A stretch of 48,593 nucleotides of DNA from an uncultured Flavobacteriaceae bacterium (GTDB lineage Bacteria > Bacteroidota > Bacteroidia > Flavobacteriales > Flavobacteriaceae): positions 1-48,593 of the forward strand of contig CALHCC010000052.1 in the NCBI GenBank assembly GCA_937930675.1, given 5' to 3'. The notes under the pieces were generated by a model. It was not told the DNA's origin, did no database searches, and worked only from the letters and a program-made list of their open reading frames with translations. This document shows positions 1-48,593 of the stretch, piece by piece; position 1 is the first letter of the stretch; every line of letters starts with the position of its first letter. A program made the translations under genes and the position numbers.

Positions 1-408
1 AACTTGTGCTTTTTTAATAATTTCGATATAGCTATCTAATTCTTCTAACAATTTTGGGTCTCCATTCTGAGCGTATAAATAGCTAATGGCTTCCATAAAT
101 TTATAGAAATCTCCATCATGCCAACGCATTCCTTTATGCTCCCCTTCTTTTAATCCTGCAGCTATTTTAAAATTATTTAACGCATGTCCTACATCACCTG
201 TTAAAAGGCTTCTCATATAAGGAATCATGGTTTGTTCTGCGGTTTTAAACTTATCTGCCCAAAATCCTTCTGTCCATTTACAATCTCCTAAATTGATACT
301 TTTTAGTTTTACATGATCGCTATGTCTATGATTTAAAATAGCACGCTCTTGAGCAAAACCTGTACTAAACATCAAAAGACCCAAAGCACTTGTTATTATT
401 TTTTTCAT
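1..408 (-). CDS. GH127-family (DUF1680) secreted glycoside hydrolase, N-terminal part
   Basis: This open frame is not in the ORF track because it runs off the window at base 1; 136 codons are visible without a stop. It starts MKKIITSALGLLMFSTGFAQ, a signal peptide with likely cleavage after FAQ. It continues with a WTEGFWADKF stretch and WHDGDFYKFMEAISYLYA-type sequence, which resembles the N-terminus of Glyco_hydro_127 (WxxGFW, then a xxDxYKxxEAxxY helix). Family members include beta-L-arabinofuranosidases and, in Zobellia, 3,6-anhydro-D-galactosidases acting on carrageenan oligosaccharides. The nearby beta-galactosidase and anhydrosugar operon favour the second activity here. That is inference, because the catalytic part lies outside the window. 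Confidence 0.72.
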   Translation of the reverse strand, partial: MKKIITSALGLLMFSTGFAQERAILNHRHSDHVKLKSINLGDCKWTEGFWADKFKTAEQTMIPYMRSLLTGDVGHALNNFKIAAGLKEGEHKGMRWHDGDFYKFMEAISYLYAQNGDPKLLEELDSYIEIIKKAQV

Positions 409-440
409 TCTATATATTAATTTTAATTATTTTAATATTT

Positions 441-1020
<580 letters not shown>

Positions 1021-1056
1021 TTCCTTAAGAAATATATTTTACATTGTTAAACAACA

Positions 1057-1095
1057 AAAGTTTGTTGCCTGATTTACACCTCAGCAACAAACTTT
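1057..1095 (-). terminator. Hairpin terminator after the VOC gene
   Basis: The arms AAAGTTTGTTG and CAACAAACTTT extend inward by CTGA/TCAG with one bulged base, giving a stem of about 15 bp. On the minus strand the hairpin is followed by a T-rich stretch (CTTTTGTTGTTT). It lies 40 bases after the VOC stop codon and before the pseudogene start, so it probably ends the beta-galactosidase-VOC transcript. Confidence 0.6.
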
Positions 1096-1134
1096 AAAAT
1101 TATTTTAATAGTAACAATTAAATGTTCGCTAAAA

Positions 1135-1455
1135 TTAATTTTTTATCTCCATGAATTCAATTGGAGAACCATTATGCTCTATAAACACAACACGTACGCC
1201 TTCTCCTGGACTAAAAGGCTCTACAATTACATTTTTACCTTTAATAGCCTCTTCTATATTATCTACTTTATAAGCTAAATGCGGCATAGTAGTTACTAAT
1301 TTGTGCCACGGACTATCTACATCAAATTTCACCCACTCTACCTTATACTCATCTTTATCAAATTCTGTATAATTTACTTTACCTGGTTCAAAGTAACCAT
1401 CCCAATTTTTATCTTCTTGTGTAGGTATTCCTATGTGACTAAATTCGTAATCCAT
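1135..1455 (-). CDS. Small VOC-superfamily (glyoxalase-like) protein of the sugar locus
   Basis: A 106-residue protein made of one VOC half-module pair: FSHIGIPT at the N-terminus supplies a His, MPHLAYKVDNIEEA a second His, and the closing SPIEFMEI a Glu. This is the usual His/His/Glu metal pattern of vicinal-oxygen-chelate enzymes. No signal peptide is present, so it should be cytoplasmic. It lies 24 bases downstream of the secreted beta-galactosidase on the same strand and probably shares its transcript. VOC enzymes catalyse isomerisation, epimerisation or lyase reactions through a bound metal. A role on a sugar or sugar acid released in this locus is plausible, but I do not recognise a characterised orthologue. 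Confidence 0.6.
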   Translation of the reverse strand: MDYEFSHIGIPTQEDKNWDGYFEPGKVNYTEFDKDEYKVEWVKFDVDSPWHKLVTTMPHLAYKVDNIEEAIKGKNVIVEPFSPGEGVRVVFIEHNGSPIEFMEIKN

Positions 1456-1479
1456 GATATTTATTTTTATTTATTGTTC

Positions 1480-4713
<3,234 letters not shown>

Positions 4714-4743
4714 TTACTACGATTTAATTTTATAAATGCAATA

Positions 4744-5610
4744 TTAATCATCTAAATACATTTTTTGAAACGCTTTAGGATTTATTCCTTTAATTTTTTT
4801 GAACTGTCTATTAAAGTTGGTTTGAGAGTTGTACCCACAACTATAGGTTACCTCTGAAATAGACAATTTATTTTCTATTAACAATTTACAGGCATGCCCT
4901 ACTCTTACCTCGTTTAAAAACTGAGAAAATGTTTTATGCATTCTCTTTTTAAAAAATCGACAAAAAGGAGAAACTCCCAAATGTGCAATTTCTGCCACCT
5001 CTGCCAAATTTATTTCCCTGTTTAGATTCGCTAATACATATTGGTACACTTTTTCTAATCGTTGAGAATCTTTTACATATACTTTTTCTGTATATCCGTT
5101 ACTTGCAAATTCTTTAACATTCTTGGTAGATGATAACACATCTAAAACATCTAACAAACACTGAATACTTTTAAACCCTGTAAGATGAATTAAACTACTT
5201 AATTTTTCAGCTACATGTTTTTTAACATTCTGATCTAAAAAGGCAACCCCATTACTAGATTTCGTTAATAATTTTTTAATCAAAATCATTTCATTTTTTT
5301 CAAAAAATTCTTTCCCTAAAAAATCTTCATTAAAATGTACTACAATTACCTCCGCTTTAAGCGAATTGTCTTTGTAATATTCTTCAGAATTCCTCCATAA
5401 ATGCGGCATGTTAGCTCCTATCAAAGCCAATTCTCCAGAATTAAAACTATGAATATTATCACCTATATAGCAGGTTCCTTTTCCTTCAATAATATAAATC
5501 AACTCTAACTCCTGGTGCAAATGCCAAGACTCATCTAGGTAAGGTTTATCATTCTTGTATACCGAAAAACTTTTATTAGAAGGGGCTATCTTTTTTTGTA
5601 AAATTTTCAA
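4744..5610 (-). CDS. AraC-family regulator with cupin sensor domain
   Basis: 288 residues. The N-terminal AraC-type cupin (about 15-165) has the WHLHQELELIYIIEGKG barrel pattern typical of sugar-sensing members. The C-terminal HTH_18 DNA-binding domain (about 185-285) has two helix-turn-helix units, INLAEVAEIAHLGVSPFCRFFKK and ISEVTYSCGYNSQTNFNRQFKK, and ends NPKAFQKMY. It is divergent from the transporter/catabolic operon and directly upstream of the beta-galactosidase, the position of a local activator that controls both directions. An inverted repeat in the divergent spacer is a candidate operator. The effector is probably a degradation product of the galactan, but the sequence does not identify it. 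Confidence 0.9.
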   Translation of the reverse strand: MKILQKKIAPSNKSFSVYKNDKPYLDESWHLHQELELIYIIEGKGTCYIGDNIHSFNSGELALIGANMPHLWRNSEEYYKDNSLKAEVIVVHFNEDFLGKEFFEKNEMILIKKLLTKSSNGVAFLDQNVKKHVAEKLSSLIHLTGFKSIQCLLDVLDVLSSTKNVKEFASNGYTEKVYVKDSQRLEKVYQYVLANLNREINLAEVAEIAHLGVSPFCRFFKKRMHKTFSQFLNEVRVGHACKLLIENKLSISEVTYSCGYNSQTNFNRQFKKIKGINPKAFQKMYLDD

Positions 5611-5914
5611 GTATCTGTAATTATATTTCTATTCTAAAGACTAAAACTAATAATTTATATCAAAAAAATACTATTAAAAATACCAAAACATCAAAATAAC
5701 ACTTATTTTGGTATAAAATTGTTAATTTTTTAGATTATTATTACCGAAATTTGTTTACTATTAACAATGTTTAATTACATCAATAAAAAACTGTTTTTAT
5801 ATTATAGCGTCAATATAATACTAGATTCTAAAAAAAAAATAAGATATTTGGCACACGTTTTTTATAGGGTATTTTTAGACTAAAAAAATAACTTTAAAAT
5901 CAATATTAAAATTT
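5611..5914. promoter_or_regulatory. Divergent control region between araC-type gene and sugar operon
   Basis: A 304-base A+T-rich spacer without an ORF. It holds a perfect 9-bp inverted repeat, ATACCAAAA (5680-5688) and TTTTGGTAT (5706-5714), separated by 17 bases. AraC-family proteins bind as dimers to spaced half-sites, so this is a candidate operator for the adjacent regulator. The rest contains long A and T tracts. I could not place a clean TAnnTTTG element on either strand, which would fit a promoter that depends on an activator. Confidence 0.5.
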
Positions 5915-6931
5915 ATGGACACTAATGTATTTGCAATTGTATTAATTATTATTGCTAGTTTTTTTCAAGGAAGTTTTGGTTTAGGAATGAAATATATGAA
6001 TCCTTTAAAATGGGAAGCTTGGTGGCTTGTTCATTCTATTTTTGCCATGATTATTATTCCAACCGTTTGGGCAGCCATTGTGGTACCCGATTTGTTTGGT
6101 GTTATTGCTCAAGCTCCGTTAAAAGTAAAATTATTGGCCATGTTGTTTGGTGCTATGTGGGGCGTTGGAGGTATTCTTTTTGGTAAAAGTGTTCCTTATA
6201 TTGGTATGTCTTTAACCTATGGTATTGTATTAGGTTTATGTGCAGCAGCAGGAAGTTTAATTCCTTTCTTTATTATGGAAAACCCTAATATGGAAACATT
6301 ACCTACCGTTTTAACAGGAGTTGTATTGTTAGTCGTAGGAGTAGGTATTACTGCTTATGCAGGTATCGAAAAAGATAAGTTACAAAAAGCAACTAATGAA
6401 GAAGGTTCTAACACCAAAGTAAATTTAAAAACCGGTTTAATTATTGCTATTTTAAGTGGTTTACTATCTGCTGCTTTAAGTATTGGTTTTTCCGAAGGAA
6501 GATCTATTGCTGGAATTGCAGAAAATGCAGGAGCATTAACTCGTAACAGTAGTTTGGCTGTATGGGTTGTAGTACTTTGGGGTGGTTTTATTATTAACGG
6601 AGGATATGCTTTATTTTTATTAACTAAAAACAACACCTGGAGTTCTTTTACTGTTGCAGGTGCTAAAAAAGCTTACACATGGTCTATTTTAGCGGCTGTA
6701 TTTTGGTTTGGAGCTTTAGGAGTATACGGACAAGGTAACGCTCTTATGGGAGCTATGGGAGATGTTGTAGGATGGCCTATCTTAATGGGTGGTGGTTTAA
6801 TTATTAGTAATATTTGGGCTTACCGATCTGGAGAATGGACCAATGTTCCAAAACCATTTAAAATTTTATTATCTGGAATTGGAGTTATTGTTATTGCTAT
6901 TTGTGTATTAGCATACTCTAATACCTTATAA
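5915..6931 (+). CDS. RhaT-family sugar:H+ symporter
   Basis: 338 residues, close to the 344 of E. coli RhaT, with about ten hydrophobic segments throughout. Family signatures visible include FFQGSFGLGMKYM and WEAWWLVHSIFAM at the N-terminus, GVGGILFGKSVPYIGMSLTYGIVLGLCAA, and GDVVGWPILMGGGLIISNIWAYRSGEW near the C-terminus. RhaT imports L-rhamnose with a proton across the inner membrane. No rhamnose isomerase, kinase or aldolase is nearby; instead the gene opens a five-gene operon for anhydro-galactose-type catabolism. The natural substrate is therefore probably 3,6-anhydrogalactose or a related sugar. The fold call is secure and the substrate is inferred. Confidence 0.9.
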   Translation: MDTNVFAIVLIIIASFFQGSFGLGMKYMNPLKWEAWWLVHSIFAMIIIPTVWAAIVVPDLFGVIAQAPLKVKLLAMLFGAMWGVGGILFGKSVPYIGMSLTYGIVLGLCAAAGSLIPFFIMENPNMETLPTVLTGVVLLVVGVGITAYAGIEKDKLQKATNEEGSNTKVNLKTGLIIAILSGLLSAALSIGFSEGRSIAGIAENAGALTRNSSLAVWVVVLWGGFIINGGYALFLLTKNNTWSSFTVAGAKKAYTWSILAAVFWFGALGVYGQGNALMGAMGDVVGWPILMGGGLIISNIWAYRSGEWTNVPKPFKILLSGIGVIVIAICVLAYSNTL

Positions 6932-7000
6932 AAAATTAAAATTGAAAGGACAAATAATTAACACGTCCTAAATATAGAACTAAATTAAAAATCATAGATA

Positions 7001-8152
7001 ATGGTTATTAAAGAAATAACACCGTACGTACTTACAAGTAAATTAGACGAACCTTTTTACTTTTCTCAATGGCAATACGATACTAGAAAAATTTGTATTG
7101 TAAAAATCACATTAGAAGATGGTACTTATGGTTGGGGTGAAGGATATGGACCTGCTGGATTAATTAAAGCAGGAATTGAATTCTTTACACCTTTTTTAAT
7201 CGGAAAAAACGCACTTGAACACGAAACTATTTGGCAAGAAATGTATTTACGTTCTTTGGATTATGGTAGAAGCGGAGTTTTTCAAGCTGCCGTAAGTGCT
7301 ATTGATGTGGCTCTTTGGGATTTAAAAGGTAAAATTTTAAATCAACCTGTTTCTGTATTATTAGGAGGTGTTAAAAATCCTGAAATACACCCTTATGCTA
7401 CTGGATTGTATTTTGAAAGAGTAGATGATTTAGAAAAAAAACTGGTAGATGAAGCTCTTGGATACAAAAAAGAAGGGTTTAGAGCGATTAAAATGAAAGT
7501 TGGTTTAGGAATTGAACAAGACTTACAATACGTAAAAGCGGTAAGAGAAGCTATTGGTGATGATATTAAATTAATGATTGATGCAAACCACGCATATTCT
7601 TACAAAGAAGCTTTAGAATTGGCATTAAAAGTAGAGAAATATAACATTTCTTGGTTTGAAGAGCCTGTATCTCCAGAAGATTACGATGGATATAGAAGAC
7701 TGCGTTTAAGAACCTCTATTCCTATTGCAGGTGGAGAATGTGAATACTTAAAACATGGATTTAAACGTTTATTTGACAACGACTCTGTAGACATTGCACA
7801 ACCCGATATTTGTGCTACAGGTGGTTTAACAGAAGTAAAACGTATTACCTCTTTAGCACAAACGTATTCTAAAGACTTAGTACCTCATACATGGGGAACT
7901 TGGATTGCTATTAGTGCTGCAGTACATTTGGTAGCAAACTTAGATAAAAACCCAGGTAGAATGTATTCTGACAAACCTGTAATGGAATTAGACAGAACAG
8001 AAAACCCTTTAAGAGATGAAGTTGTTAAACACAATATTGTTATTAAAGATGGTGTTTTAACCGTACCTACAACTCCTGGTTTGGGTGTTGATATTGACGA
8101 AGAAGCACTCTTAAAATACTCTTTCGATCAAACCAAATCTCACATTTTATAA
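7001..8152 (+). CDS. Enolase-superfamily sugar-acid cycloisomerase/dehydratase (likely 3,6-anhydro-galactonate cycloisomerase)
   Basis: 383 residues with the mandelate racemase/muconate lactonising fold: capping domain about 1-120, then the barrel. Catalytic residues fall almost at mandelate racemase numbering: the KxK pair K164/K166 (IKMKVG), metal ligands D194 (DANHAY), Glu in FEEP (220/221) and E246 (GGE), then the Asp/His dyad D269 (QPDI) and H296 (PHTWG). D-galactonate dehydratases share this fold and feed the same downstream kinase and aldolase. The adjacent aldehyde dehydrogenase favours the cycloisomerase that opens the 3,6-anhydro ring to give 2-keto-3-deoxygalactonate. The D or L form of the substrate cannot be read from the sequence. 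Confidence 0.85.
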   Translation: MVIKEITPYVLTSKLDEPFYFSQWQYDTRKICIVKITLEDGTYGWGEGYGPAGLIKAGIEFFTPFLIGKNALEHETIWQEMYLRSLDYGRSGVFQAAVSAIDVALWDLKGKILNQPVSVLLGGVKNPEIHPYATGLYFERVDDLEKKLVDEALGYKKEGFRAIKMKVGLGIEQDLQYVKAVREAIGDDIKLMIDANHAYSYKEALELALKVEKYNISWFEEPVSPEDYDGYRRLRLRTSIPIAGGECEYLKHGFKRLFDNDSVDIAQPDICATGGLTEVKRITSLAQTYSKDLVPHTWGTWIAISAAVHLVANLDKNPGRMYSDKPVMELDRTENPLRDEVVKHNIVIKDGVLTVPTTPGLGVDIDEEALLKYSFDQTKSHIL

Positions 8153-8164
8153 ATATTAATTCTC

Positions 8165-9607
8165 ATGAGCAATTTATTATTTGGACATAAAAATTTATAC
8201 ATTAACGGAGAATTGGTTCCAGCATCCAATGGAAAAACATTTGATGTAATTTCTCCAGCAACAGAAAAAGCAGTAGGTTCTATTGCATGGGCTAGTAAAG
8301 AAGATACTTTAAAAGCTTTAGAAACAGCAGAAGAAGGTTTTAAGTACTGGTCTAAATTACCTATTGACGAACGTAATGCGTGGATTGAAAAATTAAAACT
8401 TAAAATTATTGAAAATAGCGACTTGCTAAAAGAAGCTATTACACACGAAATGGGTAAAACTTGGGAAGCTTCTCAAGAAGATATCGATTTATTAGTACGT
8501 TCTTTAGATTTTTATGCAAATGAAATAAAAACAAGAAGTACAGAAGAAATTAAAGATAAAGAAGGAACACACACACACCATATTGTATCTAAACCCCTAG
8601 GAGTTGCTGTTGCATTTTTAGCCTACAACTTTCCTTTACTAAATTTAGGATACAAAATTGGCCCAGCACTAGCTGCAGGATGTAGTATTGTATTAAAACC
8701 ATCGGAATTCTCTCCTATTTCTGCATATATTATTGGAGAATTAGCCAAAGAAATTAACTTTCCAAAAGGAGTAATTACTGTACTTTGTGGTGATTTAGAA
8801 AATGTTGGGATTCCTTTATGTGAAAGCACTATTCCACAATTAATTACCATGATTGGTTCTGCAGGAACTGCTCAAAAACTAATAGAACAAAGTAGTAAAA
8901 CTTCTATTAAAAGATACAGCATGGAATGTGGTGGAAACGCTCCATTTATTGTTGCAGAAGATGCGGATTTAGAATTGGCAGTAAATATTGGTGCTATTTT
9001 AAAAACAAGCAACTCAGGTCAAATTTGTGTAGCTCCAAACAGGTATTTTGTTCACGAAAACATTATTGATCAGTTTATTGCTGGGGTTAAAGAAAAGTTT
9101 GAAAATGCCAAAGTAGGTTTTGGAAAAGATAACAAACCTGATATGGGTCCTTTAACCAACAGACAATCTGTATTAAAAGTAGATAGAATTGTAAAAGAAG
9201 CCATTAAACAAGGAGGTAAATTAATTACTGGAGGAAACGAAATTGAAGGGCCAGGATACTATTACGAACCTACCATTGTAAAGTTTGACAAAGAATATGC
9301 AGACATTATGGAAGAAGAAATTTTTGGGCCTGTTGCCATTGTTGTTCCTTATAACGATGAACAAGAAGTCCTAAAATTAGCAAACAATGTAGATGCTGGT
9401 TTGTCTTCTTTTGTGTTCTCTAAAAGTGATGAAACCATTCAATTCTTTTCCGAAAATTTAGACTTTGGAGAAATTCAAGTAAACGGTGTTAAGTACGATA
9501 TTTATTTACCACACGTAGGGGTTAAAAACGCAGGGGTTAGTATGGATTGTTCTTCTTATGCTTTAGATGACTATTTATCTAAAAGAAGAATTACCAAATC
9601 TTTATAA
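8165..9607 (+). CDS. NAD(P)-dependent aldehyde dehydrogenase (likely 3,6-anhydro-galactose dehydrogenase)
   Basis: A 480-residue ALDH-superfamily enzyme of normal length. Visible motifs are the catalytic Asn region AYNFPLLN, the general-base Glu in YSMECGGNAPFIV (canonical MELGG), and the nucleophilic Cys in SGQICVAPNR, followed by EEIFGPVA. It starts 12 bases after the enolase gene. Anhydrogalactose cannot form the usual pyranose ring because O3 is bridged to C6, so it shows free-aldehyde character and is oxidised by an ALDH, unlike galactose, which is oxidised by other dehydrogenase families. The pairing with the cycloisomerase, kinase and aldolase is the main reason for the specific call. 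Lactaldehyde or succinate-semialdehyde activity cannot be excluded from sequence alone. Confidence 0.87.
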   Translation: MSNLLFGHKNLYINGELVPASNGKTFDVISPATEKAVGSIAWASKEDTLKALETAEEGFKYWSKLPIDERNAWIEKLKLKIIENSDLLKEAITHEMGKTWEASQEDIDLLVRSLDFYANEIKTRSTEEIKDKEGTHTHHIVSKPLGVAVAFLAYNFPLLNLGYKIGPALAAGCSIVLKPSEFSPISAYIIGELAKEINFPKGVITVLCGDLENVGIPLCESTIPQLITMIGSAGTAQKLIEQSSKTSIKRYSMECGGNAPFIVAEDADLELAVNIGAILKTSNSGQICVAPNRYFVHENIIDQFIAGVKEKFENAKVGFGKDNKPDMGPLTNRQSVLKVDRIVKEAIKQGGKLITGGNEIEGPGYYYEPTIVKFDKEYADIMEEEIFGPVAIVVPYNDEQEVLKLANNVDAGLSSFVFSKSDETIQFFSENLDFGEIQVNGVKYDIYLPHVGVKNAGVSMDCSSYALDDYLSKRRITKSL

Positions 9608-9611
9608 TTAA

Positions 9612-10553
9612 ATGAATCATTTAAAACAATTTATAAGTTGCGATTGGGGAACTTCTAATTTTAGACTTAGATTGGTTGATGCAGAAACGCTTAACGTAAT
9701 TGCAGAACACACCAGTAGCACAGGGGTAAAAAAACTGTATGCAGCATATAAAGAAAGCAACACAACTCAAAGTCAAACCAGTTACTTTGTAGCCTATTTA
9801 AAAACACAAATTAAGGAATTACCCATATCAGGAGCAATGCCTAAAATTGTTGCTTCTGGAATGGCTACTTCTAGTATTGGTATGGTAGAACTACCCTATG
9901 TAGATATGCCTATTAACTTTACAGGAGATAATTTATTAAGCAAAGAAATTTCAGAAGATGGTGTAACCATTGTACTAATTTCTGGAGCAAAAACTACTGC
10001 AGATGTCATGCGTGGTGAAGAAATTCAAGCCATTGGATTGTCTAAAGAAATTCCAACGAATAAAGAAGGAGTTTTATTATTACCTGGTACACATAGCAAA
10101 CATGTAGCGTTTAAAAATAGTGTATTTACATCATTTACTACACATATGACGGGTGAGCTGTTTGACGTTGTAAGCAAAAACACCATTCTTGCCAACTCTT
10201 TAGAAAAAGCAGATTGGAACACTAATTTTGAAAGCTCTTTTTTAGAAGGAGTAAACAAAGGCTTAAACAATCAACACATCGCATCTTTATTTTCTATTAG
10301 AGCAAACGATTTATTAAGTAATAAAACAAATCAAGAAAACTTTTACTTTTTATCTGGTTTGTTAATCGGTGGAGAATTGTCTTATTTAAAAAACAGCAAT
10401 CAACAAGTATATATTGCCACTACAGGTATATTGTACACATTATACAACCTGGCCTTAAGCCAAATTAATGCTACAGTAATCTCTTTTGATGCTGATAAAA
10501 TTGACAAAGCTTTATTAATAGGTCATAAAAAAACATTAGAAACATATGTCTAA
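9612..10553 (+). CDS. dgoK: 2-dehydro-3-deoxygalactonokinase
   Basis: A 313-residue DgoK-family sugar-acid kinase. The N-terminal phosphate-binding motif CDWGTSNFRLRLVD is characteristic. VASGMATSSIGM, the GEEIQAIGL loop and LLLPGTHSKHV follow in the family order. It phosphorylates 2-keto-3-deoxygalactonate at O6 with ATP, preparing it for aldol cleavage. The gene starts 4 bases after the dehydrogenase stop and overlaps the aldolase gene by 8 bases (10546-10553), so the last steps are translationally coupled. Confidence 0.92.
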   Translation: MNHLKQFISCDWGTSNFRLRLVDAETLNVIAEHTSSTGVKKLYAAYKESNTTQSQTSYFVAYLKTQIKELPISGAMPKIVASGMATSSIGMVELPYVDMPINFTGDNLLSKEISEDGVTIVLISGAKTTADVMRGEEIQAIGLSKEIPTNKEGVLLLPGTHSKHVAFKNSVFTSFTTHMTGELFDVVSKNTILANSLEKADWNTNFESSFLEGVNKGLNNQHIASLFSIRANDLLSNKTNQENFYFLSGLLIGGELSYLKNSNQQVYIATTGILYTLYNLALSQINATVISFDADKIDKALLIGHKKTLETYV

Positions 10554-11175
10554 CTTTTCTTGGGAAAAATACAATCAAACTCCCGTTGTAGGTATTATGA
10601 GAGGATTCTCTATGGAACAAATTAGAGAAATTATCCCCACTTATATTGAAAGTGGTTTTTACACCGTAGAAATCACCATGAATTCAGAAGGTGCAGAAAC
10701 ATCCATTGCAACTTTATTAAAAGAGTATCCTGAATTAAATGTAGGAGCAGGTACTGTTTGTAATATGGATGATTTAAAAAGAGCTTTAGATGCTGGATCT
10801 CAATTTATTGTAACTCCTGTTATTGATGAAGAAGTAATTAAACATTGTGTAAAAAACAACATTCCTGTATTTCCAGGAGCTTACACACCTACAGAAATTT
10901 ACAAAGCCTGGTCTTTAGGAGCCAATGCCGTTAAAGTATTTCCAGCAACACAATTAGGAGTTAAATACATTAAAGATGTTTTAGGACCTTTAAATACCAT
11001 TAAATTACTACCTACAGGTGGAGTTGATAAAAATAACATTAATGACTTTTTTAACATTGGAGTTGTAGGTTGTGGTATGGGTAGTTCTTTATTCGATAAA
11101 AAAATTATTGCTTCTGGAGACAAAGCAGCTTTAAAAGAACATTTTGAAATTATTAAAAAAGGAACTGAAGTTTAA
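10546..11175 (+). CDS. dgoA: KDPG/KDPGal aldolase (2-dehydro-3-deoxy-6-phosphogalactonate aldolase)
   Basis: 209 residues, the usual size of Eda/DgoA class I aldolases. The Glu motif is YTVEITMNSEGAE, followed by NVGAGTVCNMDD, FPGAYTPTEI, and the Schiff-base Lys in NAVKVFPATQLG. LPTGGVDKNNINDFF forms the phosphate-binding end of the barrel. It cleaves 2-keto-3-deoxy-6-phosphogalactonate to pyruvate and D-glyceraldehyde 3-phosphate. Specificity for galacto versus gluco substrate follows from coupling to dgoK, not from the motifs. It is the last gene of the sugar operon and is followed by a strong terminator. Confidence 0.9.
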   Translation: MSNFSWEKYNQTPVVGIMRGFSMEQIREIIPTYIESGFYTVEITMNSEGAETSIATLLKEYPELNVGAGTVCNMDDLKRALDAGSQFIVTPVIDEEVIKHCVKNNIPVFPGAYTPTEIYKAWSLGANAVKVFPATQLGVKYIKDVLGPLNTIKLLPTGGVDKNNINDFFNIGVVGCGMGSSLFDKKIIASGDKAALKEHFEIIKKGTEV

Positions 11176-11196
11176 ATCATTTTCCTTTTCTGGATA

Positions 11197-11238
11197 AAAC
11201 TAAAAAACCTTATGAAATTTCATAAGGTTTTTTAGTTT
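11197..11238. terminator. Bidirectional terminator between dgoA and recR
   Basis: A perfect 20-bp inverted repeat (arm AAACTAAAAAACCTTATGAA) with two bases between the arms. The A and T runs at the stem ends give a U tract on both strands. It separates the convergent dgoA and recR stop codons. Confidence 0.9.
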
Positions 11239-11239
11239 A

Positions 11240-11857
11240 TTACTGTCTTAAACTCGTTTCAAACGGAACTCTATTTAAAATACTCCTTCCTAAAGTAACC
11301 TCATCTGCATACTCCAACTCATCACCTACAGAAATACCTCTCGCAATTGCAGATATTTTAACATCTAAATCTTTTACTTGTTTGTAAATATAAAAATTGG
11401 TAGTATCTCCTTCCATGGTAGAACTTAATGCAAATACCAATTCTTTAACAACTCCTTCTTTTACTTTGGTAATTAAGCTTTCTATTTTTAAATGATTAGG
11501 CCCTACTCCTTCCATAGGTGATATTTTACCTCCTAGCACATGATACACTCCTTGAAATTGAGCTGTATTTTCAATAGCCATCACATCTCGTACATCTTCT
11601 ACCACACAAACAGTGGTTTCATCTCTTTTAACACTTGCACAAATTTCACACAGTTCAACATCAGAAATGTTATGACATTTTTTACACAATTTAATATCGT
11701 TTACCAAATTATCTAAAGCTCTTGTTAAATACCCCGTTTGTTCTTTAGGCTGTTTTAGTAAATGCAATACCAAACGTAAAGCTGTTCTTTTACCAATTCC
11801 TGGCAATTGAGAAACTTCGTTTACAGCACTCTCTAAAAGTTTTGATGAAAAATCCAT
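11240..11857 (-). CDS. recR: Recombination mediator RecR
   Basis: RecR loads RecA on gapped DNA together with RecF/RecO. The sequence shows the N-terminal helix-hairpin-helix ([17 protein letters not shown]), the C4 zinc finger ([16 protein letters not shown]) and a Toprim domain ([14 protein letters not shown] through [16 protein letters not shown]). It closes with the [21 protein letters not shown] motif. The track ORF starts at 11866, but the second Met ([10 protein letters not shown], 11857) matches the usual RecR start and gives 205 residues. Confidence 0.95.
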
Positions 11858-11931
11858 AGAGCACAAATGTAGTGATATACCGTATTAGATTAAAAAAAAT
11901 ATTTAATTTGTAGTCAACTTAAATACACTTA

Positions 11932-13395
11932 ATGACACCTACAACTATTGCACTCATCATAGGAATTTATTTTGTTGCATTATACTTAATAGCTATTTTT
12001 ACAGGAAAAGATAATAACAACGATAGCTTTTTTAAAGCCAATAAAAAAGCTCCTTGGTACGTGGTTGCTTTTGGAATGATTGGGGCTTCGCTATCTGGCG
12101 TTACTTTTATTTCTGTGCCTGGTTGGGTAGCTACAAGCCAATTTAGTTACATGCAAGTAGTCTTTGGTTATTTTTTAGGTTATGTAACCATTGCTTATGT
12201 ATTATTGCCTATTTATTACAAATACAACATTACCTCCATCTATGGATATTTAGAACAGCGTTTTGGTAAAAACAGCCACAAAGTAGGAGCAGCTTCTTTT
12301 TTAATCTCTAGAATTTTAGGTGCTTCTTTTAGGTTGTATTTGGTAGCTACTGTACTTCAATACTTTATTTTTGATACTTGGCATATTCGGTTTGAGTTTA
12401 CGGTACTCTTTTCTGTATTATTAATTTGGATTTACACATTTAAAGGAGGTATTAAGACCATTATTTGGACAGATACATTACAAACTTTTTTTATGTTGCT
12501 AGCCTTGGTAGTTATTGGAATTACATTATGTAATAATTTAGACACTACTATACTTCAGTTTATACAATCTAAAGAATACCAACAATACAGTAAAGTATTT
12601 TATACAGACAACGTTTTAGACACTAAATACTGGTTAAAATCAGTATTAGGAGGTGCTTTTATAGCCATTGCTATGACAGGCTTAGACCAAGACATGATGC
12701 AGAAAAATTTAGCCTGTAAAAACACTAAAGAAGCCCAATGGAACATGCTATCTCTTGCTCCCTCTTTAATTATAATCAATTTTTTATTCTTAGTACTTGG
12801 AGCTTTACTTTTTACCTATGCACAAAAAAACAACATTCAAATTCCTGTAGTAGATGGCAAAACCAAAACTGATTTACTGTTTCCAGAAGTAGCCTTACAT
12901 GGAAATTTAGGAATTGCTTCCAGCATTTTATTTGTTTTAGGCCTTATTGCAGCCGCGTATTCTAGTGCAGATAGTGCACTTACTTCCCTAACCACTTCTT
13001 TTTGTATTGATTTTTTAAATCTTGAAAGTAAAGATCAAAAAGCTCAAGAAAAAATAAGAAAGCAAACTCATATTTACATGTCTATTGTTTTAGTTTTAGT
13101 AATTATCTCTTTTAAACATATATTAAACAACAATGTAATTAGCAGCTTATTAAAAGTAGCCTCTTTTACCTACGGACCACTACTAGGTTTGTTTGCTTTT
13201 GGAATTTTTACCCAACATAAAATTAAAGACAAATGGGTGTTATTTATAGCTATTCTTGCTATTATTTTTAGTTATTTTATAAACAAATACAGTCCAATTC
13301 TATTCGGTGGTTTTAAGTTTGGATACGAACTTTTAATACTTAATGGAATGTTCACATATCTAGGACTTTATATCATTAAAAACAACAATGAATAA
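11932..13395 (+). CDS. Sodium:solute symporter (SSS family)
   Basis: A 487-residue integral membrane protein with about thirteen hydrophobic segments. It has the SSF pattern: [19 protein letters not shown] early, [32 protein letters not shown], then [18 protein letters not shown] and [18 protein letters not shown]. The last two regions correspond to sodium-site helices. It imports a small solute with Na+ across the inner membrane, and the substrate is not evident. It overlaps pdxH by 8 bases. Similar SSS genes are common in flavobacteria near recR, so the position tells little about substrate. Confidence 0.9.
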
Positions 13396-14035
13396 AGATT
13401 TAAGCAACTATAGAAAAACCTATCAAAAAGCAGAATTGTTAGAGAAAGACGTTCCTAACTCTCCTATGGAGCTTTTTAAAGAATGGTTTCAGCAAGCTGA
13501 AGAAAGTGAAACCAATACAGAAACCAATGCCATGAATATTTCAAGTATTGGAATCGATGGTTATCCTAAAAACAGAATTGTCCTTTTAAAAAGACTCACT
13601 GCCGATGGTTTTGTATTCTATACCAACTACAATAGCGAAAAAGGAAAAGCCATTGCCAACAATTCTAATGTTTGTGCTTCTTTTTTTTGGGAACAGCAAG
13701 AGAGACAGGTAATTGTAAAAGGGAATGCAGAAAAAATAGCCAGTACTACATCTGACACTTATTTTAACAGCAGACCTGATGGAAGCAAATTAGGAGCTTG
13801 GGCATCTAACCAAAGTGAAGTTGTAAATTCTAAAGAACAATTAGAACAAGAATTACTTAACATTACGACTGAGTTTAAAGACAAAGAAATTACAAGACCT
13901 AAACATTGGGGAGGCTATCTTATCAAACCTATTTCTATAGAGTTTTGGCAAGGAAGACCCAACCGAATGCACGACAGAATACGATATACACTATTAAATA
14001 ATTTTGACTGGAAAATTGAAAGATTAGCCCCATAA
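13388..14035 (+). CDS. pdxH: Pyridoxamine/pyridoxine 5'-phosphate oxidase PdxH
   Basis: 215 residues, matching the family length. It uses FMN and O2 to oxidise PNP or PMP to pyridoxal 5'-phosphate. Visible signatures are [28 protein letters not shown], the [19 protein letters not shown] strand, [16 protein letters not shown], and the C-terminal [16 protein letters not shown] motif and final RLAP that bind FMN and substrate. It is translationally coupled to the upstream symporter by an 8-base overlap. Confidence 0.96.
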
Positions 14036-14052
14036 CACATTTTAAACAGATC

Positions 14053-14541
14053 ATGAAAACAATATACATCGTAAGACATGCTAAATCTTCTTGGGAATAT
14101 AAAGGAATTGAAGATATCGATAGGCCTTTAAAAAAACGAGGAATTAAAGATGCCTATTTAATAGCCAATGCGTTAAAAGATAATATCGCTAAACCTGATA
14201 CATTTATTGCTAGCTGTGCAAATAGAGCTCTACATACAGGAATTATTTTTTGCAATGTACTAGGTTTTCCTATGGCAAATTTGAAAATTAACAAATCTTT
14301 GTATAGTTTTAGTGATGGGTATTTGGTAAAAACTATCAAAGCATTAGATGATGCTTACGACTCTGCCATTGTGTTTAGTCACGACCACGGAATTAATACC
14401 TTTGTAAATTCTTTTGGAAACAAACCCATTCCCCACGTTCCTACCTGTGGAGTAATTGGAATTCAGTTTGACACAGAACACTGGAAAAACATTAAATCTG
14501 GTAAAACAATTTTACAAGAGTTTCCAAAACACCACAAATAA
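14053..14541 (+). CDS. SixA-like histidine phosphatase
   Basis: A 162-residue member of the histidine phosphatase (phosphoglycerate mutase-like) superfamily. The catalytic RHG-type motif is IYIVRHAKSSWEY, with a second catalytic His in VFSHDHGINTFVN. The length and the RHAKSSW motif resemble SixA, which removes phosphate from phosphohistidine. It follows pdxH by 17 bases and precedes ppx by 33 bases, probably in one transcript. The true substrate here is unknown. Confidence 0.85.
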   Translation: MKTIYIVRHAKSSWEYKGIEDIDRPLKKRGIKDAYLIANALKDNIAKPDTFIASCANRALHTGIIFCNVLGFPMANLKINKSLYSFSDGYLVKTIKALDDAYDSAIVFSHDHGINTFVNSFGNKPIPHVPTCGVIGIQFDTEHWKNIKSGKTILQEFPKHHK

Positions 14542-14574
14542 TATTTATTAAATTTATAAAAACGATTTACTATT

Positions 14575-15471
14575 TTGATTAAAATTAACAAGTATGCAGC
14601 TATAGATATAGGTTCTAACGCGGTTAGACTTTTAATTATGGATGTGATTGAAAAAGAGGATAAGAACGTTAAATTTAAAAAATCTGCATTGGTACGTGTT
14701 CCTATTCGTTTAGGAGAAGACACCTTTGTAAAAGGTGAAATTTCTAACAAAAATATTGATAGATTAACCGATGCCATGAATGCTTTTCAGTTGTTAATGA
14801 GCGTGCATGGTGTAAAAACCTACAAAGCCTGTGCAACATCGGCCATGAGAGATGCTGCAAACGGAAAAGAATTAATTAAAACCATTCTTAAAAAAACAGG
14901 AGTTAAAATTGATATTATTGATGGTAAAGTAGAAGCCAAAATTATTGCAGCTACAGATTTAAGTGAACTACTAGATAGTAGTAAATCTTATTTATATGTA
15001 GACGTAGGTGGAGGTAGTACAGAAATGACCATTTATAAAAAAGGGAAAATTAGCGAATCTAAATCCTTTAAAATGGGAACGGTTAGAATGTTAAACCAAA
15101 AAGATTTGTTAAAATCGGAATGGGAAGATATGAAAGAATGGGTAAAAGAACATACGCAGGACATTAAAAATATCTCGCTAATTGGTTCCGGTGGTAACAT
15201 TAATAAAATCTACAAAATGTCTGGTAGAACAGATGGGTCTCCATTGTCTTATATTTATATGAAAGCAAATTATAAATATTTAAAAACCATGAGTTATACC
15301 GAACGTATTTCTGAACTGAATTTAAATGAAGATAGAGCGGATGTTATTATCCCTGCGACTAAAATATACTTATCTGCTATGAAATGGTCCGAATCAAAAA
15401 AAATATACGTGCCTAAAATTGGTTTGGCAGATGGTATTGTAAAAAGTTTGTATGCAGGTATTATTCAATAA
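14575..15471 (+). CDS. ppx: Ppx/GppA-family exopolyphosphatase (TTG start)
   Basis: A 298-residue actin-fold phosphatase hydrolysing polyphosphate or pppGpp. Phosphate-1 motif YAAIDIGSNAVRLLI, ATSAMRDAANG, phosphate-2 motif YLYVDVGGGSTEMTIYKKG and LIGSGGNINKIYKMSG are present. It lacks the C-terminal HD-type domain of long E. coli Ppx, matching the short two-domain class. The frame begins at TTG; the next in-frame ATG would delete the phosphate-1 motif, so the TTG or a nearby non-ATG start is required. Its end overlaps the cyclophilin gene by 20 bases. Confidence 0.88.
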   Translation: MIKINKYAAIDIGSNAVRLLIMDVIEKEDKNVKFKKSALVRVPIRLGEDTFVKGEISNKNIDRLTDAMNAFQLLMSVHGVKTYKACATSAMRDAANGKELIKTILKKTGVKIDIIDGKVEAKIIAATDLSELLDSSKSYLYVDVGGGSTEMTIYKKGKISESKSFKMGTVRMLNQKDLLKSEWEDMKEWVKEHTQDIKNISLIGSGGNINKIYKMSGRTDGSPLSYIYMKANYKYLKTMSYTERISELNLNEDRADVIIPATKIYLSAMKWSESKKIYVPKIGLADGIVKSLYAGIIQ

Positions 15472-16216
15472 ATATCGCATTATTTATTACCTGTTGGTTA
15501 TTGCATTTTTATGCACAAACTGCACTACCCCTACTAAAAAAGAAACAAAGCCTGTAAACAAACCTATTGTTAAAAAACAAGCAGTGCGTGTTCCTAAAAA
15601 AACCTTGCAAGAAATTAAAGATTCTTTATTGGCTACCCTACCCAAAAAGAAGCTGATTGTAAAAGACGTAATTAATCATAAAAACGTTCGAAGCTTTTTT
15701 TTAGAGTATGGAAGAAAAAATCCGGAAACAAAACTATTACTTAAAACTCGATTAGGAAACATTCATATTACACTATATAAAGAAACTCCATTACACAGAG
15801 CTAGTTTTATCTATTTAATTAAAAATGGATACTATAACAAAACCTGTTTTCATAGAATTGTAAAAGATTTTATTATACAAGGGGGCTGGTCCGAAAAGCC
15901 CATTGTAGACACCTATAGAATACAACTAAACAATTACAAATTACCTCCTGAATTTAGAAAAGGGGTTATTCACAAACGTGGAGCTTTGTCTGCTACCAGA
16001 AGGTGGGTAAATAATCCTGGTAAAAAATCAAGCCCGTTTGAGTTTTTTATTATGCAAACCAGTGTAGATTGCTCTCATTTAAACAACGAACATACTGTTT
16101 TTGGACAAGTAACCAAAGGTTTTCATGTAATTGATAAAATTGCCAACGTAAAACTCGACGGAAATACCGAATGGCCAGAAGTTGATGTAGATATTGAATT
16201 TGAAATCCTTAAATAA
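15452..16216 (+). CDS. Cyclophilin-type peptidyl-prolyl isomerase, membrane-anchored or secreted
   Basis: 254 residues. An N-terminal hydrophobic segment (about 8-22) ends in AFLCTNCTTP. One of the cysteines may be lipidated, though neither context is a textbook lipobox. A Lys/Thr-rich linker follows, then the cyclophilin domain from about residue 95: TRLGNIHITLYKETPLHRASFIYL, FHRIVKDFIIQGG (catalytic Arg and Phe), and EFFIMQTSVDCSHLNNEHTVFGQV. It should assist folding of exported proteins in the periplasm. Its start lies inside the 3' end of ppx, suggesting coupled translation. Confidence 0.88.
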   Translation: MQVLFNKYRIIYYLLVIAFLCTNCTTPTKKETKPVNKPIVKKQAVRVPKKTLQEIKDSLLATLPKKKLIVKDVINHKNVRSFFLEYGRKNPETKLLLKTRLGNIHITLYKETPLHRASFIYLIKNGYYNKTCFHRIVKDFIIQGGWSEKPIVDTYRIQLNNYKLPPEFRKGVIHKRGALSATRRWVNNPGKKSSPFEFFIMQTSVDCSHLNNEHTVFGQVTKGFHVIDKIANVKLDGNTEWPEVDVDIEFEILK

Positions 16217-16222
16217 TTACCT

Positions 16223-16687
16223 ATGAATTTATTAGAATTTAAAAACCAATTAATTAAATTAAACTCCTTAAGTTTTGAACTTCCTAACGGAGAATTAGTG
16301 CCCGAACATTTTCATGTTACAGAAGTAGGAAAAATAACCAAGCATTTTATTGACTGCGGAGGTGTGGAAAGAAAAGAAGAAGTTGTTAATTTTCAGTTAT
16401 GGCAAGCCGATGATTACAACCATAGATTACATCCTGAAAAATTGTTACATATTATTGAATTGTCTCAAGAAAAACTAGCTATCAATACTAATTTAGCCAT
16501 TGAAGTGGAATATCAAGGACAGACGATCGGTAAATATGGTATTGAGTTTAACAACAATCGTTTTGTACTTACCAGTACACTTACCGCTTGTTTAGCAGAA
16601 GATGCTTGTGGTATCCCTGAAAAAAAGCCTAAAGTAAACATGGCAACCATTCAAAACAGCTGTGCTCCTGGATCTGGATGTTGTTAA
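16223..16687 (+). CDS. DUF6428-like protein with cysteine-rich tail
   Basis: A 154-residue cytoplasmic protein. It shows PEHFHVTEVGKITKHFIDCGG and VNFQLWQADDYNHRLHPEKL, which I associate with DUF6428. It ends in a cysteine-rich CAPGSGCC. In other Bacteroidota relatives sit beside arsenical-resistance genes (arsR, arsC, acr3), but none of these is present here; the gene follows the cyclophilin by 6 bases. The terminal Cys cluster and conserved His/Cys could bind a metal or metalloid. The family name is from memory and the function is unknown. Confidence 0.6.
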   Translation: MNLLEFKNQLIKLNSLSFELPNGELVPEHFHVTEVGKITKHFIDCGGVERKEEVVNFQLWQADDYNHRLHPEKLLHIIELSQEKLAINTNLAIEVEYQGQTIGKYGIEFNNNRFVLTSTLTACLAEDACGIPEKKPKVNMATIQNSCAPGSGCC

Positions 16688-16690
16688 ATA

Positions 16691-16757
16691 AAAGTTGAAT
16701 CGTTTCATTGTTTAGTTCTTTAAATTAATAAACGATTTAACAAAAAAGCAGATGTAC
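16691..16757 (+). repeat. Intergenic repeat copy R1 (short form)
   Basis: Near-identical to segments at 35.8 and 47.6 kb. The arms GTTGAATCGTTT (16693-16704) and AAACGATTTAAC (16730-16741) form a 12-bp stem with one G-T pair, followed by AAAAAAGCAGATGTA. The 5' palindrome module seen in the other two copies is missing here. It lies just after the DUF6428-like stop codon and before the terminator. Confidence 0.7.
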
Positions 16758-16786
16758 TGTAGTACTGTACAATCAATTAGCATAAA

Positions 16787-16819
16787 AAAATCCCATCATA
16801 GTAATTATGATGGGATTTT
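16787..16819. terminator. Bidirectional terminator
   Basis: A 14-bp perfect inverted repeat, AAAATCCCATCATA and TATGATGGGATTTT, with a 5-base loop. It lies between the plus-strand DUF6428-like gene and the minus-strand small membrane ORF. Confidence 0.88.
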
Positions 16820-16836
16820 ATATATCGAAAATTTTA

Positions 16837-16998
16837 TTATTTCTGCTTTTTAGCCTGCATTTTTAATTTAATATTTTCTATTACCGTACCTGTAATCCAA
16901 TAAGGAACTACAAATGTTAATAAAAATATTAACAACCAAAAACCTGCAGTAAATACAAATAAGAAAGCTAAAAATCCTGAGAATTGAGAAATATCCAT
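16837..16998 (-). CDS. Small membrane protein, 53 residues
   Basis: This is not in the ORF track. The minus frame from ATG 16998 to TAA 16837 encodes MDISQFSGFLAFLFVFTAGF, then a very hydrophobic stretch through VVPYWITGTVIEN, and a basic tail KLKMQAKKQK. One long or two short membrane segments with a positive C-terminal tail indicate an inner-membrane microprotein. It sits downstream of lysC on the same strand and immediately before a terminator, which supports a real transcript end. I do not recognise a family. Confidence 0.6.
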   Translation of the reverse strand: MDISQFSGFLAFLFVFTAGFWLLIFLLTFVVPYWITGTVIENIKLKMQAKKQK

Positions 16999-17079
16999 TT
17001 TATGTTAATCTTTTGTTCGTGAGTTTCTTTGTGGCAAAAATAAAGTTTTTTTGCTTTCCTCACACAAATTTTATCTTAA

Positions 17080-18399
17080 TTATTTAAATACACCTTTATT
17101 TAGAGCCACTAAAGCTTCTTTTTTATGTTGGGTACTAATTACCAAAGAAACATTGTAGTTAGACCCTCCGTAAGATACCATTCTAATAGGTATGTTAGAC
17201 AAACTACTAAAAATAGCAGTTCCTGCTCCTGTTCTTTGTTCTGAAAAATCTCCAGCCAAGCACACAATACTTAAATCAGTATCTACCTCTACAGAGCCTA
17301 TTTCTTGTAATTCCGCTACAATTTCATCTAAATGTGTTGTATCATCTATGGTAATAGAAACAGCTACTTCAGAAGTGGTAATCATATCAATAGAAGTTTT
17401 GTATTTTTCAAATACTTCAAAAACCCCTTTTAAAAATCCATAAGCCATTAACATTCTAAACGACTTAATTTTAATAGCCGTAATACCGTCTTTGGCAGCA
17501 ATGGCTCTTACTCCATTAGGAACTTCACAATTTTTAATAATGGTTCCTGGAGCATCGGGTTCAAACGTGTTTTTTAACAAAACAGGTACGTTTGCTTTTC
17601 TTGCAGGAATTACCGATTGCGGGTGTAATATTTTTGCTCCAAAATAAGCCAACTCAGCCGCTTCATCAAACGAAATTTCTTTTAAAGAGAAAGTGCTATC
17701 TACAAAACGAGGATCGTTGTTGTGCATTCCATCAATATCGGTCCAAATTTGAATTTCTTCTGCAACAATAGCAGCTCCAATTAAAGAAGCGGAATAGTCA
17801 GACCCACCTCTTTTTAAATTGTCTATAGCTCCTTTGTGGCTGTTACAAATGTATCCTTGTGTTACAAATATTTCAGTATCGGGATGATTCTTAATAATTT
17901 CTCCGTAAGCTTCTGTAATTTTAGGAATTACAGGTTCGTTAGCTTCATCAATTTCCATAAAATCAAAAGCAGAAACTAAAGTAGCCTTTGTTCCTACTTC
18001 TTTTAAATGAAAATTAAATAAGTTGGTAGATAAAATCTCTCCTTGAGCCACAATGTTTTTTTCTATTTGAGCAGCTTCTAAGTCCGTCCCAATATGTCCT
18101 CTTAGAAACTCAAATCTATCAGAAATTAAAGCAATTGCTTCTTTTTGATGTGCTTCATCTGCCAACAATTCGTTAACAACCTCCACATACTTACCGATCA
18201 ACTCATCAATAAACTCGTTTGCTTCTTTTTCTTGTTCCCCAGTAATATATTCTGCTACTTTGTGCAACGCATTTGTTGTACCTGACATTGCAGACAATAC
18301 CACCGTTTTTTTGCCTTTAATATTTCTTACAATATTAGCAACTTCTTTAATACTCTTTGGGCTCCCTACAGAAGTTCCTCCAAATTTTAATACTTTCAT
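17080..18399 (-). CDS. lysC: Monofunctional aspartate kinase
   Basis: Phosphorylates aspartate, the first step to Lys, Thr, Met and diaminopimelate. The kinase domain starts MKVLKFGGTSVGSP and includes VLSAMSGTTNAL, TQGYICNSHKGAIDNLKRGGSDYSAS and the IWTDIDGMHNNDPRFV region. Two C-terminal ACT domains follow (about residues 300-435). The track ORF begins 19 codons earlier at 18456, but those codons lack family similarity. ATG 18399 places the conserved KFGGTS at the usual position, giving 439 residues. It is divergent from an ACT-like gene. Confidence 0.95.
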   Translation of the reverse strand: MKVLKFGGTSVGSPKSIKEVANIVRNIKGKKTVVLSAMSGTTNALHKVAEYITGEQEKEANEFIDELIGKYVEVVNELLADEAHQKEAIALISDRFEFLRGHIGTDLEAAQIEKNIVAQGEILSTNLFNFHLKEVGTKATLVSAFDFMEIDEANEPVIPKITEAYGEIIKNHPDTEIFVTQGYICNSHKGAIDNLKRGGSDYSASLIGAAIVAEEIQIWTDIDGMHNNDPRFVDSTFSLKEISFDEAAELAYFGAKILHPQSVIPARKANVPVLLKNTFEPDAPGTIIKNCEVPNGVRAIAAKDGITAIKIKSFRMLMAYGFLKGVFEVFEKYKTSIDMITTSEVAVSITIDDTTHLDEIVAELQEIGSVEVDTDLSIVCLAGDFSEQRTGAGTAIFSSLSNIPIRMVSYGGSNYNVSLVISTQHKKEALVALNKGVFK

Positions 18400-18548
18400 A
18401 AATCTTAATTCTAGTTCTAGTTGTAATTTTAATGTTAAAAACACGTCTTTAAACATTAAGAATGCAAAGGTTTGATAAATGTGTTATCTGAACAAAAAAA
18501 TAATAATATCTTTACATCTTAATACGAATTGTTAAAATTTGAACACGT

Positions 18549-19208
18549 ATGAAAACCATACAAGAATCCGTAGAAGGAATCATTAGAAAAACCCCCTTTT
18601 TAGAGGAGGCATTAAACGATAAATTAATCAATGTTTCTTCGTTAGCAAGGGTAATACAGCCTGATGTTGAAAACGATTTAAACAAAGAGGTAAAATCGGG
18701 AGCAATTATGATGGCAATCAACAGACTGTCTCCTTCTAGTATTTTAAAAATCAGAAAAAACATCAAAAAAATTACCTTAACGTTAGGAGATTTTATTGTT
18801 CGTTCTGACCTAGGTAATTTTACTTACAAAAATACACCTACACTAATTAAGCGTATCTCTGATTTGATTAGAGAATTTGGAGAGGACAAAGATTACTTTT
18901 TTACGATTTCTCAAGGTATTTTTGAGACCAATATTATTACCAGTAAAAAACTACACAATAAAATAGAAGATATTTTTAAAACAGAATTGTTACTTTCTTC
19001 TGCAAAAGAACTGGCTTCTATTACTATTAAGTTACCAAAATCTAATTCTGAGCAATCTGGAATTTATTATTTTATCTTAAAACAATTGGCTTGGGCAGAC
19101 ATTCCTGTACAAGAAATTATATCTACTACACACGAAATTACAATTGTGGTAAAGGAAGAAGACATTAATAAAACCTTTTCTATTTTAATTGATATGAAGA
19201 AAAATTAA
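18549..19208 (+). CDS. ACT-like protein related to aspartate kinase regulatory region
   Basis: A 219-residue protein without a kinase domain. The C-terminal half (about 145-215) reads SITIKLPKSN, then YYFILKQLAWADIPVQEIISTTHEITIVVKEEDINKTFSILI, which has the pattern of an ACT domain from aspartate kinase. The N-terminal half is helical, with a repeated-looking VEGIIRKTPFLEEAL / VIQPDVENDL segment and no recognised domain. It is transcribed away from lysC across a 149-base spacer, so it may sense an amino acid or partner with LysC. Function is inferred from fold and position only. Confidence 0.55.
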   Translation: MKTIQESVEGIIRKTPFLEEALNDKLINVSSLARVIQPDVENDLNKEVKSGAIMMAINRLSPSSILKIRKNIKKITLTLGDFIVRSDLGNFTYKNTPTLIKRISDLIREFGEDKDYFFTISQGIFETNIITSKKLHNKIEDIFKTELLLSSAKELASITIKLPKSNSEQSGIYYFILKQLAWADIPVQEIISTTHEITIVVKEEDINKTFSILIDMKKN

Positions 19209-19222
19209 CGTTTTTTACTCCT

Positions 19223-19271
19223 CCATAAAAAAAGCCCAAAACAATTAAATTGTTTTGGGCTTTTTTTATGG
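19223..19271. terminator. Very long bidirectional terminator
   Basis: A perfect 24-bp inverted repeat around one base; the arm contains AAAAAAAGCCCAAAACAATT. The seven-A and seven-T flanks provide U tracts both ways. It separates the convergent ACT-like gene and TPR gene. Confidence 0.92.
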
Positions 19272-19285
19272 GTTATTACTATTAA

Positions 19286-20647
19286 TTATGGAACTCTAAC
19301 AGTTTCGTTAATCCAACATCCTACAGTATAACTATCTCCAGATTTTACTCCAGAATCGTTATTAAATATTAATTTTTTACTAGGTTGGTTTGCTTTGTAA
19401 GACTTTGCTAATCTTGATGCATACACCTCAATACTTGGATCTACTCTAGAACCTTTTAACGCGTATTTCTCTGCAACCACATAGGTCATACGTTTTTCAA
19501 ACTCTCCTTTACCACAACTATTAGCTGCTCCAGCATAGGCAGTAGCTATTAACGTATATGCTCTTCCTAAGTTAGGCTTTACAGCAATGGCTTTTTTAGC
19601 ATAAGAAACCGCTTTGGCCTTTTGACCTCTCTTTTTAAAGATAGTAGCTACTTTATATAAGTTTTTTGCTTTTTTAACAGGATCTGTTTCTTGTTCAATG
19701 GCCTTTTCAAAGAATGAAATTGCTTTTACAGTTTCTCCCTTATCCATTAAAATACCTGCATACAATACAGAAGCTTCTGGAGAAGGATCTACTTCTTGAT
19801 ACATCCCTACCAATTTAGCGTATAAAGGATCTTTTGTACAATCTTTCTTAAACATACGATTAATTGCTCTTGTTAACCATTGTTTTTCTGTTTTATGTGC
19901 TTCAAATTGCTCATTGTATAAAGGCACTAAATAATCACAGGTAGAAATTTCTTCTAATCGCTTATCTAAAAGACCTTCTACTTGACCTAAAGCTTTAGAG
20001 TTTTGTCTGCTTCCTTTTAATTTTCTTTTTTCTGATGAAATTAACTCTTGTCCAGCATCTTCTTTAGCTTGTAACTCCTGAACTACTTTTAAGTATCCTT
20101 CTACTTTTTTGTTCATTGCCTCAACAGTTACATCGTAGGTATTAAACACTAATTGTAAGTTGTTATCTTTATTTCTTTCTACTACCTCATTAAAGAAATA
20201 AATAATAGAACCTACTCCTAGTTTTGTAGGGTCTATTTTAAATGCTTGTTCGTAGTGACTGTAAACTTCTTGCTTGTCTCCACCTGTATCTTGTAAAAAC
20301 TTAGCATAATCGTTGTGCGCTTTTGCAGGATTTTCATTCGGATAAAATTCAAAACGTTTTTTAAACATTTTATTTCCAGTAGCTACAATACTTTGTTTTT
20401 GTTCTGGAGTCCCTTTTTTTAAGATTCTTTTCACCAAATCTCCTCCATATCTATATATGTTAGCAGATAAGTTAGGACTATTATTTAAACACCATTCTAA
20501 ATTTTTAATAGCAGAATCGTAATTTTTAGTTTTAATATCTGTTTTTAACATGTTGTAATGCAAAGATGCTTCTTGTTTAGAAGCTTGCCCCATTACCATA
20601 AAAACTGAAAATACAGTAGTAAATAATGTAATTAATTTTGTTTTCAT
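19286..20647 (-). CDS. Secreted TPR-repeat protein
   Basis: 453 residues. A signal peptide (about 1-20, ending VFMVMGQ) is followed by tetratricopeptide-like helices, clearest at about 290-385: ASVLYAGILMDKGETVKAISFFEKAI, AKNLYKVATIFKKRGQKAKAVSYAKKAI, and KPNLGRAYTLIATAYAGAA. It ends in a short beta-like region, GDSYTVGCWINETVRVP. It is the third gene of the coaX operon, 16 bases after the barrel gene. TPR proteins in this setting are probably periplasmic scaffolds of an envelope complex. No specific function is recognised. Confidence 0.85.
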   Translation of the reverse strand: MKTKLITLFTTVFSVFMVMGQASKQEASLHYNMLKTDIKTKNYDSAIKNLEWCLNNSPNLSANIYRYGGDLVKRILKKGTPEQKQSIVATGNKMFKKRFEFYPNENPAKAHNDYAKFLQDTGGDKQEVYSHYEQAFKIDPTKLGVGSIIYFFNEVVERNKDNNLQLVFNTYDVTVEAMNKKVEGYLKVVQELQAKEDAGQELISSEKRKLKGSRQNSKALGQVEGLLDKRLEEISTCDYLVPLYNEQFEAHKTEKQWLTRAINRMFKKDCTKDPLYAKLVGMYQEVDPSPEASVLYAGILMDKGETVKAISFFEKAIEQETDPVKKAKNLYKVATIFKKRGQKAKAVSYAKKAIAVKPNLGRAYTLIATAYAGAANSCGKGEFEKRMTYVVAEKYALKGSRVDPSIEVYASRLAKSYKANQPSKKLIFNNDSGVKSGDSYTVGCWINETVRVP

Positions 20648-20663
20648 TGTTTGATTATTATAT

Positions 20664-21947
20664 TTAGTCTATTACTCTTTTTTTGAACCACCAGTCTGCA
20701 AGTGAAAAATTCAATCCTATATTAAGATATTTTTCTTCGTATTGATTTTCAGAAAATTCTCCTAACCTTCCTAGCTCTACAGACACATTAACGTAAGACA
20801 CATTTCTACCTACAGGCAAACCTAAACCAAAAGACATGCCAAGATCTTTAACACTATTATTATTTAATATTAAACCTGTTTTCTCATACTTAAGTCCTGC
20901 TCTGTAATGAATTTTATTTAAATAATTTTTTAAAGCATTCTTTTTAGGAATAATATAGCCTCCTAAACTAACCTTAGTTCTAGTTCCAAATCCAAACGAA
21001 ACATTGTCAACACTAGTAGATGATGACTGTAATGTTTGGTTAAAAACATCTCCTGTATATTCTAACGCATCTTGGTTTTCGTAAGAAACTCCTAAAAACC
21101 AATGACCATCTTTATCTCCTAAACCAGCTCCTATTACAGACCTAAATGGATTTTTTTCTGTTCCAGATACATCTTGAGTTACCGTGGTACCTACTATTGG
21201 AGAAAACGTGTTCTCAATTCCTTCAATTCCTAAAAATCTAGTAAAAGTACCATCAGCACGTACATCGTACGCTAAAACACCATAAGCACCTAAATGAACT
21301 TCATACGTTTTGTAAAAATTATATTTGTACTCGAGTCCTATTTTAGTGGCTGTCCCTTCTGTATTATAATCAAAGTCTCGAACTAATGCTTGTTGCACCC
21401 CTTGGTCTGCCCTCCTCTTTTCTGTTTTACCAAAATATTGATTTAATTGTAATCCTACAGAAAGTCCTTTGTAAACTTTGTACCCAAAACCTAAGTAAGC
21501 ATGATTTACAGTACCATTTCCGAAATTATAGAATTCACTACTGTCTACTTCAAAACCTACAGAAGAATCTATTCTTAATCCTAAGGCAAGCCCCCCTTTT
21601 TTACCTAAAGGCACTCCAAAAGAAATATTAGAAAGTGCTACAGAAGAACTATCAAACTCATCATCTCTTGTTTCTACCGTAGCTCCTAATACTTGAGCTG
21701 ATAATGACAAAGAAGTAAGTTTTAAATCACTTAACAAAGCAGGATTAGCAATTGTTATCGCTTCTTGATTGTTATTACCTACAACAGATAAACCTCCTTG
21801 TGCTCTTTCTGAAATGGTGGCTTCAGAAAAATTAATCCCTAATCCAAAATTAGATAATAAAGAAGACACTTGTCGTTCTTGAGCATGTATATTGATACAC
21901 AGAAGTGTGGTAATTGCAAATAATTTATTTTTTAAACTTTGTTTCAT
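20664..21947 (-). CDS. Outer-membrane beta-barrel protein (FadL/OmpP1-like)
   Basis: 427 residues with a signal peptide ending CINIHAQ. The N-terminus of the mature part is SLLSNFGLGINFSEATISERAQGGLSVVGNN, with an NPA motif (TIANPALLSDLKL) typical of FadL-like long-chain porins. Alternating amphipathic strands rich in Gly and aromatic residues run to the end, which closes on SLADWWFKKRVID. It is expected in the outer membrane. The gene overlaps coaX by 23 bases and precedes the TPR gene, an order I associate with flavobacteria. Substrate unknown. Confidence 0.8.
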   Translation of the reverse strand: MKQSLKNKLFAITTLLCINIHAQERQVSSLLSNFGLGINFSEATISERAQGGLSVVGNNNQEAITIANPALLSDLKLTSLSLSAQVLGATVETRDDEFDSSSVALSNISFGVPLGKKGGLALGLRIDSSVGFEVDSSEFYNFGNGTVNHAYLGFGYKVYKGLSVGLQLNQYFGKTEKRRADQGVQQALVRDFDYNTEGTATKIGLEYKYNFYKTYEVHLGAYGVLAYDVRADGTFTRFLGIEGIENTFSPIVGTTVTQDVSGTEKNPFRSVIGAGLGDKDGHWFLGVSYENQDALEYTGDVFNQTLQSSSTSVDNVSFGFGTRTKVSLGGYIIPKKNALKNYLNKIHYRAGLKYEKTGLILNNNSVKDLGMSFGLGLPVGRNVSYVNVSVELGRLGEFSENQYEEKYLNIGLNFSLADWWFKKRVID

Positions 21948-22671
21948 TTCTTAATTGGTAGATTAGAACCTCCTTTAATCCTTCTAACAGAAAATTAGGG
22001 TTGACAAATATGCTATTTTTTAATGGCTTACACAAGAAATTAGCATCTCCTCCAGTGAATATCACATAGACTTCTTTAAATTTTTCTTGATACGCTTGTA
22101 TCACCCCCTCTATTTCAAACACCATACCATTTATGACACCGCTTAACATAGAATTATAAGTACTATCTCCTACTAAAGAAACTGATGGTTCCGAAAAAGT
22201 AATCTGAGGTAACTTTTCTGTAAAATGAGACATCGCATCAAATCGCATTTGCACTCCTGGAGAAATAGCACCTCCTATATAATAACCTTCTGTACTTATA
22301 AAATCATAGGTTATACAAGTTCCTGCATCTATTACTAACACATTCCTGTTGGTGTCTAATGAATAAGCAGCCGTAGCCAATGCCAAACGATCTACTCCTA
22401 AAGTAGCAGGAGTTTTGTATACATTTTTAAAAGGTAAAGGAGTATTTATAGATAAAGTATACTTTTTATAAATTGTGAGTGTCTCAAACATTGCCACAGT
22501 TCGATCTGTTACAGACGATAGTATGGCTGCTCTAATACCATATTCAAATATCCATTGATTACAATCTTTTATAAAGCGATCTGCATCCGTAAAAACAACA
22601 TCTATTAATTGCTTTTCATCAAAAACAGCCAATTTAATTCTAGTATTCCCTTCATCAATAATCAAATACAT
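21925..22671 (-). CDS. coaX: Type III pantothenate kinase
   Basis: A 248-residue CoaX, which phosphorylates pantothenate in the first committed step of coenzyme A synthesis. It has the actin-fold motifs: phosphate-1 LIIDEGNTRIKLAVFD, GVDRLALATAAYSL, IDAGTCITYDFI and GGAISPGVQMRFDAM. The final VIFTGGDA is also present. A TATATTTG -7 element on the minus strand (22698-22691) sits about 20 bases upstream of the ATG, giving a short leader. It is the first gene of the coaX-barrel-TPR operon. Confidence 0.95.
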   Translation of the reverse strand: MYLIIDEGNTRIKLAVFDEKQLIDVVFTDADRFIKDCNQWIFEYGIRAAILSSVTDRTVAMFETLTIYKKYTLSINTPLPFKNVYKTPATLGVDRLALATAAYSLDTNRNVLVIDAGTCITYDFISTEGYYIGGAISPGVQMRFDAMSHFTEKLPQITFSEPSVSLVGDSTYNSMLSGVINGMVFEIEGVIQAYQEKFKEVYVIFTGGDANFLCKPLKNSIFVNPNFLLEGLKEVLIYQLRNETKFKK

Positions 22672-22690
22672 TTCCCGCGTAATTTATTTT

Positions 22691-22698
22691 CAAATATA
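22691..22698 (-). promoter_or_regulatory. -7 promoter element of coaX
   Basis: TATATTTG on the minus strand matches the Bacteroidota TAnnTTTG consensus and lies 20 bases before the coaX ATG. No clear upstream TTTG box is seen at the usual distance. Confidence 0.6.
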
Positions 22699-22721
22699 GG
22701 CACATTTTTTTCTCTAAAAAG

Positions 22722-22752
22722 TTTGTAGAACTTAAAAAAGCTTTTATATTTG
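22722..22752 (+). promoter_or_regulatory. Promoter of tRNA-Phe
   Basis: TTTG at 22722-22725 and TATATTTG at 22745-22752 are separated by 19 bases, an excellent match to the Bacteroidota -33/-7 promoter. The tRNA starts 22 bases after the -7 element. Confidence 0.75.
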
Positions 22753-22773
22753 CAACCGCTAACAAAACAGCAT

Positions 22774-22849
22774 GGTGCCTTAGCTCAGTTGGTAGAGCAA
22801 AGGACTGAAAATCCTTGTGTCCCTGGTTCGATTCCTGGAGGCACCACCA
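22774..22849 (+). tRNA. tRNA-Phe (anticodon GAA)
   Basis: The acceptor arm GGTGCCT pairs with AGGCACC, followed by discriminator A and an encoded CCA. The D arm is GCTC...GAGC, the anticodon stem AAGGA/TCCTT holds the loop CTGAAAA (anticodon GAA), and the T loop is TTCGATT. The T stem arms both read CCTGG, which leaves a T-T mismatch at the middle pair. Length is 76 with CCA. Confidence 0.95.
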
Positions 22850-22850
22850 T

Positions 22851-22882
22851 AAAACCACTTCTTTATCGAAGTGGTTTTTTTA
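22851..22882 (+). terminator. Terminator of tRNA-Phe
   Basis: The stem AAAACCACTTC / GAAGTGGTTTT with a six-base loop is followed by a run of T. It lies directly after the tRNA. Confidence 0.88.
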
Positions 22883-23024
22883 TGTTCATAAACACCTATC
22901 CTTTAAAATTAACATACAGTTTACAATTCACCTATCTTCTTAACCTTTAAATAGTATTTGCCTAATATTCACTTGATTTTTTAGCTGTTGTTTTGTTTAC
23001 ACTTAACAAACTTAAAATACTATA

Positions 23025-24560
23025 ATGAATAAACTATTTAAACTATTAACAGTAGGATGCCTTGGTGTAACAACGCTAATCTCTTGTGGAGATGATGCCG
23101 TTGATGGATTAGAAGGACCTCAAGGTCCACAAGGAGAAAACGGAATTGACGGTGCCGACGGTACTTCTTTATTTAGAACACTTTCTAAATTACCTTTAGG
23201 AGATGGTGTTCCAGAAATTTCTGCTTTTGATACCAATACCAATACTGTGTTTTCTACAAATGCCAATGCTCAAGAAGTAGAAGTAATTGATATTACAGAC
23301 CCCGCAAACCCTACCTTAAGTACTCCTATTGATATTACTACCTTTGGAGGAAATGTAAACAGTGTGGCTGCATTAAACGGTTTTTTAGCCATTGCTGTAG
23401 AAGCTGACCCTGCAACAGATCCTGGAAAAGTAGTTATTTTTGAAACTTCTGATTTAACCACTCCGTATGCCGAAATTACTGCTGGAGCTTTACCAGACAT
23501 GGTTACTTTTACTCCGGATGGAAAATACATTTTAGCTGCCAATGAAGGGGAACCTAACAATGAATATACTATTGACCCAAAAGGATCTATTACCTTAATA
23601 GAGGTAGCCACAAAAACAGCTTCTCAAATCTCTTTTGATGCTTTTAATAGTGAAGAAGCTGCGTTGGAAGCAGAAGGATTTAGAGTTTTTGGACCTGGTG
23701 CCGATTTAAGTACAGATGTAGAACCTGAATATATTACTGTTTCTTCGGATTCTAAAACCGCATTTATCGCCTTACAAGAAAACAACGGATTGGCTAAGTT
23801 AGACATTGCCTCTAAAACCATTACTGATATTTTTCCTTTAGGAGCTAAAGATTACAATGATTTTTATTTTGACGTAAGTGATAGAGATAATGTTTACGGA
23901 AACTTACAACAATGGAATGTTTTAAGTTACTACCAGCCTGATGCGATTGATTACTTTGAAACTAACGGAATAGGATATATTATTACTGCAAACGAAGGAG
24001 ATGCTAGAAACTATGATGGGTATTCTGAAGAAGAACGTGTAGACGATTTAACTTTAGACGAAACCGCATACGAAGATGCTGATGAGTTACAATTATCAGA
24101 AAACTTAGGACGTTTAAAAGTAACTATTGCCAACGGAGATATAGACAATGATGGAGATATCGATCAAATTTATGGATACGGTGCACGTTCTTTCTCTATT
24201 TGGGACACCAATGGTCAACAAGTTTACGATTCTGGAAACGAATTAACATTAAGAACACTTAATATATTTGGTTCTTACCCAGAAAACAGATCTGATGACA
24301 AAGGAACAGAGCCAGAAGCTGTTACTACTTTTACTTCCGGAGATCAAATCTTTGCTGTAGTTGGTTTAGAAAGAAGTGGAGATGTATTTGTGTACAATAT
24401 TACCGATGTTCATAACCCTGTTTTTATACAACGTTTAAAAAACACTTCTCCAGAAGGTTTGCTAGTAATTGATGCCGCTAACAGTCCTAACGGAAAAACA
24501 TTATTAGTAGTTTCTAATGAATTCCCTGATGATGCTACGTTAAATATCTACAGCAAATAA
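23025..24560 (+). CDS. Choice-of-anchor I family lipoprotein with collagen-like linker
   Basis: 511 residues. The lipoprotein signal ends TLISC (lipidated Cys about 21), and GDD directly after the Cys resembles the Bacteroidota surface-export signal. A short collagen-like Gly-X-Y run follows (GPQGPQGENGIDGADG, about 31-47). The rest is a beta-propeller-like choice-of-anchor I domain, with MVTFTPDGKYILAANEGEP, YIITANEGDARNYDGY, the acidic DIDNDGDIDQ loop, EPEAVTTF and a closing SPNGKTLLVVSNE. The domain is often fused to phosphatases or nucleases; here it stands alone. It is probably displayed on the cell surface. Function unknown. Confidence 0.85.
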   Translation: MNKLFKLLTVGCLGVTTLISCGDDAVDGLEGPQGPQGENGIDGADGTSLFRTLSKLPLGDGVPEISAFDTNTNTVFSTNANAQEVEVIDITDPANPTLSTPIDITTFGGNVNSVAALNGFLAIAVEADPATDPGKVVIFETSDLTTPYAEITAGALPDMVTFTPDGKYILAANEGEPNNEYTIDPKGSITLIEVATKTASQISFDAFNSEEAALEAEGFRVFGPGADLSTDVEPEYITVSSDSKTAFIALQENNGLAKLDIASKTITDIFPLGAKDYNDFYFDVSDRDNVYGNLQQWNVLSYYQPDAIDYFETNGIGYIITANEGDARNYDGYSEEERVDDLTLDETAYEDADELQLSENLGRLKVTIANGDIDNDGDIDQIYGYGARSFSIWDTNGQQVYDSGNELTLRTLNIFGSYPENRSDDKGTEPEAVTTFTSGDQIFAVVGLERSGDVFVYNITDVHNPVFIQRLKNTSPEGLLVIDAANSPNGKTLLVVSNEFPDDATLNIYSK

Positions 24561-24575
24561 AATCCTAAAACATCT

Positions 24576-24614
24576 AAAAACAAAAGCCCGCCAATGGTGG
24601 GCTTTTGTTTTTTT
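24576..24614. terminator. Bidirectional terminator
   Basis: The stem CAAAAGCCCGCC / GGTGGGCTTTTG (one G-T pair) has a 3-base loop with A/T runs on both sides. It ends the choice-of-anchor gene and probably the convergent DUF4412-like gene. Confidence 0.88.
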
Positions 24615-24646
24615 ATGAAACGCAATCGTAAATAATCAGTTTATTT

Positions 24647-25465
24647 TTAATATAAATACGCTGCAGTATCTATTGTTTTATAATAATTTGTATCCACCTC
24701 TTTAGCTTTTATGGTGTATTTTGAGTTTATCTTTTTCATAAAAACATTGGTTTCTAAATGCCATCCCTTAATCATTGTATTTTTAAAATGTCTATTTTTA
24801 AATGTTGGAGCAATCCAGGAAGTGAATTTTAACTCATCTGTTTCGTAAATGTATTCTACACAAGAATAGCCTAGTATTGTTTTTTTATTCCCAGTCTGTT
24901 TTAATAATTTTTCATCAAACTGAACATCTATAGGACTTTTTTCTTCGTTTTCAGATGCATCTCTAGGATAAACATTCTTGATTTTCTCACCACCTATTTC
25001 AGTTAATTCAATAATCAAATCTTTATCATCAATGGTAAATGTTTTTAACTGTTTTACTTTAAAAGCAGAAGTTCTTCCAGAATAATCACCATTTTTAGAA
25101 TTTAAGTAATTCATCATTTCTAAGGTTACGTTTTGTGACACTAAATTGTACGTTATTTTAGTATCAAAAACATAACGTCTGTCTTTAAAACTTAACACTT
25201 CTTTCTCTTGAGTACCAACATCCTCTGGAAATTTAATGACAGACTCCTTTGTAGCACTAGAAATTGCTTCTTCTTTGCTTTCTCTCTGCTCCTTTTCTAT
25301 TACAATTTCTTCTTTATTGTTTTTTCCTTTACCATAAATAACGTCGTCTAATTTTTTATCTACCGCATTTTCTACCTTTTGCCTTAATTTTTTAAATAAT
25401 TGTGCATGACTCAATGGAACAAATCCTATCATAAAAAACGGAACTAGAAATAATTTTTTCATCAT
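24647..25465 (-). CDS. Secreted DUF4412-like protein
   Basis: 272 residues with a signal peptide ending PLSHAQ. A charged helical segment (about 25-85, rich in Lys/Glu) precedes a beta-rich domain. The C-terminal part contains TILGYSCVEYIYETDELKFTSWIAP, which matches the GYxCxxYxxE...W pattern of DUF4412 (conserved in secreted Bacteroidota proteins), and then MKKINSKYTIKAKEVD. It is likely periplasmic or surface-associated. The function of the family is not known, and no partner gene is obvious beside it. Confidence 0.65.
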   Translation of the reverse strand: MMKKLFLVPFFMIGFVPLSHAQLFKKLRQKVENAVDKKLDDVIYGKGKNNKEEIVIEKEQRESKEEAISSATKESVIKFPEDVGTQEKEVLSFKDRRYVFDTKITYNLVSQNVTLEMMNYLNSKNGDYSGRTSAFKVKQLKTFTIDDKDLIIELTEIGGEKIKNVYPRDASENEEKSPIDVQFDEKLLKQTGNKKTILGYSCVEYIYETDELKFTSWIAPTFKNRHFKNTMIKGWHLETNVFMKKINSKYTIKAKEVDTNYYKTIDTAAYLY

Positions 25466-25591
25466 TTTGATTTTCTTTAGAAAAAATAAAATTAAAAAAT
25501 TAATTGAACCCTCTGATTTTAAAGCTAAAAACTTTAATTATAATCACTTAATAAAAACAATAAACAATTCTTTTTTTTAAATAAATAATTA

Positions 25592-25599
25592 TACTTTTG
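25592..25599 (+). promoter_or_regulatory. -7 promoter element of rplM-rpsI
   Basis: TACTTTTG fits TAnnTTTG. It is 60 bases before the rplM ATG, so the transcript should begin close to 25605. Confidence 0.55.
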
Positions 25600-25605
25600 C
25601 AATCC

Positions 25606-25620
25606 CTTGGAGAATCCAAG
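25606..25620 (+). promoter_or_regulatory. 5'-terminal hairpin of the rplM leader
   Basis: CTTGGA - GAA - TCCAAG forms a perfect 6-bp stem with a 3-base loop, starting a few bases after the -7 element. It would be at the very 5' end of the rplM-rpsI mRNA. Such a position fits a ribosomal-protein autoregulatory leader or a stabilising 5' hairpin. Confidence 0.45.
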
Positions 25621-25658
25621 AAGAATTATTGTTTAATTATTACAAAAACTAAGTGTAA

Positions 25659-26114
25659 ATGAACACATTAAGTTACAAAACAGTATCGGCTAACAAAGCT
25701 ACTGTAGACAAGCAGTGGGTTTTAGTAGATGCGGACGGACAAACATTGGGTCGTTTAGCTTCTAAAGTTGCAAAACTAATTAGAGGGAAGCACAAACCAA
25801 GTTTTACTCCTCACGTAGATTGTGGAGACAACGTTGTTATTATCAACGCTGAAAAAATTCAATTAACTGGAAAAAAGTGGGATGACAAAGCCTACATCCG
25901 TCATACAGGATATCCAGGAGGTCAAAGAAGTTTATCTGCTACAGAAATGTTCGAAAAAGATCCTACAAGATTAATCGAAAAAGCAGTAAAAGGAATGTTA
26001 CCTAAAAACAAATTAGGTAGTGCTCTTTACAAAAACTTATATGTTTATGCTGGTGCAGAGCATGCTCAAGAAGCTCAACAACCAACAGCTATTAACTTAA
26101 ACGACCTTAAATAA
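25659..26114 (+). CDS. rplM: 50S ribosomal protein L13
   Basis: 151 residues, normal length. Motifs include WVLVDADGQTLGRLASKVAKLIRGKHKPSFTPHVDCGD, VVIINAEKI, YIRHTGYPGG and the PKNKLGSALYKNLYVYAGAEHAHxxQ-type ending. It is a primary binder of 23S rRNA in early large-subunit assembly. It is the first gene of the rplM-rpsI pair, 2 bases from rpsI. Confidence 0.98.
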   Translation: MNTLSYKTVSANKATVDKQWVLVDADGQTLGRLASKVAKLIRGKHKPSFTPHVDCGDNVVIINAEKIQLTGKKWDDKAYIRHTGYPGGQRSLSATEMFEKDPTRLIEKAVKGMLPKNKLGSALYKNLYVYAGAEHAQEAQQPTAINLNDLK

Positions 26115-26116
26115 TT

Positions 26117-26503
26117 ATGGAAACTATTCACAAAATTGGTAGACGTAAAACTGCCGTAGCAAGAGTATATGTTTCTGAAGGAGAAGGAAACATTACAATT
26201 AATGGTAAAGAGTTAACCAACTACTTTACTACAGGTACTTTACAATATAAAGTAAAACAAGCATTATTATTAACAGAAAACTTAGAGTCTTTTAACATTA
26301 CTGTAAATGTATTTGGAGGAGGAGTTACTGGACAAGCTGAAGCTATCCGTTTAGCAATCTCTAGAGCTTTATGTGAAATTGATGCAGAAAACAGAAGTGT
26401 GTTAAAACCAGAAGGATTGTTAACTCGTGATCCTAGAATGGTTGAACGTAAGAAATTTGGTCAAAAGAAAGCAAGAAAGAAGTTCCAATTCTCAAAGCGT
26501 TAA
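26117..26503 (+). CDS. rpsI: 30S ribosomal protein S9
   Basis: 128 residues. It starts IGRRKTAVARVYVSEGEGNITING, contains GGGVTGQAEAIRLAISRAL, and ends with the basic KKARKKFQFSKR tail that reaches the P-site tRNA on the ribosome. It is co-transcribed with rplM. Confidence 0.98.
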   Translation: METIHKIGRRKTAVARVYVSEGEGNITINGKELTNYFTTGTLQYKVKQALLLTENLESFNITVNVFGGGVTGQAEAIRLAISRALCEIDAENRSVLKPEGLLTRDPRMVERKKFGQKKARKKFQFSKR

Positions 26504-26533
26504 TCTTTTACAATTATTTAATAAAATTAATCG

Positions 26534-26605
26534 ATTGTTTAGCAAAAATAGTAGAGACTTCTACACAGAACTACTCTTCTATTGCTAACATAACATCTAA
26601 ACAAT
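26534..26605 (+). ncRNA. Candidate structured leader of rpsB
   Basis: The 112-base rpsI-rpsB spacer contains nested complementarity. The outer stem ATTGTTTAG (26534-26542) pairs with CTAAACAAT (26597-26605). An inner GCAaaaATAG pairs with CTATTGC (26579-26585), and an apical hairpin is GTAGA-GACT-TCTAC (26551-26564). An alternative AGTAG/CTACT pairing competes with the apical hairpin. The outer stem ends 10 bases before the ATG, so folding could regulate rpsB translation. S2 autoregulates its own operon in other bacteria. I cannot assign it to a named RNA family. Confidence 0.5.
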
Positions 26606-26615
26606 AAACCATATT

Positions 26616-27359
26616 ATGGCAAATATTCAAGAATTATTAGAAGCTGGTGTACACTTTGGACACTTAACAAGAAAGTGGAATCCAAGTATGGCTCCTTTCA
26701 TCTACACAGAAAAAAATGGAGTTCACATCATCGATTTATACAAAACTTCAGCTAAAATTGACGAAGCATCTGTTGCTTTAGAAAAAATTGCTGCATCAGG
26801 AAGAAAAATCTTATTTGTTGCAACAAAAAAACAAGCAAAAGATATCGTTGCAGAAAAAGCTGGAGCTGTAAACATGCCTTACATCACAGAAAGATGGCCA
26901 GGGGGTATGTTAACGAACTTTGTTACTATCCGTAAAGCTGTTAAAAAAATGGCTCAGATTGATAGAATGAAGACTGATGGATCTTTTGATGCATTATCTA
27001 AAAGAGAAAAATTACAAATTGACCGTCAAAGAGCTAAATTAGAAAAGAACTTAGGTTCTATTTCTGACATGACTCGTTTACCAGGTGCTTTATTTGTAAT
27101 TGATGTTAAAAAAGAACACATTGCTGTTGCAGAGGCTAAGAAATTAAACATTCCTGTATTTGCTATGGTAGATACAAACTCTGATCCTAGCCCAATAGAC
27201 TTCGTAATTCCATCTAACGATGATGCTTCAAAATCTATTGACAAAATTTTAACACTTACTACAGAAGCAGTTGCTAAAGGATTAAGTGAAAGAAAGGCAG
27301 GTAAAGAAACAGCTCCTGCTGCTGAAGCTCCAAAAGAGACTACAGAAGAAGCTAAATAA
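26616..27359 (+). CDS. rpsB: 30S ribosomal protein S2
   Basis: 247 residues. It has LLEAGVHFGHLTRKWNPSMAPFIYTEKNGVHIIDL, KQAKDIVAEKAG, ITERWPGGMLTNF and FVIDVKKEHIAVAEAKKLNIPVFAMVDTNSDP. A low-complexity Ala/Glu-rich tail (AAEAPKETTEEAK) is common in Bacteroidota. It is followed by tsf, the usual S2-EF-Ts pair. Confidence 0.98.
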   Translation: MANIQELLEAGVHFGHLTRKWNPSMAPFIYTEKNGVHIIDLYKTSAKIDEASVALEKIAASGRKILFVATKKQAKDIVAEKAGAVNMPYITERWPGGMLTNFVTIRKAVKKMAQIDRMKTDGSFDALSKREKLQIDRQRAKLEKNLGSISDMTRLPGALFVIDVKKEHIAVAEAKKLNIPVFAMVDTNSDPSPIDFVIPSNDDASKSIDKILTLTTEAVAKGLSERKAGKETAPAAEAPKETTEEAK

Positions 27360-27380
27360 TCACACAAAATTAACATGCAA

Positions 27381-27409
27381 CGGTACAAATCTTTTATATT
27401 TTTGTACCG
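27381..27409 (+). promoter_or_regulatory. Hairpin with internal promoter element between rpsB and tsf
   Basis: CGGTACAAA (27381-27389) and TTTGTACCG (27401-27409) form a perfect 9-bp stem with an 11-base loop. A TATTTTTG sequence (27397-27404) that fits TAnnTTTG spans the loop and the 3' arm. After the stem comes TTCATTTTTAT. The element could attenuate read-through from rpsB, give tsf its own promoter, or do both. Confidence 0.45.
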
Positions 27410-27442
27410 TTCATTTTTATAAAAACTTTAAAAAATAATACT

Positions 27443-28408
27443 ATGGCAGATATTAAGGCAGCTGACGTGATGAAATTAAGAAAATCATCAGGAGCTGGAA
27501 TGATGGACTGTAAAAAAGCTTTGATCGAAGCTGAAGGAGATTTTGATAAAGCGGTTGATGTTTTACGTAAAAGAGGTCAAAAAATGGCAGCAAAAAGAGC
27601 AGACCGTGAGTCTAGTGAAGGTGCTGCTATCTCAGTTGTAAACGATGACAAAACAGCAGGAGTTTCTATCGTATTAGGATGTGAAACTGACTTTGTTGGT
27701 AAAAACGATGATTTTGTTGCTTTAGCAAAAAGCTTAGCAGCGCATGCATTAAACTTTAAAACAAAAGAAGAATTTTTAGCTTCTGAGTACGAAGGTTTAA
27801 CTGTTGCTGATAAATTGGTAGAACAAACAGGAGTTGTTGGTGAGAAATTACAAATTAACGACTTTACAAGAGTTGAAGCTACTTTTGTAGGTTCTTACAT
27901 TCACGTAGGGAACAAAATTGCTTCTTTAGTTGGTTTGTCAGAAGCTATTGATGGTGCAGATACTTTATCTAGAGATATCGCTATGCAAGTTGCTTCTATG
28001 GGAGCTACTTCTTTATCTTACAAAGATTTTGATCCTGCATTTGTTGCTGCAGAAACAGAAGCAAGAATTGCTGCTATTGAAAAAGACAATATTGAATTAG
28101 GAAGATTAGGGAAAACATTAAAAAATGTTCCTCAATTTATCTCTAAGTCTCAATTAACAGAAGAAGTTTTAGCGAAGGCTGAAGAAGCTGCGAAAGCTGA
28201 ATTAGCAGCTGAAGGAAAACCAGAAAAAATCTGGGATAGAATTTTACCAGGAAAAATGGAAAGATTCATTTCTGACAACACTACTTTAGACCAAGAACAA
28301 TGTTTATTGGATCAGAACTTTATTAAAGACGAAAAGAAAACTGTTGCAGAATATGTAGCAGCTTCTAATGTTGAAGTTACTGCTTTTACAAGAGTATCTT
28401 TAGGATAA
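27443..28408 (+). CDS. tsf: Translation elongation factor Ts
   Basis: 321 residues. EF-Ts recycles EF-Tu by exchanging GDP for GTP. The N-terminal UBA-like domain has VMKLRKSSGAGMMDCKKALIEAEGDFDKAVDVLRKRG, and the core contains VLGCETDFVGKNDDFVALAKSLAAHA. The C-terminal GKMERFISDNTTLDQ region is present. It is preceded by the rpsB-tsf hairpin and followed by a strong terminator. Confidence 0.98.
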   Translation: MADIKAADVMKLRKSSGAGMMDCKKALIEAEGDFDKAVDVLRKRGQKMAAKRADRESSEGAAISVVNDDKTAGVSIVLGCETDFVGKNDDFVALAKSLAAHALNFKTKEEFLASEYEGLTVADKLVEQTGVVGEKLQINDFTRVEATFVGSYIHVGNKIASLVGLSEAIDGADTLSRDIAMQVASMGATSLSYKDFDPAFVAAETEARIAAIEKDNIELGRLGKTLKNVPQFISKSQLTEEVLAKAEEAAKAELAAEGKPEKIWDRILPGKMERFISDNTTLDQEQCLLDQNFIKDEKKTVAEYVAASNVEVTAFTRVSLG

Positions 28409-28428
28409 TAAAATTCCGAAATATCTAT

Positions 28429-28464
28429 AAAAAAACCTTTCATACTATTATGAAAGGTTTTTTT
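28429..28464 (+). terminator. Terminator of rpsB-tsf
   Basis: A perfect 16-bp inverted repeat, AAAAAAACCTTTCATA and TATGAAAGGTTTTTTT, with a 4-base loop and T run. Confidence 0.9.
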
Positions 28465-28524
28465 ATTTCCGTAATTCTTTTTAGAAAACATCAATTTAGT
28501 TTCTCTAATTTTAGCTCAAAATTT

Positions 28525-28532
28525 TATATTTG
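28525..28532 (+). promoter_or_regulatory. -7 promoter element of pyrH-frr
   Basis: TATATTTG matches TAnnTTTG and lies 20 bases before the pyrH ATG, implying a leader of only about a dozen bases. Confidence 0.6.
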
Positions 28533-28551
28533 CACAACCTAACTAACAACT

Positions 28552-29262
28552 ATGCAATACAAAAGAATATTATTAAAATTAAGTGGAGAAGCCTTAATGG
28601 GTGATAACCAATATGGTATTGACCCTAAAAGATTGGCAGAATATGCAGAAGAAATTAAAACAGCTGTAGATACAGGCTTAGAAATTGCAATTGTTATTGG
28701 TGGGGGAAACATTTTTAGAGGTGTTTCCGGTGCTGCACAAGGAATGGATAGAGTTCAAGGAGATTATATGGGAATGTTAGCCACCTGTATTAACGGAATG
28801 GCTTTACAAAGTGCTATAGAAGCTGTAGGAGTACAAACAAGATTGTTAACTGCTATTAAAATGGAGGAAATCGCAGAACCTTTCATTAAAAGAAGAGCCG
28901 TTAGACACTTAGAAAAGGGAAGAGTGGTTATTTTTGGAGCAGGTACAGGAAACCCATACTTTACAACAGATACTGCTTCTGTATTAAGAGCTATTGAAAT
29001 ACAAGCCGATGCCATTTTAAAAGGAACTCGTGTAGATGGAATTTACACTGCAGATCCAGAGAAAGATGCTACAGCAACTAAATTCGATACCATTTCTTAC
29101 CGAGATGTTTTAAACAAAGGGTTAAAAGTAATGGACTCTACTGCATTTACACTTAGTGAAGAAAACAGTTTACCTATTTTAGTGTTTGATATGAATACCA
29201 AAGGAAATCTTCAAAAACTAATACAAGGAGAAAATATAGGAACGATAGTTACAGATAAATAA
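28552..29262 (+). CDS. pyrH: UMP kinase
   Basis: A 236-residue bacterial amino-acid-kinase-fold enzyme converting UMP to UDP with ATP. Motifs are [68 protein letters not shown] and [15 protein letters not shown]. It lies 9 bases upstream of frr, the conserved pyrH-frr arrangement. Confidence 0.98.
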
Positions 29263-29271
29263 TATATTAAG

Positions 29272-29826
29272 ATGAACGAAGAAGTTACATTTATTATAGA
29301 CAGCACAAAAGAGGGAATGGATGCTGCCATTGCTCACTTAATTAAAGAATTTGGAAATATTAGAGCAGGAAAAGCAAGTCCTTCTATGTTAGGGAGTGTG
29401 ATGGTAGATTATTATGGTTCTCAAACACCATTAAGTCAAGTTGCCAATGTAAATACTACAGATGCACAAACCATTACCGTACAACCTTGGGAAAAAAATA
29501 TGATTCCAGAAATTGAAAAAGGAATTCTATTATCTAACCTAGGTTTTAATCCTATGAACAACGGAGAAAGCATTATTATTAATGTCCCTGCGTTAACAGA
29601 AGAAAGACGTAAGGAATTATCTAAAACAGCTAAATCAGAAGCAGAGCATGCTAAGGTAAGTATCCGAAACATTCGAAGAGATTCTAATAACGATATTAAA
29701 AAAACAGAAGTTTCTGATGACGAGAAAAAAGCAGCAGAAGCAGATGTACAAGATTTAACAGATCAATTCATCAAAAAAATAGACGAATTGTACACGGTTA
29801 AGGATGCAGAAATTATGAAAGTATAA
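29272..29826 (+). CDS. frr: Ribosome recycling factor
   Basis: 184 residues, expected length. It contains IRAGKASPSMLGSVMVDYYGSQTPLSQVANV, VQPWEKNMIPEIEKGIL, and the long helical domain ending RNIRRDSNNDIKK. RRF splits post-termination ribosomes with EF-G. It is in an operon with pyrH. Confidence 0.98.
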   Translation: MNEEVTFIIDSTKEGMDAAIAHLIKEFGNIRAGKASPSMLGSVMVDYYGSQTPLSQVANVNTTDAQTITVQPWEKNMIPEIEKGILLSNLGFNPMNNGESIIINVPALTEERRKELSKTAKSEAEHAKVSIRNIRRDSNNDIKKTEVSDDEKKAAEADVQDLTDQFIKKIDELYTVKDAEIMKV

Positions 29827-29857
29827 TTTTTAACAACCTATTTTACAATACAACTAA

Positions 29858-29903
29858 AAAAGCTATCTAACTAACGTATTTATTACTAAATTAGATAGCT
29901 TTT
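29858..29903 (+). terminator. Probable terminator after frr
   Basis: A perfect 13-bp stem AAAAGCTATCTAA / TTAGATAGCTTTT with a 20-base loop. The T tract is short (TTTT then AAC), so termination may be partial and some read-through into the RND gene is possible. Confidence 0.6.
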
Positions 29904-29932
29904 AACATCACTACTATTTCCCATTACATCAG

Positions 29933-32257
29933 ATGAAATTTTGGAACCGATTAGCTAGAACTATTTTAACAAACAGAATTAGCACGCTTATATTTATTCT
30001 ACTTGTCACTACGCTACTAGCTTTTCAGTTTAAAAATGTACAGTTTTCGTATTCAGAAGCAAATCTTTTACCAGAAGATCATCCAGTAAATTTAGAATAT
30101 ACTGAGTTCCTTTCTATTTTTGGAGAAGAAGGAAATTTATTAGTCCTAGCTGTTCAAGACAAAACAGTACTTAAAGATGCTCAAAAATTTAACAATTGGC
30201 TACAATTAGCAGAGGATATAGCCAATTTTAAAGACGAAATTGAAGGTGTTATTTCTTTTAAAAACATCAAAGAGCTTAAAAAGAACACTACATTACAAAA
30301 ATTTGAATTACGTCCGTTATTCAAAAAAAGCACCTTTCAACAAAAAGAAATTGATAGTATTAGAACTCACATCTTTAACAATCTTCCTTTTTACGATAAT
30401 ATTCTTTACAACAAAAAATCGGAAACACTACAAACTATTGTTTACATAGACAAAGAAGTTGTAAATACTAAAAAGCGATCGGATTTTATTAAAAACAGTT
30501 TTAATCCTTTAATCGAAAAATTTAATAAAGAGAACAACGTACAAGTTAGAGTCTCTGGAATGCCTTATGTTAGAAGCATGAATGCGGCTAGTGTAAAATC
30601 TGAAATGGGAATGTTTGTAATTCTAGGACTTGGAGTTACAGGGCTTATCTTCTTTTTATTTTTCCGTTCTTTAAGAGCTACTGCCATTACTTTAAGTGTG
30701 GTTATTATAGGTGTATTATGGTCTTTTGGCTTTATTGGTTTGTTTGATTATAGAATTTCTATTCTTACCGCTTTAATTCCTCCTTTAATTATTGTGATTG
30801 GAGTGCCTAATGCCATCTTTTTAATTCATAAATACCAACAAGAAATATACAAACACGGTAACAAAGTAAAAGCACTGCAAAGAGTAATTACCAAAGTAGG
30901 GAATGCTACATTAATGACCAATGTAACTACTGCTGCAGGTTTTGCTACCTTTATTTTTACCAAAAGTCAAATCCTTAAAGAGTTTGGAGTGATTGCTTCT
31001 GTAAGTATTTTAGGAATTTTTGTATTGTCTATCTGCCTAATTCCTATTCTATATAGTTTTATGGCCATTCCTAAAGCCAAGCATTTAAAACATTTACAAA
31101 TGAAATGGGCAGAAGGAATTATTATAGGAATGACCCAAATTGTTCGCAACAAAAAATCATACGTTTACGGTATTACAGCCTTAATTGCCGTTATTGCTTT
31201 TTGGGGAAGTAATCAAATAAAAGTATCTGGAAGCTTAATAGAAGACATGTCTAAAAAAACACAGTTTTATAAGGATATTGTTTTCTTTGAAAAAGAATTT
31301 GGAGGGATTCTACCTTTAGAAATTCTATTAGATACTAAAAAAGAAAAGGGAGTGATGAAACTATCTACTCTAAAGCGTATTGAAAAACTAGAAGATGAAA
31401 TTCTAAAAATCCCTGAACTTTCTAAACCCATGTCGGTAAACAATTTGGTAAAGTATTCCAAACAAGCTTTTTACAACGGAAATTCAGACTACTACGCACT
31501 GCCTACCTCACAAGAAAAAAACTTTATTTTAAGTTATGCTAAAAATTCTGGAGGAGATCAGAATGCGTTAAACAATATGGTAGATAAAACAGGAAGATAT
31601 GCTCGTATTACTACCTTTATGAAAGACATTGGAACGGAAAGAATGGAACAAATTTTACACCGTTTACAAAGTGTAATTGACAAACATTTTCCTAGTAAAA
31701 AATACGCGGCAAGCATGACAGGAAAAGCCTTGGTTTTTGTAAAAGGAACCAATTATTTAATTGACAATTTAACCATATCCTTAGGCTTAGCTATTTTGCT
31801 AATTTCTTTATTTATAGGAATGTTATTTAAAGACTATAAAATGGTTTTAATTTCTTTAGTTCCTAACCTTTTCCCTTTAATTTTAACAGCTGGAATTATG
31901 GGATTTTTAGGTATTCCTTTAAAACCTTCTACCATTTTAGTATTTAGTATTGCTTTTGGAATTTCTGTGGACGATACCATTCATTTTTTAGCCAAATACA
32001 GACAAGAATTACAATGTAGCAACGGAGATATTAGAGCTTCTGTTTTTAAGGCTTTAAAAGAAACAGGAATTAGTATGTTCTATACCTCTATTGTGTTATT
32101 TTTTGGTTTTCTAGTGTTTATTATTTCTAGTTTTGGAGGTACAAAAGCACTGGGTGGTTTGGTTTCTATCACTTTATTATTTGCGATGATCTCTAACCTA
32201 ATTATTTTACCTTCCTTATTACTTTCTTTTGAAAAGAGTATGCGTAAAGGTGAATAG
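29933..32257 (+). CDS. RND-superfamily (MMPL/SSD-type) membrane transporter
   Basis: 774 residues with the duplicated RND layout. An N-terminal membrane helix (about 12-30) is followed by a periplasmic loop (30-225), then five or six helices (about 225-375), a helix near 410, a second loop and a final cluster of helices (about 610-765). Signatures are ALIPPLIIVIGVPNAIFLIHKYQQE, LMTNVTTAAGFATFIFT, and FSIAFGISVDDTIHFLAKYRQE with its membrane-embedded Asp pair. The class includes HpnN/MmpL-like exporters of lipids and hydrophobic compounds. No membrane-fusion or outer-membrane partner is nearby. It is followed 30 bases later by a small lipoprotein gene. Confidence 0.9.
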   Translation: MKFWNRLARTILTNRISTLIFILLVTTLLAFQFKNVQFSYSEANLLPEDHPVNLEYTEFLSIFGEEGNLLVLAVQDKTVLKDAQKFNNWLQLAEDIANFKDEIEGVISFKNIKELKKNTTLQKFELRPLFKKSTFQQKEIDSIRTHIFNNLPFYDNILYNKKSETLQTIVYIDKEVVNTKKRSDFIKNSFNPLIEKFNKENNVQVRVSGMPYVRSMNAASVKSEMGMFVILGLGVTGLIFFLFFRSLRATAITLSVVIIGVLWSFGFIGLFDYRISILTALIPPLIIVIGVPNAIFLIHKYQQEIYKHGNKVKALQRVITKVGNATLMTNVTTAAGFATFIFTKSQILKEFGVIASVSILGIFVLSICLIPILYSFMAIPKAKHLKHLQMKWAEGIIIGMTQIVRNKKSYVYGITALIAVIAFWGSNQIKVSGSLIEDMSKKTQFYKDIVFFEKEFGGILPLEILLDTKKEKGVMKLSTLKRIEKLEDEILKIPELSKPMSVNNLVKYSKQAFYNGNSDYYALPTSQEKNFILSYAKNSGGDQNALNNMVDKTGRYARITTFMKDIGTERMEQILHRLQSVIDKHFPSKKYAASMTGKALVFVKGTNYLIDNLTISLGLAILLISLFIGMLFKDYKMVLISLVPNLFPLILTAGIMGFLGIPLKPSTILVFSIAFGISVDDTIHFLAKYRQELQCSNGDIRASVFKALKETGISMFYTSIVLFFGFLVFIISSFGGTKALGGLVSITLLFAMISNLIILPSLLLSFEKSMRKGE

Positions 32258-32287
32258 TTTAGAGATACTTCATTAATATCAAATTAA

Positions 32288-32836
32288 ATGAAACAATTAA
32301 TCTTAATTTTACTAACTATTGGAGTCTTTTATTCTTGTTCGCATTTAAAACACTTTGAAAAAAACACATATACTCCCATTTTTCTTAAAAGCCTTCAGCA
32401 AATAAATGGAGATTATAAATTAAAAGGAAAAACAGGGGCTAGTTTAACAAACTTACTAGAATTCAATACCAAAATTAACTTTACTAATCATAAAATTGAC
32501 TCAACCTACTTTGTAAGATTAACTGCATTAACAAATCAAAAAATAGAAGCGACTCTTTACCATCAAAATAAAATAGTAGAAACAAAGACTCTAAAAGGAA
32601 AACTTGAAAACAACTATTTTTCGCTAAAACATTCTTTTAAGTTTAAAATTATCTATTTACTCATTAATGGTTTTAGTAGCAGTAAAACCAGATTTGGTAT
32701 TTCATCTAATGGAAATTTAATCCTTGATAATAACCATAGTGGTTGTGCTACATTAGTTATATTTCCTTTCGCTTGTGGCGGATGCCTTTCTAAAGAATGT
32801 GGAGTATATGGTATAGAATATGAAAAGATTAATTGA
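32288..32836 (+). CDS. Small lipoprotein of unknown function
   Basis: 182 residues with a clear lipoprotein signal, MKQLILILLTIGVFYSC (Cys 17). The mature part is beta-rich, with INGDYKLKGKTG and a FGISSNGNLILDNNHSG segment. It ends in a Cys-rich FPFACGGCLSKECGVYG motif, whose cysteines may form disulfides or bind a metal. It lies 30 bases downstream of the RND gene and is likely co-transcribed, so it could be an outer-membrane accessory of that transporter. I do not recognise the family. Confidence 0.7.
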   Translation: MKQLILILLTIGVFYSCSHLKHFEKNTYTPIFLKSLQQINGDYKLKGKTGASLTNLLEFNTKINFTNHKIDSTYFVRLTALTNQKIEATLYHQNKIVETKTLKGKLENNYFSLKHSFKFKIIYLLINGFSSSKTRFGISSNGNLILDNNHSGCATLVIFPFACGGCLSKECGVYGIEYEKIN

Positions 32837-33007
32837 TAAAAATTTTAATCTAGAACATTAAAAAGAAAAGTAATTACTTATACTTTCATGGTAAACGTAT
32901 TATCTTATATATCTCCATTTTCAGAGATCCCATTCTCTTAGATAAAATTCATCTAACAACTTTTCGAGTATCAATTTTATTTTTTTTCATATTATAAAAC
33001 ACAGCAT

Positions 33008-34192
33008 TTAATACCCCTCTATCACCTCCATAATTATAGCACAACCTTGCTTTATTTCTTCATCTGAAATAGTTAAGGGAGGACTTATTCTCACCGCTTT
33101 TTTCTCATACAATAAAAAGAATAACAACAAACCTTTATCCATACAGCTTAGTACAATTTCAGTTGCTAATGTTTCACTTTCCATGATTAAAGCCAACATT
33201 AATCCTTTTCCTCTTATTTCTTTTATAGCAGTATGTTGTAAATACTTTTTAAACAATGCTTCTTTACGCAAAGCTTCTTGCATTAAATTACTTTCTACAA
33301 CTTCTTGCAAAGTAGCCAAAGCTGCTGCTGCAATTACAGGATGCCCTCCAAACGTAGTAATGTGTCCTAATTTTGGATGGTTTTCTAATTTTTGCATATA
33401 CGCAGAGCTACTTATAAAGGCCCCAATAGGCATTCCTCCTCCTAATCCTTTTCCTGTAATTAAAATATCTGGAACACAATTGTAATGCTCAAAACCAAAA
33501 AATTTTCCTGTTCTTCCTATTCCAGATTGAATTTCATCTAAAATTAACAAAGCTCCAACCTCATCACAACGTTGTTTTACCTTTGCTAAATAATTATTTT
33601 GAGATACAATAAACCCTGCTCCTCCTTGAATGGTTTCTAAAATAACCGCAGCCGTATCTGTAGTTATTTTCTCTAACTCTTCTACACTATTAAACGTAAT
33701 AAAAGTAGTCCCTGGTATTAGAGGTCTAAATGCTGTATTTTGTAGTTCGGATCCACAAACACTCATCGCACCTTGCGTATTTCCGTGATACGCATTTTTA
33801 GCCGCTACAACATTCGGTCTTCCTGTAACTCTTTTGGCTAATTTTAACGCTCCTTCTGTAGCTTCTGTTCCAGAATTCACCAAGTACACCGTATCTAAAT
33901 TATTAGGCAACTGACTTGTTAGGTATTTACACAAATCTACCTGAGGTTTTTGTATAAACTCTCCATATACCATTACATGTGTATAACAATCTACTTGATT
34001 TTTAATGGCCTGAGACACTTTAGGATGATGATGTCCTAAAGTATTTGCAGAAACACCTGCTATAAAATCTAAATACACCTTACCATTGGTACCATATACA
34101 TAACTTCCTTCTGCCTTTTCTATTTCTATGGCTAAAGCATGTGGTGTGGTTTGAGCTTGATGTTTAAAAAAATCGTCTCGTAAATTAGTCAT
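33008..34192 (-). CDS. Class III PLP aminotransferase (ornithine/acetylornithine type)
   Basis: A 394-residue fold-type I class III aminotransferase. The glycine/Thr cofactor region is VYLVNSGTEATEGALKLAKRV, followed by YHGNTQGAMSV, LLILDEIQSGIGRTGKFFGFEH (the PLP-binding Asp), and the Schiff-base Lys in ILITGKGLGGGMPIGAF. It transfers an amino group between an omega- or alpha-amino acid and a keto acid. The exact substrate is uncertain because no arginine or lysine biosynthesis genes are near. Its first codons overlap the ostA-like gene by 8 bases. Confidence 0.9.
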   Translation of the reverse strand: MTNLRDDFFKHQAQTTPHALAIEIEKAEGSYVYGTNGKVYLDFIAGVSANTLGHHHPKVSQAIKNQVDCYTHVMVYGEFIQKPQVDLCKYLTSQLPNNLDTVYLVNSGTEATEGALKLAKRVTGRPNVVAAKNAYHGNTQGAMSVCGSELQNTAFRPLIPGTTFITFNSVEELEKITTDTAAVILETIQGGAGFIVSQNNYLAKVKQRCDEVGALLILDEIQSGIGRTGKFFGFEHYNCVPDILITGKGLGGGMPIGAFISSSAYMQKLENHPKLGHITTFGGHPVIAAAALATLQEVVESNLMQEALRKEALFKKYLQHTAIKEIRGKGLMLALIMESETLATEIVLSCMDKGLLLFFLLYEKKAVRISPPLTISDEEIKQGCAIIMEVIEGY

Positions 34193-35678
34193 GTATAAAA
34201 ATATCTTCTTTTTTTAATGGTTTTTCATCCCATCTCCAAATAAATCCTTTTACCAAAGCTCTTTCTTTAGGAAACTTACTTGGTGGATAGGTTTTACCGT
34301 CTGGCTTTTTTAAAAACTTTATTTCTTTTATTTTACTATCCTCTAGCGTAAATAATATATTACTACATTCCATATCCATAATGGCAGAAAGTTCTCCTGT
34401 TTCGGCTCTAGCATAATTTACAACCGCTCCATTCCCTTTAGATAATAAAGAACTTAGTTTTTGGTTTTGAAACTTACCATACATATTTTTACCTCTTATT
34501 TGATTGTAACCAATACTATCTTTCTGAACAATTAATGCATTTCTTTTGATTTTTAAAGAATCTAATTTACTGGTTTTTAAGTCATTAATCAATAAAATAC
34601 TATCTCCTGTAATTTGATTTTCTGAAGACCACAGAATAGGATTTCTATACATTTCTGTAATTCCTTCTGCTTGATGCGTTACTAAAGAATCACACTTACC
34701 GCTTAAATCTGACTTAAATATTTTTACATGATGGTACACCTTCATCAACTTACGATTTTCTGTACCTGTGACCGATAAAGTATCTCCGTGTATATACATA
34801 GAATCTTTATCGATGATAGAAATTGCCACTGGTTTTTTTGAAATAATAATGGAATCTTTTGCTCTGTAAATTTCTCCATAATCTCCCTTTACAATTACAT
34901 GATTTACCGTATCTGTTACTATTAAATTTCCTGTTCCAGAAGCAAAGTTCTTGTCTTGATTGTAATACAAGCTATCTCCCTTAATTTCATTAGTATCATG
35001 ATAAATAATAGAGTTCTTAAGTAAATAGCCTAAAGAAAGTCTTGTGTCGTAAATACCTCTTTCGGTATACAAATCATTCTCTTTGTTTTTAATTGTAGAA
35101 GGTCCGTATAGATATGATTTTCCAGAAACTGTATAATAATCCATATGACCTGTGTGCAAGTTCATATCCGGATTTTTAATGTGTACATTTTGCCTAGCCG
35201 TTAATTTTTTATCATTTGCAAAATACTCTCCTATTTGGCTGGTTAATGTATTTTCCTGATTCACAATGGTCCCAAAACAGTCGTATGTTAATACTTGCGT
35301 TGCTCTATTAAAACGGAGCGTATCTGTTGTTAGCGTAATATCTTTATCTTTTACAATTACCTTTCCCCACGAGAGTGCTTTTTCTGTATCCCCATCATAT
35401 TGCAAATGATCGCTTTTTTGTGTTAAAGTATCTGCTTGGTTTACAAATACGTCTCCATAGGCATACAACCTGTTTTCTAGTTGATAGTACAATGCTTTTC
35501 TACATGTAAGCAAAGCTCCTTTGTGTGCTACTTTAACATTACCGTTTAGCACAACAGCTCCAGGGTATTGTTGCTGATTTCTATACGTTTGATTAGCATG
35601 CAATACTTTTATTTTACTTACCTGTGCACAGGCTATAAAAGAAAACAATAAAATAAAAATAGATAAGGTATTTTTCAA
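34185..35678 (-). CDS. OstA/LptA-like organic solvent tolerance family protein
   Basis: 497 residues. A signal peptide (about 1-18, ending IACAQ) leads into many short repeated beta strands of LptA/OstA type. Examples are GAVVLNGNVKVAHKGALLTCRKALYYQLENRLYAYGDVFV, LQYDGDTEKALSWGKVIVKDKDITLTTDTLRFN, and EIKGDSLYYNQDKNFASGTGNLIV. These beta-jellyroll repeats form the periplasmic lipid-binding bridge of the LPS transport system. It is much longer than E. coli LptA (about 185), as in other Bacteroidota. It is the upstream gene of the pair with the aminotransferase. Confidence 0.85.
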   Translation of the reverse strand: MKNTLSIFILLFSFIACAQVSKIKVLHANQTYRNQQQYPGAVVLNGNVKVAHKGALLTCRKALYYQLENRLYAYGDVFVNQADTLTQKSDHLQYDGDTEKALSWGKVIVKDKDITLTTDTLRFNRATQVLTYDCFGTIVNQENTLTSQIGEYFANDKKLTARQNVHIKNPDMNLHTGHMDYYTVSGKSYLYGPSTIKNKENDLYTERGIYDTRLSLGYLLKNSIIYHDTNEIKGDSLYYNQDKNFASGTGNLIVTDTVNHVIVKGDYGEIYRAKDSIIISKKPVAISIIDKDSMYIHGDTLSVTGTENRKLMKVYHHVKIFKSDLSGKCDSLVTHQAEGITEMYRNPILWSSENQITGDSILLINDLKTSKLDSLKIKRNALIVQKDSIGYNQIRGKNMYGKFQNQKLSSLLSKGNGAVVNYARAETGELSAIMDMECSNILFTLEDSKIKEIKFLKKPDGKTYPPSKFPKERALVKGFIWRWDEKPLKKEDIFIHD

Positions 35679-35742
35679 TGTAACTGTTTTACTACAAATA
35701 TAACTGATTAATTGATTATCAAACAGTGTACCTAAAGCAATT

Positions 35743-35864
35743 ATCCTATTTTAAAATAGGATTTCGCATATTCTAAAAATTGAGTCGTTTAACTATTCAA
35801 TTGTTTGATTAAAAAACGATTTAACAAAAAATAGACTGACAATTAAATACAAGATTTCTAATGG
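35743..35864 (+). repeat. Intergenic repeat copy R2
   Basis: It begins with a perfect 20-base palindrome, ATCCTATTTTAAAATAGGAT, then TTCGCATATTCTAAA, the stem arms TTGAGTCGTTT and AAACGATTTAA, an A run, and AATTAAATACAAGATTTCTAAT. The same order of modules occurs in copy R3 at 47.55 kb. The 331-base spacer 35679-36009 contains this repeat and the purA terminator, and I see no gene in it. Confidence 0.72.
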
Positions 35865-35950
35865 CAAATAATATTTATGATTTGATTAAAAATTCACCTT
35901 TACAATAACTCCTATTTAAATAAGAATACATTCTCTTTTTTTAACACAAC

Positions 35951-35986
35951 AAAAAATCCTCATAACGAATGCTATGAGGATTTTTT
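35951..35986. terminator. Terminator of purA
   Basis: A 14-bp perfect stem, AAAAAATCCTCATA and TATGAGGATTTTTT, with an 8-base loop. It sits 24 bases past the purA stop and carries A/T runs on both sides. Confidence 0.88.
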
Positions 35987-36009
35987 ATTTTATGAATATA
36001 GATTTTATA

Positions 36010-37281
36010 CTATCTCTCAATTGTTTGTTTTCTATCAGGCCCTACGGACACAATAGTAATTTTAATTCCTGTTTCTTTCTCTATAAAAGCAATATAATCA
36101 TTCAATGCAGCTGGTAATTCAGCTTCAGAAGTCATTCCAGTTAAATCTTCTTTCCAACCTTTTAATTCTGTATAAATAGGTTGTACATTTTCTGGTTCTA
36201 TATTGTATGGGAAATGCTCTATAACTTCTCCCTTGTATTTATATGCAGTACAAACTTTTATGGTTTCAAAACCTGATAAAACGTCTGCTTTCATCATGTT
36301 TAACTGTGTAACTCCGTTTACTTGACAAGCATATTTTAAAGCCACCATATCTAACCATCCACATCTACGTGCACGTCCAGTGGTTGCTCCAAACTCATGT
36401 CCAACCTTAGCCATAGTAGCTCCATCTTCATCAAACAATTCTGTTGGGAAAGGTCCAGAACCTACACGAGTAGTGTACGCTTTAAAAATTCCGAATACTT
36501 CTCCTATTTGATTAGGTGCTACTCCTAAACCTGTACAAGCTCCTGCTGCTGTTGTATTAGAGGATGTTACAAATGGATACGTTCCAAAATCAACATCTAA
36601 TAAGGAACCTTGAGCTCCTTCTGCTAAAATGGTTTTGTTTTCTTTAATAGCTGTGTGTAAATACTCCTCACTATCAATAAAAGTTAATTCTTTTAATTTA
36701 TCTACAGCTGCAAAGAAATTAGCTCTTAACTCGTCTAAATTATAATCTAATTCAACACCGTAAAAGTCAATCATCTTTAGGTGTTTTTGAGTTAAATTTT
36801 CAAAAATCTCTTTCCAATTATCTAGCTCTAAATCTCCAACACGCATTCCGTTACGTCCGGTTTTATCCATGTACGTAGGTCCAATTCCTTTTAAGGTAGA
36901 ACCTATTTTGTCTTTACCTTTTGCTTTTTCTGATGCCGCATCTAACAAACGGTGTGTTGGTAAAATTAAGTGTGCTTTTCTAGAAATTAACAATACGTTT
37001 TTAAAGTCTACATCAAACTTAGATAAATCGTCTATTTCTTTATTAAAAATCACAGGATCTATCACTACTCCATTCCCTACTACATTTACAGCTTCTTTAT
37101 GAAAAATTCCTGAAGGAATGGTATGTAATACATGTTTATGTCCATCAAAAATTAACGTATGTCCTGCGTTTGGACCTCCTTGAAAACGAGATATTAGATT
37201 GTAATTTTGAGTTAAAACATCAACTATCTTTCCTTTACCTTCGTCTCCCCACTGCAATCCTAATAATAAATCTACTGCCAT
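36010..37281 (-). CDS. purA: Adenylosuccinate synthase
   Basis: 423 residues. It joins IMP and aspartate with GTP in AMP synthesis. The GTP loop is LLGLQWGDEGKGKIVD, followed by RFQGGPNAGHTL, GTGIGPTYxDK-type STLKGIGPTYMDKTGRNGMR, LAEGAQGSLLDVDFGTYPFVTSSNTTAAGACTGLG and TTGRARRCGWLDM. It is preceded 21 bases upstream by the fur-like gene, probably one transcript. Confidence 0.97.
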   Translation of the reverse strand: MAVDLLLGLQWGDEGKGKIVDVLTQNYNLISRFQGGPNAGHTLIFDGHKHVLHTIPSGIFHKEAVNVVGNGVVIDPVIFNKEIDDLSKFDVDFKNVLLISRKAHLILPTHRLLDAASEKAKGKDKIGSTLKGIGPTYMDKTGRNGMRVGDLELDNWKEIFENLTQKHLKMIDFYGVELDYNLDELRANFFAAVDKLKELTFIDSEEYLHTAIKENKTILAEGAQGSLLDVDFGTYPFVTSSNTTAAGACTGLGVAPNQIGEVFGIFKAYTTRVGSGPFPTELFDEDGATMAKVGHEFGATTGRARRCGWLDMVALKYACQVNGVTQLNMMKADVLSGFETIKVCTAYKYKGEVIEHFPYNIEPENVQPIYTELKGWKEDLTGMTSEAELPAALNDYIAFIEKETGIKITIVSVGPDRKQTIER

Positions 37282-37302
37282 TTTATTTATAAATGTAAAA
37301 TT

Positions 37303-37743
37303 CTATTGTTCTTTTTTAGTACCGTAAAAATATAGCGAATGCTTATCTATCTCTACATTAAAAACCTCTTCTATTGTTCTTTTAATTGTTTGAATTCTTG
37401 GGTCACAAAATTCAATTACCTCTCCATTGTCTAAAATCAAATGGTCGTGTTGTTTGTCAAAAAAGCTTTTTTCGTAATGTGCTTGATTTTGACCAAATTG
37501 ATGTCTTCTCACCAAACCACATTCTAACAATAACTCAATGGTATTGTACAATGTAGCCCTACTTACACGATACTTTTTATTTTTCATATTGATATACAAA
37601 GATTCTATATCAAAATGCTCTTCCAAATCATAAATTTCTTGTAAGATCGCAAAACGTTCTGGTGTTTTACGATGTTTGTTCTTTTCTAAGAATTGAACAA
37701 ACACGTTTTTTACAGTTTCTTGATTTTTTTGTTTAGTATCCAT
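37303..37743 (-). CDS. Fur-family transcriptional regulator lacking the CxxC zinc site
   Basis: A Fur/PerR-type winged-helix repressor of 146 residues from ATG 37743. The track start at 37770 adds nine unconserved residues. The DNA-binding helix region is [23 protein letters not shown], and the dimerisation domain has the metal-site segment [15 protein letters not shown]. The usual CxxC after this segment is replaced by LDNG ([11 protein letters not shown]), and only one Cys remains (FCDPRI), so the structural Zn(Cys)4 site is absent. It may sense iron, peroxide or zinc; the sequence does not decide. It is upstream of purA. Confidence 0.9.
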
Positions 37744-37822
37744 AACTAGATTGTTGTTTAAAAACAGCAAGTTGCAAATTTATACTTTTATTTGATATCG
37801 ATAATAAAAGAACTGTTTTTTT

Positions 37823-40027
37823 TTAAATAATACGTTTTACTCTCTTTACTCCTTTAATACCCTGTAGTTGTCCTATAACTTTTTTTAGTTTACTTCTATT
37901 AGGCACTGTTACAGTAAATTTACCCTCAAACAAACTCCCATCTCCAGCAATATTTAGGTTATTGATATTAATGTTATTGTTTTGAGAAATTACCCTGGTA
38001 ATATTTCCTAGCATTCCGGCTCCATCTTCTCCTGTAATACTAATGGTAACATTAAAAGCTTGTTTGGTAGAATCTACCCAATTGGCTTTCATAATTCTGT
38101 ATGCGTAATTAGATTGCATACTAATCGCATTAGGACAATTATTTTTATGAACTTTAATTCCTTCGTTAATGGTTAAAAAAGCAAATACTTTGTCCCCTGT
38201 AATAGGATTACAACATTTAGCCAGCGTATATTCTAATTTTTCATTGTCATTTCCAAATAATAACGAATCGTAATTGGTGGTTACTTCTTCTTTTTTAACC
38301 GTTTTTATCCCCTCAGATTTTGTTCTACGGAACAACTTGGCAAAAGCACTTGTTTGTTGGTTTACAAAGTTTCTTATCTGTGTATTGTCAATCGTTCCTA
38401 CCCCTATTCTATAAAACAGATCAAACGTAGTATTTAGCTTAAAGAAAGAAACCATCTTTGCTAAATTTTTATCCGTAGGTTCTATTTTTAAATGACGTAA
38501 TTTTCTCTTTAAGATTTCTTTCCCGTACGCTGCTACTTTTCTTTCTTCTTCTTTTAAAGCTTGTCTAATTTTAGCTCTTGCTCTAGCGGTAACTACAAAT
38601 GTTAACCATCGCTCAGAAGGTTTTTGATTGGCAGATGTAATGACCTCAACCTGATCACCACTATTTAACACTCTATCCAAAGGAGTTAATTTACCGTTTA
38701 CCTTAACTCCTCTACACTTTAAACCGATGTCTGTATGAATACTAAATGCAAAATCTAAAGCAGAAGCTCCTTTAGGTAACGATTTTATATCTCCTTTAGG
38801 TGTAAAAATAAAAATTTCTTTCGCGTAAAGATTCAATTTAAAATCTTCTACAAAATCTACTGCATTATGATTGGTCGTTTCTAAGGTATCTTTTAATTTA
38901 TTTAACCAAGATTCTAAACCGCTTTCGTTTACATTTCCTTGTTTGTATTTAAAATGTGCTGCGTACCCTTTTTCGGCTATTTCATGCATTCGTTTAGAAC
39001 GTATTTGCACTTCTACCCACCTACCTTCTGGTCCCATTACAGTGATATGCAAAGCTTCGTACCCTGTGGTTTTAGGTTGAGAAATCCAATCTCTTAATCG
39101 ACTAGGGTTGGGTCTGTAATTATCTGTAACAATGGAATAAATTTTCCAAGCATCAAATTTTTCGTTTTCTTCATCAGAATCGTAAATAATTCGAATTGCA
39201 AACTTATCGTACACCTCTTCGTATCGGACTCCTTGAGAACGCATTTTTTTTCTGATAGAGAAAATAGACTTTGTTCTCCCTTTAATGCTAAATGAAAATC
39301 CTTGTTTTTCTAGTGCATCACTAATTTTAGAGGAAAAATTATCGATATAATCTAACTGATTGTCTTTGTTATCAATTATTTTTTTCTCGATGTCTTTATA
39401 CACCTCATTCTCGGTATATTTTAAACCTAAATCTTCTAGTTCTGTTTTAATGTTAAACAAACCTAATCGATGGGCTAAAGGAGCGTAAATATACAATGTT
39501 TCCGATGCTATTTTAACCTGCTTATGCGGTGGCATGGCATCCATGGTTTGCATGTTGTGCAATCGGTCTGCTATTTTAATTAAGATTACACGAACATCAT
39601 CGTTTAACGTTAATAGCATTTTACGAAAATTCTCTGCTTGTATAGAGGCAATTTGATCTTTTTTCAGTCGAGATATTTTGGTTAATCCATTAACGATTTT
39701 GGCAATTTTCTCACCAAAAATTCGTTCCATGTCTTCTATGGTATAGTCTGTGTCTTCTACCACATCGTGCAACAAAGCAGCCGCAATAGAAACGGCTCCC
39801 AAACCTATTTCGTATGCCACAATTTTAGCCACAGCAATAGGATGATAAATATAAGGTTCTCCTGTTTTTCGCCTTTGTTCACTATGTGCTTCTACCGCTA
39901 CATCAAAAGCACTACGTATCAACTTTTTATCTTCTTCTGACAAATGTTGATAACTATCTTTTAACAGATCCTTATACCTTCTTGCAATCTCTTTGTTTTC
40001 TTTTTCAATATCAATAACGTACCCCAT
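37823..40027 (-). CDS. Bifunctional (p)ppGpp synthetase/hydrolase RelA/SpoT
   Basis: A 734-residue long RSH enzyme. The HD hydrolase domain (about 45-195) has HPIAVAKIVAYE and ALLHDVVEDTDYT, the intact catalytic HD pair. The synthetase domain (about 235-350) has YEVYDKFAIRIIYD and GYEALHITVMGPEGRWVEVQIRS. TGS (about 400-460, FTPKGDIKSLPKGASALDFAFSIHT), a helical/zinc-finger region (KCCNPITGDKV) and a C-terminal ACT domain complete it. It controls the stringent response. A hairpin with a U tract lies just upstream of its start. Confidence 0.95.
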   Translation of the reverse strand: MGYVIDIEKENKEIARRYKDLLKDSYQHLSEEDKKLIRSAFDVAVEAHSEQRRKTGEPYIYHPIAVAKIVAYEIGLGAVSIAAALLHDVVEDTDYTIEDMERIFGEKIAKIVNGLTKISRLKKDQIASIQAENFRKMLLTLNDDVRVILIKIADRLHNMQTMDAMPPHKQVKIASETLYIYAPLAHRLGLFNIKTELEDLGLKYTENEVYKDIEKKIIDNKDNQLDYIDNFSSKISDALEKQGFSFSIKGRTKSIFSIRKKMRSQGVRYEEVYDKFAIRIIYDSDEENEKFDAWKIYSIVTDNYRPNPSRLRDWISQPKTTGYEALHITVMGPEGRWVEVQIRSKRMHEIAEKGYAAHFKYKQGNVNESGLESWLNKLKDTLETTNHNAVDFVEDFKLNLYAKEIFIFTPKGDIKSLPKGASALDFAFSIHTDIGLKCRGVKVNGKLTPLDRVLNSGDQVEVITSANQKPSERWLTFVVTARARAKIRQALKEEERKVAAYGKEILKRKLRHLKIEPTDKNLAKMVSFFKLNTTFDLFYRIGVGTIDNTQIRNFVNQQTSAFAKLFRRTKSEGIKTVKKEEVTTNYDSLLFGNDNEKLEYTLAKCCNPITGDKVFAFLTINEGIKVHKNNCPNAISMQSNYAYRIMKANWVDSTKQAFNVTISITGEDGAGMLGNITRVISQNNNININNLNIAGDGSLFEGKFTVTVPNRSKLKKVIGQLQGIKGVKRVKRII

Positions 40028-40052
40028 AAGCTATATGCTTTGTAAACAAAAA

Positions 40053-40090
40053 TTACTGATAGTTCCCTTAAAAAAGGTGAGCATCAGTAA
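40053..40090 (-). terminator. Hairpin between M48 protease gene and relA/spoT
   Basis: TTACTGAT and ATCAGTAA form an 8-bp outer stem with further partial pairing inside. On the minus strand it is followed by TTTTTG and lies 26 bases before the relA/spoT ATG. It can terminate the upstream M48 transcript or attenuate read-through into relA/spoT. Confidence 0.55.
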
Positions 40091-40128
40091 CTTTTAGTAT
40101 TCTTAAGTATTAAATATAGTGATTTTAT

Positions 40129-41373
40129 CTAAGATGAGCTTGTGTTTTTTAAATTCAAAATTCGTTGTAATAATGTAGGATGTGAGTAATGAAAAAACAC
40201 ATTCCACGAATGTGGTGTTAAATTACTTAAACTGTTTTTAGATAACTTTTTTAAAGAAGTGATTAAATAACGTCCTCCGTACGTTTGTTTTGCAAAATCA
40301 TCTGCCTGGTATTCAAATTTTCTAGAAATCACATTCATAATCACACCTGTTAATTCTGAAATAGGACTGTACAAAATTCCAAAAGCCAACAAACCGATAT
40401 GAAAATTACTTTGTTGCACATGAAAAGCATCTGCCAACAAAGGATTCCCTAAAAGTAACCCTAAAATAAACAACGTAAAACCTGTAAGTAGTAAAGACGT
40501 AAACATATTAAATAGCGTATGCTTTTTTTTGTAATGGCCTACCTCATGAGCAAATACAGCTACAATTTCTTCTTCGCTTAAATCGTTAATTAACGTATCG
40601 TACAATACAATTCTTTTTTTAGGACCAAAACCTGAAAAATAAGCATTTGCTTTGGTAGATCTTTTAGACCCATCAATTACAAAAATATGAGCCAACTTAA
40701 AACCTTGCTCAGTAGCATAGGCAAACAATTTGTCTTTTAAACTTCCTTCTTCTAACGGAGTTTGTTTGTTAAATAGCGGAACAATTAAACTAGAATAAAA
40801 CAGTGTTAAAAACAGTGTGAAAACAGAAAAAACCAGCCATGCATACCACCAAAACTGTGTGTGGGTTTTGTAATACAACCAAGTGATTAGTAATAGCATT
40901 CCTCCACCTACAATAGTGGTCATCAACAATCCTTTTAACTTATCAATCCAAAAAAGTTTTTTGCTGCTTTTATTAAAACCAAACTTTTCTTCTATCACAA
41001 ACGTGTGATAGTAGCCAAAAGGAATTTGAATTAGTGAACTCACTACACCTATAATACCAAAAAACACCAAGGTTTGTAATAACAAGTTCTGTGTTATTTG
41101 CTCTGCCCAATGTTGTACCCAAGCAACTCCATCCAACAAAAAAAACAATAGCGTAATAACAAATGAAAAAATACCCGATATGCTAGAAAATTTATAATTG
41201 GTTAGCTTGTATGATTGTGACTTTTTATATTCTTGTTCATCATACACATCTGCCAATTCCTTAGGTACTACATCGTTAAAATGTTTTGCGTTTACAAAAC
41301 TAATCAGTTCTTCTTTTACAAAATTAACCACCAAAATGGTAATGATGATGATAAACAATATGCTTCCTGTCAT
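40129..41373 (-). CDS. M48-family (Ste24-like) membrane metallopeptidase
   Basis: 414 residues with several N-terminal membrane segments (starting about 1-20 and 60-115) and more around 170-200 and 295-345. The zinc motif HExxH is in VAVFAHEVGHYKKKH, with the third ligand Glu expected in SRKFEYQADDFA. VIDGSKRSTKANAYFSGFGPKKRIVLYDTL is the conserved substrate-cleft segment. Ste24-like proteases in bacteria degrade damaged membrane proteins; CAAX processing is not expected here. The start codon is one base from the stop of the upstream methyltransferase gene. Confidence 0.93.
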   Translation of the reverse strand: MTGSILFIIIITILVVNFVKEELISFVNAKHFNDVVPKELADVYDEQEYKKSQSYKLTNYKFSSISGIFSFVITLLFFLLDGVAWVQHWAEQITQNLLLQTLVFFGIIGVVSSLIQIPFGYYHTFVIEEKFGFNKSSKKLFWIDKLKGLLMTTIVGGGMLLLITWLYYKTHTQFWWYAWLVFSVFTLFLTLFYSSLIVPLFNKQTPLEEGSLKDKLFAYATEQGFKLAHIFVIDGSKRSTKANAYFSGFGPKKRIVLYDTLINDLSEEEIVAVFAHEVGHYKKKHTLFNMFTSLLLTGFTLFILGLLLGNPLLADAFHVQQSNFHIGLLAFGILYSPISELTGVIMNVISRKFEYQADDFAKQTYGGRYLITSLKKLSKNSLSNLTPHSWNVFFHYSHPTLLQRILNLKNTSSS

Positions 41374-41374
41374 T

Positions 41375-42169
41375 TTATTTAAAATTTCGTTGTCTCTTAG
41401 CCTCGTACACCAATATACCTGCTGCTACAGAAACATTCATAGAATCTATTTTACCCAACATAGGGATAATTATTTTTTTGTCTGCCATCTGCAACCATTC
41501 ATCACTTAAACCCACAGCCTCTGTACCTACAATAATAGCAGTAGCCCTTGTAAAGTTTTGCTGATGGTATTCCTCGGAATCTGATTTTAACGCTGCTGCA
41601 TACGTACTAACATTGTTCGCTTTTAAATATCTTAGTATTTCTTGTGTAGTTCCTGTAGCAATTTGTGTGGTAAACAAACACCCCACGCTAGATCTAATAA
41701 TATTAGGATTGAACATGTCTGTTTTAGGATTGGCTATTAACACTGCATCTACATTGGCAGCATCTGCAGTTCTAAGCATTGCTCCTATGTTCCCTGGTTT
41801 TTCGGGTGCTTCTGCCACTAAAATTAGTGGTGTTTTGGTGTTAAATTTTAAGGACTCTAAAGTCATCTCTCTATTTAAAACCACGGCAAGCACACCTTCT
41901 GTAGTAGCTCTGTAGGCTATTTTCTCATACACCTCTTTACTAACTTCAATATATTCTTGAGCAGGTAAAGAATTCACATCAAAAGTTCCCAACACCTCTG
42001 TACAATACAACAATTGTTTTAGTTGATACCCTCCTTCTAAAGCCAATAAAATTTCTCTTTGTCCTTCTACTAAAAACGTTCCCGATTGTTTTCTTGCCTT
42101 AGATTTATCGCTAAGAACCGTTAACGATTTTACAAAAGCATTTTGAACACTGCTTATTTTTTTGTGCAT
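41375..42169 (-). CDS. SpoU/TrmH-family RNA 2'-O-methyltransferase
   Basis: 264 residues. An N-terminal substrate-binding domain (about 1-105, with SGTFLVEGQREILLAL) is followed by a SPOUT trefoil-knot domain. Its three motifs are APEKPGNIGAMLRTADAANVDAVLI, IIVGTEAVGLSDEW and IIIPMLGKIDSMNVSVAAGILVYEAKRQR. It methylates a ribose in rRNA or tRNA using SAM; the target is not evident. It is immediately upstream of the M48 gene. Confidence 0.93.
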   Translation of the reverse strand: MHKKISSVQNAFVKSLTVLSDKSKARKQSGTFLVEGQREILLALEGGYQLKQLLYCTEVLGTFDVNSLPAQEYIEVSKEVYEKIAYRATTEGVLAVVLNREMTLESLKFNTKTPLILVAEAPEKPGNIGAMLRTADAANVDAVLIANPKTDMFNPNIIRSSVGCLFTTQIATGTTQEILRYLKANNVSTYAAALKSDSEEYHQQNFTRATAIIVGTEAVGLSDEWLQMADKKIIIPMLGKIDSMNVSVAAGILVYEAKRQRNFK

Positions 42170-42236
42170 AAATCTTAAAAAATAGTACCCAACAAAAATA
42201 CGACTTTATTCAGCTTAAAAATGAATTTAAAACGAA

Positions 42237-43040
42237 TTATAATTGTTGTAATAAACGACCTAACACCTCTTCTACTCCATGTGCATCATTACTCACTGTT
42301 TTGTAATTCGCTGTAGTTAAAACGTCCGGATGTGCATTTTCCATCGCAAAACTATACGTTGCTTTTTTTAGCATTTCTATATCGTTCTGATAATCTCCAA
42401 AAGCCATGGTTTCTTGTTCTGTAATGCTTAATTCTTGTTGAATTCTTGCAATCGCATTTCCTTTATGATTGGTTTTTAAAGCAATATCTACCCAAAACTC
42501 GCCAGAAACTTTCACTTGCCAATCTCCTGCTAAATGCTTTAAATATGGGTAAATATGTTTTTCTGATCCTCGTGGATGGTACAATGCCAATTTTAAAATA
42601 GCATCGTTTGGCAATTCGTTAAAATTGTCTAACAATTCATATTCACTATAATATTCAGACACCAATTTTACCAGCTCTAAATCTGTATCTAAGTAATAGG
42701 CCTTCTCTTTCCCTGCCAACACAATATACACATCGGGTATTTGTTGGGCAATTTTTAAAAACTTAATAGCATCTTCTCGCTGAAAAGCATTGGAAAACAA
42801 TTCTTTTCCATTTTCTACCACATAAGCCCCATTTTCAGCAACAATGGTAATGTCTTTTACAATGGGTTTTAGTTTTTCTAAAATACTGTGGTACTGCCTT
42901 CCGCTTGCCGCTACAAATTTTATTTGATGTTTTTTTAGCTCTTCAAACTGCTTAAAAAACAAATCACTTACCTCGTGTTTGGAATTTAATAAGGTTCCAT
43001 CCATATCTGTAACCACCAATTTTACTTTAGACAACTCCAT
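42237..43040 (-). CDS. HAD-IIB (Cof-type) sugar phosphatase
   Basis: The HAD nucleophile motif VVTDMDGTLLNSKHEVSD is near the N-terminus, and the Lys/Asp motifs appear as the ALKTNHKGNAIARIQQEL and FGDYQNDIEMLKKATYSFAMENAHPDV segments. The cap domain lies between (about 85-190). Cof-type enzymes dephosphorylate sugar phosphates or flavin and PLP derivatives. The track start at 43112 adds 24 residues of basic unconserved sequence; the Met of MELSKVKLVVTDMDG at 43040 is the better start and gives 267 residues. Confidence 0.9.
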   Translation of the reverse strand: MELSKVKLVVTDMDGTLLNSKHEVSDLFFKQFEELKKHQIKFVAASGRQYHSILEKLKPIVKDITIVAENGAYVVENGKELFSNAFQREDAIKFLKIAQQIPDVYIVLAGKEKAYYLDTDLELVKLVSEYYSEYELLDNFNELPNDAILKLALYHPRGSEKHIYPYLKHLAGDWQVKVSGEFWVDIALKTNHKGNAIARIQQELSITEQETMAFGDYQNDIEMLKKATYSFAMENAHPDVLTTANYKTVSNDAHGVEEVLGRLLQQL

Positions 43041-43267
43041 TTTTACTTTCTTTAACACATTTATTTTATCCTTATCAAGCACTTTGCTCTTAAAAGTTCT
43101 AAAAATAAACATTTCTAAAAGATGCCACTAACATTTAAATTTTAAAACAAGTCTTAAGCCCTTGCTAAGCCTAAGACTATTAACAAGTTATTAACAAAAT
43201 AACAGTTATCAACAAATTTTGTAGAGATTTAAGATTTAAAAAACAACGAGGAATAAAGAATATCATT

Positions 43268-43275
43268 TACATTTG
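43268..43275 (+). promoter_or_regulatory. -7 promoter element of dnaB
   Basis: TACATTTG fits TAnnTTTG and ends only eight bases before the dnaB ATG (43284). Transcription from it would start within a few bases of the start codon, giving a leaderless or nearly leaderless mRNA. No upstream TTTG box is found at the usual spacing. Confidence 0.45.
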
Positions 43276-43283
43276 TTTTCCCT

Positions 43284-44807
43284 ATGGAACAAACTAAAAG
43301 CTTTTCTGGAAAAAAAATTGACAAGTCTAAAATTGTCAATTTAGCCAATGGAAAAATACCTCCACAAGCAGTAGATATGGAGACTGCTGTACTAGGAGCT
43401 ATGATGATTGATAAAAAAGGAATTGATGCTGTGATTGATATTTTGCATCCAGATGCTTTTTATAAAGAACAACATCAGGCCATTTATGCTGCTATCCATA
43501 CTTTGTTCCAAAACTCTGAACCTACAGACTTATTAACAGTTTCTAATCAATTAAAAAAAGATGGAAAACTGAACATGGTAGGGGGCGATTTTTACTTAAT
43601 AGAGCTTACGCAAAAGGTTTCATCTTCAGCACATATTGAGTTTCATGCACGTATTATTTTACAAAAATACATACAACGCCAATTAATTACGATTTCTAGT
43701 GAAATTATTGAAAAATCGTACGATGAAACTGCGGATGTGTTCGATTTGTTAGACATGGCAGAAACTAAGTTTTTTGAAGTAACCCAAGGAAACTTAAAAA
43801 AGAGTTCCGAAAAATCAGATTCTTTAGTTCGACAAGCTTTAAAAAAGATTGAAGAACTTGGGGGTAGAGAAGGAATGTCTGGATATGCTACTGGTTTTAC
43901 CAAATTAGATGCTTTAACATCGGGTTGGCAACCTTCGGATTTAATTATTATTGCGGCTCGTCCAGGTATGGGAAAAACCGCTTTTGTAATTTCAATGGCT
44001 AAAAACATGGCTATCGATTTTAATCATGGAGTGGCTGTATTCTCTTTAGAGATGTCTTCTGTACAGTTAATTACGCGTATGATTTCTTCTGAAACAGGTC
44101 TATCATCAGAAAAATTAAGAAAAGGAACCCTAGAACCACATGAATGGGAACAGTTAAATGTGAAGGTTAAAAACTTATCCGAAGCTCCTATTTTTATTGA
44201 CGATACTCCATCTTTATCCATTTTTGATTTACGTGCCAAGGCTCGAAGATTAAAGTCGCAACACGATATAAAAATTATTGTAATTGACTACTTGCAATTA
44301 ATGACTGCTGGGGGGGCTGCAGGAGGAAACCGTGAACAAGAAATTTCTATGATTTCTCGTAACCTAAAAGCCCTAGCCAAAGAATTACACATTCCTGTTA
44401 TTGCATTGTCTCAGTTATCGCGTTCTGTAGAAACTCGTGGAGGAAGTAAACGTCCTTTACTATCCGATTTACGTGAATCTGGAGCCATTGAACAGGATGC
44501 CGATATTGTATCGTTTATTTTCCGTCCTGAATATTATGGAATGACCGAATGGGATGATGATGATCATACACCCTGTGAGGGACAAGGAGAATTTATTGTG
44601 GCAAAACACCGTAATGGTGGTTTAGACAATATTCGATTAAAATTCACAGGTCATTTAGCTAAATTCTCTGATTTAGAAGATGATTTTGGCGGACAATTAG
44701 AATCGTCTATGAATGCTTTTAACGAAATATCAGGTAGTATTACTCCTGCAGATGCTTTTGATGCTCCGGAACCTTCATCCCCACCCGATGACGAAGTTCC
44801 TTTTTAA
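43284..44807 (+). CDS. dnaB: Replicative DNA helicase DnaB
   Basis: A 507-residue hexameric 5'-3' helicase of the replication fork. The N-terminal domain (about 28-135) has PPQAVDMETAVLGAMMIDKKGIDAV. The RecA-like ATPase domain has Walker A ARPGMGKTAFVISMA and AVFSLEMSSVQLITRM, Walker B IIVIDYLQLMTA, and SQLSRSVETRGGSKRPLLSDLRESGAIEQDADI. A C-terminal acidic Ser/Pro tail ends SSPPDDEVPF. No intein interrupts the Walker A or DYLQL regions. Confidence 0.97.
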   Translation: MEQTKSFSGKKIDKSKIVNLANGKIPPQAVDMETAVLGAMMIDKKGIDAVIDILHPDAFYKEQHQAIYAAIHTLFQNSEPTDLLTVSNQLKKDGKLNMVGGDFYLIELTQKVSSSAHIEFHARIILQKYIQRQLITISSEIIEKSYDETADVFDLLDMAETKFFEVTQGNLKKSSEKSDSLVRQALKKIEELGGREGMSGYATGFTKLDALTSGWQPSDLIIIAARPGMGKTAFVISMAKNMAIDFNHGVAVFSLEMSSVQLITRMISSETGLSSEKLRKGTLEPHEWEQLNVKVKNLSEAPIFIDDTPSLSIFDLRAKARRLKSQHDIKIIVIDYLQLMTAGGAAGGNREQEISMISRNLKALAKELHIPVIALSQLSRSVETRGGSKRPLLSDLRESGAIEQDADIVSFIFRPEYYGMTEWDDDDHTPCEGQGEFIVAKHRNGGLDNIRLKFTGHLAKFSDLEDDFGGQLESSMNAFNEISGSITPADAFDAPEPSSPPDDEVPF

Positions 44808-44810
44808 TAA

Positions 44811-44868
44811 ACAAATAAAAAACGTTGCTTTTTGAAATATAACACAAAGAGCAACGTTTTTTATTTGT
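44811..44868. terminator. Terminator of dnaB
   Basis: A perfect 19-bp inverted repeat, ACAAATAAAAAACGTTGCT and its complement, with a 20-base loop. T-rich tracts lie on both sides. It begins three bases after the dnaB stop codon. Confidence 0.85.
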
Positions 44869-44939
44869 TCTTAAATTTTAAGGAATAATTACCACTTACA
44901 GTTAAAGAGGTTTTGTACTTTTAAAATAAACTTATCATC

Positions 44940-45482
44940 ATGGGAAAAAAACTAACGGAGATCGACGAAAGACTTCAAGAATTTATCAAACAACAAAAGA
45001 TATTTTTTGTAGGAACAGCTGCTGCAAAAGGAAGTGTAAATGTATCCCCTAAAGGGATGGACTCTTTTAGGATTATCAATAAAAACAAAATTGCTTGGTT
45101 AAATTTAACAGGTAGCGGAAACGAAACCGCTGCACATTTGTTAAAAAACAACCGAATGACCATTATGTTCTGTGCCTTTGAAGGCAAACCTCTAATTTTA
45201 AGATTGTATGGAACCGCCAACATATTTCACCCTAGAGATAAAGAATACCAAACCCTTATTCATTTGTTTCCTGAAACACTTGGATCTAGGCAAGTTATAG
45301 AAATGCAGGTAGATTTAGTACAAACTTCATGCGGATATGCAATTCCTTTAATGGATTATCAAGAAGATAGGACCATTTTAAAAGATTGGGCTCAAAATAA
45401 AGGACAACAAAAAATTGAAGCCTACTGGGAAGAAGAAAATTCCAAAAGTATTGATGGTTTTGATACTCATATTTTAGGTTAA
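44940..45482 (+). CDS. Pyridoxamine 5'-phosphate oxidase-like flavin-binding protein
   Basis: 180 residues with the split-barrel FMN-binding fold: FVGTAAAKGSVNVSPKGMDSFRIINKNKIAWLNLTGSGNETAAHLLKNNRMTIMFCAFEGKPLILRLYGTA. This is the general stress/PNPOx-like subfamily, not true PdxH; the C-terminal GRPNRxHDR signature is absent, and the real PdxH is at 13.4 kb. It probably binds FMN, F420 or heme and reduces a small substrate. It is a single gene between dnaB and the convergent glycosyltransferase. Confidence 0.82.
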   Translation: MGKKLTEIDERLQEFIKQQKIFFVGTAAAKGSVNVSPKGMDSFRIINKNKIAWLNLTGSGNETAAHLLKNNRMTIMFCAFEGKPLILRLYGTANIFHPRDKEYQTLIHLFPETLGSRQVIEMQVDLVQTSCGYAIPLMDYQEDRTILKDWAQNKGQQKIEAYWEEENSKSIDGFDTHILG

Positions 45483-45504
45483 AACGGCAATTTCCTAATT
45501 ATTA

Positions 45505-46446
45505 CTATTTTTTAAATATTGCTTTTAAAAAGCCAAAACCATAACCAGTCATTTGCACTAAAGTGGTTATGATAGACAAAAAGGCAACCGTTATATTTTT
45601 ATTGTACCACAAAGAACTCATCAATAACAACATAAAATACAAATAGTAGGCAACAATAAACTGCCAACACCCAACTACAAATAATAATGAAGACATGATA
45701 AACCCTACAATAAACAAGCTAGGAAACCAATAGGTTAGCTTAGCCGTTCCTGGATATTTTTTATTTAACACAGGTCTTGCTTGTCCAAACTTATAGGTTT
45801 GTGTAAAAAAAGAATCAATGGTATTTCTACGTTTATGGTATACAAAAGCACTTTCTATCAGCTGTGTTGCAAAGTTATGTTTCCATAATCTAAAAGACAA
45901 ATCAATATCTTCTCCTATTTTCATAGCAGAAAAACCTTTGGTTACTTCAAAAGCATTTTTAGAAATTCCTAAATTAAAACTTCTTGGCTGAAATTTCCCT
46001 ACTCCCTTTTTCTTTCCTCTAATTCCTCCAGTAGTTAAAAAAGAAGTCATCGAGAAATTTATTGCTTTTTGTAAAGGTGTAAACGACGGATGTGCTGCAT
46101 CAGGCCCTCCAAAAGCATCTGTATATTTCTCTTTTAAAGCCTCAGCTACCTGTTTTAAGTAATTAGCAGGCACCAATACATCAGAATCTAACACAATAAA
46201 ATACGTTCCTTTGGCTTGTTGCATTCCATAATTACGAGCCATGCCTGCTCCTTGATTCTTGGTTAAAAAATACTGGATATTTAATCGGTCGTTATAACTC
46301 TTAACAATCTCCGTTGCATTATTATCAGAACCATCTTCTACAATAATCACTTCAAAAGGTTTATTGTAATTTTGCTTTGTTAAGCTATACAACAACTCAT
46401 CTATTTCATCAGGACGATTGTAAAGAGGAACAATAAAAGAATACAT
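45505..46446 (-). CDS. Family 2 glycosyltransferase with membrane tail
   Basis: 313 residues. GT-A fold: FIVPLYNRPDEIDELLYSL, VIIVEDGSDNNATEIV, GAGMARNYGMQQAKGTYFIVLDSDVLVP (the DxD-type metal motif is DSDV), and GEDIDLSFRLWKHNF as acceptor/catalytic region. Two or three membrane segments at about 235-310 hold it in the inner membrane. It transfers a sugar from a nucleotide donor to a lipid or polysaccharide acceptor. It follows pyrD by 9 bases. Confidence 0.9.
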   Translation of the reverse strand: MYSFIVPLYNRPDEIDELLYSLTKQNYNKPFEVIIVEDGSDNNATEIVKSYNDRLNIQYFLTKNQGAGMARNYGMQQAKGTYFIVLDSDVLVPANYLKQVAEALKEKYTDAFGGPDAAHPSFTPLQKAINFSMTSFLTTGGIRGKKKGVGKFQPRSFNLGISKNAFEVTKGFSAMKIGEDIDLSFRLWKHNFATQLIESAFVYHKRRNTIDSFFTQTYKFGQARPVLNKKYPGTAKLTYWFPSLFIVGFIMSSLLFVVGCWQFIVAYYLYFMLLLMSSLWYNKNITVAFLSIITTLVQMTGYGFGFLKAIFKK

Positions 46447-46455
46447 ACACCAATA

Positions 46456-47496
46456 TTATAAAGTCTTTAAAATAGCTTTGTTTATCTTTTTCACCAAAGA
46501 CGGACCTTCGTAAACAAAACCAGTATACACTTGTACCAAATCTGCTCCTGCGTTTATTTTTTCTAAAGCATCTTCTGCGGAATGAATTCCTCCTACACCA
46601 ATAATTGGAAATGCTTTTTTAGATTTATCTGATAAATATTTAATGGTAGCTGTACTTCTTTCTCTAATAGGTTTTCCACTTAAACCACCATTCCCAATTT
46701 TTTTTAATTGTGTATCTGTAGCTTTTAACCCCTCTCTATTTACAGACGTATTAGAGGCTATTACTCCACCTATCTTGGTTTCTGCTACCAATTCTATAAT
46801 TTCATCTAACTGACTGTTATTTAAGTCTGGAGCAATTTTTAACAAAATAGGTCTTTGCTCTTTTGCCGCATTGTTCAATTTTTGAACCGCAGCAATTAGC
46901 TCTAACAAATAATCTTTATCACCTAATTTAGCATGACTACTTACATTAGGACAACTTACATTTAATACAAAATAATCTACATACGGGTGCAAGGCTTCAA
47001 AAACCTCACAATAATCTTGCGTATATTGTTCTGTAGGAATGTTGGTGTTTTTTCCAATATTACCTCCTACAATTACCTTTCCTTTGTTCTTTTTTAAGTT
47101 TTCAATAGCAGCTTGTACTCCATGGTTATTAAAGCCCATTCTATTAATAATTCCCTTATCGTCTTTTAAACGAAACAATCTTTGTTTAGGGTTTCCTTCT
47201 TGTCCTTTAGGAGTAACCGTACCTATTTCTATAAAACCAAAACCATAATCTGCCAATTCATTAAACAACACTGCATTTTTATCAAAACCGGCAGCCAAAC
47301 CTACTGGGTTTTGAAAACGAATCCCAAACAATTCCTTTTCCAACCTTACATCTTCTACCTTATACATGGCTCTTGTGATGGCTGGTACTCCTGGTATTTT
47401 TGACAAAATTTTAATGACATCAAAAGTAAAATAATGTACTTTTTCTGGATCAAATTGAAAAAATAAAGGACGTATAAGCGTTTTGTATAAACTCAT
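46456..47496 (-). CDS. pyrD: Dihydroorotate dehydrogenase (quinone), class 2
   Basis: The fourth step of pyrimidine synthesis; FMN-dependent and quinone-linked at the inner membrane. Class 2 features are the N-terminal membrane-binding helices ([24 protein letters not shown]), [55 protein letters not shown] (catalytic Ser) and [19 protein letters not shown]. The track ORF begins at a TTG (47523); the ATG at 47496 gives [10 protein letters not shown], the usual start, and 346 residues. Confidence 0.96.
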
Positions 47497-47550
47497 GCTA
47501 AAGGTTTGTTTTGTTCTTGGCAAATTTAGGAATAGTATTTAACATGTTAT

Positions 47551-47680
47551 ACCATATTTAAAATATGATTTCGCATATTTTAAATAGTTGAATCGTTTAA
47601 CTGTTAAGTTGTTTAAACAAATAAACGACTTCACAAAAAACAGATGTATAATTTAAATACGACGTTTTTAATTGTACATG
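47551..47680 (+). repeat. Intergenic repeat copy R3
   Basis: The modules match copy R2 in order: an imperfect palindrome containing CATATTTAAAATATG, then ATTTCGCATATTTTAAA, GTTGAATCGTTTAAC, AAACGACTTCAC, an A run, CAGATGTA, and AATTTAAATACGACG. It lies between the pyrD start and the pheT terminator. Confidence 0.72.
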
Positions 47681-47729
47681 GTATTAATCATACATGTTTT
47701 AAAATAGATACACATCTATTCCCAAAACC

Positions 47730-47759
47730 AAAAACGCATCCAAAATTGGATGCGTTTTT
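47730..47759. terminator. Terminator of pheT
   Basis: A perfect 14-bp inverted repeat, AAAAACGCATCCAA and TTGGATGCGTTTTT, with a 2-base spacer. On the minus strand it follows the pheT stop by about 20 bases. Confidence 0.88.
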
Positions 47760-47780
47760 AATTTCTATAACTCTAGATAT

Positions 47781-48593
47781 TTATCGTAAACTGGCCTCAA
47801 ATTGCTTTTCAAAAGAATTTTGAAGTTTTGTCATAATCTTTTCTATCTGTTTCTCTTCTAAGGTTTTGTTTTCGTCTTGTAACACAAAACTCATTGCATA
47901 CGACTTTTTACCTTTTGGTAATTTATCTCCCTCATACACATCAAACAAATCTACCTCTTTTAGCAAGCTTTTTTCCGATTGAAAAGCTGCATTGTACAAA
48001 TCTTTAAACGCAATATGGTTGTCTAACAACAAAGCCAAATCTCTTTTTACAGACGGGTATTTAGGCAATGCTGTTACTTTTAATTTATTGTTTTGAGATA
48101 CCTTTAATACCATATCCCAATTAAAATCAGCATAAAAAACCTCTTGTTTAACACCAAATGTCTTTAATATTTTAGGACTCACCATACCTACGTCTACCAA
48201 TTTCATTTTCCCTAAGCTTAGTGTTAACCCTTCAGAAAACACATCGTTTTTAGTAGGAGTCACTTTTATTTTGGTATGCCCTAAACGCTCTAAAACACCT
48301 GTTACTACCGCTTTTATATAATAGAAATCTGTAGGTTGTTTTCCTGCGTTCCAAGACTCTTTATCTCTGTTACCCGATACAAACAATGTTAAATGCTTTT
48401 GCTCATCGTATTTATCATTAAACTTATGGTAGGTTTTACCAAACTCAAAAAACTTAATATCATTATTCTTTCGATTGATATTGTAAGCCACAGACTCTAA
48501 ACCACTAAATAATAAAGATTGTCTCATCACCGCTAAATCACTACTTAAAGGATTTAACATTTCTACATTATTTTCTGCACTCAAATGATCAGA
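47781..48593 (-). CDS. pheT: Phenylalanine-tRNA ligase beta subunit, C-terminal part
   Basis: The frame continues past the right edge of the window, and the track start at 48584 is an internal TTG, not the true start. The 270 visible residues contain the end of the catalytic-like core (NPLSSDLAVMRQSLLFSGLESVAYN, FFEFGKTYHKF) and the C-terminal FDX-ACB anticodon-binding domain. The latter is seen from KYPSVKRDLALLLDNHIAFKDLYNAAF through FDVYEGDKLPKGKKSYAMSFVLQDENKTLEEKQI. It forms the alpha2beta2 enzyme with PheS that charges tRNA-Phe. Confidence 0.95.
   Translation of the reverse strand, partial: SDHLSAENNVEMLNPLSSDLAVMRQSLLFSGLESVAYNINRKNNDIKFFEFGKTYHKFNDKYDEQKHLTLFVSGNRDKESWNAGKQPTDFYYIKAVVTGVLERLGHTKIKVTPTKNDVFSEGLTLSLGKMKLVDVGMVSPKILKTFGVKQEVFYADFNWDMVLKVSQNNKLKVTALPKYPSVKRDLALLLDNHIAFKDLYNAAFQSEKSLLKEVDLFDVYEGDKLPKGKKSYAMSFVLQDENKTLEEKQIEKIMTKLQNSFEKQFEASLR

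Follow-up and report, generated by a model that had tools for sequence, protein, structure and literature searches.

Between rpsI and rpsB, a 72-nt element of the 112-nt spacer forms a conserved, structured leader RNA of rpsB, and we regard this as almost certain. It was found in the window (the whole stretch of 48,593 nucleotides of flavobacterial DNA analyzed here), and it belongs to a leader family that is new to Rfam and to the literature searched and that covers the flavobacteria and several related families. In our reading, Bacteroidota have an S2 autoregulatory leader that acts on translation initiation, and the window element is the reduced version carried by its genus; we assign this reading a probability of roughly 0.78. 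From analogy and position we infer that uS2 binds the leader and regulates its own gene through it.

The rpsB leader in the window

The features that matter for the argument are as follows; the covariance models R1 and R2 and the family helices P1, P2 and P3 are described in the next section.

25592-25599, plus strand: TACTTTTG, nearest upstream promoter-like TAnnTTTG; a pattern match only, with a count in the window at chance level
25659-26114 and 26117-26503, plus strand: rplM and rpsI, upstream genes that likely share a transcript with rpsB
26504-26533, plus strand: short upstream spacer, the position of P1/P2 in most relatives; both apparently absent in the window copy
26534-26605, plus strand: rpsB leader RNA core (outer helix plus hairpin P3), from R1 and R2 matches and covariation
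26534-26542, plus strand: outer helix, 5' strand; the pseudoknot strand (J2-3) in P1-bearing relatives
26539-26543, plus strand: UUAGC, 5' strand of the inner extension, with its partner at 26584-26588; from energies and pair probabilities
26547-26583, plus strand: hairpin P3 in the minimum-energy fold, homologous to the family P3, with strong covariation
26556-26574, plus strand: asymmetric motif GRC ... CYAC in P3, near-invariant by column composition of 61 sequences
26584-26588, plus strand: GCUAA, 3' strand of the inner extension, pairing with UUAGC at 26539-26543
26589-26593, plus strand: an extra 5 nt, CATAA, inserted in the window species and missing from its 6 congeners
26597-26605, plus strand: outer helix or pseudoknot, 3' strand, stopping 10 nt short of the rpsB ATG
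26616-27359, plus strand: rpsB, encoding ribosomal protein uS2; the downstream gene in 84 of 84 R2-matched class genomes

The rpsI stop codon ends at 26503 and the rpsB ATG is at 26616. A 127-nt fold of the spacer has an energy of -18.4 kcal/mol, with a z-score of -3.94 against dinucleotide shuffles and none of 200 shuffles as good; the stems are therefore real, beyond chance. The preliminary description had proposed an outer and an inner stem enclosing the rpsI-rpsB spacer; both were recovered, around the spacer hairpin. The outer helix has 9 bp and joins ATTGTTTAG (26534-26542) to CTAAACAAT (26597-26605). Hairpin P3 is built from AAUAG/CUAUU, AGAG/CUCU, the single pair A26557-U26572 and UUCU/AGAA, closed by the loop ACAC, and its regularity is broken by a C.C mismatch (26558/26571) and a bulged A (26573). 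The outer helix with the hairpin is predicted at -12.8 kcal/mol, versus -11.8 for the inner extension UUAGC/GCUAA with the hairpin. These two states are mutually exclusive, as both use 26539-26542 in a competition for UUUAG. The apical competition proposed earlier, in which GTAGA/TCTAC would alternate with AGTAG/CTACT, was not recovered: the strings are present, but their pairing probabilities in the 72-nt fold are about 0.00 and 0.01, and neither pairing agrees with the P3 fold of the family. Both were rejected as conserved structure.

The leader most likely lies inside an rplM-rpsI-rpsB transcript, because TAnnTTTG occurs neither on the plus strand from rplM to rpsB in the window nor ahead of the motif in the spacers of relatives (0 of 62, versus 5.7 expected). 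Across the family the leader ends no more than 26 nt before the AUG, which leaves hardly any room for a transcript start downstream of it; judged by this distance, the element is part of the mRNA of the gene it precedes. The dedicated downstream promoter that the preliminary description named as grounds for abandoning the leader did not appear, there being no TAnnTTTG between leader and rpsB. The rpsI-rpsB spacer of the window has no terminator-like site, and no U-run follows the helix.

Two observations concern the flanking genes. In the rplM 5' region (25592-25626), the promoter-like TACTTTTG is followed by a CTTGGA/TCCAAG hairpin; this could be the published Bacteroidia L13 leader, and Rfam gave no match at 25592-25626. 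On the other side, tsf lies downstream of rpsB, with a terminator-like inverted repeat (ACGGTACAAA / TTTGTACCGT, 27381-27412) in between. This repeat includes TATTTTTG, and tsf may therefore be transcribed separately. An apparent intrinsic terminator, AAAACCTTTCATACTATTATGAAAGGTTTTTTT, follows tsf at 28436-28466.

Distribution, covariation and family structure

Of 61 genomes, one per Flavobacteriaceae genus, 60 yielded rpsB, and the spacers were retrieved. In a block comparison that tolerated at most one substitution in the 5' block, the leader stood directly before rpsB in all 58 of the other Flavobacteriaceae genera with a readable spacer. The common block consists of UUAGUUUAGCAUCUAAAU, a variable hairpin ending in AUUGCUA, then GAACGUAAACUA, about 10 nt and the AUG. 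When 84,980 species genomes were scanned with the exact pattern, at least 120 stretches matched. Among the 120 matches listed, 118 immediately precede rpsB and two run into a contig edge; by taxonomy, 119 of those listed are from Bacteroidota and the remaining one is titled [Muricauda] okinawensis. The viral contig collection gave no leader match.

Covariance models gave the same picture. R1, built without the window genus, matches the window at 26510-26604 (35.6 bits, E 6e-6) as its sole match in that genome, and in 295 class genomes it yields 30 matches, one per genome. R2, a minimal core model, matches exactly 26534-26605 at 51 bits, a score to be read with the window copy being in the R2 seed. 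It matches 84 of 396 class genomes, every one of them directly before rpsB as judged from inspected loci or coordinates, and one additional weak match lies elsewhere (genome G138, E 0.02). The element is consistently upstream of one ribosomal protein gene. Within Flavobacteriales it is present in most of the sampled families, and several Bacteroidia families beyond that order have it as well; named examples among the latter include Porphyromonadaceae and Muribaculaceae genomes. It was not found in the small-genome Flavobacteriales family f16, nor in families f6, f10 and f12, and many Bacteroidia in the 396-genome class sample are without it. Some such motif-free Bacteroidia (L317, L320 and L322) have a Shine-Dalgarno (SD)-like AGGAGG before rpsB, in a phylum described as doing without SD pairing.

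Two alignments define the structure: A1, with 46 diverse Flavobacteriaceae sequences, and A2, with 61 sequences from Flavobacteriaceae and other Bacteroidia restricted to the minimal core. The full form seen in A1 comprises P1, a variable P2 hairpin, a J2-3 segment with UAGUUU, and P3, followed after P1 by AAACUA, which pairs with the UAGUUU of J2-3 to make a pseudoknot. The P1 strands are GUUnUUGUUG or GUUGUCGUUG, pairing with CAACAGAAC or CAACGGAAC. In A1, 89.8% of cells are paired versus 35 to 44% with slid partners, and the covariation score is 0.300 versus at most 0.136 in the slid controls. For the outer helix/pseudoknot and P3 in A2, the corresponding values are 89.9% versus at most 45% and 0.508 versus at most 0.111. 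The secondary structure is conserved, with covariation. The preliminary description would have given up the leader had covariation across genera been missing, and proposed an alignment and a covariance model as the check; covariation is strong across genera and extends across families, and R1 recovers the window site. Together with the strict association with rpsB and the lack of a matching promoter element in between, this strongly supports its proposal of a structured rpsB leader.

On rpsB protein trees, the contrasts for P3, P1 and P2 run almost all in the direction of pairing. At P3 pair 22-57, 9.6 of 10 contrasts have the same direction (p 0.002); most other pairs offer too few contrasts for significance singly. 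The core pairs of the pseudoknot hardly vary. Its distal pairs are standard in 178 of 195 and 161 of 195 cases and come in A-U, U-A and G-C versions, from few independent events. The pseudoknot, or closing helix, is thus a predicted pairing that the counts support well and the phylogeny modestly. The inner UUAGC/GCUAA is conserved in most Flavobacteriaceae, with no compensatory change. As a class-wide alternative to the pseudoknot, this inner 5-bp helix is 81% paired with no double change, and we treat it as unproven.

Within P3, the motif 5'-GRC / CYAC-3' is nearly fixed in the 61 sequences: the G in 61, the C in 60, the bulged A in 59 and the second C in 61, with a mismatch that is either C.C or U.C. 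It is likely the protein-recognition site. In some species (L006, L008, L017, L021 and L049) the inner part of P3 consists of AAGCC...-type repeats, not GRC/CYAC, and the outer blocks are unchanged. In one Flavobacteriaceae subgroup (L045 to L047, L051, L057 and L061) the 5' strand of P1 apparently lies further upstream and extra helices are enclosed; in L051, for example, GTTCATTGAA pairs with TTCAAAAGAAC.

All 7 species of the window genus have a reduced form, without the P1/P2 segment and without part of the conserved GCAUCUAAA; their outer helix, at 9 bp, is longer than the closing helix of relatives. When the upstream spacer of the window is aligned to R1, the P1 pairs are mostly non-standard. 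The window copy accordingly departs from the P1/P2/P3-plus-pseudoknot topology and keeps P3 and the closing helix.

In 227 loci the distance from the 3' strand of the closing helix to the AUG is 0 to 26 nt, mostly 9 to 10 nt. In some Bacteroidia outside Flavobacteriales, the pseudoknot strand abuts the rpsB ATG (GUAAACAUG). In five Bacteroidia outside Flavobacteriaceae (L234, L238, L240, L241 and L184), GTAAAC directly adjoins that ATG.

Relation to known leaders

A close parallel is the rpsB motif of Proteobacteria and others (RF01815; Meyer et al. 2009, PMC2704228), in which P1, P2 and P3 are accompanied by a pseudoknot that J2-3 forms with the strand following P1. Both elements sit directly before rpsB, and P2 and P3 vary in length in both. 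The 46 aligned Flavobacteriaceae sequences show that same topology, but with other conserved letters, and P1 and P2 are dispensable in the Bacteroidia form, as in the window genus and several Bacteroidales. No Bacteroidota occurrence of the rpsB motif was reported (PMC2704228). An Rfam scan, also suggested in the preliminary description, returned no relevant family for the window: RF01815 and RF00127 gave no match in the window and 20 relatives at gathering or relaxed thresholds, and RF01815 gave none in a typical relative even with E values as high as 10 allowed, nor in 19 others at looser scans.

In E. coli, uS2 represses rpsB together with bS1, which it needs for the purpose (PMC10931766). 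The E. coli leader matches t44 (RF00127) at 83.5 bits; R2 scored only at noise level on it, and no homology was found by this route. The two share their place as rpsB leaders and, if our proposal holds, translational feedback by uS2. They differ in that the Bacteroidia element is intercistronic, after rpsI, and in that its pseudoknot strand usually lies 9 to 10 nt from the AUG; the E. coli rpsB ribosome binding site is reported to lie outside the operator (PMC10931766). By sequence models, then, the Bacteroidia element is not a member of RF01815 or RF00127, and it is like an S2 leader in position and predicted topology.

Two systems in the same phylum also invite comparison. The Bacteroidia L13 leader (Eckert and Weinberg 2020, PMC7247131) serves an operon of rplM, rpsI and often rpsB, but it is assigned to L13 and its listed genes start at rplM; the rpsB leader lies not upstream of rplM but between rpsI and rpsB. 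Autoregulation of rpsU by bS21 is likewise feedback on a ribosomal protein gene in Flavobacteriales, but its mechanism relies on an extended SD and on ribosomes without bS21, with no folded leader, and an rpsB reporter in F. johnsoniae did not respond to changes in bS21 (PMC9976891). For Bacteroidia or Flavobacteria, the 2020 survey of ribosomal leaders has entries for L13, S4, S15 and S16 but none for S2 (PMC7247131), and rpsB is not mentioned in the other motif surveys PMC2864571, PMC11109978 and PMC8040213, supplementary tables aside. It is possible that such tables list the element unnamed. Mimicry of 16S rRNA, or of the uS2 site on it, was also considered, and the one resemblance seen was the 6-mer GUAAAC, with two occurrences in the 4.5-kb rRNA locus and about one expected by chance.

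Candidate mechanism and its rivals

We favor S2 autoregulation in part because the topology is shared with the proteobacterial rpsB motif, which itself precedes the gene of the E. coli repressor protein. Free uS2, perhaps with bS1, would bind P3 and the junction and stabilize the closing helix at the expense of the inner UUAGC/GCUAA extension. The closing helix would then occupy the rpsB initiation region and block loading of the 30S subunit. An excess of uS2 would in this way lower rpsB translation, and rpsB would be controlled apart from rplM and rpsI on the same transcript. Against such a switch, its inner half has no compensatory support; against the S2 reading more generally, the element has no sequence resemblance to known S2 leaders and many Bacteroidia do without it.

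The main competitor, which we consider unlikely, is a constitutive translation element, a standby site or enhancer that positions or exposes an SD-less rpsB initiation region with no sensing of S2. The closing strand does lie within the initiation region, F. johnsoniae rpsB has no SD (PMC9976891), and some motif-free relatives carry the SD-like AGGAGG instead. However, the elaborate hairpin, the near-invariant motif and the pseudoknot topology like that of S2 leaders exceed what a standby site needs, and other SD-less genes lack the element, all matches being to rpsB. A different ligand (bS1, EF-Ts, uS9 or uL13) for the same rpsB leader is a slighter prospect. It would draw on the neighbors, with rplM and rpsI upstream in the window and tsf downstream of rpsB, and on the dependence of E. 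coli uS2 on bS1 for repression (PMC10931766); but the element comes after rpsI, the terminator-like hairpin splits rpsB from tsf in the window, and all matches precede rpsB.

The intercistronic position and the lack of TAnnTTTG before the motif in all 62 spacers would suit an element for mRNA processing or stability, one that sets the rplM-rpsI part of the transcript apart from rpsB. A processing site could do without a near-invariant internal motif and would not require the closing strand to stay so close to the AUG in the large majority of species, and we think this reading improbable. We give almost no credence to transcription attenuation between rpsI and rpsB: there is a hairpin in the intercistronic spacer, but no U-run follows the helix, the spacer has no terminator-like site, and a closing helix adjoining the AUG comes too late. 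Just as little speaks for a functionless chance fold of an AT-rich spacer, which has only the low GC content in its favor and is refuted by the comparative data, given the z-score of -3.94, the covariation and the rpsB-only distribution.

Returning to the S2 leader, we lean toward a wider claim with somewhat less confidence than we place in the window element itself: that Bacteroidota have an S2 leader class of their own, with no entry in Rfam 15 or in the papers searched, and with the pseudoknotted three-way-junction topology of the proteobacterial S2 leader, arisen independently or by ancient descent. It would provide separate control of rpsB in bacteria that do not use SD pairing, by covering the start region with the pseudoknot strand.

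Translation initiation in Bacteroidota does not use Shine-Dalgarno pairing, and docking of bS1 on the 30S subunit requires uS2. No S2 feedback element for Bacteroidota is listed in the literature searched, supplementary tables aside. The models R1 and R2, the alignments and the strict association with rpsB provide the basis for a new RNA family entry. If the S2 reading is true, a leader present in much of one class, with the same topology in different letters, would allow tests of whether a shared RNA architecture is dictated by uS2 and of how a leader can block initiation where there is no SD to hide.
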